Shown one piece after another: positions 1 to 64,000 of a stretch of 64,000 nucleotides of DNA. Origin of the DNA: Bradyrhizobium sp. CCGB01 (GTDB taxonomy: Bacteria; Pseudomonadota; Alphaproteobacteria; Rhizobiales; Xanthobacteraceae); contig NZ_JANADK010000001.1 in assembly GCF_024199795.1 (NCBI RefSeq), positions 4,340,001 to 4,404,000 on the forward strand. Direction: 5' to 3'. A program made the position numbers and the translations under genes. Every line of letters begins with the position of its first letter. Position 1 is the first letter of the stretch. The notes under the pieces are model-generated. The model searched no databases. It was given only the letters and a program-made list of their open reading frames with translations, and had not been told where the DNA came from.

Positions 1-149
1 AGACCAACCGGATCTTGCGGCGCGTTCGGGCAAGCCTGCTGAGGGATATCGGGCCCGAGGAACTTGCGATAACCTTCGAGACTCTTCAGCGCATCGAGCA
101 GCGCGCCAGTCGCCTGCAGGACACCAAGACCGGTCCAGAGACGAAATAG
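1..149 (+). CDS. MarR-type transcriptional regulator, C-terminal fragment
   Basis: The window opens inside an open frame (phase from base 3) that encodes 48 residues and stops with TAG at 147-149, two bases before the ATG of the exporter gene. The visible end reads as a charged helix pair (LLRDIGPEELAITFETLQRI), which resembles the C-terminal dimerisation helices of MarR-family repressors. The DNA-binding part lies outside the window. MarR regulators are often found just upstream of FUSC/HlyD aromatic-acid exporters and repress them until a phenolic ligand binds, so the position supports the call. With so little sequence, another small regulator remains possible. Confidence 0.55.
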   Translation, partial: TNRILRRVRASLLRDIGPEELAITFETLQRIEQRASRLQDTKTGPETK

Positions 150-150
150 C

Positions 151-2202
151 ATGCGTGCGCAAGAGCCGTTCCTGGTCCGCCACGCGGACCTCATTTTTGC
201 TTTGAAGACGTTTGCCGCGTCGATCCTGGCGCTCGTCATCGCACTCGCCATGGACTTGCCGCGGCCCTATTGGGCGATGGCGACCGTCTACATCACCTCG
301 CAGCCGCTGGCGGGCGCGACCAGCTCGAAGGCGTTCTTCCGCGTGATGGGTACGCTGGCCGGCGCCATCATGACGGTGGCGCTGGTTCCGAACCTGATCA
401 ATGCACCCGAGCTCCTGTGCCTTGCCATCGCGCTCTGGGTTGGGCTGTGCCTTTATCTGTCGCTGCTGGATGGCACGCCGCGAAGCTACGTCTTCATGCT
501 GGCGGGATACACGGTCGCGCTGATCGGCTTTCCCTCGGTCTCCGAGCCCGGCGCCATCTTCGATACCGCCGTTGCGCGGGTGGAGGAGATTTCCCTCGGC
601 ATCATCTGCGCGAGCCTCGTCTCCACCATCGTCTTTCCTCGCAGCGTCGCGCCGGCCGTTGCCAACCGCGTCGACGCCTGGCTGTCGGATGCGCAGCGCC
701 TGAGCGAGGCGGTGCTGCTTCGTCAGGGAACGAGCGAAACGCGCCGCGGCAGGCGATTGAAGCTTGCGACCGACATCGTCGAGATCGACACGCTTTCCAC
801 CCATCTTGCGTATGACCGGCTGACCGATCGCAATGCGGTGACTGGCCTCGCCGAGATCCGGCTGCGCATGCTGATGCTTCTGCCGGTGATCGCCTCGCTG
901 GAGGATCGGCTGGCTGCGCTGGGGGAGGAGGCGCTGCGCCGGCAGCCCGAGCTGAAGCGGCTGCTGGAGGATCTGGCGCAGTGGATTGCCAGCGACGTCG
1001 GCGCGCGGCTGCCGGCAAAGCGGATCCGCGCCGAGATCGCCGAGCGTCAGGCGGTGCTCGACGACAGCACGTCATGGGAGCGGATCATCACCACGAGCCT
1101 GCTGTTGCGGCTGCGCGAGCTGGTCGACCTCTCGCGCGACTGCCGCGCGCTGAGCGAGGCCATCGCCGGGAGCCACGATGTTTCAACGCTCGATCTGGCC
1201 TTCCATTCCGAGGCCGGTGCCGCGCCGGTGCGCCATCGCGACCGCGGCCTTGCCTTGTGGTCGGCGGCCGGCGCGGCCACGGCGATCCTGATCTGCTGCG
1301 CATTCTGGATCGGGACCGGCTGGCCGGACGGCGCGTCGGCACCGATGATGGCGGCGGTCGCGTGTTCCTTCTTTGCCGCACAGGATGAGCCCGCGCGTTT
1401 CATCCGCAGTTTCGGCCTGTGGTCGCTGGTCGCCATCGTGGTCGTGGCGATCTACCTGTTCGCGCTGGTGCCTGCGATCTCCCATCTCGAGGTGCTGGTT
1501 CTCGCGCTGGCGCCGACCTTCCTGCTCTACGGCTTCCTGATCGCGCGGCCTGCAACGGCCGGCACCGGCATGGCGCTCGCGGCCAACACCGCAACGCTGC
1601 TGGCGCTGCAGTCGACCTACAGCGCGGATTTCGCATCCTACGCCAACTCCGCGGTCGCGTTCTTTGTCGGCGTCGCTATCGCCGAGCTCGTGACCCGGAT
1701 CGCGCGCGGCGTGGGCGCAGAGTGGATCGCCAATCGCCTGGTGCTGTCGAGCTGGAAGACGCTCGCGGTCGCTGCCGAACGCCGCGGCAAGCGCGATCGG
1801 GCGGAATTTGCGGGCCTCATGCTGCACCGGCTCGGTCTTCTGGTGCAGCGGATCGCCTTTCTGTCCGAGAGCGATCGCCGCGACACCGACAGCCTTGTCC
1901 AGCTCCGCATCGGCCTGAACATCATCGATCTGCGACGCGCCCGCTATGGCCTGGCGGTATCGACCATTGCCGTGATCGACGACATGCTCGACCAGCTGGC
2001 CATCGCCTGCCGCAAATATGCGGGCGATAGAATGCCGTTCGAGCTTCTGGCAAGCGTCGATCAGGCGCTGGCCCGGGCGGTGAAGGATCCCAACGACAAG
2101 GCGCGCGAGGATGCCCTGATCGGCCTCGTCGGCATAAGGCGCGGCCTGTTTCCCGACGCGCCGGCCTATCGACCGCGTACAGGCGAGAGTGTTGCGGCAT
2201 GA
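151..2202 (+). CDS. FUSC-family inner-membrane exporter (AaeB-like)
   Basis: A 683-residue inner-membrane protein with the two-block FUSC layout. There is an N-terminal membrane bundle at about residues 15-165, a soluble helical middle with charged repeats at about 170-355, a second membrane bundle at about 365-520 and a soluble C-terminus. AaeB-type proteins work with a HlyD-like adaptor (AaeA) and a tiny membrane protein (AaeX) to expel hydroxylated aromatic acids and related toxic weak acids. Both partners follow directly: the stop codon overlaps the next ATG (ATGA at 2199-2202). The gene starts two bases after the regulator fragment, so all four genes probably form one operon. The substrate cannot be read from the sequence. 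Confidence 0.88.
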   Translation: MRAQEPFLVRHADLIFALKTFAASILALVIALAMDLPRPYWAMATVYITSQPLAGATSSKAFFRVMGTLAGAIMTVALVPNLINAPELLCLAIALWVGLCLYLSLLDGTPRSYVFMLAGYTVALIGFPSVSEPGAIFDTAVARVEEISLGIICASLVSTIVFPRSVAPAVANRVDAWLSDAQRLSEAVLLRQGTSETRRGRRLKLATDIVEIDTLSTHLAYDRLTDRNAVTGLAEIRLRMLMLLPVIASLEDRLAALGEEALRRQPELKRLLEDLAQWIASDVGARLPAKRIRAEIAERQAVLDDSTSWERIITTSLLLRLRELVDLSRDCRALSEAIAGSHDVSTLDLAFHSEAGAAPVRHRDRGLALWSAAGAATAILICCAFWIGTGWPDGASAPMMAAVACSFFAAQDEPARFIRSFGLWSLVAIVVVAIYLFALVPAISHLEVLVLALAPTFLLYGFLIARPATAGTGMALAANTATLLALQSTYSADFASYANSAVAFFVGVAIAELVTRIARGVGAEWIANRLVLSSWKTLAVAAERRGKRDRAEFAGLMLHRLGLLVQRIAFLSESDRRDTDSLVQLRIGLNIIDLRRARYGLAVSTIAVIDDMLDQLAIACRKYAGDRMPFELLASVDQALARAVKDPNDKAREDALIGLVGIRRGLFPDAPAYRPRTGESVAA

Positions 2203-2405
2203 GATACCAGATCGACATCTACGGCGTGCTCGTGCCGGCGCTGCTGCTGTGGATCATCGTCGCTTACGTCCTGAGCGCGCTTCTGCGCCGGCTCATGCAA
2301 CGCTTCGACCTCTATCGCCTGGTCTGGCACCGCGCGCTGTTCGATTTCGCGATTTTCGTCTGTCTTCTCGGCGGCGTTGTCTACCTCTCGGAGTTTTTGC
2401 CATGA
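2199..2405 (+). CDS. DUF1656 small membrane protein (AaeX-like)
   Basis: A 68-residue protein with two hydrophobic segments (about residues 8-28 and 46-64) separated by a basic loop (LLRRLMQR). Size, the opening MRYQIDIYG and position match DUF1656/AaeX, the small companion of FUSC-type efflux systems. Its exact job in the complex is not established. It overlaps the exporter stop upstream (ATGA) and the adaptor start downstream (ATGA at 2402-2405), so the three are very likely translationally coupled. Confidence 0.9.
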   Translation: MRYQIDIYGVLVPALLLWIIVAYVLSALLRRLMQRFDLYRLVWHRALFDFAIFVCLLGGVVYLSEFLP

Positions 2406-3268
2406 AAGGGAATGTCGCCTGGCTTGGCCGCATTGCGCTGACCGTCCTGGCCGTCGTCGCCGCGCTCGCGGTCGGCCGCGAACTCTGGGTCTACTACATG
2501 GAGCAGCCCTGGACCCGCGATGGCCGGGTCCGCGCCGACGTGGTGCAGGTCGCGCCCGATGTGTCGGGCTTCGTGACCGAGGTGCTGGTCAAGGACAACC
2601 AGAAGGTCCACCGCGGCGACGTGCTGTTCAAGATCGACCGCGAACGCTTCGCGCTGGCGCTGCGGCAGGCCGATGCGTCGGTGGCCGGTCATCAGGCCAC
2701 CCTCGATCAGGCCAATGCCGATTTGAAGCGCTACAGCGCGCTGACGACGGACGCGGTATCGCAGCAGAAGCAGGAGCAGGTTCTGGCGACCCAGCTTCAG
2801 GCCAAGGCGGCGTTCGATCAGGCCGTCGCAGACCGCGCGGTCGCCCAGCTCAACCTCGATCGCAGCGAGGTCCACGCTTCCGTGAACGGCGTCATCACCA
2901 ACATGGATCTGCGTCCCGGCGCCTACGTCACGGCCGGCAAAGGCGTCATGGCGCTCGTCGACGCCGACACGCTGCACGTGGAGGGCTATTTCGAAGAGAC
3001 GAAGCTCGCGCGCATTCGCATCGGCGACAAGGTGCAGGTTCGTCTGATGGGCGAGAAGGTCACGCTGTCAGGCCATGTCGAGAGCATCGCCGCCGGTATC
3101 GAGGACCGCGACCGTGCCGACGGCGCCAGCCTGCTTGCCAACGTCAACCCGACCTTCAGCTGGGTGCGTCTCGCCCAGCGCGTGCCCGTGCGCATCGCGC
3201 TGGACCCTGTGCCTGAGGGCATGTCGCTCGTTGCGGGACGTTCGGCGACGGTGGAGGTATTGGACTAA
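2402..3268 (+). CDS. HlyD-family membrane-fusion adaptor (AaeA-like)
   Basis: A 288-residue periplasmic adaptor anchored by one N-terminal transmembrane helix (about residues 7-30). It is followed by a lipoyl/barrel-sandwich half (VRADVVQVAPDVSGFV), an alpha-helical hairpin at about residues 90-150, the second lipoyl half (VHASVNGVITNMDLRPG) and a beta-barrel domain. Adaptors of this kind bridge the FUSC pump to the outer membrane. The ATG at 2402 overlaps the stop of the DUF1656 gene, which fixes the start; a longer reading upstream in this frame would run through the DUF1656 gene and is not credible. No outer-membrane channel gene is nearby, so the system presumably borrows one. Confidence 0.9.
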   Translation: MKGNVAWLGRIALTVLAVVAALAVGRELWVYYMEQPWTRDGRVRADVVQVAPDVSGFVTEVLVKDNQKVHRGDVLFKIDRERFALALRQADASVAGHQATLDQANADLKRYSALTTDAVSQQKQEQVLATQLQAKAAFDQAVADRAVAQLNLDRSEVHASVNGVITNMDLRPGAYVTAGKGVMALVDADTLHVEGYFEETKLARIRIGDKVQVRLMGEKVTLSGHVESIAAGIEDRDRADGASLLANVNPTFSWVRLAQRVPVRIALDPVPEGMSLVAGRSATVEVLD

Positions 3269-3376
3269 CGCAGCGAGCGGATGGATCGCACTTGGCCTGG
3301 GGAAAACCGGCAACGAGCGTTTCAATGCCAAATCGTAGAGCTAATCCTGACTCGCGTGTGTGAGTCGGGGAGCTGT

Positions 3377-3448
3377 ATGGGCGTTTGGTTTTTAGTCCTA
3401 GCGGTCTGCGTCGTCGGCGCGTTGCTCCTTTTGGCATTCTGCCGATAG
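3377..3448 (+). CDS. Candidate microprotein, single membrane helix (23 aa)
   Basis: A 23-codon frame starting ATG at 3377 and ending TAG at 3448. The product is almost entirely hydrophobic (MGVWFLVLAVCVVGALLLLA) with a short polar end, the expected shape of a single-pass small membrane protein. A GGGGAG sequence lies five bases upstream of the ATG. It sits downstream of a GACTC/GAGTC dyad (3349-3366) that could end the exporter operon. The frame is too short for codon statistics to be convincing, so it is offered as a candidate together with the next two small frames. Confidence 0.4.
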   Translation: MGVWFLVLAVCVVGALLLLAFCR

Positions 3449-3569
3449 GGCCGACAGCGGATGCACTTGTTGCCGCGAAGCATCAGCGAGACGCTGAATA
3501 GCGGTTCCAGACCGATGGTTTTTGACTGTGCATGGATGAGCGCGTTCACTTCCGGGATCGGAGGCGGAC

Positions 3570-3650
3570 GTGAGTTGGTTGCTCGTATTTCTCATTGCCG
3601 CGAGCGCAGTCGTTCTGATCGCTCATGCGATTGATGCGATGCGCTCCTGA
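3570..3650 (+). CDS. Candidate microprotein, single membrane helix (26 aa)
   Basis: A GTG-initiated frame of 26 residues with a hydrophobic core (WLLVFLIAASAVVLIAHAI) and the end DAMRS. A GGAGG sequence sits about five bases before the GTG. The end AHAIDAMR closely matches AHALDAYR in the 30-residue minus-strand microprotein at 12627-12719. That internal match suggests both belong to one family of small membrane proteins and raises confidence that the frame is translated. No function is known to me. Confidence 0.5.
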   Translation: MSWLLVFLIAASAVVLIAHAIDAMRS

Positions 3651-3774
3651 TAATCCCTGTGCCACGTTTTCGTCGGTAGCCCTGTACGCGACGAGAATGT
3701 TCCAGCGCGGGCGAGTGTCAATTTGAGGAACGTGGCCTGTAGGCCAAGGTTGTCACAGCAGGAGGAATACGATC

Positions 3775-3879
3775 ATGCTTGCGTTCTATCTGCCGATCAT
3801 CATTTTCGGAGCGATACTCGAAGCAATTTCGAAGCAGAGTGCGCCTGCGTCCATCGAGGAGACGCCAGGCTTCGATTAG
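3775..3879 (+). CDS. Candidate small protein with hydrophobic N-terminus (34 aa)
   Basis: An ATG frame of 34 residues preceded by a strong ribosome-binding site (AGGAGG, about nine bases upstream). The first half is hydrophobic (MLAFYLPIIIFGAILEAI) and the second half polar and acidic (SIEETPGFD), consistent with a short membrane anchor and an exposed tail. It ends 49 bases before the stop of the convergent acyl-CoA dehydrogenase gene. I do not recognise the family. Confidence 0.5.
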   Translation: MLAFYLPIIIFGAILEAISKQSAPASIEETPGFD

Positions 3880-3927
3880 ACTCCGATCCCAATGCGAAGG
3901 CTCCAGTCCTGACGAGCCCATGGCTCG

Positions 3928-5139
<1,212 letters not shown>

Positions 5140-5171
5140 CTCTCTGGTCTCCTTGATCGATCGGCGGTGGA

Positions 5172-6281
5172 CTAGCCTATTTCGAGATAGTCCGGCCCCG
5201 GCAGCTTGGGGAACGGCGCCGTCGGCAGCGTCTGATACCAGAACGCGACCGAGGCGATGTCGTCCTGTAGCGGAAGATATTTTGCTTCCTTGACGCCCGG
5301 CAGCCAGCCGAGCGCCTGGATCGTCACGCGAAGGTCGGAGCGGAAGCGCACGGGATCGGGGATGTGCCAGCGGTACATGCCGAAGCGCTGCTGCGATTTG
5401 TAGACGCCGTCAGGGCGGATCACTTGCGGCAGGCCGGCATAGGGGGTGGTGAACTCGACGTAGCGGGATTGACCCTGGCCGGCATGCGCGACATGGGGAT
5501 CGAAATTATAGGCGCCGCAAAAATAATCCTCGGTGCCGGTACCGCAGATGGTCGGGAACGCGCCGTCGCCGTCGATGAAGAACTTGATCTCGCCTTCGCC
5601 CCACCAGCCGTTGTTGTTGACGCCCCAGGCCATGTAGGTGCCGACATAATGGCCGCTGCCGCTGATGCCGTCGAGGATGGTGTAGACGTCCTTATAGGGT
5701 AGCGGATTGGTGCGCCGGAACTGCGCGTGAAAGTACGCGCATTCTTCCGGAACGTCGGTCAATGTATAGTTGATCTGGTAGTAGACGGTGAGCTGCTCCT
5801 CGCTGCGGTTCTCCAGTGTGAAGCGCGCGCGCGTGCGGAACGGCATTTCCCAGTAGCAGTTGAAGGCGCGGCCGGGATTGACGCAGACCGCGAGCGAGGA
5901 CACCTGCGCGAACTCCTCCCATCCGCAGGCGAAGAAATCGCCGGCCGGACATTCCACGCTTGGCAGCTCCTGGTCGTCCCAATAGACGCGCAGGATGGAA
6001 TGGCGCAGCCGCCCGCGCGCCAGGGTCATCCAGATCTGCTGGATCGCGCCCTGACCGTCGATGTCGGCGAGCGTGAAGGTCGCGCCCGGTTCGATGACGA
6101 CGTAAGGAGAGACTTTCCAGCCCTGGCCGAGATCGCGGGCCTGGCGCGCGGCGGCGCCGTCGACCGACATGCCGCCCTTGCCCTTTTCGCCGGTGAAATT
6201 CTCGGGGCTGATCGAGCGCGTCTGCGCGTTCGACAGGCGCGACAGATTGCCGAGATGCAGGCCCAATCCGGAAAACGCCAT
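5172..6281 (-). CDS. DUF2961 (GH172-type) putative glycoside hydrolase
   Basis: A 369-residue protein with the signatures of DUF2961: GAIQQIWMT at about 78-86, [14 protein letters not shown] at 226-239 and GTGTEDYF at 247-254. DUF2961 contains family GH172, whose characterised members act on fructose- or arabinofuranose-type linkages; the acidic residues near GEGE and GTED include the catalytic glutamates in that family. No signal peptide is visible, so it is probably cytoplasmic. A GAGGA sequence six bases upstream supports the ATG at 6281. A carbohydrate enzyme between an acyl-CoA dehydrogenase and an acyl-CoA ligase is unexpected and the real substrate is unknown. Confidence 0.8.
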
Positions 6282-6383
6282 GGTGTCCTCGATAAGGGAT
6301 TAGCGACGTTCCGATATATCGCCCGCGAATCTACCAAAAGATGAAGACCGCGCGCGGAATTGTCCGCACGCGATCAGGTATCG

Positions 6384-8009
6384 TCACGCGACGCGATACT
6401 CCCTGAACTTCTCGCGTAACGCGGATTTGAGCACCTTGCCGGTGCCGGTCATGGGGAATTCGTCCAGAAATTCGACGGCATCCGGCAGCCACCAGCTCGC
6501 GATCCTGGGACGCATGTGGTCGAGCAGCGTCTTGCCGTCGACGGTCGCGCCTTTCTTGCGAACGACGAGGAGCAGGGGGCGCTCCTGCCATTTTTCGTGG
6601 TTGATCGCGACCACGGCGGCTTGAAGCACGTCGGGGTGTGACAGGGCGACGTCCTCGAGCTGAATCGAGGAGATCCACTCGCCGCCGGACTTGATCACGT
6701 CCTTGGAGCGGTCGGTCAGCGTGACGTGGCCTTGAGCGTCGATCACCGCCATGTCGCCGGTGATGAGCCAGCCGTCGCGGTCGAGGCCTTCATCGAGCTT
6801 CATGTAGCCGGAGGCGACCCAGGGGCCACGCGCCCGCAGATGTCCGACGGTCTTGCCGTCGCGCGGCAGCTCGTTGCCGCCGTCGTCGACGATGCGCAAG
6901 GCGGTGCCGAAGCAGGCCCGGCCCGACACCTGGCGCCGGTCGAACTTCTCCTTGTCGCCGAGATGCTGGGAGCCCGGCCGCAAGCTTGGCATCGAGCAGC
7001 CCAAGGCCTCGGTCATGCCCCAGGCCTGGATGTAGTCGATGTCATAGTCGCGCTTGAGCTTCTCGACCATCGCGCGGGGCGGCGCCGATCCGGATGACAA
7101 TGTCGCGCGCAACGTCGAGAATTTGTTGCCGGTGCGGCCGAGCCAGTCGAGCAGGATCAGCCAGAAGCTCGGCACGCCGGCCGACAGCGTCACCCTCTCG
7201 CCTTCGAGCAGCTCGTAGAGCTTGTCGGGCTCGTAGTTGCGGCCGGGCAGCACCAGCTTCGACCCTGTGTAAGGCGCGGTGAACGGCATGTTCCAGCCAT
7301 TGCCGTGGAACAGCGGCGCCATCGGCATCATCACCTCGCGCACGCCTTCGACATGTCCTGGCAGGAAATCAAAATTGCAGCAGGTCATGGTCTGCAGGAT
7401 CGCGGCGCGGTGCGAGTAGATCACGCCCTTCGGATTACCCGTCGTGCCCGACGTATAGCAGATGGTGGACGCGGATTTCTCGTCGAACTCGGGCCAGGCG
7501 AAGCCGGCGTCGTTTTCGCGTCCCAGCAGCTCCTCGTAGCAATGGACGTTCGCAAGCTTCGTCTCCGGCATCCGCTCGCGCGAGGACATCATGACGAAGG
7601 CCTCGATCGTCTTCAGCTGCGGCGCGATCGCCTCGACGAGCGGCAGCGTGGCGCGGTCGATGAACAGCAGCCGGTCTTCGGCGTGGTTGATGATGTAGAC
7701 GAGTTGCTCCGGAAACAGCCGCGGATTGATGGTGTGCAGCACATAGCCCATGCCCGGCGCGGCGTAGAACATCTCGAAATGACGGTGCGTATTCCAGGCC
7801 AGCGTGCCGACGCGGTCACCACGCTTCATGCCGAGCCGTTTCAGGGCCAGCGCCATGCGCTTGATGCGCGGGTGGGCATCCGCATAGGTGTAGCGATGGA
7901 TGTCGCCCTCGATCTCGCGCGCGACGATCTCGGCTTCGCCGTGATAGTCGGCGGCATACTGGATCAGGCCGCTGATCAGGAGCGGCATGTCCATCATCAA
8001 TCCCTGCAT
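6384..8009 (-). CDS. Fatty-acid/carboxylate-CoA ligase (AMP-forming)
   Basis: A 541-residue ANL-superfamily enzyme that adenylates a carboxylic acid and transfers it to CoA. The phosphate-binding loop YTSGTTGNPKGV is at 185-196, the motif QAWGMTE lies in the middle, TGD and DRSKDVIKSGGEW mark the hinge, and the C-terminal catalytic lysine is in TGTGK (about residue 525). Overall it resembles the medium/long-chain acyl-CoA synthetase group. A GGAGG sits five bases before the ATG at 8009. It faces a Baeyer-Villiger monooxygenase across 177 bases, so the two groups may share a regulatory region and a degradation pathway. Confidence 0.92.
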   Translation of the reverse strand: MQGLMMDMPLLISGLIQYAADYHGEAEIVAREIEGDIHRYTYADAHPRIKRMALALKRLGMKRGDRVGTLAWNTHRHFEMFYAAPGMGYVLHTINPRLFPEQLVYIINHAEDRLLFIDRATLPLVEAIAPQLKTIEAFVMMSSRERMPETKLANVHCYEELLGRENDAGFAWPEFDEKSASTICYTSGTTGNPKGVIYSHRAAILQTMTCCNFDFLPGHVEGVREVMMPMAPLFHGNGWNMPFTAPYTGSKLVLPGRNYEPDKLYELLEGERVTLSAGVPSFWLILLDWLGRTGNKFSTLRATLSSGSAPPRAMVEKLKRDYDIDYIQAWGMTEALGCSMPSLRPGSQHLGDKEKFDRRQVSGRACFGTALRIVDDGGNELPRDGKTVGHLRARGPWVASGYMKLDEGLDRDGWLITGDMAVIDAQGHVTLTDRSKDVIKSGGEWISSIQLEDVALSHPDVLQAAVVAINHEKWQERPLLLVVRKKGATVDGKTLLDHMRPRIASWWLPDAVEFLDEFPMTGTGKVLKSALREKFREYRVA

Positions 8010-8186
8010 GGTCTCCTCCAGACCGCCGCGTCGTTGCGCGGCATACGCTTGTGATTTACGCGTGAGGTTAGCGGAACGTCACGCGGCATTCACGCAAAAA
8101 GCATTGGACGTGATTGCATGCGTCACTTTTTCGGGGCTAACTAACCTGAGCTGCCGGCGAAGCAGCATTCGCCGTGGAGAAAATCG

Positions 8187-10019
8187 ATGTCAGCGGAAAG
8201 ACACAAGACCGGTGGAGCCGGCGAATCTAGGGTCGACATTGACGCGCTCCGTGCGCGCTATCGCGACGAGCGCGACCGCCGCCTGCGCACCGAGGGCAAG
8301 GCGCAATATGTCGAGGTCACAGGCGATTTCGGCCGCTACCTCGACGATCCCTGGGCCGATCCCGGATTTGCACGCGCACCTCTGAGTGAACAGACCGAAG
8401 TGCTCATCGTCGGCGGCGGCTTCGGCGGCCTTTTGTGCGGCGCTCGCCTGCGCGAAGCCGGCATCGATGATTTCCGGATCGTGGAAAAGGCCGCCGATTT
8501 CGGCGGCACCTGGTACTGGAATCGTTACCCCGGTGCGGCCTGCGACACCGAGAGCTACATCTACCTGCCGCTGCTGGAAGAGACCGGCTACATGCCGGTG
8601 CGCAAATATGCGCGGGCGCCCGAAATCTACGAACACTCCCGCCGCATCGGCCGGCACTTCAGCCTTTATGAGCGGGCGCTGTTTCAGACCGTGATCTCAC
8701 GGATGGAATGGCAAGAAGACGAGGCACGCTGGCTGGTGGAGACCGATCGCGGCGATCGCATCGGCGCGCGCTTCGTCATCCTGGCCGGTGGCCCGCTGAG
8801 CCGTCCGAAGCTGCCGGGCATTCCCGGCATTGAAACCTTCAAGGGCCATAGCTTCCATACCAGCCGCTGGGACTATGGCTACACCGGCGGGACATCTGAA
8901 GGCGGCCTCGCCGGTCTTTCAGACAAGCGCGTCGGCATCATCGGTACCGGTGCGACTGCCGTGCAATGCGTGCCGCATCTCGGCCGCTCGGCGAAGGAGC
9001 TCTACGTCTTCCAGCGCACGCCATCGGCGATCGGCGTGCGCGACGACCGTCCAACGGACGCAACCTGGGCGCAGAGCCTCAAGCCCGGCTGGCAGCGCGA
9101 GCGCATGGACAATTTCACCGCGGTGATCTCGGGTGAGCCGTTCGAACAGGATCTGGTGCAGGATGGCTGGACCGGCCTGCTCGGGGAGATCCTGCTCGCG
9201 CCGCGCCGGCAGCCGCAGCCGGTGACCTCGATGGAGGAGGCGCTGAAGGTCATCGAGCAGGCAGACTACCGCAAGATGGAAGAGATCCGCGCGCGCGTCG
9301 ATACGGTCGTGAAGGACGAAGCTGCCGCGGCGGCGCTCAAACCCTGGTACAAGGCGTTCTGCAAGCGGCCGTGCTTCCACGACGAATATCTCGACACCTT
9401 CAATCGTCCCAACGTGCATCTCGTCGACACCAGGGGGCAGGGCGTTGAGCGCATCACCGAGAACGCCGTCGTGGTCGACGGCAAGGCCTACGAGCTCGAC
9501 TGCTTGATCCATGCCAGCGGCTTCGAGGTCGGCACCGATTACGCGCGCCGCATGGGTTTCGAGGTTTACGGTCGCGACGGCATGAGCCTGTCCGAGCGAT
9601 GGCGCGACGGCGTCAAGACGTTGCACGGCTTCTACAGCCGCGGCTTCCCGAATTGCTTCCTGATCGTCACGGTGCAGGCCGGCCAGAGCGCCAATTTTCC
9701 GCACATCATCGACGAGCAGTCGCAGCACATCGCCTATGTGATCGCCGAGGCGCGCAGGCGCAAAGCGCGAACCCTGGAGCCGACGCTCGCCGCCGAGAAC
9801 GCCTGGGTCGACGAAGTCGTCAAGGCCGCGCTCGGCCGCCAGACCTATCTCGCCGAATGCACGCCGGGCTACTACAACAACGAGGGCGTGTTCGATCCGA
9901 TCGCGGCGCGAAACAGCCAGTACTGGCGCGGGCCGGTGACGTTCCTCCGGCTGCTCGCCAAGTGGCGCAAGGAAGGCAATCTGGACGGGCTGGAATTGAC
10001 CTCCGGGGGCCCGGCTTGA
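8187..10019 (+). CDS. Flavin-dependent Baeyer-Villiger monooxygenase
   Basis: A 610-residue FAD/NADPH monooxygenase of the cyclohexanone/phenylacetone monooxygenase class, which inserts oxygen next to a ketone to give an ester or lactone. The first Rossmann loop GGGFGG is at 76-81, followed by [16 protein letters not shown] at 105-120. The diagnostic fingerprint [12 protein letters not shown] is at 218-229 and the second nucleotide loop GTGATA at 253-258. The roughly 65-residue N-terminal extension before the first Rossmann fold is common in the longer members. A GGAGA eight bases upstream supports the ATG at 8187. A dehydrogenase gene follows after five bases. Confidence 0.93.
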
Positions 10020-10024
10020 CCGGC

Positions 10025-10831
10025 ATGATCCCGGCCCCGACGGGCGCGACACGGCTCTGCGTCATCGTCGGCGATCCCATCGCGCAGGTGCGTTCGCCGG
10101 CCGGCGTAACAGCCGCCTTCGCCGCGCGCGGCCATGACGGCATTCTCGTGCCGGCCCAGGTTTCGGCTGCAGACCTTGGTGATTTTCTCTCTGTGGCGAC
10201 ACGGCTGAAGAATCTCGACGGTATCGTCGTGACCATTCCGCACAAATTTGCCTGCTACCGAGCCTGCGCAAGCGCGACGGAGCGCGCGCATTTCCTGGGC
10301 ACCGTGAACCTGATGCGCCGCCGCGCCGACGGCGCATGGCATGGCGATATGGTCGATGGCCTCGGTTTCGTCGGTGCGGCGCGGGCGAGGGGGATCGATC
10401 CCCGGGGCATGCGGGCACTGCTCGTCGGCGCCGGCGGCGCGGGATCGGCGATCGCACTTGCGCTGGTCGAGGCCGGTGTGAGCGATCTCGCAATTCACGA
10501 CAGCGCGATTGGGCGCCGCGACGGGCTGATCGGCCGGCTCAACGGGCTCGGCAAGGCGCCCGTGCGGATCGGCTCGGAGGACCCGGCCGGCTTCGATTTT
10601 GTCGCCAATGCGACCCCCGCGGGGATGAAGCATGGCGACCCGCTGCCGGTCGATGTCGCGCGGCTGGCGCCGTCGGCCTATTGCGGCTGTGTCATCACAA
10701 AGCCCGAGATCTCGCCCTTTATCGCGGCGGCCAGAAAGGCCGGCTGCGTGACGGGCACCGGCACGGACATGTACCAGCAGCACCAGGGCATCATGGTGGA
10801 CTTCCTGCTTGGCCGCGACGGCCGAGAATAG
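10025..10831 (+). CDS. Shikimate/quinate dehydrogenase-like oxidoreductase
   Basis: A 268-residue NAD(P)-dependent enzyme of the shikimate dehydrogenase fold. It keeps the catalytic lysine in TIPHK (Lys74), the aspartate in GDMVDG (Asp111) and the dinucleotide loop GAGGAG at 135-140. The end HQGIMVDF resembles the family's closing glutamine helix. The normal aroE substrate motif SxSP is changed to QVRSP, and the gene lies behind a Baeyer-Villiger monooxygenase. It is therefore more likely a catabolic paralogue than the housekeeping aroE. The start is ATG at 10025; a TTG at 10016 in frame is possible. Probably co-transcribed with the monooxygenase. Confidence 0.85.
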   Translation: MIPAPTGATRLCVIVGDPIAQVRSPAGVTAAFAARGHDGILVPAQVSAADLGDFLSVATRLKNLDGIVVTIPHKFACYRACASATERAHFLGTVNLMRRRADGAWHGDMVDGLGFVGAARARGIDPRGMRALLVGAGGAGSAIALALVEAGVSDLAIHDSAIGRRDGLIGRLNGLGKAPVRIGSEDPAGFDFVANATPAGMKHGDPLPVDVARLAPSAYCGCVITKPEISPFIAAARKAGCVTGTGTDMYQQHQGIMVDFLLGRDGRE

Positions 10832-10949
10832 CCGCCTTGCCCGTGTCAAGGCGTCCATTGCGACGGGTGGGGCTTGAGCGATCGGGGCCGACGTAGGATC
10901 ATGCGCCCGCGCGAGCCGGTCGCGCACCTTTAAGCGAGAGGACCAAGGA

Positions 10950-11783
10950 ATGACCAAGGGCAGGACCGTTGCGACGGCCATGATTGGCGCTGCCGCGCTG
11001 CTTCTCTCGCTGGCGCCCATGTCGCTGATATCCATGGCCGAGGCTGCGCAATGCGGCAGCTCGCCGGCGGGTTTTGAGGCCTGGAAGCGCGAGTTCAGCG
11101 CGGAGGCGCAGGGCAAGGGCGTCGGCCAGACCGCGCTCTCGGCTCTGATGCAGACCAATTACGCCAGTGCCACGATCGCAGCCGACCGCGGGCAGCGCAG
11201 TTTTTCGCTGACGCTCGACCAGTTCCTCGCCAAGCGCGGCGCCACCACCATCGTCGCCAAGGGGCGGCAGCTCAAGCAGTCGCAGGCCGCCTTGTTCGCC
11301 TCGATCCAGCAGCGCTACGGCGTCCCGCCCGGGCCGCTGATCGCGATCTGGGGCATGGAGACCGGATTTGGCAGCCAGCGTGGCAACCAGAACATGCTGT
11401 CGTCGATCGCGACCCTTGCCTATGACTGCCGCCGTCCCGAATTCTTCACCGACCAGCTTTACGCCGCCCTCAAGCTGATCGACCGCGGCACGCTGTCGGG
11501 GGCGACCCGCGGCTCCATGCATGGCGAGGTCGGCCAGACCCAGTTCATGCCCAAGAACATCCTGGCCTATGGTACCGGCAATCTCGAGGTTGCGGCCAAT
11601 GCGCTGAACTCGACGGCGAATTTCCTGAAAGCGCATGGCTGGCGCGCAGGAGCCGGTTACCAGCCGGGCGAGCCGAATTTTGCCGCGATCGAGGCCTGGA
11701 ATGCCGCCGGCGTCTATCAGAAGGCAATCGCCCTGATGGGACGGCAGATCGACGAGGGCGGTGGGGCGGCGGCCTCGCGTTAA
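10950..11783 (+). CDS. Lytic murein transglycosylase (MltB-type)
   Basis: A 277-residue secreted enzyme that cleaves peptidoglycan between MurNAc and GlcNAc with formation of a 1,6-anhydro product. A signal peptide covers about residues 1-32 (hydrophobic stretch, then AEA-AQC). The catalytic glutamate is Glu137 in WGMETGFG, followed by family motifs QNMLSSIATLAYDCRR and GEVGQTQFMPKNIL. It is shorter than MltB proteins that carry a C-terminal peptidoglycan-binding domain; that domain is absent. The cysteine near the signal cleavage site lacks a clear lipobox, so a soluble periplasmic form is likely. It appears monocistronic. Confidence 0.9.
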   Translation: MTKGRTVATAMIGAAALLLSLAPMSLISMAEAAQCGSSPAGFEAWKREFSAEAQGKGVGQTALSALMQTNYASATIAADRGQRSFSLTLDQFLAKRGATTIVAKGRQLKQSQAALFASIQQRYGVPPGPLIAIWGMETGFGSQRGNQNMLSSIATLAYDCRRPEFFTDQLYAALKLIDRGTLSGATRGSMHGEVGQTQFMPKNILAYGTGNLEVAANALNSTANFLKAHGWRAGAGYQPGEPNFAAIEAWNAAGVYQKAIALMGRQIDEGGGAAASR

Positions 11784-11893
11784 TCGGTTCAGCAAGGCGT
11801 GATGCGGCAGCACGAGAAAGTTGTTGCCATCAGGAACTGAGGGCACGAGGTTTGCTTTGATCAGGTTCGGGGCTGGGCATGAGGAGACTCAAG

Positions 11894-12115
11894 ATGGCAA
11901 CCCAGATCGTGATGGACCAGACTGGCGATACGCGCCACGAGTTTGATCCTGGCAATGCCGAAGCGCTGGCGCGAGCCGAACAGCGCTTTCGTGAGCTGAC
12001 CGGAGCCGGCTTCACCGCCGCCTATCGAACCGGCCCCGGTGAAGTCACCCGTATCAAGTCATTCGATCCGACCGCGCAGGAAACACTGTTCTATCCCCGC
12101 CTGGTCGGCGGTTGA
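11894..12115 (+). CDS. Conserved hypothetical protein (73 aa)
   Basis: A small soluble protein starting at an ATG preceded by GAGGAG with eight bases of spacing; an ATG 15 bases earlier in frame overlaps that site and is less likely. It begins MATQIVMDQTGDTRHEFD and ends FYPRLVGG, a well-ordered sequence without hydrophobic segments. It lies 12 bases before another unknown gene, and the two probably form a pair. I recall similar small proteins in related rhizobia but cannot name a function. Confidence 0.7.
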   Translation: MATQIVMDQTGDTRHEFDPGNAEALARAEQRFRELTGAGFTAAYRTGPGEVTRIKSFDPTAQETLFYPRLVGG

Positions 12116-12127
12116 TCTGAGCTGCTC

Positions 12128-12550
12128 ATGATCGCGGCAGTTTGGCTCCGTGCGCCGGCGCGTGCGCGTCTGCATGCGCTGCGCGAACTCTATCGGCGCT
12201 TCTTCGGCGAGAACACGCCGGATGCCCGCGGCCGCCGGCTTTTGGCCGACTGGCTGTCGCCGGCGCAGCGCGCTCAATTCGAGCAGCATCGGTATTTCGA
12301 TGTCATCGGCTGCGATACCGGCAAGACGTATCGCATCCACTACGGCACGGCCGCCAATGTTCATGAAATCGACGACGAAGGACATGCGATGATGGGATGG
12401 TGCTTCGTCCCGTCAGGCTTTCTCGTGCCCGGCGACGTGATGCTGGCGCAGAAGATCGCGCTCGAGACCGACGAGAACGCAGCAATCGCGCTCGCCAACC
12501 GGTTTCCGCCGGCAACGCATTCGGAGCACTTCTATCGGCGCCCGTTCTAG
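12128..12550 (+). CDS. Conserved hypothetical protein (140 aa)
   Basis: A 140-residue soluble protein. The N-terminal third is arginine-rich and helical, and the second half contains GCDTGKTYRIHYG and MMGWCFVPSGFLVPGDVMLAQKIALE. No catalytic motif is evident. It follows the 73-residue gene after 12 bases, and strong third-position GC bias supports both as real genes. I do not recognise the family. Confidence 0.7.
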   Translation: MIAAVWLRAPARARLHALRELYRRFFGENTPDARGRRLLADWLSPAQRAQFEQHRYFDVIGCDTGKTYRIHYGTAANVHEIDDEGHAMMGWCFVPSGFLVPGDVMLAQKIALETDENAAIALANRFPPATHSEHFYRRPF

Positions 12551-12626
12551 GGCCGGAGCATACGGGCACGCCTTGGTTCACCTCTCCCTTCGGGGAGGTG
12601 AACCGAACTCCTGCGAAGACTTCCGA

Positions 12627-12719
12627 TCAGGAGTGCGTGGTGCGATAGGCGTCCAGCGCATGCGCCGCGAAGACACCGACGCTGCAAAGGGCGAGCAGGG
12701 CTGAGATCAGCTCGATCAT
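12627..12719 (-). CDS. Candidate microprotein, membrane helix with AHALDAYR end (30 aa)
   Basis: A 30-residue minus-strand frame with a hydrophobic segment (MIELISALLALCSVGVFAA) followed by HALDAYRTTHS. A GGGGGA lies several bases upstream of the ATG. Its ATG overlaps the stop of the preceding 27-residue frame as ATGA, a normal arrangement for coupled bacterial genes. The AHALDAYR end matches AHAIDAMR in the small frame at 3570-3650. These three independent points make it a credible small membrane protein of unknown role. Confidence 0.5.
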   Translation of the reverse strand: MIELISALLALCSVGVFAAHALDAYRTTHS

Positions 12720-12799
12720 AGCTCATCCCCCCGTAGTGACTGGGAGACGAGGCTCTGGCAGCAAGAATATTCCCGGATGAGGTCGAGGAAGAATTGCAT
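12716..12799 (-). CDS. Candidate small protein upstream of membrane microprotein (27 aa)
   Basis: A 27-codon frame beginning MQFFLDLIREYSCC and ending SLRGDEL, whose TGA overlaps the ATG of the next frame. It could be a partner of the 30-residue protein or a leader whose translation controls it. The upstream ribosome-binding site is weak. The frame is short and supported mainly by the overlap, so confidence is low. Confidence 0.35.
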   Translation of the reverse strand: MQFFLDLIREYSCCQSLVSQSLRGDEL

Positions 12800-12994
12800 G
12801 GTGGCCGTCCCTGTATGATTTTGACAACTAGATAACCGGCCATCTGTTTCAGGCGTGTTTCGTCGTTTTCGGAAACGGGTTTCGCGGGGAACCGGGGGCT
12901 GGTTTGTGCGCCGCAGACCCGCTAAATCCGCTCCTCCTCAGTCCTTCAGCCGCGCCTCTCCGGCGGGCGGCACGTCAGATTGCGAGGCAAAATC

Positions 12995-13441
12995 ATGGCG
13001 CAGGTCGAGTGGTTCGACGATCTCACCATCGGAATGCGGTTCAAATCCCCCGAGGTGCAGGTCACCGAAGCTGACATCAAGCGCTTTGCAGCCGAATTCG
13101 ATCCGCAACCGATGCATCTCGACCACGAGGCCGCCAAGCAGACCCTGTTCAACGGCCTGGCTGCGTCGGGATGGCACACCGCCGCAATCGCCATGAACCT
13201 TGCGATCCAGGCCCGCCCGTTCGGTCCGCACCCGCTGATCGGCGCGGGCGTCGACGGCCTGCGCTGGACCATCCCGGTGCGGCCCAATGACCGTGTGCAT
13301 CTGGTCGGCGAGGTCATGAGCCTGACGCCGTCGAAGTCGAAGCCGCAGGGCATAGCGCTGGTGAAATGGACGATGTTCAACCAGAACGGCGAGGAAGTTT
13401 ACACCTTCACCCCGATCGCGATCGTTCCGCGGCGGGTGTAA
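12995..13441 (+). CDS. MaoC-family hot-dog dehydratase
   Basis: A 148-residue hot-dog protein of the (R)-specific enoyl-CoA hydratase/MaoC type. The motif FDPQPMH at residues 35-41 supplies the catalytic Asp36/His41 pair. The start is the ATG at 12995, with GAGG about eight bases upstream; a TTG 15 bases earlier is less likely. Such single-domain proteins hydrate enoyl-CoA in polyester or fatty-acid metabolism. No pathway neighbours indicate the substrate here. Confidence 0.88.
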   Translation: MAQVEWFDDLTIGMRFKSPEVQVTEADIKRFAAEFDPQPMHLDHEAAKQTLFNGLAASGWHTAAIAMNLAIQARPFGPHPLIGAGVDGLRWTIPVRPNDRVHLVGEVMSLTPSKSKPQGIALVKWTMFNQNGEEVYTFTPIAIVPRRV

Positions 13442-13519
13442 GGCCGGCACCGTCTCAAGCTCTTGCGGGCCGCCGGGAGAGGTGGTCATCTCCGTGCGGG
13501 GAACACGCTGGAGGCTGAC

Positions 13520-14032
13520 ATGAAACGATTCCTTCTTGCCGCTTTGCTGACCGCGGGCGCCCTGGGTGCAGCCGTCTCGAGCACCAGGCCGGTGCTCGCG
13601 CAGCAATCCAGGGTCGGCGACTGGACCATCGAGAAGCGCACGCAGGATACGCATTGCAATGCAAGCCGCGGCTACAAGGACAAGGAAGACGAGAACCGCG
13701 ACTACGTCATCGTGATCACCTATTCCGAAAAGGCCATCGTGATCGTGATGATCTATGACGGTTGGGAGTGGGACAAGGTCGGCGAGATCCTCCGGGCCGA
13801 CGTCGGCACCGACGACGCCGACATCATGAAGAAGGCGAAGTGGGAGGTCATGGACAAGACCACCGTGCGCGGCATCTTCGAATACGACCAGTCGATCATG
13901 GACCGGCTGTCCAAGGCCCGGCGTCTCTCGCTCGATTTCGAGGACGATGACGAGGACAGCATCGAGATGCAGATCCCGCGCGCCGGCGAGGCGCTCGCCG
14001 CGCTGAAGTTCTGCGAGGAGAACCGGAAGTAG
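13520..14032 (+). CDS. Secreted hypothetical protein (170 aa)
   Basis: A 170-residue protein with a clear signal peptide (basic MKRF, hydrophobic LLAALLTAGALGAA, cleavage near VLA-QQ at about residue 28). The mature part has no membrane segment. It contains beta-prone stretches (YVIVITYSEKAIVIVMIYDGW) and a strongly acidic patch (FEDDDEDS). A GGAGG six bases upstream fixes the ATG at 13520. I do not recognise a family; location is probably periplasmic. Confidence 0.7.
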   Translation: MKRFLLAALLTAGALGAAVSSTRPVLAQQSRVGDWTIEKRTQDTHCNASRGYKDKEDENRDYVIVITYSEKAIVIVMIYDGWEWDKVGEILRADVGTDDADIMKKAKWEVMDKTTVRGIFEYDQSIMDRLSKARRLSLDFEDDDEDSIEMQIPRAGEALAALKFCEENRK

Positions 14033-14339
14033 ATGGCCGACGCCCACGGTGATGCCGGCGGGAACTGGTGGCAACAAAATCTGCCGGCGGCGCGCGAGCG
14101 CGTGATACAACGCACACAGTCCGCGCGCTGTTCGTATTTATCCTAGTCTTTGGCGAAAACGTCCAAGCCGCACCCTGCGGTTGACGTTACGCAAGGACGA
14201 TGTTCGATATTCCAGCATTTCGCTGCACTGCTTTTTCCTCGTCGAAGGCGACGGTCGACCGGTCTGTCGCCTCCACCGATTTTCAATGCGCGAGCCCCCT
14301 TTGCCGCCGGGGCAGCGCGCCGATCGCGTCGTCGCTGCG

Positions 14340-15497
14340 ATGACGATCCTCCAGGCAAATCGATTTTCGTCGCTCGTCGGAGAGATCTACGATGCCGCGG
14401 CCGATCCTGCACTGCGCAGCGGCGCGCTGGAGCAGGTTTCATATTTTGTCGGCGGATGTGCCGCGACCATCCTGTCCCGCGATGCATCGAGGCTTTCGAT
14501 CGAGATTCACCAGCATTTTGGCACCGAATCCCGCTTCCGCCAGCTCTATCGCGACAGATATGTCGAGCAGGATCCTCTGCTTGATCGCCACCTCGCTATC
14601 GCTGCCGAGCAGACCATCGGCGTGACCGATGTCATGCCTCATGCGGATTTCGTGGCGACGAGCTTCTATCGCGAGTGGGTCGAGCCGCAGGGCGCGATCG
14701 ATCTCGCAACCGTCACGCTCGAAAGGTCGGACACGCGCACCACGGTCCTGCAGGTGTTGCGTCACCGATCGCGTGGGACCGTCGATGACGCGATGCGCGA
14801 GCGCATGCGGCTGCTCGCGCCCCACATCCAGCGTTCCAGGATCATGGGCCGGCAGATCCGGGCGCGCTCGCATACCGTGGACGACCTTGCCGAGGTCCTG
14901 GACGGTCTCAGCACGGCGATCTGCCTGCTCGACGCAGACGGCCGGGTCGTCCACGCCAACGCGGCGTGCCGGCAGTTGTTCGTCGATGCCAATCTGCTCG
15001 CAATGGTCGGCGACAGAATCGTCGCCCGTAACACCCAGACCGACAAAATATTCCGCGGCCTGTTTGAAATCGTCTCGGATTCTGGAGCTCATTCGAGCGG
15101 TCGCCGCCGGATCGAACTCGCGACGTCGGCCGATGGACAACACTATCTCATCCACGCCCTTCCTTTGAAGCGGGAGCGCAATCTGCCGCGCGATGTCGCG
15201 GCCACGGTCCTCCTCGTTCAGAGGGCGGCGATGCTGCCGTCGCTCGTGCCCGACGCGATCGCCTCGGCTTTTCGGCTGACGCCGTCGGAATTGCGCGTGC
15301 TGATGGCGATCGTCGAGATCGGCGGCGTCCCTGATATTGCGGCAAAGCTCGGCATTGCCGAGACGACGGTGAAGACGCATCTCGGCCGCCTGTTCGAGAA
15401 AACGGGAGCCGGCAGGCAGGCGGATCTCGTGAAGATCGCCGCCGGATTCACGGCGCCGTTTGCACGGCGGACGAGCAGCGACGACGCCGACGTGTGA
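14340..15497 (+). CDS. LuxR-family transcriptional regulator (paralogue 1 of 3)
   Basis: A 385-residue regulator with a long N-terminal sensory region and a C-terminal LuxR helix-turn-helix (LTPSELRVLMAIVEIGG ... AETTVKTHLGRLFEKTGAGR). A PAS-like segment lies in the middle (STAICLLDADGRVVHANAAC). The start at 14340 was chosen because MTILQANRFSSLVGEIYDA then aligns with the starts of the two paralogues at 20291 and 21518. An ATG at 14286 would add 18 residues. No receiver-domain aspartate is visible, so activation is probably by ligand rather than phosphorylation. The ligand and targets are unknown. Confidence 0.85.
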   Translation: MTILQANRFSSLVGEIYDAAADPALRSGALEQVSYFVGGCAATILSRDASRLSIEIHQHFGTESRFRQLYRDRYVEQDPLLDRHLAIAAEQTIGVTDVMPHADFVATSFYREWVEPQGAIDLATVTLERSDTRTTVLQVLRHRSRGTVDDAMRERMRLLAPHIQRSRIMGRQIRARSHTVDDLAEVLDGLSTAICLLDADGRVVHANAACRQLFVDANLLAMVGDRIVARNTQTDKIFRGLFEIVSDSGAHSSGRRRIELATSADGQHYLIHALPLKRERNLPRDVAATVLLVQRAAMLPSLVPDAIASAFRLTPSELRVLMAIVEIGGVPDIAAKLGIAETTVKTHLGRLFEKTGAGRQADLVKIAAGFTAPFARRTSSDDADV

Positions 15498-15727
15498 TTC
15501 ATTTCACAGCGCGCGCCGTCGGACGATGCAATCTCAATCCATTGTGATGAGCGGGATCGTCAGGTCCTCCGAACGTAGGACGCATGTCGTTTGAGACTTT
15601 CGTATATGGCGCCACCTGGAATGAGAAGGGCAGCGTGCGCCACTGAACAATGCGCGCCGGCACCGGACGCGGGTGCGGAGAGACAGCAACGCGTGGCCGA
15701 TCCTGTTCATCGGTTGGAGAGATTGCA

Positions 15728-16702
15728 GTGAGCGGCAAGGACGAATTTTCCATTCATAATGTTTCAACGGACCACATTCCCGAAGACGAGCGCGTGCCGC
15801 TGCTGCGCGAATTCTACTGCCGCGGCGTGCTGAAATCGGAGGTCGAGGCGACGGACGAAAAGCCGTTCGCGGCGAATCTCACGTCCCATAGTTCGCCGGA
15901 TGCTCAATTGGTGATCGGCGGGCTGATCGGAGCGCGCGTCATCCGCACCAAGCAACTGGTCATCGACGGGAACGACAGCCTTGGCCTGATGGTCAACCGA
16001 TCCGGCATCGTCGAAGTGTCTGCGCGAGGACGGGATCTGCGGCTGCATCCTGGTGACGCGGTGCTGACGAGCGCGGAGGACGTGACGATCTACGAGCGTC
16101 TCTCGCTTGGGAATTGTCTGTCGATACGTGTGCCGCGGCGGGTGCTGGCACCCCTGATCGTGGATATCGACGATGCCGTGATGCGCATCATCCCGGAGCA
16201 TGCCGCCGGACTTCGGTTGCTGGTCGATTATGCGACGTCCCTGCTGCGGGAGCGCGCGTTCGCGGTGCCCGTGCTGCGCCAGCTTGGCGTTGCGCATATC
16301 CATGATCTGATGGCGCGCGTTCTCGGCGCGACCGATGAGGTTCACGAGCTGGCCGGGCGGCGCGGCGTCAGGGCCGCGCGGCTGCGCAAGGTGAAATCCT
16401 TCATCGTCAACCATTGCTGGCAGCAGGAGCTGTCGGTCGCGACCGTGGCGCAGGAGTTCGGTGTGACCACGCGCTATCTTCAGCGTCTGTTCGAAGCCGA
16501 CGGAAAGACGTTCTCGTCCTTCCTGACCGAGCAGCGTCTCAAGCGCGCCCATCGCATGCTGCGCGAGCCCGATTTCGCCGGGCGGCCGGTGAGCTCGATC
16601 GCCTACGACGTCGGCTTCGGCGATCTCTCTTATTTCAACCGCTGTTTCCGGCGGGCCTATGGCGCGACGCCAAGCGGCGTCAGGAGCGGCGAAGCTCTGT
16701 GA
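15728..16702 (+). CDS. AraC-family transcriptional regulator
   Basis: A 324-residue regulator with an N-terminal beta-rich ligand domain (about residues 40-190) and a C-terminal double helix-turn-helix (LSVATVAQEFGVTTRYLQRLF, then VSSIAYDVGFGDLSYFNRCFRRAYG). It resembles the branch whose N-terminal domain is the AraC-binding-like type. The GTG at 15728 is preceded by GGAGAG with about six to eight bases of spacing and is preferred over a longer frame from 15650. It stands alone between a LuxR regulator and a DUF6894 gene. It may control the autotransporter downstream, but that is inference from position only. Confidence 0.85.
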   Translation: MSGKDEFSIHNVSTDHIPEDERVPLLREFYCRGVLKSEVEATDEKPFAANLTSHSSPDAQLVIGGLIGARVIRTKQLVIDGNDSLGLMVNRSGIVEVSARGRDLRLHPGDAVLTSAEDVTIYERLSLGNCLSIRVPRRVLAPLIVDIDDAVMRIIPEHAAGLRLLVDYATSLLRERAFAVPVLRQLGVAHIHDLMARVLGATDEVHELAGRRGVRAARLRKVKSFIVNHCWQQELSVATVAQEFGVTTRYLQRLFEADGKTFSSFLTEQRLKRAHRMLREPDFAGRPVSSIAYDVGFGDLSYFNRCFRRAYGATPSGVRSGEAL

Positions 16703-16756
16703 ACGCGGGCGACTGAATTCCAGCAAACCGTCGGTTTCAATCAGGAAGGATTTGAG

Positions 16757-16810
16757 ATGACCCCGATCGTAGACGCGCGGGCGCGGCGGCGCCGGCAGTT
16801 GGAGTGTTGA
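16757..16810 (+). CDS. Candidate 17-residue leader peptide
   Basis: A short frame with an AAGGA site six bases before its ATG. It encodes MTPIVDARARRRRQLEC and stops at 16808-16810, the three bases directly before the ATG of the DUF6894 gene. The arginine run and the end-to-start contact would suit a leader whose translation feeds the next gene. It may be chance. Confidence 0.3.
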   Translation: MTPIVDARARRRRQLEC

Positions 16811-17059
16811 ATGCGCCGTTTCTTCTTTGATCTCCTGGTCGACAATGTCGTGAAGATCGATCCGGGCGGCATGGTCTTCGAGCAGCCCAAGGCCACGTTC
16901 GTCGTGGCCGACGAGATGGCGCGACATCTGTTCGTCTGGCGTGACGACCTGCGCGATCGCGATGCCTGGATCCGCGTCAGGGACAACGGCGGGCGCGAGA
17001 TCTATCGCGCCGCCGTCTGGTCGGAGAACGCGGCGAAGGTCGGCTGGGACCACGCGTAA
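16811..17059 (+). CDS. DUF6894-type small protein
   Basis: An 82-residue soluble protein starting at ATG 16811 with GGAG seven bases upstream. Its layout (MRRFFFDL ... [14 protein letters not shown] ... ADEMARHL ... [17 protein letters not shown]) matches the DUF6894 small proteins common in rhizobia, whose function is unknown. It lies between an AraC regulator and an autotransporter on the same strand. Confidence 0.65.
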
Positions 17060-17240
17060 TCCGTTCGGGGGATGGTGTCGCAACTCTGCATCAGTGCGGC
17101 ACGAAAGGGCATCGGTTCGTTTGAGGCGAAGACCCGGTCGCCTCCGTCCAAGTCGGAAGCGGCGCCCTTTTCTACCTTGGTGTTCAGCGAATCCAAATTC
17201 GCATGAGCTGGCGTCCTCCAGTCGAAGGAGGCCGCTGGCA

Positions 17241-20147
17241 ATGAGGCTGTGCGCCGAGGGACCGAAAATGATTGTGACGGGTGTGGACCGTATTGCGCGA
17301 TGGCGTTTGGCGTGGCGATCGCTACGGTTTTTGCCGCTGGCCGCACTGGTCATCCCAGTGTTCATCAGCGAGCCCGCCATGGCGGCTTGTACGCCAACCG
17401 CGCCGGTCAGCAACGCGACGGTGGTGTGCGCAAGCGATACCGACACCCAGCAGGGCGGCGGCACGGGCTACGGTACCAGCAACGACGACAACAATTCCTA
17501 CGACATCCGCACGGGCGTGACGGTCCAGGGAAGCAACTTTGGTTTCAAGGTTGGCTTCAACAGCGTTTTCATCAACGCGGGCACGATCAGTGGATCGAAT
17601 GCCGCGGGTATTACCGGCGGCGATATGACGATCACCAACCTGGTCGGGGCGACGATTGCCGGCTTCAACGCGATTACGCCGACGACAATCGTTCTCAGCA
17701 ATGCTGGCACGATCAGGGGCGAGGACAGGGCCATCGACACCAGTGGCAATGCAACCATCACCAACCTCAGCTCAGGCCTGATCACGCAGACGCGGACGTC
17801 GGGCGTCGCGATCTTCTCCGATCGTCTGGCGACGGTGAACAATTCCGGCACGATTTCCGGCCACGAAGCCGGCATAGCGGCCGGAAACATCAACCTGTCG
17901 AACTTTGCTTCCGGTACCGTCAGTGGCGCGAGCGCCGTGATCGCGGACGAAGCTGTCTCCGTTGGCAATGCGGGCCTGATCCAATCGACCGGCAACGCGA
18001 TCGTGTCGCGAACCGGCGATATCAACCTGATCAATACGGCATCCGGCACGATTTCCGCAGGCGCCGACACCATCGCGACGAACGCGAACCCGGCGACCGG
18101 GAAGGGCAATATCACGATCAACAACGCCGGACTGATCCGTACGACCACGTCGCTGGCAGCCGTGATCTCCGCCAGCAACCTCGCCGACGTCACCAACTCC
18201 GGGACCATTCAAGGCGGTTCGTCCGGTATCGATGGTGCAAACGTCAAGCTGACAAACCTCGCCGGCGGCACGGTGATCGCGCATGATGCGGCGGTCTTTG
18301 CCGGGACGTCCGCGGTCATCGACAATGCCGGGACCATCACAGCCGACGGCAGCTCTGGTGTTGCCATTGTCGCCGATTCTGGCAACGCAACCGTCCGCAA
18401 CAGCGGTACGATCACGGGGATCTTCAACGCCATCAGCGCCAACCAGACCGCAAACGTGGTGAACAGCGGGACAATGTCCAGCGGATCTACGGTGATCTTT
18501 GCCAGCACCGTCAACGCGACTAACACCGGGCTTATTTCGACGACGCTCGGATTCGGCTTGAGCGGCGTTACCGTGAACCTCGACAATTCTGGAACCGTGA
18601 TGGCGGATCGCGGTGTCAATGCGAACTTCGGCAACGTCAACAATTCCGGAACGATCATCGGGAAGGGCGCAGCCGTCAATGCCGTTACGGCGAACGTGAC
18701 CAACACCGGCCTCCTTCAAGCCTCCACCGTCAACGGCGACGGCATCCTGACGACGCAGGCGACAGTCAACAATTCCGGCACCATCATCGCCAGGCGCGGT
18801 ATTACCTCGACCGACGGATCAAACGTCACGAACTCGGGCACGATCACCGGCACCGGCGGGGTCGCGATTCAGCTCTCCAACAGGGCCGACACGCTAACGT
18901 TGCTGCCGGGCTCGAAGATCAACGGCGTGGTCGATTTCGGCTTCGGCAACGATGTCGTGAACCTCAACTTCATCCCGCTGAGCAGCCGGGTGTCGTCGCT
19001 GACGAGCATCCAGCTGCCGACCTTCGTCAACTTCAACGGCACCATCAACACCAATGTCTCGGGCGGAAGCTTCAACGGCCCGTCGGTCTTTGCCGGTGGC
19101 ACGCTGGCGACTCTCGATGCCACCGCACTCGCGCAAACGGACCGCACGCTGATGGATTTCACAGGAGGGGTGTCCTCGCTGGTGCAGGGACGCCTGGACG
19201 GCGGCAGTGGCGCGGCCGGCAGCAACATGATGGCGATGGCCTATGCGCCGGAGACGGCGCAGGCTGGTCCCTTCACCAAGGCGCCGCGCAGCCTCTGGAC
19301 TGATCCGGCACCGATCACGGTTTGGGTCAACAGCTTTGGCGGCCAGCGCATTCAGGACGAGACGGCCTCGACGCTGCGTGCAACCTCGATAGCGTGGGGC
19401 GGGGCGATCGGAATCGATCGCAAAGTGCAGCCGAATTGGCTGGTCGGCGCCTTTCTCGGCGGCGGGCAGAGCGGTCTCTCGGTCGATCTCAACTCGCAGT
19501 CGGTCGACACCAGCTACGTGTTCGCGGGTGCCTATGGCCGGTTCGAATGGGCCTCGCAGTTCTTCGACTTCACCTTCCAGGGCGGCAATGCCGACAACAG
19601 ATCGCGCCGCCTGGTGCTGAACAACGCGGTTGTCGGCGGCATGGAGACGGCGAGGGCGACCTACAGCGGCTGGTATGTCAGCCCGGAGATCGCCTACGGC
19701 TACAGGCTCGAGATCGGCAACGGCTATCTGCTCACGCCGACAGGGCGGCTGCGCTACGTCGCGGGCTGGTTCGACGGCTACAGCGAGACCGGTTCGGCGC
19801 AAGGGCTCTCGGTCGGCGGTCGCACGCTCCAGGATTTCGAGGAGCGCGGCGAGGTCGATCTCTCCCGGGTCACGAGCCTCACCGGCGGCGAGCTCAAGGC
19901 CAACATCCACGGCGGCGTCATCGCGCTTCAGCGCGTCGGCGACGCCAATATCAACACGGTGTTGCTCGGCCAGAACCTGTCCTTCGTCACGCCCGGCAGC
20001 CGCAGCACCGTCGGCGCCGTCGCGGGCTTCGGCTTCGACTACCGCACCAGCCGCAACGTGTCCGTGTTCGGCGCGGTCGAGGGCATGATGATGTCCGACC
20101 AGAGCCGCACCGGCACGGCGAAGGGCGGCGTTCGCGTCGCGTTCTGA
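17241..20147 (+). CDS. Autotransporter with NxG(T/L)I repeat stalk and beta-barrel
   Basis: A type V secreted surface protein of about 968 residues. The signal peptide runs to EPAMA just before ACTPTAP. The passenger (about residues 60-600) contains roughly fifteen copies of a short motif of the form N-A/S/T-G-T/L-I/V/M, usually NSGTI or NAGTI, spaced 20-45 residues apart. This is the pattern of a parallel beta-helix stalk. The C-terminal 270 residues form the translocating beta-barrel and end in phenylalanine (GGVRVAF). The start may be ATG 17241 or ATG 17268; both have upstream purine-rich sites. A longer frame reading back to 16941 has no signal peptide and overlaps the DUF6894 gene. Probable role: adhesion or surface coating. 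Confidence 0.87.
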
Positions 20148-20183
20148 GCCGGCATCAGCCCTGGCGGCCTGAACACGATGCCC

Positions 20184-20212
20184 GCCGGCCGGGCGCCATC
20201 TGCCCGGCCGGC
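20184..20212 (+). terminator. Strong hairpin after the autotransporter
   Basis: Perfect 11-base arms (GCCGGCCGGGC at 20184-20194 and its complement at 20202-20212) around a seven-base loop. It begins 36 bases after the autotransporter stop and precedes the next LuxR gene. No T-run follows, so it may act with Rho or as an mRNA end-stabiliser. Confidence 0.6.
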
Positions 20213-20290
20213 GCCTCCTCCGATCGGAGGACGCCGCATGCTGTGGTTGTGGTAGTTTGGTGATATTGATCACTCAGGCCATTTCAAGCC

Positions 20291-21409
20291 ATGCACGAAG
20301 CTCGGAAACTACCCGAACTGGTCGAGTCCATTTATGACGCCGGCCTCGATCCAGCGCTGTGGAATAACGTCGTCGCCGGCATCCGCGACTTCGTCGGTGG
20401 ACAGGCCTGCGGGCTGTTTTCCAAGGATTCGATCAGCAAATTCGGCGTCACCCATTATTATTGTGGCGCGGACCCGCACTACATCCAGCTCTATTCCGAG
20501 ACCCATTCGAAGTTCGACCCGCTGACGGTGCTGCCGCCGCATGGCGAGATCGTCAGCATCCCGGATCTCGTCAATTTCGACGAATATAGGAGAGGGCGCT
20601 TTTACCAGGAATGGATGCAGCCGCAGGGCTGCAGCGATGCGGCCAACGTCGTGCTCGAGAAATCGAATGCGAGCTGCCCCGTGATGATGACGGTGCTGTC
20701 GGGCCGGCGCATGGTGGATCCGGCCATGAAGCATCGCCTCTCGCTGATCGTGCCGCATGCCAGCCGCGCGCTGCTGATCAACCGCGCCATGACTTCGCAA
20801 TTGACACTGGCGACGGCATTGGCGGATGTTCTGGACAACCTTGCGTCGGGCATTTTCCTGCTCGATGCCTGCTGCCGGGTGGTGCATGCGAATTCGGCGG
20901 GCCATGCCTTGCTCGCCGCCGACGACGTGGTCCGAACCGTTGCCGGGCAGCTCGTGACCTCCAGCCCGGAGGCCAATCAGACGCTGCGCGAGGCGTTTGT
21001 GACCCGCAGCGAAATTGCCCTGCTTGCCGCAAGGGGCCATGCGATTCCCCTGCTGTCGCCGAGCGGGGAGCGCTACGTCGCGCATATCCTGCCGTTGTCA
21101 TCCGTGCTGCGCAATGGCAACGAGCGGGTCGTCGATGCCGCCGGTGCGCTGCTGCTGCGCAAGGTGTCGCTCGGCGGGCAGTCCTATGGCGAATTGATCG
21201 CACGGACGTTCGATCTCACGCCGGCCGAGGTGCGCGTGTTCCTGTCGATCGTCGAGGTCGGTGGCGTGCCGGAAACGGCGGCGGCGCTCGGTATCGCGGA
21301 AACCACGGCGAAGACGCATCTGCATCGGGTGTTCGCCAAGACCGGGGTTTCCCGACAGGCCGATCTCGTCAAGCTCGCGGCTGGATTTTCCAATCCGCTC
21401 GTCAACTGA
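20291..21409 (+). CDS. LuxR-family transcriptional regulator (paralogue 2 of 3)
   Basis: A 372-residue regulator with the same layout as the genes at 14340 and 21518. It has an N-terminal sensory half, a central PAS-like stretch (SGIFLLDACCRVVHANSAGHALL) and a C-terminal LuxR helix-turn-helix (AETTAKTHLHRVFAKTGVSRQADLVKLAAGF). The N-terminal half shares long identical runs with the next gene (THYYCG-DPHYIQLY, RRGRFYQEW, PHASRALLINRA). The two are therefore probably a tandem duplication. It follows the autotransporter and its hairpin, so it likely has its own promoter. The signal is unknown. Confidence 0.87.
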   Translation: MHEARKLPELVESIYDAGLDPALWNNVVAGIRDFVGGQACGLFSKDSISKFGVTHYYCGADPHYIQLYSETHSKFDPLTVLPPHGEIVSIPDLVNFDEYRRGRFYQEWMQPQGCSDAANVVLEKSNASCPVMMTVLSGRRMVDPAMKHRLSLIVPHASRALLINRAMTSQLTLATALADVLDNLASGIFLLDACCRVVHANSAGHALLAADDVVRTVAGQLVTSSPEANQTLREAFVTRSEIALLAARGHAIPLLSPSGERYVAHILPLSSVLRNGNERVVDAAGALLLRKVSLGGQSYGELIARTFDLTPAEVRVFLSIVEVGGVPETAAALGIAETTAKTHLHRVFAKTGVSRQADLVKLAAGFSNPLVN

Positions 21410-21517
21410 TCGATCAATCTCCGCCGAAGTTGAACCTTTTGCTCCCGCGATAGACTCACAGAGGCCGCCGGGCATCAAGAACATTTCGCTGTCTCCAAGT
21501 CACCATTGGCTGTTCCG

Positions 21518-22636
21518 ATGCCCCCACCTCCCCAACAGTCCGAGCTGATCGAGAATATATACGACGCAGGTCTCCACCCTGAGTTGTGGAGCGAGGTCGT
21601 CGTCAAGCTCAATGCGTTCATCGGCAGCCAGGCCTGCGGGCTGATCTCGAAGGATCCGGTTAGCAAGTCAGGTGCGACGCATTACTACTGCGGGGTCGAT
21701 CCGCACTACATCCAGCTCTATGCCGAGACCTACGCCCGCCACGATCCGCTTGCGCGGCTTCCTCGCTATGGCGAGGTTCGCAACATTCCCGATCTCGTGA
21801 ATTTCGAGGAATATCGCCGCGGGCGGTTCTATCAGGAATGGCTGCGGCCCCAGGGCTGCGTCGATGTCGCCAACGTGGTTCTGGAACAGTCGAAGTCACC
21901 GTGTCCGATGCTGCTGACCGTGATCCCGGGCAGGAAGATGCTCGACGCCGAGCAGCGCGCGCGGATGCAGTCTTTGGTCCCGCATGCGAGCCGGGCGTTG
22001 CTGATCAACCGGGCGATCGAGCGCAAGCAGCAGCGCGCGATCGCGCTCGCCGACGTCGTGGATCGGCTGAATGCCGGCGTGATCCTGCTCGATGCTTCCT
22101 GCAACATTGTTCACAGCAATCCGGCCGGGGACACGATCCTGGCCGCCGACGATTTCCTGCGATCCGTTGCGGGCCGGTTGGTCGCAAGACAGTCCTCGGC
22201 AAATTCGGCCCTGCGCGATATCTTCCGGGACGCAGGGGAGGTTGCCGTGGCGGCGGCAGCGGCGCGCAAGATTCCGCTGATGTCGCATGACGGCGCATAT
22301 TACGTCGCGCACGTCATCGCGCTGCCCTCGTTGTTGCGCGAAGGCGCGGCGGAGCGCAATTCGGCCGTCGGTGCCTTGTTCATCTGGAAGGCGGAGCTCG
22401 ACGGCCGCTCATGTGCCGGCCTCATCGACCGCACGTTCGCGCTGACCCCTGCGGAGTTGAGGGTCCTGCAATCGATCGTCGAGGTCGGCGGCGTGCCGGA
22501 GACGGCGGTTGCGCTCGGCATCGCCGAGACAACGGTGAAGACGCATCTGCATCGGGTGTTCGCGAAAACCGGCGTTTCGCGTCAGGCGGACCTCGTCAAG
22601 CTTGCAGCGGGATTCTCCAATCCGCTCGTGCACTGA
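21518..22636 (+). CDS. LuxR-family transcriptional regulator (paralogue 3 of 3)
   Basis: A 372-residue regulator of exactly the same length as its upstream neighbour when started at ATG 21518; a TTG 12 bases earlier is possible. The C-terminal 60 residues (ALGIAETTVKTHLHRVFAK and TGVSRQADLVKLAAGFSNPL) are nearly identical to those of the gene at 20291, and the N-terminal half is similar at roughly 60 percent by eye. The central PAS-like segment differs most, which suggests the two copies read different signals while binding similar DNA sites. The 108-base gap between them may hold a promoter. Confidence 0.87.
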   Translation: MPPPPQQSELIENIYDAGLHPELWSEVVVKLNAFIGSQACGLISKDPVSKSGATHYYCGVDPHYIQLYAETYARHDPLARLPRYGEVRNIPDLVNFEEYRRGRFYQEWLRPQGCVDVANVVLEQSKSPCPMLLTVIPGRKMLDAEQRARMQSLVPHASRALLINRAIERKQQRAIALADVVDRLNAGVILLDASCNIVHSNPAGDTILAADDFLRSVAGRLVARQSSANSALRDIFRDAGEVAVAAAAARKIPLMSHDGAYYVAHVIALPSLLREGAAERNSAVGALFIWKAELDGRSCAGLIDRTFALTPAELRVLQSIVEVGGVPETAVALGIAETTVKTHLHRVFAKTGVSRQADLVKLAAGFSNPLVH

Positions 22637-22866
22637 CGCGCGCTCGAAGGCGCGAGCGAGTCGCTCCAGCTCGCAATAGGTTCAAGCAGCAGCATCATTA
22701 GAAAGTTATCGGGGGTCGTTCGATCGTATGACGCGATTGTCCGCGTTCTCTTCTACGAGAGATCACGCGTTTTCTTGTTCGGCGCGTTCGAGCTTCGTGT
22801 GAAGCAACTCACAACAAGCGGAAGTGAATCCAATCAATCTCGCACAAAAGTTGAGATGAGGTTGTC

Positions 22867-23124
22867 ATGCGAACGGCGTCAACTGGCCTGGCCGGCAAGT
22901 TCCGCGACATCGCCGCCCGCATCGGCGCGGCATTCCGCGCGCAGCGCGAGATCGACGCGAAACGCGCGTTGCAGCGCTACCGCCACTTGCTGGGGCAGCC
23001 GCATGAATCGCCGCGTTTGAATGAAATTATTCCTGTCTGCAGCGAAGAGGATGTTTTTGAAAATGCCAACGGAGTTGATCCGCGCGAGCGCGCGACCGGC
23101 CGTACCACGTTCGAACGCGCGTAA
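22867..23124 (+). CDS. Hypothetical protein (85 aa)
   Basis: A soluble 85-residue protein with an arginine/alanine-rich helical start (FRDIAARIGAAFRAQREIDAKRALQRYRHLL) and a polar end. GAGG lies six bases before the ATG. Codons in the first half are strongly GC-biased at position 3, as in real genes here. The last 60 bases overlap the candidate gene at 23063 in another frame. No family recognised. Confidence 0.5.
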   Translation: MRTASTGLAGKFRDIAARIGAAFRAQREIDAKRALQRYRHLLGQPHESPRLNEIIPVCSEEDVFENANGVDPRERATGRTTFERA

Positions 23125-23302
23125 CGTCAATATCGTCGCTGTCGCGCTGACGGCGGCACTCGTCACGCTTCAACTGGCCGGGCTGGCTATGCTGGAGCGT
23201 TCGCACGCGCGGCCCGTCTCTCAGCCTCTCCTGAATTCGCATGATGCCGAGCTCTGCACGGGGAGTGCCGACGTCCCGGCGACGCAGACGCCCTACGATT
23301 GA
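23063..23302 (+). CDS. Hypothetical protein with one membrane helix (79 aa)
   Basis: A frame from ATG 23063 with one clear hydrophobic helix (VNIVAVALTAALVTLQLAGLA) after a basic N-terminus and before a polar tail. It ends 15 bases before the TauE/SafE-like gene, so it may be co-transcribed with it. It overlaps the end of the 85-residue gene by 62 bases in a different frame. An upstream GAGGA has long spacing (11 bases). Either this or the overlapping frame may be spurious. Confidence 0.4.
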   Translation: MPTELIRASARPAVPRSNARNVNIVAVALTAALVTLQLAGLAMLERSHARPVSQPLLNSHDAELCTGSADVPATQTPYD

Positions 23303-23317
23303 CCCGGAGAACGCATC

Positions 23318-24045
23318 GTGCCTGACATCACGACCAGCATTTTGGTGAGCGTTGCCGTCTTTGCCGGCGCCTTCGTCTCGGGGCTCTCGGGCTTCGCATT
23401 CTCGGCCGTGGCGGGCGCGATTCTGCTCCGCGTGTTTCAGCCGCTGGAGGCCGTGCCGCTGATGATGGCGTGCAGCATCGGCGTGCAGGCCACAAATCTG
23501 TGGGCGCTTCGGCGCAGCATCCGTTGGGAGGGCAGCCTGCTGCTGATCGTCGGCGGATTGATCGGCGTTCCCATCGCGGTCTCGCTGTTGCAATCCACGG
23601 ACACGCACCTGCTCCGGCGCGGCTTCGGCATCATCGTCGCGCTCTATGCGGCCTACATGCTGCTGCGGCCGACGCTGGTGACGGCCGGCGAGGCCGTCGG
23701 CCGGCACTGGGTCGCGTTGATCGGGTTCGGGGGAGGGCTGGTCGGCGGCTTGACCGCGATGCCGGTGCGATCCCCACGATCTGGTGCGACATGCGCGGCA
23801 TGCCCAAGAGCGAGCAGCGTGGCCTGGTGCAACCGTTCATCGCCGCGATGCAGCTCTTTGCGATCGCGCTGCTGGTCGGGCACCAGGATCTGTCGTCAAA
23901 GGTCTTCGTCGACCTCGCGATCAGCCTGCCGGCGCTGTTCGCGGGCTCCGTGCTCGGCGTCCTCGCCTTTCACCGGGTCAACGAGACGGTCTTTCGCAAG
24001 ACCGTGCTCGTTCTGTTGCTGATATCGGGCCTTTCCCTGATCTAG
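23318..24045 (+). pseudogene. TauE/SafE-family sulfite/anion exporter, frameshifted
   Basis: Starting at GTG 23318 (GGAGA eight bases upstream), the frame encodes a typical TauE/SafE permease for about 149 residues (VSGLSGFAFSAVAGAILLR ... GFGGGLVGGLTAMP). It then turns into arginine/serine-rich nonsense. In the +2 frame from 23767 the expected continuation resumes (AIPTIWCDMRGMPKSEQRGL ... LLISGLSLI) and ends at 24045. The break at about 23764-23766 is explained by loss of one G, since CCGGGTGCG would restore P-G-A. The restored product would be about 242 residues with eight membrane helices. Either a recent inactivating mutation or a sequencing error. Confidence 0.85.
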
Positions 24046-27000
24046 TGACCCGCGCCTTCGTGATTCAGGCCCTGCACCGGCGCCGCGCTGGTGTCGCTGC
24101 CATGATGCACCAGCGGCTTCATGCCGGTGACGGTCCGCAGCAGCACATAGAACACCGGCGTCAGGAACAGGCCGAACACGGTGACGCCGATCATGCCGGA
24201 GAACACCGCGACGCCCATGGCGCGCCGCATCTCCGAGCCGGCGCCAGTCGAGAGCACGAGCGGCAGCACGCCCATGATGAACGCCATCGACGTCATCAGG
24301 ATCGGACGCAGCCGCAGCCGGCTCGCCTCGATTGCGGCCCGGATCGGCGTGCGCCCCGCGAATTCGAGCTCGCGCGCGAATTCGACGATCAGGATGGCGT
24401 TCTTGGCGGAGAGGCCCACCAGCACGATCAAGCCGATCTGCGTGAAGACGTTGTTGTCACCCTTGGAGATCCATACGCCGAACATCGCCGCCAGCAGCCC
24501 CATCGGCACGATCATGATGATCGAGAGCGGCAGGGTCAGGCTCTCGTAGAGCGCGGCCAGCACCAGGAACACCAGCAGGATCGCCAGCGGGAATACCCAG
24601 AGGCCGGAATTGCCGGCGATGAACTCCTGATAGGTCAGGTCGGTCCATTCGAAGGCAAAACCGGGCGGCAACGTCTCCGCGGCGATCCGCGTCGCAGCCT
24701 CCTGCGCCTGGCCCGATGAGAATCCGGGAGCTGCCGCTGCGTTGATATCGGAGGACAGAAAACCGTTGTAGCGGATCGCACGCTCAGGTCCCGCGCTCTG
24801 GCGGATCTTGAGCAGCGCCGACAACGGCACCATGTCGCCGGAGGACGAGCGCACCTTCAACTGCCTGATGTCGTCGGCGCGTGCGCGGAACGGCGCATCG
24901 GCCTGGACGTAGACCGAATAGGTGCGGCCAAACTTGTTGAAGTCGTTGACGTAGTAGGACCCCAGGTAAATCTGCAGCGTGTTGAACACCTCGGTCACGG
25001 GCACGCCGAGCTGGAGCGCCTTGGTGCGGTCGATGTCGGCAAAGAGCTGGGGCACGTTGACCTGGAAGCTCGAGAACACGCCGGCGATCTCCGGCGCCTT
25101 CTGCATCGCCGCCATGAACGCCTTCGTCGCCTCGTTCAGCGCCTCATAGCCGAGACCGGCACGGTCCTCGATCTGGAGCTTGAAGCCGCCGATGGTGCCG
25201 AGGCCGTTGACCGGCGGCGGCGGGAACATGGCGATGAAGGCTTCCTGGATCCCGGCATATTTCTTGTTGAGGTCGGCCGCGATGGCATTGCCGCTCAGGG
25301 CCGGACCCTTGCGCTCGTCGAATGGTTTCAACGTCGAGAATACGATGCCGGCGTTGGACGAGTTGGTGAAGCCGGAGATCGACAGGCCGGGGAAGGCCAC
25401 GGAGCTCTCGACACCGGGCTGGGTCAGCGCCACGTCGCTCATCTTGCGGATCACTTCCTCGGTGCGGTCGAGCGTTGCACCGTCAGGCAGGCGGGAGAAG
25501 CCGACCAGATATTGCTTGTCCTGGCCGGGTACGAAGCCGCTCGGCACCTGCTGGAACAGGAAGGCCGTGAGGCCGACCAGAACCACATAGAGACCCATCA
25601 CCGCAGCCTTGCCCGAGATTACCTTCGTGACGGTGCCGCTGTAGTTCTCGGAGGAGCGCGCAAAGGCCTTGTTGAAGCCACGGAAGAACCAGCCGAGGCT
25701 CTTTTCCATGATCAGCGTCAGCCGGTCCTTCGGCTCGTTGTGTCCCTTGAGCAGCAGGGCCGACAGCGCCGGCGATAGCGTCAGCGAGTTGACGGCGGAG
25801 ATCACGGTCGAGATTGCGATCGTCAGCGCGAACTGCTTGTAGAACTGCCCGGTGAGGCCGGAGATGAAGGCGAGCGGCACGAACACCGCGATCAGCACCA
25901 TCGCGATCGCGATGATCGGCCCCGACACCTCGCGCATGGCCTGATAGGTGGCGTCGCGCGGCGACAGCCCGCCCTCGATGTTGCGCTCGACGTTCTCGAC
26001 CACGACGATGGCGTCGTCGACGACGATGCCGATCGCGAGCACCAGGCCAAACAGGCTGAGCGCGTTGATGGAGAAGCCGAAAACGTGCATCACCGCGAAG
26101 GTGCCGACGATCGAGACGGGCACGGCCAGCAGCGGAATGATCGAGGCTCGCCAGGTCTGAAGGAACAGGATCACCACCAGCACCACCAGCGCGATCGCCT
26201 CCAGCAGCGTATGGATGACGGCCTCGATCGAGGAGCGCACGAACTGGGTGGGATCGTAGACGATCTGGTAGGACACGCCTTCCGGCATGTTCTTCTTGAT
26301 CTCGGCCATGGTGGCGCGAACGTGGTCGGAAATCTCCAGCGCGTTGGAGCCCGGCGCCTGGAAGATCGGGATCGCCACGGCCTGCTTGTTGTCGAGCAGC
26401 GAGCGCAGGCCGTATTCGGAGGCGCCAAGCTCGATGCGCGCGACGTCACGCAGGCGCACGACTTCGCCGCGCGTGCCGGTCTTGACCACGATGTCGCCGA
26501 ACTGCTCCTCGTTGGCCAGCCGTCCTTCCGCATTGACCGACAGTTGCAGGTCGATGCCCTTGACGTTGGGGGAGGAGCCGACGACGCCGGCGGCGGCCTC
26601 GACGTTCTGCGCCTGGATCGACTTGACGATATCGCTTGCGGTCAGGCCATGCTCGGCGGCCTTCTGCGGATCGACCCAGACCCGCATCGAATAATCACCG
26701 GCGCCGTAGAGCTGGACGTCGCCGACGCCGTCGATCCGCGCCAGGCGGTCCTTGACGTTGAGCACCGCATAGTTTCGCAAATACGTCATGTCGTAGCGGT
26801 TGTTCGGCGACAGCAGATGCACGACCATGGTGAGGTCGGGCGAAGACTTCTTGGTGATGATGCCGAGCTGTCGCACCACTGCGGGCAGGCGCGGCTCGGC
26901 CTGCTGCACGCGGTTCTGCACCAGCTGCGTCGCCTTGTCAGGGTCGGTGCCGAGCCGGAACGTCACCGTCAGCGTCATCGCGCCGTCGGTGGTCGCCTGG

Positions 27001-27245
27001 CTCGACATGTAGAGCATGCCCTCGACGCCGTTGATCTGCTCCTCGATCGGGGTCGCCACCGTCTCCGCGATCACTTTTGGATTGGCGCCGGGATAGGTCG
27101 CGCGCACCAGCACCGAGGGCGGCACCACGTCCGGATATTCTGAGATCGGCATCGCGAACAGCGAGATCAGGCCCGCGAGGAAAATCAGGACCGACAGCAC
27201 GCCGGCAAAAATCGGACGGTCGATAAAGAACTTCGAGAGATTCAT
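24042..27245 (-). CDS. RND multidrug efflux pump, inner-membrane subunit (HAE1/AcrB family)
   Basis: A 1067-residue proton-driven exporter. It has twelve membrane helices in two halves and two large periplasmic loops. The proton-relay residues are present: the paired aspartates in GIVVDDAIVVVENVER (helix 4) and the lysine in GLSAKNAILIVEFARE (helix 10). It opens MNLSKFFIDRPIFAGVLSV, typical of the family. The adaptor gene lies upstream on the same strand, separated by 146 bases that hold two palindromes. Its stop shares the CTAG tetranucleotide with the convergent permease gene. Control is probably by the TetR gene at 28837. Confidence 0.95.
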   Translation of the reverse strand: MNLSKFFIDRPIFAGVLSVLIFLAGLISLFAMPISEYPDVVPPSVLVRATYPGANPKVIAETVATPIEEQINGVEGMLYMSSQATTDGAMTLTVTFRLGTDPDKATQLVQNRVQQAEPRLPAVVRQLGIITKKSSPDLTMVVHLLSPNNRYDMTYLRNYAVLNVKDRLARIDGVGDVQLYGAGDYSMRVWVDPQKAAEHGLTASDIVKSIQAQNVEAAAGVVGSSPNVKGIDLQLSVNAEGRLANEEQFGDIVVKTGTRGEVVRLRDVARIELGASEYGLRSLLDNKQAVAIPIFQAPGSNALEISDHVRATMAEIKKNMPEGVSYQIVYDPTQFVRSSIEAVIHTLLEAIALVVLVVILFLQTWRASIIPLLAVPVSIVGTFAVMHVFGFSINALSLFGLVLAIGIVVDDAIVVVENVERNIEGGLSPRDATYQAMREVSGPIIAIAMVLIAVFVPLAFISGLTGQFYKQFALTIAISTVISAVNSLTLSPALSALLLKGHNEPKDRLTLIMEKSLGWFFRGFNKAFARSSENYSGTVTKVISGKAAVMGLYVVLVGLTAFLFQQVPSGFVPGQDKQYLVGFSRLPDGATLDRTEEVIRKMSDVALTQPGVESSVAFPGLSISGFTNSSNAGIVFSTLKPFDERKGPALSGNAIAADLNKKYAGIQEAFIAMFPPPPVNGLGTIGGFKLQIEDRAGLGYEALNEATKAFMAAMQKAPEIAGVFSSFQVNVPQLFADIDRTKALQLGVPVTEVFNTLQIYLGSYYVNDFNKFGRTYSVYVQADAPFRARADDIRQLKVRSSSGDMVPLSALLKIRQSAGPERAIRYNGFLSSDINAAAAPGFSSGQAQEAATRIAAETLPPGFAFEWTDLTYQEFIAGNSGLWVFPLAILLVFLVLAALYESLTLPLSIIMIVPMGLLAAMFGVWISKGDNNVFTQIGLIVLVGLSAKNAILIVEFARELEFAGRTPIRAAIEASRLRLRPILMTSMAFIMGVLPLVLSTGAGSEMRRAMGVAVFSGMIGVTVFGLFLTPVFYVLLRTVTGMKPLVHHGSDTSAAPVQGLNHEGAGH

Positions 27246-27280
27246 GGCTTTGCCCCTGCGCGAGAGACAGCTTTCCCGTC

Positions 27281-27384
27281 ATTCCAGGACGTGGGCCAGG
27301 CCCGCGCCCCTGGAATCGAAAAGTGATGTCCTGGTCGTTCGATGACTTCACTGTTCCGGGCTCGCACGAGGCGTAGCCCGGAAC
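27281..27384. repeat. Two intergenic palindromes between adaptor and pump genes
   Basis: The first dyad pairs ATTCCAGG (27281-27288) with CCTGGAAT (27309-27316). The second pairs GTTCCGGGCT (27353-27362) with AGCCCGGAAC (27375-27384). Both lie between the adaptor stop and the pump start. They look like members of the dispersed GC-rich palindromes common in such genomes and could lower pump expression relative to the adaptor or stabilise mRNA ends. Confidence 0.6.
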
Positions 27385-27391
27385 GAGGTAA

Positions 27392-28636
27392 CTAGCGTTG
27401 CACCACGTCCTGGTTGCTGTGGTTCGATGCCTGTTGCGGCCCGCGCGCCCCCATCGCGGCGACCTCCGTCTTGAGGAGGGCGCCGGGACGCACGCGCTGA
27501 AGGCCGTTGACGATGATGCGGTCGCCGGTCTTCAGCCCCGCCGTCACGATACGCAAACCATCGACGGCGCCGCCGAGGGTGATCGGCCGGTAGACCGCAC
27601 GGCTGTCGTCACCAACGGCCATCACGAACTTCTTGTCCTGGTCGGTGCCGATCGCGCGCTCGTCGATCATCACCAGCGTCTGCTGCTTCGGCTGGCCCAT
27701 GCGCACGCGGGCGAACTGGCCGGGGATGAGACGCCCGTCCTCGTTCTGGAACACCGCGCGGACCCGGATGGTGCCGCTCTGGCCGTTGACCTGGTTGTCG
27801 ATCAGCTGGATGTGGCCCTTCGCCGAGAGACCGCCTGACGTCGCCATCTCCACCGGGATCTGGTCGAGATTGCCGCGCTTGCCGGAAGCATCCGCGATCG
27901 AGTTCAGTGCGCGCAGCACGACCTCTTCGTCCGCATCGAAGGAGGCGTAGATCGGATTGACCGAGACCAGCGAGGTCAGCACCGGGGAGGCGGTGCCGGC
28001 GGCGACGAGATTTCCGACGGTGATCTCGATCTTGCCGACGCGCCCGTCCACCGGCGCCCGTACCTCGGTGTAGTCGAGATTGAGCTTTGCGGTCTGGAGC
28101 GTCGCCTCGGCGGCCTTGACGTTGGCGATGGCTTCGCGATTGGCGTTGTCGCGCTGGTCATAGTCGCGCCGCGTGACCACGGCATTGCCGACGAGCTGCG
28201 CGCCGCGCTCGAGCTCACTCTGGGTGAACACGACGCGGGCTTTCGCCGCTTCGAGCTGGGCGTTGGCCTTGTCGACCTCGGCAGAATAGGGCGCCGGATC
28301 GATCTTGAAGAGGACATCGCCGGCCTTCACCAGCGCGCCTTCAGTAAAATTGGTCGCAAGGATCGCACCCGCGACGCGCGGGCGGAGCTCGACGCGGTTG
28401 ATGGCCTCAAGCCGGCCGGAGAAGTCGTCCCACAGCACGGTTTGCCGCGGCTCGATCATCGCGACGGTGACGGAAACGGCCTGTTCAGCCGCGGCGGCCG
28501 TTGCCGTCGCCTGGGCTGCATGGAAGTAGTGACCGGTCGCGATCGAGCCGGCCACGGCGAGGGCGCCCACGATGGCGACGCCGCCGAGAAGGCGGCGGAA
28601 ACGGCCGGTGCGGGGGGAGTTTTGCGAGGGATGCAT
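27392..28636 (-). CDS. RND efflux periplasmic adaptor (HlyD/AcrA family)
   Basis: A 414-residue membrane-fusion protein. It has an N-terminal signal/anchor at about residues 15-37, a lipoyl half (VELRPRVAGAILATNFTEG), a helical hairpin at about 110-180, the second lipoyl half (VRAPVDGRVGKIEITVGN), a beta-barrel and a membrane-proximal domain. It links the RND pump to an outer-membrane channel, which is not encoded here. GGAG seven bases upstream supports the ATG at 28636. Its promoter region contains a perfect 16-base operator-like palindrome 17 bases upstream, shared with the divergent TetR gene. Confidence 0.94.
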   Translation of the reverse strand: MHPSQNSPRTGRFRRLLGGVAIVGALAVAGSIATGHYFHAAQATATAAAAEQAVSVTVAMIEPRQTVLWDDFSGRLEAINRVELRPRVAGAILATNFTEGALVKAGDVLFKIDPAPYSAEVDKANAQLEAAKARVVFTQSELERGAQLVGNAVVTRRDYDQRDNANREAIANVKAAEATLQTAKLNLDYTEVRAPVDGRVGKIEITVGNLVAAGTASPVLTSLVSVNPIYASFDADEEVVLRALNSIADASGKRGNLDQIPVEMATSGGLSAKGHIQLIDNQVNGQSGTIRVRAVFQNEDGRLIPGQFARVRMGQPKQQTLVMIDERAIGTDQDKKFVMAVGDDSRAVYRPITLGGAVDGLRIVTAGLKTGDRIIVNGLQRVRPGALLKTEVAAMGARGPQQASNHSNQDVVQR

Positions 28637-28652
28637 TTGCGCGCTCCAGATA

Positions 28653-28668
28653 TGTAGTGTTCACTACA
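28653..28668. promoter_or_regulatory. Probable TetR operator, primary site
   Basis: Perfect inverted repeat TGTAGTG-TT-CACTACA. It lies 17 bases upstream of the adaptor start codon and 169 bases upstream of the divergent TetR gene. Size and symmetry fit a TetR-dimer site, and binding here would block adaptor transcription. Confidence 0.75.
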
Positions 28669-28701
28669 GATGTGGAGCTGGATGTCGCAGTGCAAGATAC
28701 T

Positions 28702-28721
28702 TATGTACCATTCACTAAGAA
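28702..28721. promoter_or_regulatory. Probable second, weaker TetR operator
   Basis: The 20 bases from 28702 match the 20 bases around the primary site (from 28651) at 14 positions. They keep TATGTA on the left and TTCACTA on the right. The offset is 51 bases, close to five helical turns, so two dimers could bind the same DNA face. Confidence 0.45.
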
Positions 28722-28836
28722 AATTGTAGCGACATACCGCAAGAATTGGAAGTGGCTGAGAAAATAAAGCTAGAACAAATAGATAGGATTTGGCGTTAGC
28801 TTCCGTCAGACTGCCAATTCCGAGGAGTACAGGCAC

Positions 28837-29439
28837 ATGGGCATGGGACGCCCCCGCGAATTCGACGCTGAAACGGCGTTGGACCAGGCGATGGAAGTGT
28901 TTTGGCGCCATGGCTATGAGGGCGCCACCATTGCCCAGCTCACCGAGGCCATGGGCATCAATCCCCCGAGCCTCTACGCCTGCTTCGGCAACAAGGAAGG
29001 CCTGCTGAAGGCCGCGCTCGACCGCTACACCAAGCTGCGCGGTGTCTGGATGGATGAGGTGGTTGCCGCCCCCACCGCCCGCGCAGTTGCCGAGCGGATG
29101 CTGATGGGCATCGCCGACAAGCAGACCGATCCCGCTAATCCGCCCGGCTGCTTGCTTGTGCAGGGCGGCATCGCCTGCGGCACCGGCTCGGAGAACGTTC
29201 CCTTCGAACTCGCCGCCCGCCGCGCCCAGAACGAGGACCAGCTCCGCGACCGTTTTATTCGCGCAAAAGCCGAAGGCGATCTGAAGCCGACGTCCGATCC
29301 CGCCGCGCTTGCGCGCTATGTCTCGGCTGTGTCGGTCGGCATGGGTGTGATGGCGTCTTCGGGCTCGGATCGCGAAGCGCTGCGGCAGGTGGCGAGCGTG
29401 GCAGTGCAGGCGGTCGAGGCGCAGTCGGCAAAGGCCTAG
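28837..29439 (+). CDS. TetR-family repressor of the adjacent RND pump
   Basis: A 200-residue regulator. Its N-terminal helix-turn-helix (GATIAQLTEAMGINPPSLYACFGNKEGLLKAAL in three helices) is characteristic of TetR proteins, followed by a helical ligand domain with GCLLVQGG. A GAGGAG sequence lies nine bases before the ATG at 28837; an ATG six bases later is possible. It is divergent from the adaptor-pump genes across 200 bases holding two related palindromes. Repression of the pump and probably of itself is therefore likely, with release by a pump substrate. Confidence 0.92.
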   Translation: MGMGRPREFDAETALDQAMEVFWRHGYEGATIAQLTEAMGINPPSLYACFGNKEGLLKAALDRYTKLRGVWMDEVVAAPTARAVAERMLMGIADKQTDPANPPGCLLVQGGIACGTGSENVPFELAARRAQNEDQLRDRFIRAKAEGDLKPTSDPAALARYVSAVSVGMGVMASSGSDREALRQVASVAVQAVEAQSAKA

Positions 29440-29731
29440 ACCCCAGGCCGTATGCCCATAAAATCGTCGGCCTGACGCGACGAGGTCACGCCCGCTTGCC
29501 CGATACCGAACAAGTTCGTGCGGCAGCGCAATCTGTCGCCGGGTCAGCAGCAGACGTGATGCGATTTGCGAAGGCGAGATGCGCGGTTAGCGCCGCGAGG
29601 TCATCGCCGCGCGCTTGCCAACGACCTTGCTTTCGAGCCTGGGCGGTCGCGCGAAGCACCGCCCAGGCGCAAAGCCAGGTAACCGCGTATGATCCGACTC
29701 TACGCTGCAGGTCGGAATCGAATGACGTTGC

Positions 29732-30256
29732 TTAGTCCTCGTCCTCCAGCTGTGCACGACGTCGTTCGACGACATCACTCATATCGTGGAGTACAAAGAT
29801 CGCGAGGGCGGCCATGCGCTGCCTCTGTTCGGGATTAAGCGTTTTGTATAGTGGCTGCCACGCTTCGGCGAGTTTATCCAAGTCGGCTGATCGTTGAGCC
29901 AATGCTTCGGATCGTCGTTGCAGAAACGCGATGGGGTCACGATTGCGCATCGCGTCGACGCGGCTTTCGTCGACCCGCCTGCCCACCGTTTCCTGGATTT
30001 TTGCAACACGCGCTTTCCGATCCTCCGCCCTGGCCCGAATAGCGCTTTCTACAGACGGCCAAAGCTTTTCCTGCTCAGGTGTCAGCTGCAACGCGGCCTT
30101 TATCAGGTCAATCCTCATGTCCGTCAGGTTGTTCCGGTCCGCTGCATTTAACCGATCCGGAGACGTGGAAGCAGAGGTTTGCGAGTTTTGCGCGCTGGCA
30201 ATCGACGATGCTGTAAGGAAAAGTGCAGTTGTTCCGAACACTACTATTTTCATCAT
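29732..30256 (-). CDS. LTXXQ-motif periplasmic protein (Spy/CpxP-like)
   Basis: A 174-residue protein with a signal peptide (MMKIVVFGTTALFLTASSIA, cleavage near SA-QN) and an otherwise helical, charged mature part. It carries the two family motifs, LTPEQ at 58-62 and LNPEQ at 140-144. Spy/CpxP proteins are ATP-independent periplasmic chaperones or envelope-stress sensors. GGAGA lies six bases before the ATG. It stands alone: 292 bases on one side and 229 on the other contain no convincing gene. Confidence 0.85.
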   Translation of the reverse strand: MMKIVVFGTTALFLTASSIASAQNSQTSASTSPDRLNAADRNNLTDMRIDLIKAALQLTPEQEKLWPSVESAIRARAEDRKARVAKIQETVGRRVDESRVDAMRNRDPIAFLQRRSEALAQRSADLDKLAEAWQPLYKTLNPEQRQRMAALAIFVLHDMSDVVERRRAQLEDED

Positions 30257-30485
30257 CGGCGATCTCCTAGGTAAAATTGCCCCCAGGCACCTCGCTAATG
30301 GTGATCGCTCACTACGAGGTCGCGTTGATTCAAATCAAAGGATATTTTTTGACGTGCTACCGCGTGCCGGGCAGATCCGTCGTATCGGTGATGCAGCGAC
30401 GATGGCCGTACGTGTATGACATGGCGCTGATCGCCAAGCGCTGCGGTATGTGGAGGTGGAGGCGGTCGAGGCACCACCGCCTTTG

Positions 30486-31982
30486 TCAGCTCGCCGAATG
30501 CATTGGCGGCAGCGACGGCGGTAGCACGAAGCCTCCGAACTCGCGTTCGAGTAATCCGGCCAGCGCAATCGTCGTCCGATCTTCTAGATATGGCCCGATG
30601 ATCTGGACGCCGATCGGCAGGCCCGACGGCGCGTGCTCGATCGGGACGGCGGTCGCCGGCAGTCCGCAGGTCGAGGCGGGGTCGGCCCAGATGAAGCACG
30701 CATCAGAGTAACTATAGAGCTTTCCGTCGATGTTCAGTTGCCGTGCGTCGAACGGTTCGGAATGATCGTGCGGAAAGGCCGGCACGGCGGCGGCCGGATA
30801 GATCACCGCGTCGAACTCGCGGAACAGGTGATACCACTTCTGTTGCAGTTGCAGGCGGGCCGCATCAATCGCCAGCCACTCGCGATGGATCATGCCCCAA
30901 CCGCGGGCGCGTTCGGCCTGCAGGCTGCGGTCGTCGGGCGCGAGTGCTGCGGCAACGTGTTGCGCCTCGGCGAGGGCGGCTGGTGTCAGGCGCGGGCTTC
31001 TCGCGGCGTTCAACAGCTTCATGTAGAGCCGCGCGGATTCGGCGAGATCGGGCAGCGACGTGCTCGCGCGCGCGACCCGAGCGCCGGTACGCTCGAGCCG
31101 TTCAGCCAACCGTCCAATGGCCGAACGCACCGCGTCGCCCGTCGGCATCAGCGGATGGGTATCGATCACGAGGATCCTGAAATCCTTGAGGTGGTCATGG
31201 CGCGGGGCGGGCAGCGCAAGGCGATAGCCGATCCCGTCGCGGGTCTCGTCGGGGCCGGCGATCACGTCGAGCGACAATGCGAGATCCTCGGCGGTGCGCG
31301 TCATCGGTCCGACGACAGCCAGATCGCCATGGCCGGGAACGGGCGGCGCCGGCGGCAGGCTGTAGCCGCGCAGCGGGACCAGGCCGAGGCTCGGCTTGTG
31401 TCCGAACACGCCGCAGAAATGTGCGGGCACCCGGATCGAGCCGCCGATATCCGAGCCGATCGAGAGCGGACCGAACCCTGCGGCCAGCGCCGCGCCACAT
31501 CCGCCCGAGGAGCCGCCGGGCGAGCGGCCGAGATCCCACGGATTGTTCGTCGCCCCGTAGATCTCGTTGTAGCTCTGGAAATCCCTGAGGCCGATCGGGA
31601 TGTTGGTCTTGCCGATGATGACGGCGCCTGCGGCCTTCAACCGCGAGACGACGAGGGCATCTTCCGCCGGTTGGAAATCCCTGAAATGCGGAAAGCCCCA
31701 TGTCGTCGGCAGGCCGGCGACGTTGAACGGCTCTTTCAAGGTCACGGGGATGCCGAGCAACGGTTGCCGCTCGCCGCGGGCAAGCGCAGCGTCGGCGGCG
31801 CGCGCGGCGTCCCTTGCACGATCAAAATCGCGAACGACGATGGCGTTGATCCGCCCGTCCAGCGCCTCGATGCGCGCGATCGTATGCGCGAGCAATTCTG
31901 ACGCAGAGATCTTGCGCGCGTACAGGGCGCCAAGGAGTGCGCCGATCGAGCCGTAGTTCAGGTCAGCTGCCTCTGCGGTCAT
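30486..31982 (-). CDS. Amidase (amidase-signature family)
   Basis: A 498-residue hydrolase of the amidase-signature family. The Ser-cisSer-Lys triad is visible: Lys83 in VTLKEPFN, the serine pair in GGSSGG (158-159) and the nucleophile Ser182 in SDIGGSIR. The start at 31982 follows a GGGAG six bases upstream; a longer frame back to 32165 has no such support and runs into the intergenic repeat. It is last in a minus-strand series GntR-aldehyde dehydrogenase-MFS-amidase, though the 251-base gap with a palindromic repeat may separate it. The substrate amide is unknown; no GatB/GatC neighbours suggest the tRNA amidotransferase. Confidence 0.9.
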   Translation of the reverse strand: MTAEAADLNYGSIGALLGALYARKISASELLAHTIARIEALDGRINAIVVRDFDRARDAARAADAALARGERQPLLGIPVTLKEPFNVAGLPTTWGFPHFRDFQPAEDALVVSRLKAAGAVIIGKTNIPIGLRDFQSYNEIYGATNNPWDLGRSPGGSSGGCGAALAAGFGPLSIGSDIGGSIRVPAHFCGVFGHKPSLGLVPLRGYSLPPAPPVPGHGDLAVVGPMTRTAEDLALSLDVIAGPDETRDGIGYRLALPAPRHDHLKDFRILVIDTHPLMPTGDAVRSAIGRLAERLERTGARVARASTSLPDLAESARLYMKLLNAARSPRLTPAALAEAQHVAAALAPDDRSLQAERARGWGMIHREWLAIDAARLQLQQKWYHLFREFDAVIYPAAAVPAFPHDHSEPFDARQLNIDGKLYSYSDACFIWADPASTCGLPATAVPIEHAPSGLPIGVQIIGPYLEDRTTIALAGLLEREFGGFVLPPSLPPMHSAS

Positions 31983-32138
31983 CGCGAACTCCCTTGCATT
32001 GCGTGGTCTCGGCGAACCGAACCGGGAATCGAACATGCAATGTTGGCGGCGAGATGAGGAGGCGGCGCAACGGGAACCAGATCTGCCCGCCTGTCGGGGC
32101 GGGAGGCGTGCGTATTTGAAAAATCTACGGAAGACATT

Positions 32139-32221
32139 ATGCCCGGGCTTGTCCCGGGCATCCACGTTCTAGGTGCTGGGCAGTCAAAGCGTGGATGGCC
32201 GGGACAAGCCCGGCCATGACG
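32139..32221. repeat. Large intergenic inverted repeat (CCGGGACAAG type)
   Basis: The left arm contains GCCCGGGCTTGTCCCGGGCA then TCCACG. About 23 bases later the right arm contains CGTGGATG followed by GCCGGGACAAGCCCGGCCAT. Each arm is itself a small hairpin, and the two arms are complementary to each other. Its intergenic position between the MFS stop and the amidase start, and its sequence style, match dispersed palindromic repeats of Bradyrhizobium-like genomes. It may act as a terminator or mRNA stabiliser for the MFS transcript. Confidence 0.7.
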
Positions 32222-32233
32222 TTGTGGAGAGTG

Positions 32234-33601
32234 TCAGGAAGCTTCCTTGAGCACCGGCGAAGCGGTTTCCTCGGCCTTCAGCTCTTCGAGACTGCGATGC
32301 CGCGGCTCGATGCCGAGCGCCCAGACCGTGATGATCTGCACCACCAGCAGTCCGATCATCAGCGCCATGACGCCGGCCACGCCCCGCGTCTCGAACAGTG
32401 ACACGACGAGGAACGGTGTGACGATCGTGGCGCCGCGGCCCAGCGTGTTGACGATACCGGACGCGCGCAGGCGGACCTCGGTCGGAAACAGTTCGGGAAT
32501 GTAGATGCCGAACAGAAGGGCGACCAGGACGTAGATCGGCACGGTCAGCGCAAAGCCCACGGCGGGCAGCAGGATCGGATCCGAGATCGAGGGATAGAGG
32601 ATGCCCAGCGCCACCGTGATCAGGGACGCGCCAATGATGGTCGGCTTCCGGCCCCAGCGGTCGGCGGTCAACGCGCCGATCGCCGAGCCGATGGGCGCGC
32701 CAAGCGCCATCAGCAGCGAGTAGCCGAACGAGGTCGCGATCGAGAGGCCCTGCTTGACGAAGAACACGGGCAGCCAGGTGACGAAGCCGTAGAGCAGGGT
32801 GTTGATCGTGATCAGGCAGATCGCGCCGACGATCATCCGCGATAGCAAAGGCGCGGTGAACAGCGTGCCCAGATCAGCCGCGACCGGGGCTGGTGTGGTG
32901 GGCGCGGGAGCAGGCAAGGGCTGACCTTGCGCCGCCTCCTTCTCGATGGCCTGCATCAGCGCTTCGGCCTCGGCGGTGCGCCCCACCGCTTCCAGCCAGC
33001 GCGGCGATTCCGGCAGCGACTTGCGCATGTACCACACGACGAGCGCGCCGACGCCGCCGAGCACGAACATCGAGCGCCAGCCGAATTGCGGCACCACCAC
33101 GGATGCGACCAATAGCGCCACGGGCAAACCGGTGACGACGCACACGGTCGTGAAGCCGAGCCACTTGCCGCGCGTGCGCGCGGGCACGAATTCCGTCATC
33201 GTCGAATAGCCAACGACGTTCTCCGCACCGAGCCCGACGCCCATGACGAAGCGGCAGGCGATCAGGAAGGCCATGTTCGGCGAGAAAGCCGCGGCGAGGG
33301 AGGCGACGCCGAAAAGGAGCAAATTGAATTGATAGGTGAAGCGGCGTCCGTAGCGGTCGCCGAGGAAACCGGTGCCGAACGATCCCAGCATCATGCCGAC
33401 GAAGGTTGCGGAGATGAAGACCGCGTTCTGGGCGAGCGTCGAAAAGCCGGTCTTCAGCGTCACGCTGAGCACCGTCCCGGCGATATAGATGTCGAAACCG
33501 TCGAAAAACATTCCGATGCCGATCAATAGCATGATGCGGCGGTGGAATGGGCCGATCGGCAGCCGATCCAGACGGCTGCCTGCGTTCACCGATGTCGACA
33601 T
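32234..33601 (-). CDS. MFS transporter (aromatic-acid:H+ symporter type)
   Basis: A 455-residue permease with twelve membrane helices. It has the MFS signatures DGFDIYIAGT in helix 1 and GFLGDRYGRR in the first cytoplasmic loop, with a repeat ADRWGRKP in the second half. These resemble the aromatic-acid/H+ symporter (PcaK/BenK) group. The long loop at about residues 205-250 contains a proline/alanine linker. GGGAG upstream supports the ATG at 33601. It lies 74 bases behind an aldehyde dehydrogenase and presumably imports the compound that the operon degrades. Confidence 0.88.
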   Translation of the reverse strand: MSTSVNAGSRLDRLPIGPFHRRIMLLIGIGMFFDGFDIYIAGTVLSVTLKTGFSTLAQNAVFISATFVGMMLGSFGTGFLGDRYGRRFTYQFNLLLFGVASLAAAFSPNMAFLIACRFVMGVGLGAENVVGYSTMTEFVPARTRGKWLGFTTVCVVTGLPVALLVASVVVPQFGWRSMFVLGGVGALVVWYMRKSLPESPRWLEAVGRTAEAEALMQAIEKEAAQGQPLPAPAPTTPAPVAADLGTLFTAPLLSRMIVGAICLITINTLLYGFVTWLPVFFVKQGLSIATSFGYSLLMALGAPIGSAIGALTADRWGRKPTIIGASLITVALGILYPSISDPILLPAVGFALTVPIYVLVALLFGIYIPELFPTEVRLRASGIVNTLGRGATIVTPFLVVSLFETRGVAGVMALMIGLLVVQIITVWALGIEPRHRSLEELKAEETASPVLKEAS

Positions 33602-33675
33602 ATACGCTCTCCCTTGACTGTTATTCTGGTTGATGCGGCCCGCCTTCTATGGGCGGTCGGCCGCTTGCAGTTCTG

Positions 33676-35205
33676 TTAGTTCAGCCGCTTCTGATTAGCC
33701 GTGTCGCGGTACCAGTCGAATGGCTGCTCGTGGGTCGCGACCATCACGCTCTTGGTGTTGAAGTGGTCGTTGAAGCTTTCGGTGCCGCACTCGCGGCCGA
33801 TGCCGGAATCGTCGACGCCGCCCCAGGGCGAGGCCGGGTCAAGCCGGTGATGATCGTTGATCCAGACGATGCCGGCCTTGACCGAGGCGGCGACGCGGTG
33901 CGCGCGGGCGACGTCGCGGGTGCGGATCGCGGCGGCGAGGCCGAACGGCGAGTCGTTGGCAAGCCGCAGCGCGTCGGCCTCGTCCCTGAACGGCGTCACC
34001 GAGGTGAACGGACCGAACACTTCCTCCTGGAAGATGCGCATGTCGGATGTGACGTCGGCGAACACGGTCGGCTCGACGAAATAGCCATTGTCGTGACCCG
34101 GCACTTTCGCGGCAACGCCGCCGGCGACGAGACGCGCGCCGTCCTCGTGACCGTAGCCCACATAGGCGAGAACGCGGTCGCGCTGCCGGGCGGAGATCAC
34201 GGGACCCATTTGGGTGTTCGCATCGAAGGGGTCGCCGACGCGGATCGTGCGGGTCTTGGCCTGCAGCTTCTCGACGAACTCGTCATAGATCGAGGCCTGG
34301 ACGAGATGGCGGGAGGCGCAGACGCAGGTCTGGCCGGCGCCGATGAAGGCGCCGAATGCGGCATAGTTGACGGCGCGGTCGACGTCGAAATCGTCGAACA
34401 CCATCACCGGCGTCTTGCCGCCGAGCTCCATGGTCTGATGCGCGAACACCTTTGCGGCCGCGCTGCCGGCGATGCGGCCGGCTTCGGTGCCGCCGGTCAG
34501 GACCAGCTTGTTGATGTCGCCGTGCTCGGCCAGCATCTTGCCGGCGCTCTGGCCGAGGCCCAGCACGATATTGAAGACGCCGGGCGGAAGGCCGGCTTCC
34601 GTGAAGATCTGCGCAAGCTTCAATGTCGTCAGCGGCGTGTATTCGGACGGCTTGACCACGGTGACGCATCCGGTCGCCAGCACCACGGCGAGCGACTTGC
34701 ACAGGATCATCAGCGGGTGGTTGAAGGGCGTGCAATTGGCGACGATGCCGATCGGCGTGCGGAGCGTGTAGTTCAGATACGCGCCTTCGACGGGAATCAC
34801 GGAATCGCGCCGCGACAGCGCAACGCCCGCGAAATAGCGGAAAAAGTCGGGCAGGCGGGAGAGCTGGGCGCGGGTCTCGTTGATCGGGCGGCCGTTGTTG
34901 AGGGTCTCCAGCCGGTACAGGCTGTCGAGATTGGCCTCGAACGCGTCGGCGAGCTTGTTGACCAGTCTGGCACGCGCGCGCGTGTCCATCCCGCCCCACG
35001 CCTTGCCTTCGAACGCGGTACGCGCGCTCTTCATGGCGCGGCCGATATCTTCGGCGGTCGAATTGGGAATGCGGGCAATCACGTCGCCGGTCGCGGGATT
35101 GCGGACGTCCAGCATCGTGCCGCCTCCGGCTTCGACTTCACGTCCATCGATGAAATTGCCGTGGATTTCGACGTCGATCGACGCGGGTTTCGAGGGAATG
35201 TTCAT
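33676..35205 (-). CDS. NAD(P)-dependent aldehyde dehydrogenase
   Basis: A 509-residue enzyme oxidising an aldehyde to the acid. Catalytic residues are visible: Asn162 in TPFNHP, Glu260 in MELGGKTP and the nucleophile Cys294 in GQTCVCASRH. The nucleotide-binding loop TGGTEAG is at 237-243. The ATG at 35205 overlaps the stop of the upstream GntR gene (ATGA), which fixes the start against a longer frame. The overlap means the regulator and enzyme are translated together. Substrate is unknown but probably linked to the downstream MFS importer and amidase. Confidence 0.93.
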   Translation of the reverse strand: MNIPSKPASIDVEIHGNFIDGREVEAGGGTMLDVRNPATGDVIARIPNSTAEDIGRAMKSARTAFEGKAWGGMDTRARARLVNKLADAFEANLDSLYRLETLNNGRPINETRAQLSRLPDFFRYFAGVALSRRDSVIPVEGAYLNYTLRTPIGIVANCTPFNHPLMILCKSLAVVLATGCVTVVKPSEYTPLTTLKLAQIFTEAGLPPGVFNIVLGLGQSAGKMLAEHGDINKLVLTGGTEAGRIAGSAAAKVFAHQTMELGGKTPVMVFDDFDVDRAVNYAAFGAFIGAGQTCVCASRHLVQASIYDEFVEKLQAKTRTIRVGDPFDANTQMGPVISARQRDRVLAYVGYGHEDGARLVAGGVAAKVPGHDNGYFVEPTVFADVTSDMRIFQEEVFGPFTSVTPFRDEADALRLANDSPFGLAAAIRTRDVARAHRVAASVKAGIVWINDHHRLDPASPWGGVDDSGIGRECGTESFNDHFNTKSVMVATHEQPFDWYRDTANQKRLN

Positions 35206-35855
35206 GATGACCTCTCTTCGACGATGACGGCGTTGCGCTTGAGCGCCGGCAGAACGCGTTTTTCGGTGGCCCCGATATGGGCCTTGATGATGCGCGCCGC
35301 GGTTCGCGTCTCCCGCTGCTGCATGGCGTCGATCAGGGCGACGTGCTCGGCGACGAGCTTTGCCGGGTCGTGGCCCTTCAGATTGGAGATGCTGACGCGG
35401 ACCAGCCGGTCGGCCTGGCCGATCAGGTCGCACAGCGCCGTCGCCATGCGGCGATTGCCGGAGGCGTGAGCGAGCGCGGTGTGGAAGGCGCGGTTGTAGG
35501 CGATGAAGTCTTCGTGGTTGCCGGAGAAGCGGCGAAATTCGTCGAGCGATTTCAAAACGCTGTCGGGTGCGCTCTCGATCGCTTCGGTGACGCAGGCCGG
35601 CTCCAGTGCAAGACGGAAGCGCAGGAGGTCGCGGGCGTCGGACAGCGAGATCGGAGTGACCCGATAACCCTGGCGCGGCTGCACAGTCACCAGATGCTCG
35701 CGCTGCAGCCTCAGAAGCGCATCCCGGACCGGTTGCCGGCTCACTTCATAACGCTCGGCCAGATCCTGTTCGCGCATTTCATCGCCCGGCGCAAAGCGGC
35801 ATGCTAAAATATCAGATCGTAGGCGATCATAGATATTCTCGCGCAAAAGCATCAT
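35202..35855 (-). CDS. GntR-family regulator (FCD/FadR subfamily)
   Basis: A 217-residue regulator with an N-terminal winged helix (LAERYEVSRQPVRDALLRLQREHLV) and a C-terminal FCD ligand domain. The FCD histidines appear in FHTALAHASGN, AEHVALIDAM and KAHIGATEKR, consistent with metal binding. AAGGAG lies upstream of the ATG at 35855. It probably controls itself and the coupled aldehyde dehydrogenase through the palindrome at 35877-35896. Ligands of this subfamily are usually small carboxylic acids. Confidence 0.9.
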   Translation of the reverse strand: MMLLRENIYDRLRSDILACRFAPGDEMREQDLAERYEVSRQPVRDALLRLQREHLVTVQPRQGYRVTPISLSDARDLLRFRLALEPACVTEAIESAPDSVLKSLDEFRRFSGNHEDFIAYNRAFHTALAHASGNRRMATALCDLIGQADRLVRVSISNLKGHDPAKLVAEHVALIDAMQQRETRTAARIIKAHIGATEKRVLPALKRNAVIVEERSS

Positions 35856-35876
35856 ATTTCAGTTCTCCTTGGCGTT

Positions 35877-35896
35877 AATATCTCAGTCGTGATATT
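35877..35896. promoter_or_regulatory. Probable GntR operator
   Basis: Inverted repeat AATATC-N8-GATATT, 22 bases upstream of the GntR start codon in the divergent gap to the hydrolase gene. AT-rich arms stand out in GC-rich surroundings. Fits an autoregulatory site; not proven. Confidence 0.45.
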
Positions 35897-35995
35897 TCAC
35901 GTCAAGAGCCAAATGCTTGAATTCCCTGACAGTTGATTTATCGGTCGGGGCCTTCGGGCACGCGTATGACCGACGAAATGAAGGAAAGACCGGAC

Positions 35996-36769
35996 ATGGA
36001 CAGGCTTCTTGCCAACGGGACCGTCAACGCAGCGCAATCGGGCGAGGGGCCGCCGCTGTTTCTCTTCCACTCGCTGTTGTCGGACCGCGCGAGTTTCGAT
36101 GCGATCGTGCCCGAGCTCGAAGGATCGTTTCGGACCATCGTGCCGGAGCTGCCGGGCTTCGGCCGTTCAGGTGCGGTCGCGGGCGGACTTGTCGCGGTCG
36201 CAGACCGGATGGCTGAGGCCGTCCGCGATGCCGCGGGCGGCGCGCCGGCGATCGTCCTCGGCAACGGCTATGGCGGGTTCGTCGCTTTGCAGATGGCGAT
36301 CCGGCATCCGGAGGTCGCCGGCAAGCTCGTTCTCGCCGACAGCGGCGCAACCTTTTCTGAGCCCGGCCGCGAAGCGTTTCGCAACATGGCGAAGGCATCG
36401 CGCGAGAAAGGACTGGAGGCCATCACCGATGTCGCGATGCGGCGCCTGTTCGCACCCGAGTTTCAGGCGCAGCATCCCGGGCTGATGCAGGATCGTCGTG
36501 CAGCGTTCCTGCGGACGGATCCCGACGTCTTTCGCGCCGCGTGCGATGCATTGGCCGGTCTCGATCTTCGCGCCGAGCTTGCCGCGGTGAAAGTCCCGGT
36601 TCTCGTCCTGGTCGGCGAGCACGATGAAGCGACGCCGCCGCCGATGTCGCATGAGCTGGCCGCCGGATTGCCGTACGCCGAACTCAAGATCATCAAGGGT
36701 TGCGCCCACGTGCCGCAGCTTCAGTCGCCGCGACAGTTTCTCGGAGCTCTCGAGGGTTTCCTGCTTTGA
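35996..36769 (+). CDS. Alpha/beta-hydrolase-fold protein lacking the nucleophile serine
   Basis: A 257-residue protein with the order of an alpha/beta hydrolase: strand and oxyanion region LFLFHSLLSDR, ELPGFGRSG, nucleophile elbow VLGNGYGGFVAL at 87-98, acid region VLVGEHDEATPP and histidine region GCAHVPQLQSP. The elbow reads G-N-G-Y-G, so the usual serine is glycine at residue 91 (codon GGC). Unless another residue substitutes, it should not hydrolyse esters in the normal way. The ATG at 35996 is preceded by AAGGAAAG; an ATG at 35966 would add ten residues. It is divergent from the GntR operon and may belong to the same regulon. Confidence 0.82.
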   Translation: MDRLLANGTVNAAQSGEGPPLFLFHSLLSDRASFDAIVPELEGSFRTIVPELPGFGRSGAVAGGLVAVADRMAEAVRDAAGGAPAIVLGNGYGGFVALQMAIRHPEVAGKLVLADSGATFSEPGREAFRNMAKASREKGLEAITDVAMRRLFAPEFQAQHPGLMQDRRAAFLRTDPDVFRAACDALAGLDLRAELAAVKVPVLVLVGEHDEATPPPMSHELAAGLPYAELKIIKGCAHVPQLQSPRQFLGALEGFLL

Positions 36770-36991
36770 TCTGCGCCTGGCTGAGGCTGACCTTGCGTTC
36801 GAAACGGCGATGCCTTCCGAACGGTTAATGGACGCCGTCTTCACGGCGCTGCCCGTATTGAAGCGGAACCCCTAAGAGTTTTTACACACAGTTCTGGCAC
36901 GGTCCGCGCGTCAATATCCGCAACCCGCATCGTCGCGTCTCATTGCGCGCACGAAAAGACGGGGCCCGCGGGCATCGAGGGGGCGTAAGCC

Positions 36992-38209
36992 ATGACTGCA
37001 CTTGCTTCGGACGCCGGTCGCGCGAAGGGTGGGATCGTGCCGATCCTGCTGTGCGTCGTGCCGTTCAGCCAGATTCCGCTCGATGCCTATACGCCCGGCC
37101 TGCCGCAGATGGTGGTGGACCTCGCAACCGATTCCGCATCGATGCAGAACACCGTCACCGCCTACATGCTCGGCATGAGTCTGGCGCTGGTGCCGGTCGG
37201 CATCGCCTCGGATACGCTTGGCCGCCGCAACGTCCTGCTCGCCGGCCTCTCGGTGCTCATCGCGATGAGCATCGCCTGTGCGTTGGCCACCAGTGCATCG
37301 CTGTTGCTTGCGCTGCGCTTCTTGCAAGGCGTCGGCGGCTGTACCTGTCTCGTCGTCGCCTATGCGGTTGCGGCCGACTGTTTTCGCGGCCGTGAACTTA
37401 CCGCGATCTCCGGCCTGCTCGGGGCAGCCTGGGGACTCGCACCCGTGCTCGCACCGGCGGCTGGCGGCTTCATCGTCGAGCTGACGTCCTGGCGCGGCGT
37501 CTTCGTCATCATTGCCATCGCCGCGGCCATCGTTGCCGCAATCGTCGTGTTTCTCCTGCCCGAGACGTTGCCTGCGGAGCGGCGCGCGCCGTTCGATCCG
37601 CGCCGCACGGCCGGTATCTTGCGCGAGGCGCTTGTTCGCCCGGGCTTCCTGGCCTTCGTGCTGGTGTTCGCCGCCGCGGCCAGCGCGCAGCTCGCATTCG
37701 GCGTCGTCGCGCCGTTCTTCTACCAGACCGGCCTCGGCTATTCCGCGGCGATCTACGGCCTCGTTGCGCTCGGCCTTGGCGGCGTCAATCTCGCAGGCGA
37801 GCTCGGCTGCGCCCATTTCGCGCGCTTCATGCCGGCCCGCGTGATGGGGTTCGGCGCCTTCGCGCTGTTTCTTGCCGGTGCCGCGGTCCTGACCGCGACC
37901 GGGATGACCCTCGGTCTCGATTTTGCGTCGATCACGATCGGCGGCGCGTTGGTGCTCGGCGGCTGCGGCGTGCTGTGCCCGATGATGTACGGCATGGCGC
38001 TCGGCCTGTTCGAGCGCGATCACGGCCTGATCGGCGGCCTCATCAGCGCGCTTTGTTATCTCGCGGTCAGCGGCGCCATGGCGATCGCTGCGGTGCTGCC
38101 GGAAGCGACGCAGGCGCCGATCGGATGGCTCTATCTCGGCCTTTGCGCCGTCGCGGGCACGCTGCTTGCCATCTCGCTGCCCTCGGCGCGCCAGGCCACA
38201 CAGACTTAA
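36992..38209 (+). CDS. MFS transporter (DHA1, Bcr/CflA-like)
   Basis: A 405-residue twelve-helix permease. The opening (PFSQIPLDAYTPGLPQMVVDL) and loop motif SDTLGRRNVLL match the Bcr/CflA drug:H+ antiporter group. GAGGGG about eight bases before the ATG supports the start. Guanine deaminase follows 15 bases later on the same strand, so the two are probably co-transcribed. The transporter may therefore move a purine or related compound rather than a drug, but that is inference from linkage. Confidence 0.88.
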   Translation: MTALASDAGRAKGGIVPILLCVVPFSQIPLDAYTPGLPQMVVDLATDSASMQNTVTAYMLGMSLALVPVGIASDTLGRRNVLLAGLSVLIAMSIACALATSASLLLALRFLQGVGGCTCLVVAYAVAADCFRGRELTAISGLLGAAWGLAPVLAPAAGGFIVELTSWRGVFVIIAIAAAIVAAIVVFLLPETLPAERRAPFDPRRTAGILREALVRPGFLAFVLVFAAAASAQLAFGVVAPFFYQTGLGYSAAIYGLVALGLGGVNLAGELGCAHFARFMPARVMGFGAFALFLAGAAVLTATGMTLGLDFASITIGGALVLGGCGVLCPMMYGMALGLFERDHGLIGGLISALCYLAVSGAMAIAAVLPEATQAPIGWLYLGLCAVAGTLLAISLPSARQATQT

Positions 38210-38224
38210 GGAAGGAACCAGTTC

Positions 38225-39622
38225 ATGACCACCGTCGGTATTCGCGGCACGTTCTTCGACTTCGTCGACGATCCCTGGAAGCATGTCGGCAACGAGCAGG
38301 CGGCCGCGCGCTTCCACCAGGACGGCCTCATGGTCGTCACCGACGGCGTCATCAAGGCCTTCGGTCCTTACGAGAAAATCGCCGCCGCACATCCGGGCGT
38401 CGAGATCACCCACATCAAGGACCGCATTATCGTCCCGGGCTTCATCGATGGTCACATCCATCTGCCGCAGACCCGCGTGCTCGGCGCGTATGGCGAGCAG
38501 CTCCTGCCATGGCTCCAGAAGTGGGTCTATCCGGAAGAGCTCAAATACCGGGATCGCAACTACGCGCGCGAGGGCGTGAAGCGTTTCCTCGATGCGCTGC
38601 TCGCGTCCGGCACCACCACCTGCCAGGCGTTCACGAGCTCCTCGCCTGTTTCAACCGAGGAATTGTTCGAGGAAGCGGCCCGCCGCAACATGCGCGTGAT
38701 CGCGGGTCTCACCGGCATCGATCGCAACGCGCCGGCCGACTTCGTCGATACCCCGGAGAATTTCTATCGCGACAGCAAGCGCCTGATCGCCGAGTACCAC
38801 AACAAGGGCCGCAATCTCTACGCCATCACGCCGCGCTTCGCCTTCGGCGCCTCGCCGGAGCTTCTGAAGGCATGTCAGCGCCTCAAGCACGAGCATCCGG
38901 ATTGCTGGGTCAATACCCACATCTCCGAGAATCCGGCCGAGTGCAGCGGCGTGCTTGTCGAGCACCCGGATTGCCAGGACTATCTTGGCGTCTACGAGAA
39001 GTTCGACCTGGTCGGTCCGAAGTTCTCCGGCGGCCACGGCGTCTATCTCTCGAACAACGAGTTCCGCCGCATGTCGAAGAAGGGCGCGGCGGTGGTGTTC
39101 TGCCCGTGCTCGAACCTGTTCCTCGGCAGCGGCCTGTTCCGCCTCGGCCGGGCCACCGATCCGGAGCATCGCGTGAAGATGTCGTTCGGCACCGATGTCG
39201 GCGGCGGCAATCGCTTCTCGATGATCTCGGTGCTCGACGACGCCTACAAGGTCGGCATGTGCAACAACACGCTGCTCGACGGCAGCATCGACCCCACGCG
39301 CAAGGACCTTGCGGAAGCCGAGCGCAACAAGCTCTCGCCCTATCGCGGTTTCTGGTCGATCACGCTCGGCGGTGCCGAAGGCCTCTACATCGACGACAAG
39401 CTCGGCAATTTCGAGCCTGGCAAGGAGGCTGATTTCGTCGCGCTCGATCCGAACGGCGGGCAAGCCGCGCAACCCTGGCACCAGTCGCTGATCGCCGACG
39501 GCGGCGGACCGCGCACCATGGACGAGACCGCGAGCATGCTGTTCGCCGTCATGATGGTCGGTGACGACCGCTGCGTCGACGAGACCTGGGTGATGGGCAA
39601 GCGTCTCTACAAGAAGAGCTGA
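38225..39622 (+). CDS. guaD: Guanine deaminase
   Basis: A 465-residue amidohydrolase that converts guanine to xanthine and ammonia. Family features are PGFIDGHIHLPQ at 71-82 with metal-binding His77 and His79, PWLQKWVYPEE shortly after, NTHISENPAE and the metal aspartate in SFGTDVGGG. The N-terminal FFDFVDDPW is typical of GuaD. A purine-rich stretch (AAGGAA) precedes the ATG at 38225. Probably co-transcribed with the upstream MFS gene and involved in using purines as a nitrogen source. Confidence 0.94.
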   Translation: MTTVGIRGTFFDFVDDPWKHVGNEQAAARFHQDGLMVVTDGVIKAFGPYEKIAAAHPGVEITHIKDRIIVPGFIDGHIHLPQTRVLGAYGEQLLPWLQKWVYPEELKYRDRNYAREGVKRFLDALLASGTTTCQAFTSSSPVSTEELFEEAARRNMRVIAGLTGIDRNAPADFVDTPENFYRDSKRLIAEYHNKGRNLYAITPRFAFGASPELLKACQRLKHEHPDCWVNTHISENPAECSGVLVEHPDCQDYLGVYEKFDLVGPKFSGGHGVYLSNNEFRRMSKKGAAVVFCPCSNLFLGSGLFRLGRATDPEHRVKMSFGTDVGGGNRFSMISVLDDAYKVGMCNNTLLDGSIDPTRKDLAEAERNKLSPYRGFWSITLGGAEGLYIDDKLGNFEPGKEADFVALDPNGGQAAQPWHQSLIADGGGPRTMDETASMLFAVMMVGDDRCVDETWVMGKRLYKKS

Positions 39623-39631
39623 CGGCCGCTC

Positions 39632-40615
39632 ATGAGCGCATCTCCCGACACCGCCGGCCAGCCGGTCGCGCTCGTCATCCAGCGCCGCATCGCGGACGAC
39701 GGCTTTGCCGCGTTCGCGCGGTGGAACGGCGAGGTCGGTGAGGCGCTCAAGGCGTGGCCCGGCTTCCTCAGCCAGGAGGTGGTGCCGCCGCAGCCGCCGG
39801 CGCATGTGGACTGGGTGACGATCCTGCGTTTCGCGAATCCCGCCGCCGCACGCGCCTGGCTTCAGAGCGATGTGCGGGCGCGGCTGATCGGAGAGGTGCA
39901 GCGTTTCTTCGTCGGTTCGGAGGATGTCCATATCCTGCCCGACACCGGCGTTCAGCGCGACAGCGCGGTCTCCGCTGTCATCTCCTTCAAAGTGCCCGAT
40001 GGTCTCGAAGACGAGTTCCTCAAATGGCAACAGCGCATCCAGGCTGCCGAGGCAGAGTTCAGGGGATTCCTGCGCCACAAGATCGAGCGGCCGATTCCGG
40101 GCCTGCACGATGAATGGATCGTCATCCTGTCGTTCGACGGCGATGCCAATCTCAACGCATGGCTCGACTCGCCCGTGCGGCAGACCCTGTTGAAGGAGGG
40201 CGAGCGCTTCAACGCCGGCATGAGCGTGAAGCGGGCGAGCTACGGCTTCAATTTCTGGTTCCCGTCCGGCAAGGTCCAGGCTCCGGAGCAAGGACCTGGC
40301 CTGATCTGGAAGAGCAACCTCATCGTCCTCCTGGTGCTCTATCCCGTCGTCTACCTCTGGGGCTATTTCATCAGCGCGCCGCTGATCGACAGCCACGGCG
40401 TGCCGGTGTGGCTGTCGCTGTTCGTCGGCAATCTCGTCAGCACCCAACTGCTCGGCTGGTTCCTCGTGCCGGCCGCATTCCGGGCGCTCGACTGGTGGGT
40501 GACGCCGAAGGCGGCGCTCGGTCGCCAGGTCGCGGGGTACGCGCTCCTTGCCACGCTCTATGCGGGATCGATGGGACTGTACGCGCTGCTGCTCGCGTGG
40601 CATTGGGGGCGGTGA
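39632..40615 (+). CDS. Tandem ABM-domain protein with C-terminal membrane helices
   Basis: A 327-residue protein with two successive antibiotic-biosynthesis-monooxygenase-like ferredoxin folds. They lie at about residues 12-100 and 112-205; each ends in a similar pattern (WVTILRFANPAAARAWLQSD and WIVILSFDGDANLNAWLDSP). Three hydrophobic segments follow at about 228-248, 262-285 and 302-323. Single ABM domains act as small oxygenases or dimeric sensors; a membrane-tethered double form fits the COG3224-like group, whose role is unknown. It begins nine bases after guaD, but the ribosome-binding site is weak. Confidence 0.75.
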   Translation: MSASPDTAGQPVALVIQRRIADDGFAAFARWNGEVGEALKAWPGFLSQEVVPPQPPAHVDWVTILRFANPAAARAWLQSDVRARLIGEVQRFFVGSEDVHILPDTGVQRDSAVSAVISFKVPDGLEDEFLKWQQRIQAAEAEFRGFLRHKIERPIPGLHDEWIVILSFDGDANLNAWLDSPVRQTLLKEGERFNAGMSVKRASYGFNFWFPSGKVQAPEQGPGLIWKSNLIVLLVLYPVVYLWGYFISAPLIDSHGVPVWLSLFVGNLVSTQLLGWFLVPAAFRALDWWVTPKAALGRQVAGYALLATLYAGSMGLYALLLAWHWGR

Positions 40616-40681
40616 GGCCAGCCACCGTGCGGACCCTTGAGGTGCTGTCGGGGAGCGGCCGGCCTCTGGACACTGACGCCC

Positions 40682-41584
40682 ATGTTCGCCCTGACATTTC
40701 TCGGGACCTCGGCAAGCGTTCCCTCAGTGGAGCGCAACCATCCGGCCCTCCTCGTGGAGGCCGCCGGCAAGCGTATCCTGGTTGATTGCGGTGAGGGCAC
40801 GCAGCGCCAGTTGCTGCGCAGCGGCGCCGGCTTTCGGCGGCTCGACCGCATCCTGCTGACACACGGTCATCTCGATCATGTGCTCGGTATCCCCGGCCTC
40901 TTCTCGACGCTGGGCTTGCGGCAGAGCGCCGACGCGATGACTATTCATGCCGGACCGAGGACGCTCGACATCGTCATTCGCATGCTCGCGGGCCTGTGGG
41001 GCGCGGGCAGGGCGCCGATCCCTGTGGAGTTCGCGCCGCTGGCCGAGGGGCAGGTCATCGACGCCGGTGACTTTACCATCGACTGCTTTCCCGTCCGGCA
41101 CCGCGACACCGACAGCTTCGGTTTCGTCTTCCAGAGCCCCGCCCGCCGCCATCTCTTGTCTGATCGCCTCGAAGTGCTTGGCGTCCCCGATGGTCCCATG
41201 CGCGGAGAACTCGCCGCAGGGCGACCGGTCGTGATCGGCGATCGAACGATCGATCCGGAAGACGTGCTGGGGCCGCCGAGCGGCGGTAGAAGGCTCGTCG
41301 TGATCGGCGACACCGAAACCACGGATGGGCTATCCAAACATGTCGCTGATGCCGATTTGCTGGTGATCGAGGCGACCTTCCTCGATCGCGACGCATCGAC
41401 TGCACGGGACTACGGCCATCTCACCGCAACCGAGGCCGCCTCGTTTGCCGCGGCAAATAATGTCAAACAGCTCGTGCTGGTCCATATGTCGGGACGCTAT
41501 CCGGACGAAGAGATCCTGGCTGAGGCGACAAAGGTCTTTCCGATCACGCGGATCGCCGCCGACTTCGATCACATCGTGGTCTAG
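40682..41584 (+). CDS. rnz: Ribonuclease Z (tRNA 3'-processing endonuclease)
   Basis: A 300-residue metallo-beta-lactamase-fold nuclease that removes 3' trailers from tRNA precursors. It has the opening FLGTSASVPS, DCGEGTQRQ at 35-43, the metal site HGHLDH with His61, His63, Asp65 and His66, PVRHRDTDSFGF, and the late histidines in YGHLTA and LVHMSGRY. The ATG at 40682 aligns with the family's usual start; a longer frame from 40637 is not credible. It ends 16 bases from the convergent IclR gene. Confidence 0.92.
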   Translation: MFALTFLGTSASVPSVERNHPALLVEAAGKRILVDCGEGTQRQLLRSGAGFRRLDRILLTHGHLDHVLGIPGLFSTLGLRQSADAMTIHAGPRTLDIVIRMLAGLWGAGRAPIPVEFAPLAEGQVIDAGDFTIDCFPVRHRDTDSFGFVFQSPARRHLLSDRLEVLGVPDGPMRGELAAGRPVVIGDRTIDPEDVLGPPSGGRRLVVIGDTETTDGLSKHVADADLLVIEATFLDRDASTARDYGHLTATEAASFAAANNVKQLVLVHMSGRYPDEEILAEATKVFPITRIAADFDHIVV

Positions 41585-41600
41585 TCGGCGCGACGAGCAC

Positions 41601-42434
41601 TCAGCTCGTCAATCCCGACTTGATCGCGAGATCCTGCACATGGCGCGTCACCTGCATCAGCCGCGGCAGCGCCTGGTCGCGGAAGGCCGACATGTCCATG
41701 CGCATCGCATCGACCGTGACGCTCAGGCCGCCGACCACAAGACCCTGGGCGTCGAAGATCGGCGTTGCCAGCGTGCGCAGCCCATAGGCATTCTCGCCGT
41801 CGGAGACGGCATGGCCTTTCTTCTTCACCTGATCGAGCCGGGCGAGCAGGGCGTCGAGATCGGTCAGCGTTCGCTCCGACAGCTTTACGCGAGGGCGCAA
41901 TTCCAGTCGCTCGATCTGCTGGTCCCGGGCCAGATGCGCCAGCATGACATGGCCGAGCGCGGCGCTGTAGGCGGGAATGCGCGTGCCCGGCCGCCGGTCC
42001 ATCTTGTGACGGTCGAGACCGGCACCGACGCGTGCGAGATAGACCACGTCGCCGCCGTCGAGAATGCCGAGCGAGGCTGCATCGCCCACGGCCGGGACGA
42101 GATCGCGCAACAGCGGCTCGACGATCGGCCGCAACGAACCGCGCGAGAGCACGGTGTAGCCGAGGTCGAGACAGGCAACTCCGAGACGGAACCGGCGGCT
42201 TTGCGGAACGGTCTGGAGATAGCCGAGCTCGACCAGGGTTTGGATCAGGCGGAACGCGGTCCCGCGATCGAGATCGGCCCGTGCGGCAATCTCACTCAGC
42301 GTGAGTTCAAAGGTTTCGCTCGTGAAACTCCTGAGCACGGCAAAGGCCTTGCCGACGGAAGCGACATAATTCTTGGGATTCTTCGCGCTAGCTTCCGGTT
42401 TGCGCTTTGCGGCCTTCTTTTCGACCTTGGCCAT
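41601..42434 (-). CDS. IclR-family transcriptional regulator
   Basis: A 277-residue regulator with a lysine-rich N-terminus, a winged helix (LTLSEIAARADLDRGTAFRLIQTLVELGYL) and a C-terminal IclR ligand domain (ASLGILDGGDVVYLARV, then PIFDAQGLVVGGLSVTVDA). The ATG at 42434 is preferred; a GTG 21 bases upstream is possible. It is divergent from the sugar-acid operon, and the 124-base gap contains a 17-base palindrome of the kind bound by IclR proteins. It most likely controls that operon. Confidence 0.9.
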   Translation of the reverse strand: MAKVEKKAAKRKPEASAKNPKNYVASVGKAFAVLRSFTSETFELTLSEIAARADLDRGTAFRLIQTLVELGYLQTVPQSRRFRLGVACLDLGYTVLSRGSLRPIVEPLLRDLVPAVGDAASLGILDGGDVVYLARVGAGLDRHKMDRRPGTRIPAYSAALGHVMLAHLARDQQIERLELRPRVKLSERTLTDLDALLARLDQVKKKGHAVSDGENAYGLRTLATPIFDAQGLVVGGLSVTVDAMRMDMSAFRDQALPRLMQVTRHVQDLAIKSGLTS

Positions 42435-42514
42435 GCTCGAATGTCCCGCCAGCACAGCCGTCGCCCTTGACGCGGGGACGCGCTGATTTTACGACAGCAT
42501 CAGTAAATAACAAA

Positions 42515-42531
42515 TGTTCGCATTCCGAACA
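42515..42531. promoter_or_regulatory. Probable IclR operator
   Basis: Inverted repeat TGTTCG-CATTC-CGAACA, 28 bases upstream of the aldolase start and 81 bases upstream of the IclR start. Arms of the form GTTCG...CGAAC resemble sites known for IclR-family regulators such as PcaR. Confidence 0.6.
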
Positions 42532-42558
42532 ATATCAATCTGGCGATCGGAGGAAGTT

Positions 42559-43479
42559 TTGTCGACATCTTCGCTGCACCCTCATGGCGTCTTCTCCGCC
42601 GCGCTGACACCGCTCGATGCCGAACTTGCGCCCGATCACGCACGCTTCGTCGCGCATTGCCGCTATCTCCTGGATGAGGGCTGCGACGGCATCGCGATGC
42701 TCGGCACGACGGGGGAGGCGAACTCTTTCTCGGTCGCCGAGCGCACCGCGCTGCTGGAGGCCACGATCGCCGGCGGCATCAAGCCGAACCAGCTGCTGCC
42801 AGGCACCGGCGTCGCCGCGTTCACCGACACTATCGTGCTGACGCGTCACGCGCTGTCGGTCGGCGTCGACACCGTCGTGATGCTGCCGCCGTTCTATTAC
42901 AAGAACGTCAGCGACGAGGGCGTTTATGCCGCCTACAGCGAGATCGTGCAGCGCGTCGGCGATGCGCGCCTGAAGGTTGTCCTCTATCACTACCCGCAGA
43001 TGTCGGCGCAGCCGATCTCGCATGCGCTGATCGAGCGGCTGCGCAAGGCTTATCCGGCGACGTTCACCGGCATCAAGGATTCGTCCGGCGACTTCGCCAA
43101 CATGACCGCGATGGTCGAGCGTTTCCCCGGCTTCGCGGTCCTGGGCGGTGCCGACCCGCTGATGCTGCCGCTGCTGCGCAAGGGCGGCGCGGGATGCATC
43201 ACCGCGACCTCGAATGTCGTCGCGCGCAGTCTTGCTTACGTCTTCAAGCATTTTGGCGACAGTGACGATGATCCGGCCCTGAAGGCAGCGCAGGCGCGCA
43301 TCGTGAGGGCGCGTGAGTTGGTCTCGCGGTTCCCGCAGATGGCCTCGTTGAAGGCATTGGCCGCGGACCGCACCAAGCATGCTGGATGGAAGCGCCTGCG
43401 GCCGCCGCTGGAATCCCTGCCGCCGGAGCAAGAGAAAGAGCTGCTTGTGAATGCCGCGGCATTCGCCGCCGCTGGCTAG
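42559..43479 (+). CDS. Dihydrodipicolinate-synthase-family aldolase
   Basis: A 306-residue Schiff-base aldolase of the DapA/NanA superfamily. The substrate loop GTTGE is at 49-53, the catalytic tyrosine at about 145 (YHYPQ) and the Schiff-base lysine Lys173 in GIKDSSGD. The start is TTG at 42559, with GGAGGA about six bases upstream; a longer frame from 42514 lacks a site and covers the operator. It opens a catabolic operon, so it probably cleaves a 2-oxo sugar acid to pyruvate and an aldehyde rather than making lysine precursors. Exact substrate unknown. Confidence 0.9.
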   Translation: MSTSSLHPHGVFSAALTPLDAELAPDHARFVAHCRYLLDEGCDGIAMLGTTGEANSFSVAERTALLEATIAGGIKPNQLLPGTGVAAFTDTIVLTRHALSVGVDTVVMLPPFYYKNVSDEGVYAAYSEIVQRVGDARLKVVLYHYPQMSAQPISHALIERLRKAYPATFTGIKDSSGDFANMTAMVERFPGFAVLGGADPLMLPLLRKGGAGCITATSNVVARSLAYVFKHFGDSDDDPALKAAQARIVRARELVSRFPQMASLKALAADRTKHAGWKRLRPPLESLPPEQEKELLVNAAAFAAAG

Positions 43480-43506
43480 CGCGGGCACCGGCGACGAGGC
43501 GATCGG

Positions 43507-44946
43507 ATGTCAGACACCTTCCAGGTTGCGCTTTACGGGCTTGCCGCGATCGTCGGCGATAAGCACGTCATCGCGTCCGGGCCCGATCAGGAGCCGTATA
43601 TCGTGGACTGGCGCGGGCGCTATCGCGGCCGCGCGGTCGCGGTGGTGAAGCCCGGCTCGACCGCCGAGGTCGCCGCTGTCGTCAAGTTCTGTGCCGATAA
43701 GCGGCTCGCGATCGTGCCGCAGGGCGGCAACACCGGCATGTGTGGCGCCGCAACCCCGGACGATCGCTCCGGCAATGTCGTCATCCGGCTCGACCGCATG
43801 CGAGCGGTGCGCGACGTCAGCCCGCTTGCCAATACAATCACGGTCGAGGCCGGCTGCATTCTCGCCGAGGTCCAGAATGCCGCGCGCGCCGTCGATCGCT
43901 ACTTTCCCCTGAGCCTGGGCGCCGAGGGGTCATGCCAGATCGGCGGTAACATCTCGACCAATGCCGGCGGCACGGCCGTGCTGCGCTATGGACCGACACG
44001 CGATCTCGTGCTCGGGCTGGAGGTCGTGCTGCCCGACGGGCGTGTCTTCAACGGCCTGCGCGCACTGCGCAAGGACAACACGGGTTACGCGCTCAAGCAG
44101 CTCTTCATCGGCGCGGAGGGGACGCTCGGCATCGTTACCGCGGCGGTGCTGAAACTGTTCTCGCCGCCGCGCAGCTCGGCCCTGGCGCTGCTGAAGTTGC
44201 GAGGGGTCGAACAGGCGCTCGAGATCATGGCGCGTCTGCGCGGCGCCGTCGGTGACCGGCTCGGCAGCCTCGAGATCATGTCGCGCGCGCAGATCGAAGC
44301 GATCGCGGAGACCGTGCCGCATGTCACGATCCCGTTCGAGCTGACGACGCCGTGGTACCTGATCGTCGAATTGACCGACACGCTCGCGGGCGTCGATCTC
44401 GACGAGCCACTCGCCACGGTGCTCGCCGATGCGATGGAGGCCGGCCTCGCCGAAGACGTCATCCTGGCGTCCAGTCTTGCGCAGGCGAAGGCGATCTGGG
44501 CGGTCAGGCACAGCGTGTCCGAAGGCAACAAGCGCAGCGGTTATGTGGTGTCGCACGACAGCGTGGTGCCGCTGGAGCGTCAGGCCGCTTTCGTCACCAA
44601 TGTCGAAGCCCGGATCAACGCCGCCGTGCCGCATGCGCGGGTCGTGATGCACGGCCATATCGGCGACGGCAACATCCACGTGATCGCCCTGATCGACCGC
44701 GCGCATTGCCAGGAGCCGGCGGCGACGGCTGCGCTGGTCGCGCAAATCAACGAGATCGTCGACGACGAAACCGCGGCGCAGGGCGGGGCGATCAGCGCCG
44801 AGCACGGCATCGGGATCACCAACCGCGGCCGCCTGGCCCGCGTCGCCGATCCGCTCGATATCGAGCTGATGCGCGGCATCAAGCGATTGCTCGATCCGAA
44901 CGGCCTGATGAATCCCGACAAGATATTTGGCGCGGGAGCAGCATGA
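43507..44946 (+). CDS. FAD-linked 2-hydroxyacid dehydrogenase (GlcD/D2HGDH-like)
   Basis: A 479-residue flavoprotein of the FAD_binding_4/FAD-oxidase_C family. The FAD region includes VPQGGNTGMCGAATP at about 75-89 and SLGAEGSCQIGGNISTNAGG. The C-terminal metal/substrate motifs are VMHGHIGDGNIHV and SAEHGIGITNRG. Relatives oxidise D-lactate, glycolate or D-2-hydroxyglutarate to the 2-oxo acid. It lies 27 bases after the aldolase and overlaps the kinase gene (ATGA at 44943-44946). The substrate is probably a hydroxyacid of the same pathway. Confidence 0.9.
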   Translation: MSDTFQVALYGLAAIVGDKHVIASGPDQEPYIVDWRGRYRGRAVAVVKPGSTAEVAAVVKFCADKRLAIVPQGGNTGMCGAATPDDRSGNVVIRLDRMRAVRDVSPLANTITVEAGCILAEVQNAARAVDRYFPLSLGAEGSCQIGGNISTNAGGTAVLRYGPTRDLVLGLEVVLPDGRVFNGLRALRKDNTGYALKQLFIGAEGTLGIVTAAVLKLFSPPRSSALALLKLRGVEQALEIMARLRGAVGDRLGSLEIMSRAQIEAIAETVPHVTIPFELTTPWYLIVELTDTLAGVDLDEPLATVLADAMEAGLAEDVILASSLAQAKAIWAVRHSVSEGNKRSGYVVSHDSVVPLERQAAFVTNVEARINAAVPHARVVMHGHIGDGNIHVIALIDRAHCQEPAATAALVAQINEIVDDETAAQGGAISAEHGIGITNRGRLARVADPLDIELMRGIKRLLDPNGLMNPDKIFGAGAA

Positions 44947-46051
44947 CGATGACGAGCGTTCGCCTGCTTGCCGACGATCTCACCGGCGCGCTCGACACCG
45001 CGGCGGAGTTCGTCGGCCTGTGCGGACCGTTCGACGTCTCTTGGGCGGATGCGCCCGCGATCCCGGGCGCGCAAAGCCTCGCGATCGACAGCGGCACCCG
45101 CGAGCGGTCGAAAGCCGACAGCGTCGAGATCGTCGGACGACTGGCGCGGCAGCTTCAGGGTGGGACGATCGCCTACAAGAAGGTCGACAGCCTGCTGCGC
45201 GGCGCCTGGGCGGCCGAGCTTGGCGCCTGCCTGCGCAGCGGCCATTGGGCATCGTGCGTGGTCGCGCCGGCCTTCGACTATCAGGGACGCCGCACCGTAG
45301 GTGGCCAGCAATTTGCGCGTACAGTGCAAGGCGACTGGCATCGCGTCGGGGACAATCTCCTCGCGCAATTGCGGCTCGAGGGCATTGAAGCACGGCAGGG
45401 TCGGGCTGATACGCTGCCGCAAGGCGGTGTTCAGGTCTTCGATGCCGAGAGTGACATTGAGCTCGATCGCATCGTCGAGATGGCGCGGCGGATGCCGGGG
45501 CCGGTGCTGTGGTGCGGAAGCGGCGGGCTCGCCGGCGCGCTCGCCCGCAGCCATCGTGCCGATGCGCCGAGCCAGTTGAAGCGGCCGGTGCTCGGCCTGT
45601 TCGGTTCTGATCAGGCTGCGACCGCCTCCCAGCTCGCAGCATGTGGCGAAGCCACCGTTGCGCTGATCGAGGGTGAGGGGGGCGCGCGCGTTCAGCGCAA
45701 GCTGGCCGACGATGGCGTGGCGTTGGTGAAATTCGCACTCGCGGATGGCCTTTCGCGCGCCGAGGCGGCACAGCGGATCGCGCGCGAGCTGGCGGCGCTG
45801 GTTGCGGTGCTCGATCCGCCGGGAACCCTGATCGTCGCTGGCGGCGAGACCTTGAAGGCCGTATGCGTTTCGCTCGGGGCGCGCGCGCTCCGGGTGACGG
45901 GGCGTATCGTGCCGGGGCTGCCGCGCTCGGTGCTGCAAGGCGGCCGCTGGGCGGGCGTCGAAATCATCTCCAAATCTGGCGCATTCGGCGCGCGCGAGCT
46001 GTGGCGCGATCTGCTCCGGGACAATCATTTGCTCAACATGGGGAGTCCGAC

Positions 46052-46055
<4 letters not shown>
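44943..46055 (+). CDS. Four-carbon acid-sugar kinase (DUF1537)
   Basis: A 370-residue kinase of the DUF1537 family, whose characterised members (DtnK, LtnK, OtnK types) phosphorylate D-threonate, L-threonate or erythronate derivatives. Motifs are ADDLTGALDTAAEF near the start, KKVDSLLRG, CGSGGLAG, VAGGETLKA and SKSGAFG at the end (nucleotide domain). It is somewhat shorter than the usual 400-430 residues. The start is fixed by the ATGA overlap with the flavoprotein gene, and its own stop overlaps the pdxA2 start. The following PdxA-like dehydrogenase is its known pathway partner. Confidence 0.9.
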
Positions 46056-47089
<1,034 letters not shown>

Positions 47090-47102
47090 GATCGAGCGCA
47101 CG

Positions 47103-48233
47103 ATGACCAACGCCTTCACGCCCATCGAAATCCAGCGTCCCGCCGTTCTCGAATTCGGCTGCGGTACGATCACCGCTGCTGCGCGCTTTGCCGAGCGCAT
47201 CGGCGCCAAACGGCCGCTGGTGATCTCCGACCCGTTCAACGCACGCCGCGTCGACGCGCTGGCGCTGCCGGGCGCCGTCAAGGTGTTCGGCGACGTGAAG
47301 CCGGAGCCGGACCTGCCCAACCTCGAAAAGGCAGTGGCGATGGCGCGCGAAGCCAAGCCCGATCTCGTCATCGGCTTCGGCGGCGGCAGCGCCATGGATC
47401 TGGCCAAGCTGGTCGCGGTGATGTGCACGAGCGACGTGGCCTTTGCCGACATCGTCGGGCCGGAGAAGGTGGCCGGCCGCAGCATCGCGCTGATGCAGAT
47501 CCCGACCACGTCGGGCACCGGCAGTGAGGCGGGCACCCGCGCGCTCGTCACCGATCCCGTCAGCCAGAACAAGCAGGCGGTGCAGAGCCGTTTCATGCTG
47601 GCCGACATTGCTATCGTCGATCCGGATCTGACCATGACCGTGCCGAAGGAGGTCACCGCGGCGACCGGCGTCGATGCGCTGGCCCATTGCGTCGAGGCCT
47701 ATACCAGCCGCAAGGCGCATCCGATGATCGATCTCTACGCGATCGAGGGCGCGCGGCTGGTCGGGCAGTATCTCAAGCGCGCCGTGGCCGACGGCGGCGA
47801 CCGCGAGGCGCGCGCCGGTCTTGCCCTGGCCTCGCTCTATGGCGGCTATTGCCTCGGGCCGGTGAACACCACCGCCGGCCATGCGGTGGCCTATCCGCTC
47901 GGCACGCGCCACCACGTCGCGCATGGCCTGGCCTGCGCCGTAATCTTCCCGCACACGCTGGCCTTCAACATGCCGGCCGTGGAGACGAAGACGGTCGCGG
48001 TGCTCGCGGCGCTCGGCCTGCCGGAGCAACGCGATCCGAAGCTTGCGCTCGAGGCGACCTATGGGTTCTGCAAGAATCTCGGCATCGAGATGCGGCTGTC
48101 GGCGCTCGGCGTGCCCAAAAATGATCTCGGCGTGATGGCCGACGAGGCGCACGCCATCCGCCGCCTGCTCGACAACAATCCGCGCGACCTCGGCCGGGAT
48201 GCGATCCTGGCGATGTACGAGGTCGCATTCTAG
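47103..48233 (+). CDS. Iron-containing alcohol dehydrogenase
   Basis: A 376-residue group III alcohol dehydrogenase. The cofactor motif GFGGGSAMD and IPTTSGTGSE lie in the N-terminal half. Metal ligands are in GVDALAHCVEAY, AGHAVAYPLG and HHVAHGLACA. The ATG at 47103 lies 13 bases after pdxA2; a frame reading back into pdxA2 is not needed. It presumably reduces or oxidises a short hydroxy-aldehyde or alcohol arising in the pathway. Confidence 0.9.
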   Translation: MTNAFTPIEIQRPAVLEFGCGTITAAARFAERIGAKRPLVISDPFNARRVDALALPGAVKVFGDVKPEPDLPNLEKAVAMAREAKPDLVIGFGGGSAMDLAKLVAVMCTSDVAFADIVGPEKVAGRSIALMQIPTTSGTGSEAGTRALVTDPVSQNKQAVQSRFMLADIAIVDPDLTMTVPKEVTAATGVDALAHCVEAYTSRKAHPMIDLYAIEGARLVGQYLKRAVADGGDREARAGLALASLYGGYCLGPVNTTAGHAVAYPLGTRHHVAHGLACAVIFPHTLAFNMPAVETKTVAVLAALGLPEQRDPKLALEATYGFCKNLGIEMRLSALGVPKNDLGVMADEAHAIRRLLDNNPRDLGRDAILAMYEVAF

Positions 48234-48294
48234 CCATCTCCGCCGCTCATTCGCGGCGGCCAATCAACAAACACCGAAAACAGAGGAAACTTCG

Positions 48295-49266
48295 ATGAGA
48301 TCGATGTGGCTTGTTCTTGCCTCAGCCGTGTTGCTGGCGGCGTCACCGGCAACGGCGCAGGACGGCTATCCGTCCAAGCAGGTGACGGTGATCGTTCCCT
48401 TCGCCGCCGGCGGCACCGCCGATATTTTTGCGCGCATGGTGTCCAACCATCTGCAGGTGAAGCTCGGCAAGCCGTTCGTGGTCGAGAATGTCGGCGGCGC
48501 CGGCTCGATCCTCGGTGTGACGCGGCTCGCGAAATCAGCGCCGGACGGCATTACACTCGGCCTTGCCAGCACCTCCGCGCTCGCGATCAATCCCACGCTC
48601 TACGGGCCGAAGCTCAGCTACCAGCCGGACAAGGATCTGGCGCCGGTCGCCCAGATCAGCGTCGTGCCGAACGTCCTCGTCGTGAATCCCAACAAGATCA
48701 AGGCGCGCTCCGTTCCTGAGCTGATCGCCTATCTGAAGGCGAATCCGGACAAGGTCTCGTTCGGCTCGGCCGGTGTCGGCACCTCGCAGCATCTGGCCGC
48801 CGAACTGTTTCAGCAGATGACCGGCACCAAGATGGTGCACGTGCCCTACAAGGGCTCCAGCCAGATGCTGACGGATCTATTGAGCGGCCAGATCGATCTC
48901 GCCTTCGACAACGTGCCGCTGCTGCTGCCGCAGGTGAAGACCGGCCAGCTCGCGATGCTTGCGACCGCAACGCCGAAGCGCGCCGCCTTCGATCCCGAGG
49001 TGCCCGCCGTCGCCGAATTCCTGCCGGGCTTCGAGGCCGTCGCCTGGCACGGCTTCTTCGTCCCCGCAGCGACGCCAAAGCCGATCGTCGAAAAGCTTTC
49101 GGCCGAGATCCGTGCCTTCATGCAGCAGCCGGAGACGGTGCAGAAGATGGCCGAGCTCGGCGCGGCCGCGGTTGCGGTGGATTCCGAACCTTTCAAGGCC
49201 TACATCGCCTCCGAGACCGAGCGGTGGAAGAAGGTGATCGAGGCCGCGAACATCAAGCTGGAGTAG
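48295..49266 (+). CDS. TctC/Bug-family solute receptor
   Basis: A 323-residue periplasmic receptor. It has a signal peptide (MRSMWLVLASAVLLAASPATA, then QDGYPSK) and the Bug-family core: VTVIVPFAAGGTADIFAR, VENVGGAGSILG, FGSAGVGTSQHLAAELF, VPYKGSSQ and PVFPAA-type end. AGAGGA about eight bases upstream supports the start. Such receptors bind small carboxylates; no TctA/TctB membrane genes follow, so uptake must use components elsewhere. As the last gene of the operon it probably binds the sugar acid that the enzymes degrade. Confidence 0.9.
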   Translation: MRSMWLVLASAVLLAASPATAQDGYPSKQVTVIVPFAAGGTADIFARMVSNHLQVKLGKPFVVENVGGAGSILGVTRLAKSAPDGITLGLASTSALAINPTLYGPKLSYQPDKDLAPVAQISVVPNVLVVNPNKIKARSVPELIAYLKANPDKVSFGSAGVGTSQHLAAELFQQMTGTKMVHVPYKGSSQMLTDLLSGQIDLAFDNVPLLLPQVKTGQLAMLATATPKRAAFDPEVPAVAEFLPGFEAVAWHGFFVPAATPKPIVEKLSAEIRAFMQQPETVQKMAELGAAAVAVDSEPFKAYIASETERWKKVIEAANIKLE

Positions 49267-49498
49267 GCGGCAAGATCGTCCAGGGGCGAAGAAACTTGCC
49301 GGCTGTGAATGCGCTTGGCGGTGAGGCTCCGGCGGTCGCTGACGCGATCCGCGCGAAAGTCGCGGCCGGGGACTTGAAAGCCCGGTCCGAGCGGCGGGCG
49401 GTGCTCGGGTGATTTGTCGGGGCCTGACAACTGTCCGTCACGTTACGTCGATTTGATAGGCGGGGTCGCAGTCCGCAACTTGGCAAGGGTGAGACATC

Positions 49499-49819
49499 AT
49501 GACTGTCCTGCTGAGAGACACCTTCAAGGCCTGGATCGACCGCGCGCCGGGCGCGCCTCCCAAGCTGGTCATGATCGGCGACGTGAGGGTACCGGCCGAT
49601 GGCTGGCAGGCCCGGCTGACCAGGCGCTCGCCGCAGGGCATCAATCCGAAGATCCTGATCCTCGACGTGAGCACGCAGCAGCCGGGCGGCGAGACGCAGG
49701 AAGGGATCACCACGATCCCGCTCCGCTATGAGGAGAGTCCGCCGCAGGACGAATACGGCCAGGTGATGATCGCGAGCGGCACGGGTGAGATCGTGGTTCG
49801 CATCTGCGGCGCTCACTAG
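49499..49819 (+). CDS. Hypothetical protein (106 aa)
   Basis: A soluble 106-residue protein, beta-rich by inspection (PKLVMIGDVRVPADGW, PKILILDVSTQQPGGE, TTIPLRYEESPPQDEYG, GEIVVRICGAH). GGGTGAG lies a few bases before the ATG at 49499. Codon bias is typical of the genome. It stands alone after a 232-base gap. I do not recognise the family. Confidence 0.65.
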   Translation: MTVLLRDTFKAWIDRAPGAPPKLVMIGDVRVPADGWQARLTRRSPQGINPKILILDVSTQQPGGETQEGITTIPLRYEESPPQDEYGQVMIASGTGEIVVRICGAH

Positions 49820-50014
49820 CCGAGCAGCAGATAATGCTTGGAGACCAAGTCAAGGCTCGGTGAGTGCCGGCGAGGCCCCACATGCCGTTGCGGGAACTAT
49901 TGGCAATGCGGCGGACTTAACTGCGGCTCGCCCGCCGCGATCGGGCGCAGTCCAAATGGACCGCTGGCCAAATGGGAGTGCGACGCCCAGGCCAGCGGCT
50001 CCAAGGGAGAGCAC

Positions 50015-50227
50015 TTACGTTGGCCGCTCGGGGTTAATCGTCCACTGAACGAGAAGCTGATGGAGCAGCCGTTCGGCCTGATCCCTCGTCAGTCTGGCTG
50101 CCAACTCTGTTCCAATCACCGCTGGGCCTCTGCGCTCCCGGTCGTAGACCATCCAACCGATGCCACCCATCCGAATGAGAAATCTGCTCTGCGAGCCCGT
50201 TTCGTCAGTCAAGACTACATGTCCCAT
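50015..50227 (-). CDS. Candidate small conserved protein (70 aa)
   Basis: A minus-strand frame of 70 residues from ATG 50227: SRFLIRMGGIGWMVYDRERR then GPAVIGTELAARLTRDQAERLLHQLL. The pattern W-M-V-Y/W-D-R-x-x-R-G-P-A followed by a helix with DQA resembles small unknown proteins I recall from Bradyrhizobium relatives. It is the only frame in this gap that looks like protein. The start is uncertain: the frame stays open further upstream and AAGGAGG lies about 40 bases away without a suitable start codon. Confidence 0.45.
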   Translation of the reverse strand: MGHVVLTDETGSQSRFLIRMGGIGWMVYDRERRGPAVIGTELAARLTRDQAERLLHQLLVQWTINPERPT

Positions 50228-50724
50228 GATCTGCCAATCGAAGACGATAGAGAAGCCGTTCCTCCTTGGAGATACGTTCGTGTATGGGAATCGGTTCGGG
50301 AAAGATTGGTAATTTTGGTCTGGGAATGTGCTGAAGCGAACAGAAGCGCTGTGAGGGCAGGGTAAGCTTGGAACCGCTTGGCCTTTGCCAAGGGCCAAGC
50401 GTCCCCAAGCGGCCCCGGCCTTCACCCCTATCAAGCCCCCCCGGCCGGGGTCGTCTTTATCGGGCTGTCGATATTCGGGACACCATTCCAGTTGAAGTCC
50501 GCTCGGACTCGCCGCAGACGGGAATTCGTCTTTCGTTGCAACCGGCTAGCCGCTTCGAAACGTCGCGGCCTGCGGGAACATTGTCCTGCGAATGGACGAT
50601 GACCGCGTCCGAATCTTCTTCCTAGCATTCACGCGAGCCTCGAGAACGTTCATCAAAAGGCTCCGGCCGTGGGCGGCTATGCCAAATCCGGCCACGACGT
50701 TTCGATGAATGAGGGACGACTGAA
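50228..50724. other. Gene-poor stretch with hairpins
   Basis: About 500 bases without a supported gene. GCTTGGCC (50376-50383) pairs with GGCCAAGC (50393-50400). CCCCGGCC (50413-50420) pairs with GGCCGGGG (50443-50450), which is followed by TCGTCTTTAT. These could form terminators. Open frames here lack the usual codon bias. The region may be a remnant of an insertion. Confidence 0.4.
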
Positions 50725-51729
50725 ATGGACCAGTTGCACGCCGAGCGGCTTAGTTTTCACAGTTCGGAACAGCGGCCCTTCATTTCGGTGGCAATACCAA
50801 CCTTCCGCCGACCGGAGATGGTGCGCCGTGCGATTGAAAGCGTGTTGCTGCAGAAGTTCTCCGACTGGGAAATGGTGATCAGCGACGACGAAGGCCCAGA
50901 AGGCGCGGCTTGGAGCATCCTGTCCGAATACGCGCGGAGCGATCGGCGTATCCGCGTCATCGAGAACCACCGCGGCCAGGGCCAGGTCGAAAATACCAAC
51001 AACGCGATGCTCGCATGTCGCGGCCGCTGGATCAAAGTGTTGCATGACGATGACTGGCTCGCGCCAGCATCGCTCGCGACTTTCGCGGAGATGGCGCGGA
51101 CGTACCCGACCGCTGCATTCATGACCTCCACATCCCATGTGGTCCATGACGGGGGTATAAAGTACCGGCGAGGGGGCCAAGTTTATCTGTATTCGAGCCA
51201 GCAGTGCCTGGAGGATCTCTATTTGGCGGGCAAGACCCGACTGCTCGGGATTGTTCCATCGACCCTGCTGATCAATGCCAACGTCATCCGGGCCGGATGT
51301 CTGATGCGAAACTACAAGTCGATAAGCTGGGGCGTCGACCAGCTGTTCTTTCTTGATCTCGCCTGCCAGGGCGACATGGTTGCTATAGACGATGGTCTTG
51401 TCTTCTATGACATGACCAGCCACGCGACCATCACGGCAACAGGATCGTTCCCCCAAATCGACCAGGAGACCGTCGATCTCAAGCACCTCACCTGGAGCCT
51501 TTTGGAGGATAAGGGACGGCTTCCCGATCCTGATACGGTGGTGCGTGCATTGCGGGTTGCGCGACTGCGCGGACGGATCTTCCACCAGCCCATGAGCGCA
51601 ACGATCCGCGACGCGATTCAAATCTTACGGCCCTCGGTCTTGAGGGCCGCTAATCTTGCGATCCGAGCTTGGGCGCGTGCACCGGGTGCGATCGTAAGCC
51701 TGTCTTATTGCACCTCGGATTTCTTGTGA
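50725..51729 (+). CDS. Glycosyltransferase family 2
   Basis: A 334-residue GT-A glycosyltransferase. It has the GT2 opening ISVAIPTFRRPEMVRRAIESVL at about 20-41, the nucleotide-sugar acid pair ISDDEGP at about 52-58 and the metal motif HDDDW at 107-111. It lacks membrane segments and probably acts on a lipid-linked or surface glycan at the membrane face. GAGGGA eight bases upstream supports the ATG at 50725. Third-position GC is visibly lower than in neighbouring genes and no other surface-polysaccharide gene is near. Acquisition by transfer, possibly beside tRNA-Gln, is plausible. Confidence 0.87.
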   Translation: MDQLHAERLSFHSSEQRPFISVAIPTFRRPEMVRRAIESVLLQKFSDWEMVISDDEGPEGAAWSILSEYARSDRRIRVIENHRGQGQVENTNNAMLACRGRWIKVLHDDDWLAPASLATFAEMARTYPTAAFMTSTSHVVHDGGIKYRRGGQVYLYSSQQCLEDLYLAGKTRLLGIVPSTLLINANVIRAGCLMRNYKSISWGVDQLFFLDLACQGDMVAIDDGLVFYDMTSHATITATGSFPQIDQETVDLKHLTWSLLEDKGRLPDPDTVVRALRVARLRGRIFHQPMSATIRDAIQILRPSVLRAANLAIRAWARAPGAIVSLSYCTSDFL

Positions 51730-51929
51730 GGGCCGCCGCCGACCCGGCAGCGTTGGGCCGGCCGCGCCGCCCGTGAACGTAGAGAGAACAAGGCGTCGTT
51801 GTTCACAGAAGGGCTGGACCGCGAATGCCGACGCGGCTATATGAGCGGCCTGCGAGCCGGTGATTTGCAAAACTTTTGCCGGGGCTTGCAGCACTTCCGA
51901 AGAAAGTCTTGTGATATCAAGTGCTTCGG

Positions 51930-52003
51930 TGGGGAATGGTGTAACGGTAGCACAACAGACTCTGACTCTGTTTGTCTTGGTTCGAATCCAGGTTCCCCAG
52001 CCA
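51930..52003 (+). tRNA. tRNA-Gln, anticodon CTG
   Basis: A complete 74-base cloverleaf with encoded CCA. The acceptor TGGGGAA pairs with TTCCCCA, the anticodon stem ACAGA pairs with TCTGT around loop CTCTGAC (anticodon CTG), and the T arm is CTTGG-TTCGAAT-CCAGG. The discriminator base is G. It reads glutamine CAG codons. It converges on the hydrolase-caspase gene, whose stop is 30 bases away. Confidence 0.97.
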
Positions 52004-52033
52004 GTTCCGGGCAATCCCCGAGATCCTCATCTG

Positions 52034-53857
52034 CTAGCGGCGCTTCTTCCGGCCGGCCTTGGCGGCGCGCTTCTTCGGCGCCCGTCGCTGGCCGCGACCT
52101 GCATCCGCCGCCCCCCATGGAATTTTCGCGCCGACACGCGTCTTGGCGCCGACGAGGTTGGGCGTCTGGTTGTATTTGAGACGACGTAGTTTGGCCGTGA
52201 CGAGCTCGCTCAGCTCCTGGAACGACGGATTGGTGCCGCGCTCGCGCTGTTCGCGCAGCACCTTCGCCATGCAGAACGTGTAGGCACCATACGACGTGAC
52301 GCCGTCACGATATTCGTAGGACAGCTCCTGCTCCTGACAGGCCTCGAGGAGGATCGGCAGATAAGGGCCGTGATGCCCGAGCGCGGCCCGCGTCTTGTTG
52401 TATTCCCTGTCGGGCTGGGTGCGGAGCGCCATGCTGCGCCCGAGCCGTTGCGTGGCGCCGTTGTCGCCGAGATAGTCGGCGCCGTCCTTGCTCTTGCTCA
52501 GGCTCTCGTTCAGGGGAGGGAACTCACGCGGCACCCACATGCCTTCGCTGGCTTCCCACCGCAGCGCCCGGTGGCGGATATCGTCCGGCGGCGTCAGGCC
52601 GCGGATGCGTGGACCGCCGTCGCGCGTCATGCCGCCGGAATGGCAGCAGTCGAGCATGGCGACGAAATAGCAGTCGTATGGAAGCTGCGAGTAGAGCTGG
52701 CAGAACTGGCGATCGAGAATCGCGTGCTCTGGCGTCCAGTCGAAATCATAGGGAACCAGGCACTCGTCGACGCTGTCCGGTGCGCCGCTCGGACTGTATC
52801 TGGGAATCTGGGCGCCATGGCCCGAGTAGAACAGCATGCGCTCGTCGCCGTCGCGGACGCCCTCGAGCAGCCAGTGAAGCCTTTCCATGATGCCCTGCGC
52901 CGTCGCCCGCTCATTGAGGACGACGCGAATTTCGTCCGGCTTGAAGCCGCTTTCCTGTAGCACCGAGCTCATGAGGAATACGTCGTTGACGCATCCTTCC
53001 AGCCTGTCCGCGGGTTTGGGATAGTCGTTGATGCCGATCAGCAGGGCGCGGCGGGTCGGCCGGGTGTCGATGCGGGCAATCCCCCGCGCCGCGCTGACGA
53101 TGGAGCGTGACGCTGGCACCGGCACCACGTCGTGCCAGACGGTGGCGACGGTCTCGGGGCGCGACAGGTACCAGGTCGCATTGTGATTCAGGACATCGTT
53201 GGGGACATCGAACGGTGTCAGCACCTGCTGAAAATTATCCGCGGCGATCTCGAGCGGATAGGTGAGAACGCGATCTTCCCGATTGAAGAGATGGTACCAT
53301 TTTCGGCAGGGAAGGTCCTGAATGCGGCCTGCAAAGATGTCGCGCACCGCGGGATTACCGATCTGCGAGCCGAGCGTGACAAAGACCTTGTCCTTGATCG
53401 CAGCGGGATTGCGCACGAACGTGTCGTAGCAGATCAGCGAGCCCAGGCTGTGAGCCAGGACAACGTCGTAATTGCCGCTCTTCAGCTTGTCGAGGACCGC
53501 GCTGCGCAGCGCGGTCTGCAACTGCTCATCCACCGACCACTGGGCGACCATGCCCGAGGTCCACCTGATCAGGGTTGGTACATCGTCGAGGCTGCGTGTG
53601 CCCGCGAGCAGATCGCCGATCCCATGGACGGTCGCGCTCGCCAGCAGTTTCGCCAATGCGATGCCATAGGTGACGAGGTTGGGCGGGCTCTTGTCGAACA
53701 GGTCGTCATACGAGAGGAAGTCGATGGCCGGGTTGAGGCTCTGATCGACTGACTGAACTGCGCGTATGATGGCCTCGGACCATGACTTCCGGAACTCGGC
53801 GTCGATCTCCGCATGGCCGACGCCGTGGACGCAAAGCAACGACAGGCGGGTGCTCAT
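52034..53857 (-). CDS. Alpha/beta-hydrolase-caspase (peptidase C14) fusion protein
   Basis: A 607-residue two-domain protein. Residues 1-250 look like an alpha/beta hydrolase or lipase: LLCVHGVGH at 7-15 (oxyanion loop), nucleophile elbow LAHSLGS with Ser137, and a late W-H-D at 241-243. Residues 268-560 are a caspase-like domain: RRALLIGINDYP at 269-280, catalytic His347 in FYSGHGAQ and catalytic Cys405 in MLDCCHSGG, with acidic residues in SVDECLVPYD. The last 20 residues are extremely basic. AAGG about nine bases before the ATG at 53857 supports the start. Bacterial C14 peptidases are usually Arg/Lys-specific and occur in signalling or cell-death settings. No partner genes are adjacent, and the joint function is unknown. 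Confidence 0.88.
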   Translation of the reverse strand: MSTRLSLLCVHGVGHAEIDAEFRKSWSEAIIRAVQSVDQSLNPAIDFLSYDDLFDKSPPNLVTYGIALAKLLASATVHGIGDLLAGTRSLDDVPTLIRWTSGMVAQWSVDEQLQTALRSAVLDKLKSGNYDVVLAHSLGSLICYDTFVRNPAAIKDKVFVTLGSQIGNPAVRDIFAGRIQDLPCRKWYHLFNREDRVLTYPLEIAADNFQQVLTPFDVPNDVLNHNATWYLSRPETVATVWHDVVPVPASRSIVSAARGIARIDTRPTRRALLIGINDYPKPADRLEGCVNDVFLMSSVLQESGFKPDEIRVVLNERATAQGIMERLHWLLEGVRDGDERMLFYSGHGAQIPRYSPSGAPDSVDECLVPYDFDWTPEHAILDRQFCQLYSQLPYDCYFVAMLDCCHSGGMTRDGGPRIRGLTPPDDIRHRALRWEASEGMWVPREFPPLNESLSKSKDGADYLGDNGATQRLGRSMALRTQPDREYNKTRAALGHHGPYLPILLEACQEQELSYEYRDGVTSYGAYTFCMAKVLREQRERGTNPSFQELSELVTAKLRRLKYNQTPNLVGAKTRVGAKIPWGAADAGRGQRRAPKKRAAKAGRKKRR

Positions 53858-54054
53858 GAAAGCTGCCTTCTGCAATCTGAAGTAGCCGGTATGCAAGCGT
53901 AAACGCCGGGGATGATGTCACGGCGCCGCGAGCTTCAAATGTGAAGTAGCGCACGAATTCTCGCGACAGTTTGCCTCACCTAGAAGATGCCATCACGAGT
54001 CGGATCGCCCTGCGCGGCTGCGTCCTCGGGACAGGCAACCCAAGGAGATTCGTG

Positions 54055-54417
54055 ATGCCCTATGTCGATGGTTTCGTGCTGGCCGTGCCGAAGGACAAGA
54101 TCGAGGCCTACAAGGCGCTGGCGCGAAAGGCCTGCGCGGTTTGGATGGAGCACGGCGCGCTCGATTACGTCGAGTGCATCGGCGACGACGTGCCCTATGG
54201 CGAGTTAACCTCGTTTCCGCGCGCAGTGATCGCGAAGGAGGACGAGGTCGTGGTGTTCGCCTGGATTGTCTACCGCGACCGGGAGACCCGCGATGCCGTC
54301 AACAAGAAGGTGATGGCCGATGAGCGGTTCAAGGGCGCCGACATGCCGTTCGACGGCAAGCGCATGATCTATGGCGGCTTCACGACGCTGCTGCGGGCGA
54401 GCGATGCCGTCGGCTGA
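54055..54417 (+). CDS. DUF1428 family protein (YbaA-like)
   Basis: A 120-residue protein that starts MPYVDGFVLAVPKDKIEAYK and contains FPRAVIAKEDEVVVFAWIVY and DGKRMIYGGF, the signature of DUF1428, a dimeric ferredoxin-like fold of unknown function. AAGGAG seven bases upstream fixes the ATG at 54055. It appears monocistronic and is followed by a large inverted repeat. Confidence 0.88.
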   Translation: MPYVDGFVLAVPKDKIEAYKALARKACAVWMEHGALDYVECIGDDVPYGELTSFPRAVIAKEDEVVVFAWIVYRDRETRDAVNKKVMADERFKGADMPFDGKRMIYGGFTTLLRASDAVG

Positions 54418-54439
54418 GTGAAGCGCCGCGGGCATATCC

Positions 54440-54516
54440 GTAGCCCGGATGAGCGAAGCGACATCCGGGAGCGGTGCCGCGGCTATTCCGGGTATCGCTT
54501 CGCCCATCCGGACTAC
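54440..54516. repeat. Large intergenic inverted repeat (TAGCCCGGAT type)
   Basis: Two 29-base arms (54440-54468 and 54488-54516) are complementary at 25 positions. The left begins GTAGCCCGGATGAGCGAAGC and the right ends GCCCATCCGGACTAC. This is a dispersed element common in GC-rich proteobacterial genomes. A further small dyad GCCGCG-GAAAA-CGCGGC follows at about 54521-54537. The 327-base gap from 54418 to the ABC receptor gene holds these and no gene. Confidence 0.75.
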
Positions 54517-54744
54517 TGCTGCCGCGGAAAACGCGGCGGCAATTGTGCGACGCCAGATTTAACGCCGTCCGCACCGGCGCGTTTGCTTCCTCCCATGCAG
54601 CATTATGCTAGCCCGTTTCACCTTGCCGGTATCCGGCTGGCATGCCATCCTCAGTCAGCCAGGCATAAACAAACGGAAGCGGGCGCTTAGCTCAAGGCTT
54701 CCAAAAAAACCTTGGCGGGGAAACCCTTTGGGAGGTCTGATTTG

Positions 54745-55998
54745 ATGAATTTGAAACACATCACCGGGCTGCTTTGCGCGGCCGCGATATCCCTTACGCT
54801 CGGCTCTGGCGCGCAGGCCCAGGATAAGGTCGTCAAGATCGGCGTCATCATGCCGATGTCCGGCGGCACCGCCTCGATCGGTGCGCACGCCAAGGCGGCG
54901 CTCGAAGTCGCCATGGACATCATCAACAACGCCCATCCGGAGCTTGGCAACCTGCCGCTGGCGAAGAACGCCGGCCTTGCCGGCCTCGGCGGCGCCAAGA
55001 TCGAGGCTGTGTTCGCCGACAACCAGGGCAACCCGGCGACGGGCCAGAACCAGGCACTGCGCCTGATCACCGAAGAGAAGGTTGCCGCCGTGTTCGGCTC
55101 CTATCAGTCCGGCGTCACGCTGACCTCGAGCGCGATCGCCGAGAAATACGGCGTTCCCTTCCTGAACTCCGAGTCGGTCGCCGCCAATCTCACCGAGCGC
55201 GGCTTCAAATGGTTCTTCCGCACCACGCCGATCGCCACCGATTTCGCCAAGATCTATGTCGACTTCCTTGCCGACATCAAGGCGCAGGGTGCCAAGACCG
55301 ACAACGTCGCGCTGGTCCATGACAACACCGAATACGGCACCTCGGTCGCCAACACGATCGCCGGCGCGTTCAAGGAGAAGGGTAAGCCGATCGCGCTCGA
55401 CGTCGCCTATCCCGTCAATGCGACCGACTTGCAGGGGCAGGTGCTCCAGCTCAAGGACAAGAAGCCCGACGTCGTCATCATGATCAGCTACACGTCGGAT
55501 GCGATCCTGTTCGCCAAGACCATGCAGTCGCTCGACTACAAGCCGCCCGTGCTGCTGGCCGACGATGCCGGCTACTCCGATCCGTCCTTCACCAAGGCGG
55601 TCGGCAAGATCTCGCAAGGCGTCTTCAACCGCTCGTCCTGGGTCGTGGGGCCGTCGGGCTCGGCGTCCGCGATCATCGCCGACATGTACAAGAAGAAGAG
55701 CGGCGAGGAGATGGACGACACGGTCGCCCGGCAGATGCAGGGCTTCTTCGTGCTGGCCGAGGCCATCGACCGCGCCGGCTCGACCGACCCGGCCAAGATC
55801 CAGGCCGCGCTGAAGGCGACGGATCTGAAGCCCGAGCAGCTCATGATCGGCTACAAGGGCGTGAAGTTCGACGACAAGGGCCAGAACGTCCTCGCGTCCG
55901 GCGCCATCATCCAGCTTCAGGATGGCGAGAACTATGTCTCGGTGTGGCCGAAGGCCAATGCCGAGAAGGCGCCGGTGCTGCCCTACAAGGGCTGGTGA
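54745..55998 (+). CDS. Branched-chain-type ABC transporter substrate-binding protein
   Basis: A 417-residue periplasmic receptor of the LivK/type I family. The signal peptide is MNLKHITGLLCAAAISLTLG then SGAQA, and the mature protein starts QDKVVKIGVIMPMSGG. Other family features are VFADNQGNPATGQNQALRLI, VFGSYQSGVTLTSSAIAEKY and NTEYGTSVANTIAGAF. GGGAGG nine bases before ATG 54745 is preferred over a TTG at 54712. It heads a complete Liv-type operon. Homologues bind amino acids, amides or other small organic compounds; the ligand here is unknown. Confidence 0.93.
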   Translation: MNLKHITGLLCAAAISLTLGSGAQAQDKVVKIGVIMPMSGGTASIGAHAKAALEVAMDIINNAHPELGNLPLAKNAGLAGLGGAKIEAVFADNQGNPATGQNQALRLITEEKVAAVFGSYQSGVTLTSSAIAEKYGVPFLNSESVAANLTERGFKWFFRTTPIATDFAKIYVDFLADIKAQGAKTDNVALVHDNTEYGTSVANTIAGAFKEKGKPIALDVAYPVNATDLQGQVLQLKDKKPDVVIMISYTSDAILFAKTMQSLDYKPPVLLADDAGYSDPSFTKAVGKISQGVFNRSSWVVGPSGSASAIIADMYKKKSGEEMDDTVARQMQGFFVLAEAIDRAGSTDPAKIQAALKATDLKPEQLMIGYKGVKFDDKGQNVLASGAIIQLQDGENYVSVWPKANAEKAPVLPYKGW

Positions 55999-56005
55999 GC
56001 TCGAC

Positions 56006-56029
56006 GGCGGGACCGCGCGTCCCGCCTTT
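56006..56029 (+). terminator. Hairpin after the ABC receptor gene
   Basis: GGCGGGAC (56006-56013) pairs with GTCCCGCC (56019-56026) around CGCGC, followed by TTT. It lies between the receptor and permease genes and probably acts as a partial terminator or 3' stabiliser, giving more receptor than permease. Confidence 0.6.
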
Positions 56030-56061
56030 CCCGGAATGATCTGATCAGAGCAACGCAGCTC

Positions 56062-56925
56062 ATGTCCTTTGTTCTCGTGCAGGTGATCGCCGGCGGGCTT
56101 CTGCTCGGTGCCGTCTACGCCCTGTTTTCTTCTGGCCTCACGCTGGTGTGGGGCATGATGAACATCGTCAATTTCGCGCATGGCGACTTCGTCATGCTCG
56201 GCATGTATGTGGCCTATGTCGTCTACACCCTGATGGGGGGAGGGCCGATCCTTGGCGCGCCGCTGGCGACCTTGGTGCTCGCGACCGTCGGCGTCGTGGT
56301 CTATTTCGCCCTGATCCGCGACATCATGAAGGGGCCGATGCTGGCGCAGATCCTCGGCACGTTCGGGCTCGCGCTGCTGTTGCGCTATTCCGTGTTCTGG
56401 TGGTTCGGCGCCAACTTCCTGTCGATGCCTCCGAACATCGTCGGCGGCACCTATGCGTTTGCGGGCCTGCGCATCGAGGCCTCGCGGCTGCTTGCCGGCG
56501 TCGTCGCGCTGCTGGTGACGTTCGGCCTCCATCTGCTCCTGACGCGCACATCGCTGGGCTCGAAAATGCTGGCAGTGGCGGAGGATCAGACCGCGGCTCA
56601 GCTCATGGGCATCCGGCCCGACACCATGCAGGCGATCGCCTGGGCCATCGCGGCCGGCGCCACGGGCCTTGCCGGCGCGCTGATCGCGAACTTCTTCTAC
56701 ATCGTGCCGACGGTCGGCGAGACGCTCGGCATCGTCGCCTTCGTCACGGTGTCGCTCGGCGGTTTTGGCAGCGTGCCGGGCGCGCTCGTGGCGGGCCTGT
56801 TGATCGGCGTAATCGAGTCGCTGTCCGGTTATCTGATCGGAGCCGTCTACAAGGACATCGTGGTCTATGTGCTGTTCCTGTTCTTCCTCTGGTTCCGGCC
56901 ACAGGGCCTGATGGGGAAGATGTGA
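56062..56925 (+). CDS. livH: ABC transporter permease (LivH-type)
   Basis: A 287-residue membrane protein with about eight helices. The family stretch GLTLVWGMMNIVNFAHGDFV comes early, and the cytoplasmic loop MLAVAEDQTAAQLMGIRPDT contacts the ATPases. It forms the translocation channel with LivM. Its stop overlaps the livM start by one base (TGATG at 56923-56927). It lies 63 bases after the receptor gene, beyond a hairpin. Confidence 0.92.
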   Translation: MSFVLVQVIAGGLLLGAVYALFSSGLTLVWGMMNIVNFAHGDFVMLGMYVAYVVYTLMGGGPILGAPLATLVLATVGVVVYFALIRDIMKGPMLAQILGTFGLALLLRYSVFWWFGANFLSMPPNIVGGTYAFAGLRIEASRLLAGVVALLVTFGLHLLLTRTSLGSKMLAVAEDQTAAQLMGIRPDTMQAIAWAIAAGATGLAGALIANFFYIVPTVGETLGIVAFVTVSLGGFGSVPGALVAGLLIGVIESLSGYLIGAVYKDIVVYVLFLFFLWFRPQGLMGKM

Positions 56926-57896
56926 TGCGGCGCTGGATCTGGCTCTCGGTCGTCGCCGCATTGGCGATCGCCTATCCGCTGCTGCTGTCCTCGCCGTTCC
57001 AGCAGCGCCTGGGCGCGCTGGTGCTGCTCTATGCCATCGCCGCGTCGGCCTGGAACATCGTCGGCGGCTATGCCGGCCAGGTTTCGGTCGGCCATGTCGT
57101 GTTCTTCGGCTGCGGCGCCTATGCCGCGATGGGCTCCTACGCAAAATTCGGTCTGTCACCGTTGTTCGGCATTCCCGGCGGTATTGTGCTCGCGGTCGGG
57201 CTTGCCGCGATCGTCGGCGTGCCGACGCTGCGGCTGTCCGGCCATTATTTCAGCATGGCGACGATCGCGGTGGCCGAGACCATGCGGCTGATCGTGACCA
57301 ACACCGAATGGCTTGGTGCGGCCGTCGGTCTTTCCGGTCCGACCGTGCCGCGCAACATCTTCGATCTCTCGTTCCTGTCGTCGCTGCCGTATTATTATCT
57401 CTTCCTCGCCGTGCTCGTGATCACGCTGCTGATCACCTGGTGGATGACCAACAGCCGGATGGGATTTTACCTGCGCGCGATCAAGGATTCCGAGCGCGCC
57501 GCAAGATCGCTCGGCGCGCCTGCCAGCCGCACCAAACTCTATGCCTACATGCTGAGCGCGGCGCTGACGAGCGTCGCCGGCGCGCTCTATGCGATGATGT
57601 TCGGCTTCGTCGATCCCGAGTCCGGCCTCGGCATCCTGATCTCGGTGAAGATCCTGATCATGGCGGCACTGGGCGGGGCAGGGCTGCTGTTCGGTCCGCT
57701 GGTCGGTGCCGCGATCCTCGTGCCACTGGAGGAGATCTCCAACAGCTGGCTCGGCGGCAAGGGCGCCGGCCTCACCTTCGTGGTCTACGGCGCGATCATC
57801 GTTCTGATCGCGCGCTTCCAGCCGGGCGGCCTGCTCAGCCTTTTCGCGGGACGCAGGAAGACCAATGCTGACAAGGGAGCCGGCCATGCTCCTTGA
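56925..57896 (+). CDS. livM: ABC transporter permease (LivM-type)
   Basis: A 323-residue permease with about nine helices. LivM features are AASAWNIVGGYAGQVSVGHVVFFGCGAYA, GHYFSMATIAVAETMRLIV and the ATPase-contact loop MGFYLRAIKDSERAARSLG. It pairs with LivH. The start is set by the one-base overlap with livH. Its end overlaps the livG start by 11 bases. Confidence 0.92.
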   Translation: MRRWIWLSVVAALAIAYPLLLSSPFQQRLGALVLLYAIAASAWNIVGGYAGQVSVGHVVFFGCGAYAAMGSYAKFGLSPLFGIPGGIVLAVGLAAIVGVPTLRLSGHYFSMATIAVAETMRLIVTNTEWLGAAVGLSGPTVPRNIFDLSFLSSLPYYYLFLAVLVITLLITWWMTNSRMGFYLRAIKDSERAARSLGAPASRTKLYAYMLSAALTSVAGALYAMMFGFVDPESGLGILISVKILIMAALGGAGLLFGPLVGAAILVPLEEISNSWLGGKGAGLTFVVYGAIIVLIARFQPGGLLSLFAGRRKTNADKGAGHAP

Positions 57897-58653
57897 GGCA
57901 CGCGGAATCACAAAGGCGTTCGGCAGCTTCAAGGCGGTGGACGATGCGTCCGTCACGCTGGAGCAGGGCGACATTCTCGGCCTGATCGGTCCGAACGGCG
58001 CCGGAAAATCGACCTTCTTCAACTGCCTCACCGGCGACCTCGAGACCACCGCAGGCCGCGTGCTGTTCGAGGGAACCGACATCACCGACTTCGCGCCGGA
58101 GCAGCGCGCCGGGCTTGGGCTGGCCTGCACCTTCCAGGTGCCGCAGACCTTCGAGGGCATGACGGTGCTCGAGAACGTTATGATCGGCGCCTTCCTGCGC
58201 ACCTCGCACCGCCACGAGGCCGAAACCAAGGCGCGCGCGGTGCTGGAGCGCGTCGGCATGAGCAGGCTCGCGGATGCGCCGGCGCGCTCGCTCGGCACGC
58301 CCGGCCGCAAGCGGCTGGAGATCGCCCGCGCGCTGGCGACCGAACCGAAGGTGCTGTTGCTCGACGAGGCCATGGCCGGCCTCAACGCGCATGAGGTGAG
58401 ACTGGCCATCGATCTCGTGCGCGAGATCCACCGTTCCGGCATCACGCTCGTCATCGTCGAGCACATCATGGAAGTGATCATGTCGCTGGCGAGCCGCGTG
58501 ATGGTGTTTCACCAGGGCAAGGAGATCGCCCGCGGCTCGCCGCGCGAGGTCACCTCCAATCCGGCGGTGATCGCCGCCTATCTCGGCACCCGGGCCGCCA
58601 AGGCGGCCGCAGGGCACACGCCGGTCGAGCTGATGGGCGGGCCGGACCTATGA
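57886..58653 (+). CDS. livG: ABC transporter ATP-binding protein (LivG-type)
   Basis: A 255-residue ATPase with Walker A GPNGAGKST, the family-specific CTFQVPQTFEGMTVLENV, Walker B VLLLDEAMAGLN and switch histidine VEHIMEV. The usual signature LSGG is changed to SLGTPGRKRLEIARAL, a common variant in LivG proteins. The ATG at 57886 is supported by AAGGGAG seven bases upstream; an ATG at 57865 would add seven residues. Its stop overlaps the livF start (ATGA). Confidence 0.92.
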   Translation: MLLEARGITKAFGSFKAVDDASVTLEQGDILGLIGPNGAGKSTFFNCLTGDLETTAGRVLFEGTDITDFAPEQRAGLGLACTFQVPQTFEGMTVLENVMIGAFLRTSHRHEAETKARAVLERVGMSRLADAPARSLGTPGRKRLEIARALATEPKVLLLDEAMAGLNAHEVRLAIDLVREIHRSGITLVIVEHIMEVIMSLASRVMVFHQGKEIARGSPREVTSNPAVIAAYLGTRAAKAAAGHTPVELMGGPDL

Positions 58654-59369
58654 GCGGACCATTGCTCAGGATCGAGCACCTCGAGGTGCGCTACGGCGAC
58701 CTCATCGGCGTGTCCGATGTCTCGCTCGAGGTGCCCGAAGGCAGCGTCGTCGCGCTGCTCGGCTCCAATGGCGGCGGCAAGACCACGACGCTGAACGCGA
58801 TCGCGGGCCTCATTCCCGTGCATTCCGGCTCGATCAGCTTTCGCGGCGAGGACATCGCCGGCCAGAAGGCTTTTGCGATCGTGCGCAAGGGGCTTGCGCT
58901 GTCGCCGGAAGGATGGCGGCTGTTCGTGCAGCAGAGCGTCGAGAACAACCTCATGCTCGGCGCGACGCCGCTGCACGACAAGTCCCGTCAGGCCACGTTG
59001 CTCGAACGCGTCTACGAGATATTTCCGCGCCTGAAGGAGCGCCGCAACCAGCGCGCCGGCACCATGTCCGGCGGCGAACGGCAGATGCTCGCGGTCGGCC
59101 GCGCGCTGATGAGCGACCCAAAGCTGCTGATGCTGGATGAGCCATCGCTCGGCCTTGCGCCGGCGGTGGTCGAGTCCATGTACGAGACCTTCGGCCGTTT
59201 GCATCGCGAGGGCCTGACCATCCTGCTCGCCGAGCAGTCGATCGAGCTGGCGTTGGAGGTGTCGGACTTTGCGACGGTGCTTCAGGTCGGCAAGAGCGTG
59301 CTGTCTGGGACGGCCGCGGCACTCGCGGAGGACCCGCAGGTGCAGAAGGCCTATCTCGGCGTAGACTGA
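58650..59369 (+). CDS. livF: ABC transporter ATP-binding protein (LivF-type)
   Basis: A 239-residue ATPase completing the importer. Walker A is GSNGGGKTT, the Q-loop region GLALSPEGWRLFVQQSVENNL, the signature MSGGERQMLAVGRALM, Walker B LLMLDEPSLGL and the switch region is LLAEQSIE, where glutamine takes the histidine position as in other LivF proteins. It overlaps livG by four bases. Its last 19 bases overlap the end of the convergent TetR gene. Confidence 0.93.
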   Translation: MSGPLLRIEHLEVRYGDLIGVSDVSLEVPEGSVVALLGSNGGGKTTTLNAIAGLIPVHSGSISFRGEDIAGQKAFAIVRKGLALSPEGWRLFVQQSVENNLMLGATPLHDKSRQATLLERVYEIFPRLKERRNQRAGTMSGGERQMLAVGRALMSDPKLLMLDEPSLGLAPAVVESMYETFGRLHREGLTILLAEQSIELALEVSDFATVLQVGKSVLSGTAAALAEDPQVQKAYLGVD

Positions 59370-60037
59370 CTAATTTCCGCCTGGAGCAGCAGCAGCAGGC
59401 AACCGGCAAGCCGCGTTTCCATCTCTTTCGACGAAAGCGACAGCGGTCCGGGATCGTTGAGGATCGCGTTCACCAGCGTGCCCAGCACGACCTGGAAGCC
59501 GAAGGCGATGGCGCGGGTCTTGGCGGCCTTGCGGCCCTTTCCCATGGCCGGCAGCAGGAGAGGGGTGGCGCGCATCGTGGTTGCTTTCGCGAGCGCCTTG
59601 AACGGCGTCCATTTGTCCGGGCGGGTGTCGTCGTGCTGGAGCGCGGCGCGCAGCACGCCCTCGTGATTGCGCATCCAGGCGATGATGCCGCTGACCATGA
59701 CATGGCAGAGCTTGTCGAGGCTTGTATCCGCTGACGGCCGCCTGATCTCGCCCAGCCGCTGCTCGCCGTCGCGCGCGGCGAGCGCCATCAGCGCGTTGAA
59801 ATAGGCCTCCTTGCTCTCGAAGCGGCTGTAGAAGGCGCCGACGGTGGCGCCGACTTCAGCGCAGAGCATCTCGATCGAGAGTTCGGCAAGGCTGCGCGTC
59901 CGCAGCATGCCGGCGCCGGCGCGGAGCAGCGCCAGCGTCGTCTCGCGGCTGCGTTTCTGGCGCGAGGGGGCAACGCCCGGCAGGTCGAAATCGCGAAGTT
60001 CGGATTCCTCTCGGAGTAGCCGCATCCGCTCTTGCAT
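59351..60037 (-). CDS. TetR-family transcriptional regulator
   Basis: A 228-residue regulator. A charged N-terminal extension (MQERMRLLREESELRDFDLP) precedes the helix-turn-helix (LSIEMLCAEVGATVGAFYSRFESKEAYFNALM) and a helical ligand domain. The start may be ATG 60037 or ATG 60025; a longer frame into the sulfatase gene is not credible. It is divergent from the arylsulfatase, with an AT-rich dyad in between, and probably regulates it. It is convergent with livF and overlaps it by 19 bases. Confidence 0.88.
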   Translation of the reverse strand: MQERMRLLREESELRDFDLPGVAPSRQKRSRETTLALLRAGAGMLRTRSLAELSIEMLCAEVGATVGAFYSRFESKEAYFNALMALAARDGEQRLGEIRRPSADTSLDKLCHVMVSGIIAWMRNHEGVLRAALQHDDTRPDKWTPFKALAKATTMRATPLLLPAMGKGRKAAKTRAIAFGFQVVLGTLVNAILNDPGPLSLSSKEMETRLAGCLLLLLQAEISQSTPR

Positions 60038-60049
60038 CCGTGCTAAAGC

Positions 60050-60069
60050 ATAATCATAATTCGGATTAT
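60050..60069. promoter_or_regulatory. Probable TetR operator between regulator and sulfatase
   Basis: ATAATC (60050-60055) and GATTAT (60064-60069) form an inverted repeat; an inner dyad ATAAT-TCGG-ATTAT overlaps it. The block is strikingly AT-rich for this genome. It lies 13 bases upstream of the TetR start and 57 bases before the sulfatase start. Confidence 0.55.
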
Positions 60070-60125
60070 AATTTATGGGCGAGCCGCAGGTCAACCGCGG
60101 CGGCCAAATGCACAGGGAGGAGCAG

Positions 60126-62414
60126 ATGAGCGCAGGCAGCACCGCGCCGTTCCGCGGCACCGTCGGCAGGACGGTTGCGGACTCAAAGCCCTGGTGGCCG
60201 GAGGCGCCACGGCCGCCCGCGGGCGCGCCGAACATCCTGGTCGTGCTGTTCGACGACGTCGGCTTCTCCGATTTCGGTTGCTATGGCTCCGCGATCAAGA
60301 CGCCGACCATCGACAGGCTCGCCGCTGAAGGGCTGCGCTACTCGGGCTTCCATACCACTGCGATGTGCTCGACGACGCGCGCGGCGCTGCTGACCCGGCG
60401 CAACCATCATTCGGTCGGCGTCGGGTGTCTGGCCAATTTCGATTCCGGCTATCCCGGCTATCGCGGCAAGATCGCGCGCGAGGCGGGAACGCTGGCCGAG
60501 ATGCTGCGCGTCCATGGCTATCGCAACTACATGGTCGGCAAATGGCACGTCACGCCGCTGACCGAGAGCGGCGCCACCGGCCCGTTCGACGGCTGGCCGC
60601 TCGGCCGCGGTTTTGATCGCTTCTACGGCTTCCTCGATGCCGAGACGGACCAGTACGCGCCCGAGCTTGTCTCCGACAACACGCATATCGATCCTCCGGG
60701 TACCTACGCCGACGGCTATCACCTGACCGAGGATCTGATCGACCAGTCGATCCGCTTCATTGGCGATCACGTCGCCGATCGTCCTGACGTTCCCTGGCTG
60801 ACCTGGGTCGCGCTGGGCGCCTGCCATGCGCCGCACCAGGCGCCGGCCGATATCATCAGGAGCTACGATGCCGCCTTCGCGCATGGCTGGGACGTCGAGC
60901 GCGAGCAGCGTCTGGCGCGGCAGAAGGCGATGGGGCTGGTGCCGGAGGGAACGCGGATGCCCGCGCGCAATGACGGCGTGAAGGCGTGGGAGGAGCATTC
61001 GGCCGACGAGCGCCGCGTGTTCACGCGCCTGCAGGCGGCCTTCGCCGGCATGCTCGACCATTCCGATCGGCATCTGGCGCGCCTCGTCGCGTTCCTGGAG
61101 ACCGCCGGTATCCGCGACAACACTGTGATCATCGTGATGTCCGACAATGGCGCGAGCCAGGAGGGCGGGCCGCTCGGCTTCGTCAATGCGATGGGTCCCT
61201 TCAACTTCAAGCCGGAGCCGATCGCGGAGAAGCTTGCCCGTATCGACGACATCGGCGGGCCCGACACCCACAGCAATTTCCCGCATGGCTGGGCGATGGC
61301 GTCGAACACGCCGCTGCGGCGCTACAAGCAGAACACCCATGGCGGCGGCATCCGCGATCCCTTCGTCATCAACTGGCCGAACAGGATCGCGAGCAAAGGC
61401 GAGCTGCGGCACCAGTTCGTCCACGCCTGCGACCTCACGCCGACGCTGCTCGAACTGATCGGCATCGAAGCGCCGAATGAAATCGCGGGCTGTCCGCAGA
61501 TGCCGCTGGAAGGCGAGAGCTTTGCGCGCTCGATCAATGATGCGTCCGCGCCTTCAAAGAGCTCGCCGCAATATTTCGAGATGTTCGGCCATCGCGGGCT
61601 TTGGCAGGGCGGGTGGAAGGCGGTCGCCTTCCATCCCTCGGGCACGCCGTTCGAGAACGACAAATGGGAGCTATTCCATCTCGACGAGGACTTCTCGGAG
61701 ACCAACGATCTCGCGGCCAGGGAGCCGGAGCGTCTCGCCGCGATGATTGCGACCTGGTGGGCGGAGGCCGAGAGGCACAAGGTGCTGCCGCTCGACGACC
61801 GCTTCGGGCCGCGCTTTGCCGAGAACGCCGCGCGCTTCCACGGTGCGCGTCACCATTTCGTCTTCCACGCCGGCATGGGCCACGTGCCGACCGACGTCGC
61901 GCCGGACGTGCGCAGCCGCAGCTACACGATCGAGGCGCATGTCGAGATCGACGTGCAAGGCGGCGATGGCGTCTTGATCTCGCACGGCGATGCGACGTCG
62001 GGCTACAGCCTGTACGTCAAGGACGGCCACCTCGTGCACGACCTCAACATCGGCGGCAGCCATCAGATCGTTCGGTCGGACCGGAAAGTGCCGCCAGGCG
62101 CGCGGCGGCTCGGGGCGCATGTCGAGCGTCTCGTGCGCAAGGAGCCGCCGGCCAAGGGCTCGCGTACCGGCGTCACCGAATACATGCTGCTGATCGACGG
62201 CGAGCCGGCGGGTTCGCTCCAGACCCAGCTCGGCTTCCACACGCTGATCTCGTGGTCCGGCCTCGACATCGGCCGCGATCGCGGCAGCCCCGTGTCGCAC
62301 TACGAGGCGCCGTTCGAATTCGAGGGGCGGCTGTTGCGCGTCACCGTCACCATGCACGACGACCAGCGGCTCGACGGCGATGCCGTCGGCAACGCGCAGA
62401 TGGCCCGGCAGTAA
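60126..62414 (+). CDS. Arylsulfatase with variant formylglycine motif
   Basis: A 762-residue sulfatase. NILVVLFDDVGFSDFGCYG at 36-54 supplies metal aspartates Asp43 and Asp44. HTTAMCSTTRAALLTRRNHH at 76-95 contains the modifiable Cys81. MVGKWH, MSDNGASQEGG and TPLRRYKQNTHGGG are further active-site segments. The normal motif is C-x-P/A-x-R followed by LLTGRN; here it is C-S-T-T-R and LLTRRN. The C-terminal 190 residues form an extra beta-rich domain. GGAGG six bases before ATG 60126 fixes the start. No signal peptide is visible, so it is probably cytoplasmic. Likely role: releasing sulfate from organic sulfate esters, under TetR control. Confidence 0.9.
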   Translation: MSAGSTAPFRGTVGRTVADSKPWWPEAPRPPAGAPNILVVLFDDVGFSDFGCYGSAIKTPTIDRLAAEGLRYSGFHTTAMCSTTRAALLTRRNHHSVGVGCLANFDSGYPGYRGKIAREAGTLAEMLRVHGYRNYMVGKWHVTPLTESGATGPFDGWPLGRGFDRFYGFLDAETDQYAPELVSDNTHIDPPGTYADGYHLTEDLIDQSIRFIGDHVADRPDVPWLTWVALGACHAPHQAPADIIRSYDAAFAHGWDVEREQRLARQKAMGLVPEGTRMPARNDGVKAWEEHSADERRVFTRLQAAFAGMLDHSDRHLARLVAFLETAGIRDNTVIIVMSDNGASQEGGPLGFVNAMGPFNFKPEPIAEKLARIDDIGGPDTHSNFPHGWAMASNTPLRRYKQNTHGGGIRDPFVINWPNRIASKGELRHQFVHACDLTPTLLELIGIEAPNEIAGCPQMPLEGESFARSINDASAPSKSSPQYFEMFGHRGLWQGGWKAVAFHPSGTPFENDKWELFHLDEDFSETNDLAAREPERLAAMIATWWAEAERHKVLPLDDRFGPRFAENAARFHGARHHFVFHAGMGHVPTDVAPDVRSRSYTIEAHVEIDVQGGDGVLISHGDATSGYSLYVKDGHLVHDLNIGGSHQIVRSDRKVPPGARRLGAHVERLVRKEPPAKGSRTGVTEYMLLIDGEPAGSLQTQLGFHTLISWSGLDIGRDRGSPVSHYEAPFEFEGRLLRVTVTMHDDQRLDGDAVGNAQMARQ

Positions 62415-62425
62415 CGGGGAAGTCC

Positions 62426-62992
62426 TTACTTGATCTTGTCGTAAGCGGCCGCGAAATCGCCCAGCGGCATCGGGATCGCGATCGTCTCCTTGGCCATGTT
62501 CTGGAAGGAGACCTTCAACTGCTTGCCGGACCTCAAGGCGCCCAGCAGGTCCGCCGCGATGGGCGTCGAGGCGTAACAGCCGCGGTTCTCGCAGGTCTGG
62601 ATCTGGAGATCGACGGACTTGCCCTCGTCGACCTGGAGCTTGGCGCCGATGGGAAGGTTGAGACCGAGCGGCAATTGCAGCAGCGCCACCGGCGTGCGGG
62701 TGTCGGGCGCGATGCGGATGTTGATCAGCACGATGGTCTGGCCGGTCTTGGTCAGCACCGCGTTCTGCTCCATCGCGCATTCGAGCGGCGCCTCGCGGCT
62801 GACGCTGGTGCAGCGCACGACCCAGCCCGCCTGCTGCGCCGGAGCACCGTCAGCCTGTGGCTGCGTCGGGGCAGGCGCGGGCTGAGCGGCCGGGGCAGGG
62901 GAGTTCTTCTTGGCGCTCTGCTGGGCAGACGCACCGCCTGTCGACAACAGCAGAACGGCGGCGAGGGCTACAAGTTTGGATTGCATGGACAT
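62426..62992 (-). CDS. Invasion-associated locus B (IalB) family protein
   Basis: A 188-residue periplasmic protein. It has a signal peptide to about residue 24 (GASA-QQ), a proline/alanine-rich linker at 31-54, then the IalB core: GWVVRCTS with Cys61, LECAMEQ with Cys72, and QTCENRGCYA with a second cysteine pair. IalB-family proteins are widespread in Rhizobiales; despite the name, their general function is unclear. It converges on the sulfatase gene with 11 bases between stops. Confidence 0.88.
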   Translation of the reverse strand: MSMQSKLVALAAVLLLSTGGASAQQSAKKNSPAPAAQPAPAPTQPQADGAPAQQAGWVVRCTSVSREAPLECAMEQNAVLTKTGQTIVLINIRIAPDTRTPVALLQLPLGLNLPIGAKLQVDEGKSVDLQIQTCENRGCYASTPIAADLLGALRSGKQLKVSFQNMAKETIAIPMPLGDFAAAYDKIK

Positions 62993-63056
62993 GGCGAAAC
63001 CGCGTTGGCGTGAACCGAGGGCCTCGCTGTAGCGTCGCGGGAGCCGCGGCGCAAGC

Positions 63057-64000
63057 TTACTCGGCGGCTTGCTTAACGCTGCCGTGCTCTTGCGTCTCGT
63101 GACCTTCGCCGTCGCCCGAACGGCCCCAGCCCGAGAACCAGTTATTGAGCTCGTCGAGATAGAGATAGACCACCGGGGTGGTGAACAGCGTCAGCGCCTG
63201 GCTGACGATCAGGCCGCCGACCATGGCGTAGCCGAGCGGCTGGCGGATCTCGGCGCCGGTGCCATGGCCGAGCATCAGCGGCACGCCGCCGAGCAGGGCG
63301 GCCATCGTCGTCATCATGATCGGCCGGAAGCGCAACAGCGCGGCCTGGCGGATCGATTCCTCCGGCGTCTTGTGCTCGTCGCGCTCGGCGGCAATCGCGA
63401 AGTCGACCATCATGATGCCGTTCTTCTTCACGATGCCGATCAGGAGGATGATGCCGATCAATGCAATGAGGCTGAAGTCGAAGCCGGCCGCCATCAGGAT
63501 CAGGAGCGCGCCGACGCCGGCCGAGGGCAGGGTCGACAGAATCGTGATCGGATGGATGTAGCTCTCGTAGAGGATGCCGAGGATCAAATAGACCACGACG
63601 AGGGCTGCGAGGATCAGCAGCGGCACGGTGCCGAGCGACTGCTGGAATGCCTGCGCGGTGCCCTGGAAGCTCGAATTCAGGGTCGGAGGTGCGCCGAGAT
63701 CGGCCATCGCCTTCTGCACGGCCTCGGTGGCCTGGCCGAGCGCGACGCCTTGGGCGAGGTTGAAGCTGATCGTGATCGCCGGGAATTGGCCCTGATGGCT
63801 GATCGAGAGCGGGCGGACCGGATCGGTGCTCCAGGTCGCAAAGGTCGACAGCGGCACCTGGTCGCCGGTCAGCGGCGATTTCACATAGAGCTTGTTCAGG
63901 CTCTCGAGGCTGCCCTGCAACTCCGGCAGGATCTCGAGGATCACCTTGTAGGTGTTGAGCTGGGTGAAATATTGCGTCACCTGGCGCTGTCCGAACGCGT
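63057..64000 (-). CDS. RND efflux pump, inner-membrane subunit (MdtB/MdtC-like), C-terminal part
   Basis: The last 314 residues of an RND pump whose N-terminal two thirds lie beyond the right edge; the frame is open to the end of the window (AFGQRQVTQYFTQLNTYKVI). Features are LYVKSPLTGDQVPLSTFAT, TLNSSFQGTAQAFQQSLGTV, six C-terminal membrane helices and the helix 10 lysine pair in LLIGIVKKNGIMMVDFAIA. The segments resemble the MdtB/MdtC group, which often form heteromeric pumps, so a sister subunit gene may lie beyond the edge. It is a second RND system, distinct from the one at 24042. Confidence 0.92.
   Translation of the reverse strand, partial: AFGQRQVTQYFTQLNTYKVILEILPELQGSLESLNKLYVKSPLTGDQVPLSTFATWSTDPVRPLSISHQGQFPAITISFNLAQGVALGQATEAVQKAMADLGAPPTLNSSFQGTAQAFQQSLGTVPLLILAALVVVYLILGILYESYIHPITILSTLPSAGVGALLILMAAGFDFSLIALIGIILLIGIVKKNGIMMVDFAIAAERDEHKTPEESIRQAALLRFRPIMMTTMAALLGGVPLMLGHGTGAEIRQPLGYAMVGGLIVSQALTLFTTPVVYLYLDELNNWFSGWGRSGDGEGHETQEHGSVKQAAE

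Follow-up and report, generated by a model that had tools for sequence, protein, structure and literature searches.

An alpha/beta hydrolase-metacaspase fusion protein encoded beside a tRNA gene in Bradyrhizobium

One gene in the window (the whole stretch of DNA analysed, 64,000 nucleotides of a 9.3 Mb single-contig genome of Bradyrhizobium sp. CCGB01) encodes an alpha/beta hydrolase and a metacaspase in a single protein, confirming the fusion observed in the original prediction. Bacterial caspase-like proteins are often catalogued by their caspase domain; in the window protein the second enzyme is invisible to Pfam, and both active sites are kept in the family across phyla. The reading put forward here, as plausible but short of probable, is a two-enzyme protein in which a lipase- or esterase-like hydrolase and a self-maturing, Arg/Lys-cutting metacaspase act with partner peptidases in dismantling proteins and lipids. 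It is advanced because the triad and dyad are invariant, both folds are recovered in the model, the S1 residues are present, selection is purifying and peptidase neighbours recur. Should the parts act in order, a bacterial caspase-class protease would be tied to a lipid-attacking enzyme.

Two catalytic domains in one protein

A first protein search yielded 1804 homologues among 8000 scored candidates, at least 560 amino acids long in 116 of the 120 listed. A genome scan yielded 247 relatives, and the best 80 of the 247 were kept for alignment rows and loci; these are the "best rows" below. Features of the gene and its flanks are as follows.

52034..53857, minus strand: fusion gene, alpha/beta hydrolase-metacaspase, 607 amino acids, ATG at 53857 and stop at 52034
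53123..53857, minus strand: alpha/beta hydrolase domain, residues 1-245
53447..53449, minus strand: Ser137, nucleophile in AHSLGS (117/117 near rows; 79/79 best rows with a letter there)
53273..53275, minus strand: Asp195, predicted triad acid, following model strand 186-191 (80/80 best rows)
53183..53185, minus strand: His225, predicted triad histidine, following model strand 209-213 (80/80 best rows)
53057..53122, minus strand: interdomain linker, residues 246-267, putative self-cleavage region
52118..53056, minus strand: metacaspase domain (p20 + p10), residues 268-580
52982..52984, minus strand: Asp292, S1 pocket, mapped here to TbMCA2 Asp95 (80/80 best rows)
52817..52819, minus strand: His347, catalytic dyad (80/80 best rows)
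52649..52651, minus strand: Asp403, S1 pocket, mapped here to TbMCA2 Asp211 (80/80 best rows)
52643..52645, minus strand: Cys405, catalytic dyad (80/80 best rows)
52037..52117, minus strand: Lys/Arg-rich tail, residues 581-607, lineage-specific, pLDDT <50 at 584-607
51930..52003, plus strand: tRNA-Gln (CTG), 30 bp past the fusion stop
54055..54417, plus strand: DUF1428 gene, divergent, on the opposite flank of the fusion (Pfam DUF1428, E 2e-44)

The canonical triad order of the alpha/beta hydrolase superfamily is Ser-Asp-His. The N-domain model has a hydrolase fold with a nucleophile elbow and a Ser-Asp-His triad in this order. The serine hydrolase claimed in the original prediction was upheld by the model, by fold matches and by the retention of Ser137 throughout the rows, a search of the N-terminus for a hydrolase fold, whose absence had been named as grounds for doubt, having found one. 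Fold neighbours in a structure search include acyl-protein thioesterases and carboxylesterases. The DDHD phospholipase Nir2 (9jyx) resembles the N-domain in fold only, with a Z tied with those of many other hydrolases, and a fold match shows no function; no Pfam match to the DDHD domain was found among 22 members at E 0.1. The N-domain of the window protein matched 0 curated Pfam families, while Pfam gave Abhydrolase_6 in 7/22 members (best 2e-5) and Ser_hydrolase in 8/22 (best 0.009), and PDB profile searches with N-domain alignments produced no convincing match. In the Pfam survey of PMC3501461 the family would probably have counted as single-domain, since Pfam misses the N-domain.

A length-limited N-domain search (about 144-458 amino acids) returned 46 matches, 10 of them annotated C14. 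Among the 45 that were new, 13 extend into the caspase half and 32 stop short; many of the 32 appear truncated or frame-shifted when judged by eye, and a few, e.g. P0134, P0148 and P0165, could be real single-domain proteins. Downstream of the fusion in a Gallionella locus (L013:10855-11658) lies a separate 267-amino acid gene with an AHSLGS elbow and no Pfam match.

The protease half matched the Pfam caspase domain at 99 bits (cut-off 21.4). A p10 follows the p20, as the sequence aligns with metacaspase 9 through residue 568 and the fold match reaches residues 581-586, the fusion model being weak at residues 405-499. Plant metacaspases 4 and 9 (6w8s, 8a53) and TbMCA2 (4afr) share the p20 + p10 C14 fold, the His-Cys dyad and an acidic S1 with the fusion but are without its N-terminal alpha/beta hydrolase. 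The dyad was found intact, as first proposed, and a loss of Ser137 or Cys405 across the family was looked for in the homologues and was absent; wherever a row has a letter at the positions concerned, both active sites are kept, among the near rows and the best 80 of 247.

The S1 pocket of TbMCA2 is reported to comprise Cys92, Asp95, Ser156 and Asp211 (PMC4357240); residue roles were taken from the available text of that paper and the mapping to the fusion from our own alignment. Across the best 80 of 247 relatives the S1 residues are C289 in 75/80, D292 in 80/80, S345 in 72/80 and D403 in 80/80. By this sequence comparison the acidic S1 pocket predicts that the metacaspase part should cut after Arg or Lys, supporting the basic-residue specificity supposed in the original prediction; a review states that the non-caspase C14 enzymes characterised to date prefer basic P1 residues (PMC5756287). 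Self-maturation is likely by analogy, because of what is known of C14 enzymes, the orthocaspase MaOC1 being reported to process itself (PMC5756287).

Cyanobacterial orthocaspases with Abhydrolase (Osc7112_0662, Cri9333_0714, Nos7107_1322) are alike in domain content, caspase p20 plus alpha/beta hydrolase, as given in the available part of PMC7475262. Orthocaspases are, however, described as p10-less with extra domains commonly C-terminal (PMC5756287, available text), whereas the fusion has a p10 and its hydrolase is N-terminal. The protease half also had a Foldseek match to the GSU0716-type short caspase (3bij); such short caspases are without a hydrolase domain, and no homologue of them was found in the window's genome at E 1e-40. 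An open-access literature search found no paper on the proteobacterial fusion family, and such a paper may still exist.

Conservation, linker and tail

Relatives carry the phylum labels Pseudomonadota, Planctomycetota, Verrucomicrobiota, Gemmatimonadota, Thermodesulfobacteriota, Nitrospirota, Acidobacteriota and Myxococcota. Two metagenome bins labelled Klebsiella pneumoniae (L031) and Bordetella parapertussis (L038) cluster in the tree with bins of environmental proteobacteria and Acidobacteria; these labels are probably mistaken and support no inference on either species. At L035, L060 and L080, long open frames upstream were taken as probably spurious.

Comparison of the window copy with L005 gave a dN/dS of 0.072 in each domain and 0.46 in the tail, and over four comparisons the tail ranged from 0.39 to 1.36, above the domains (the G002 row starts at residue 103 in the dN/dS comparison). 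Both domains are under purifying selection. This selection, together with the joint conservation of the two domains across phyla, makes it extremely improbable that the fusion is accidental or decaying and functionless, although 6 of the 15 copies in Bradyrhizobium are broken or incomplete.

The original prediction had offered both the linker and the basic tail as self-cleavage sites. For the linker the proposal stands in weakened form: residues 242-268 are K/R-rich (21% vs 12% overall) with at least one K/R in 80/80 of the best 80 of 247 rows, consistent with a cut site, but every column is at most 65% K/R. The linker model has pLDDT <50 at 256-264. As a conserved cleavage site the tail was rejected: in the wider set it is basic in 22/77 rows and five residues or fewer follow position 580 in 38/77, and its dN/dS is higher. 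A basic tail is present in 102/117 near rows. Since the tail is short in about half of the rows and the linker has K/R in every row, the tail is taken as dispensable and the linker stays a candidate cut site. The hydrolase may conceivably be released by cleavage. Tails in L032, L041, L043, L045, L062 and L070 end in TPRLSG or TPRTSG, a short C-terminal motif that these six have in common.

Linker cleavage is central to an alternative that we consider unlikely, a two-step switch in which the caspase cuts the linker (and tail) and frees a putatively autoinhibited lipase with no other partner. The unconserved tail and the lack of a conserved cut site in the linker count against such a switch, while Arg/Lys in the low-confidence linker of 80/80 of the best 80 of 247 rows, the acidic S1 pocket and the reported self-processing of an orthocaspase (PMC5756287) fit it. 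The well-modelled hydrolase piece is the N-domain alone, the full-length model being too weak to judge autoinhibition.

Distribution in Bradyrhizobium and the tRNA site

Relatives at 96-97% were Bradyrhizobium liaoningense and B. barranii (genome scan, best 80 of 247). At E 1e-60 the fusion was found in 15/265 Bradyrhizobium genomes, with 250/265 lacking a match. Nine matches run without a stop from residue 1 to 600 or beyond (G000, G467, G511, G632, G002, G008, G669, G614, G663). The other six (G466, G502, G639, G013, G273, G482) are broken or incomplete, in some cases perhaps through assembly error. A B. barranii copy (L010) is split near residue 381, and B. japonicum P0122 and P0147 are 409- and 246-amino acid copies diverging from the family at ~325 and ~185.

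By identity to the window copy two groups were seen, 88-100% (8 genomes) and 68-78% (7 genomes). Six genomes (G008, G013, G273, G614, G663, G669), all of them fusion carriers in the second group, encode a short caspase with 79-90% identity to the one in L006; it lies on the same strand, 62-105 bp from the fusion match. The chance of 6/6 falling within 15 of 265 is 1e-8, uncorrected for shared ancestry, which is strong here. The seventh genome of the group, G482, has a fusion fragment alone, and seven further Bradyrhizobium genomes have distant short caspases (45-59%) without the fusion. Outside the genus, L076 (Chthoniobacterales) has a 53% identical short caspase on the opposite side of the fusion. 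At E 1e-40 no short caspase was found in the window's identity group and no partner caspase elsewhere in the window's own genome. As the sublineage of the window copy is without the short caspase of its nearest relatives, this copy would either work by itself or rely on a partner gene located elsewhere.

Three other Bradyrhizobium genomes have an empty tRNA site (L105, L106, L107), with tRNA-Gln 43-183 bp from a conserved segment that starts just before DUF1428; in L105 the tRNA-Gln is turned round. The same distance in the window is 1.96 kb with the fusion in between, and in G002 (L103) the fusion sits beyond DUF1428. The fusion gene is accessory and occupies a tRNA site. Further afield, 396/398 genomes sampled in the phylum were without a match at E 1e-30.

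This patchiness bears on a second alternative, a housekeeping or stress enzyme whose metacaspase serves protein turnover and whose hydrolase deacylates proteins or lipids, with no cell death. According to a review (PMC5756287, available text), many metacaspases outside the metazoa serve homeostasis, the N-domain fold neighbours include thioesterases and carboxylesterases, and most of the best 80 of 247 loci have no recurrent neighbour; against an accessory gene missing from 250/265 Bradyrhizobium and 396/398 phylum genomes, we regard this role as rather unlikely. The window's genome also encodes other caspase-like genes weakly similar to the fusion (L002-L004), of which L003 and L004 have likely N-terminal signal sequences by eye. 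Signal peptides are apparently absent, again by eye, from the fusion and its neighbours.

Neighbouring peptidases and proposed function

Nine window genes scanned with Pfam, beside the fusion or further out, are of metabolism, transport or unassigned kinds (FAD-linked oxidase, PdxA, Fe-ADH, TctC, glycosyltransferase, periplasmic binding protein, sulfatase, DUF1428 and one without a match). The statement that no partner gene is adjacent is true within the window but false for the family, in which a neighbouring peptidase was found at 20/80 loci (best 80 of 247). Ten loci have a zincin (L014, L029, L030, L036, L042, L044, L047, L051, L054, L079), five a short caspase, four a clostripain (C11) and two a C70 papain, L014 having two kinds. 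The L030 zincin is from Nitratireductor, and B. stylosanthis (L007) supplies one of the short caspases. Once misextended frames are discounted, no partner is more than about 0.35 kb away from the fusion, save for the L014 zincin, whose distance is 3.5 kb. Pfam confirmed the peptidase families for the members scanned, except for the L054 zincin, a fragment with a phmmer match only. The neighbour search covered 81 loci and 1.31 Mb (the best 80 of 247 plus the window's own); its query genes were chosen for adjacency, giving a biased null elsewhere, and a tally of genes 4-5 places away served as the control.

For the Pfam tally, 115 flanking genes were assembled from 124 eligible one place away, 11 being dropped for size or doubtful calls and two added by hand (L066 clostripain, L079 zincin). 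The tally was Astacin 7, C14 5, HTH_3 4, M10 4 and C11 3 (Astacin 6 and C11 2 without the hand-added genes), and the 115 control genes, drawn from 151, showed no peptidase family with two or more members. The gene caller is heuristic, with antisense errors at L044 and L066, and the HTH_3 neighbours may be regulators. In a tree of the quick kind (L010, L016, L019, L071, L075 and L077 left out) the zincin loci occupy four or more distinct positions, with L054 and L079 inside one six-row group. At L008 the short caspase is a clear GSU0716 homologue (residues 1-277, E 4e-105; structure 3bij). Peptidase neighbours at a quarter of the best 80 of 247 loci suggest a possible shared digestive or cell-dismantling module.

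In the two-enzyme reading, a trigger would lead the metacaspase to cut itself in the p20-p10 loop and possibly in the domain linker. Once matured, it would cut or activate a partner peptidase where one is encoded, and the hydrolase would attack acyl esters such as membrane lipids. Both enzymes could then dismantle proteins and lipids, within their own cell or a neighbour's.

The neighbours gave no support to the defence role raised in the original prediction, and an effector of anti-phage defence or abortive infection, comparable to other defence systems that contain a caspase, appears quite improbable. No PADLOC family occurs in more than 2/115 flanking genes, although the PADLOC 'caspase' profile matches the fusion itself (E 5e-19) and 2/115 flanking genes match AAA_21, described as a putative AbiEii toxin. 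Caspase-activated effectors are reported in defence (PMC12799240) and the gene is patchy at a tRNA site, but the NCBIfam model for the EACC1-type caspase (NF047832) scored 41.9 bits, below its cut-off of 140, and no nuclease is among the families matched by at least two of the 115 flanking genes. The canu arrangement, a caspase with a linked MBL-fold nuclease, was not seen in the window, where tRNA-Gln and DUF1428 adjoin the fusion. Furthermore, a plasmid collection contained no fusion match at E 1e-30, and the 15 matching loci in viral contigs all align with the caspase half, starting no earlier than residue 260, with no fusion copy.

A broader extension of the two-enzyme reading, which we hold to be doubtful, places the fusion at the centre of a portable lytic cassette, with enzymes against lipid, protein and cell wall swapped around a conserved core and started by metacaspase cleavage, for programmed self-digestion or as a cocktail delivered to neighbours. 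Its members would be the hydrolase and the patatin-like protein of L014; the metacaspase, short caspase, astacin/matrixin-like, clostripain and C70 peptidases; and Amidase_2 (L014, L021, L056) and GH46 (L042, L051). Amidase_2 adjoins the fusion in L021 and L056 and is 4.3 kb away in L014, GH46 in L042 and L051 comes with a peptidoglycan-binding domain, and the patatin match in L014 is borderline (28.3 bits, cut-off 27.7). Several lytic activities around a metacaspase are likewise described for a Chitinophaga metacaspase with GDSL lipase and amidase and for metacaspase-amidase fusions, but the hydrolase family and layout differ from those of the fusion; the same 2012 survey counted 20 operons holding multiple metacaspases and 23 in which further proteolysis domains occur (PMC3501461, available text).

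One stretch of Sulfuriferula multivorans (L014:1-20784) holds the fusion, a C70 papain-like protein, a zincin, Amidase_2 and the borderline patatin-like protein, along with 1034-, 1649- and 634-amino acid proteins without Pfam matches. Related genes, lipoprotein-like by eye, adjoin the fusion in a Verrucomicrobia bin (L027:8253-9662) and a Planctomycetota bin (L055:11559-12590).
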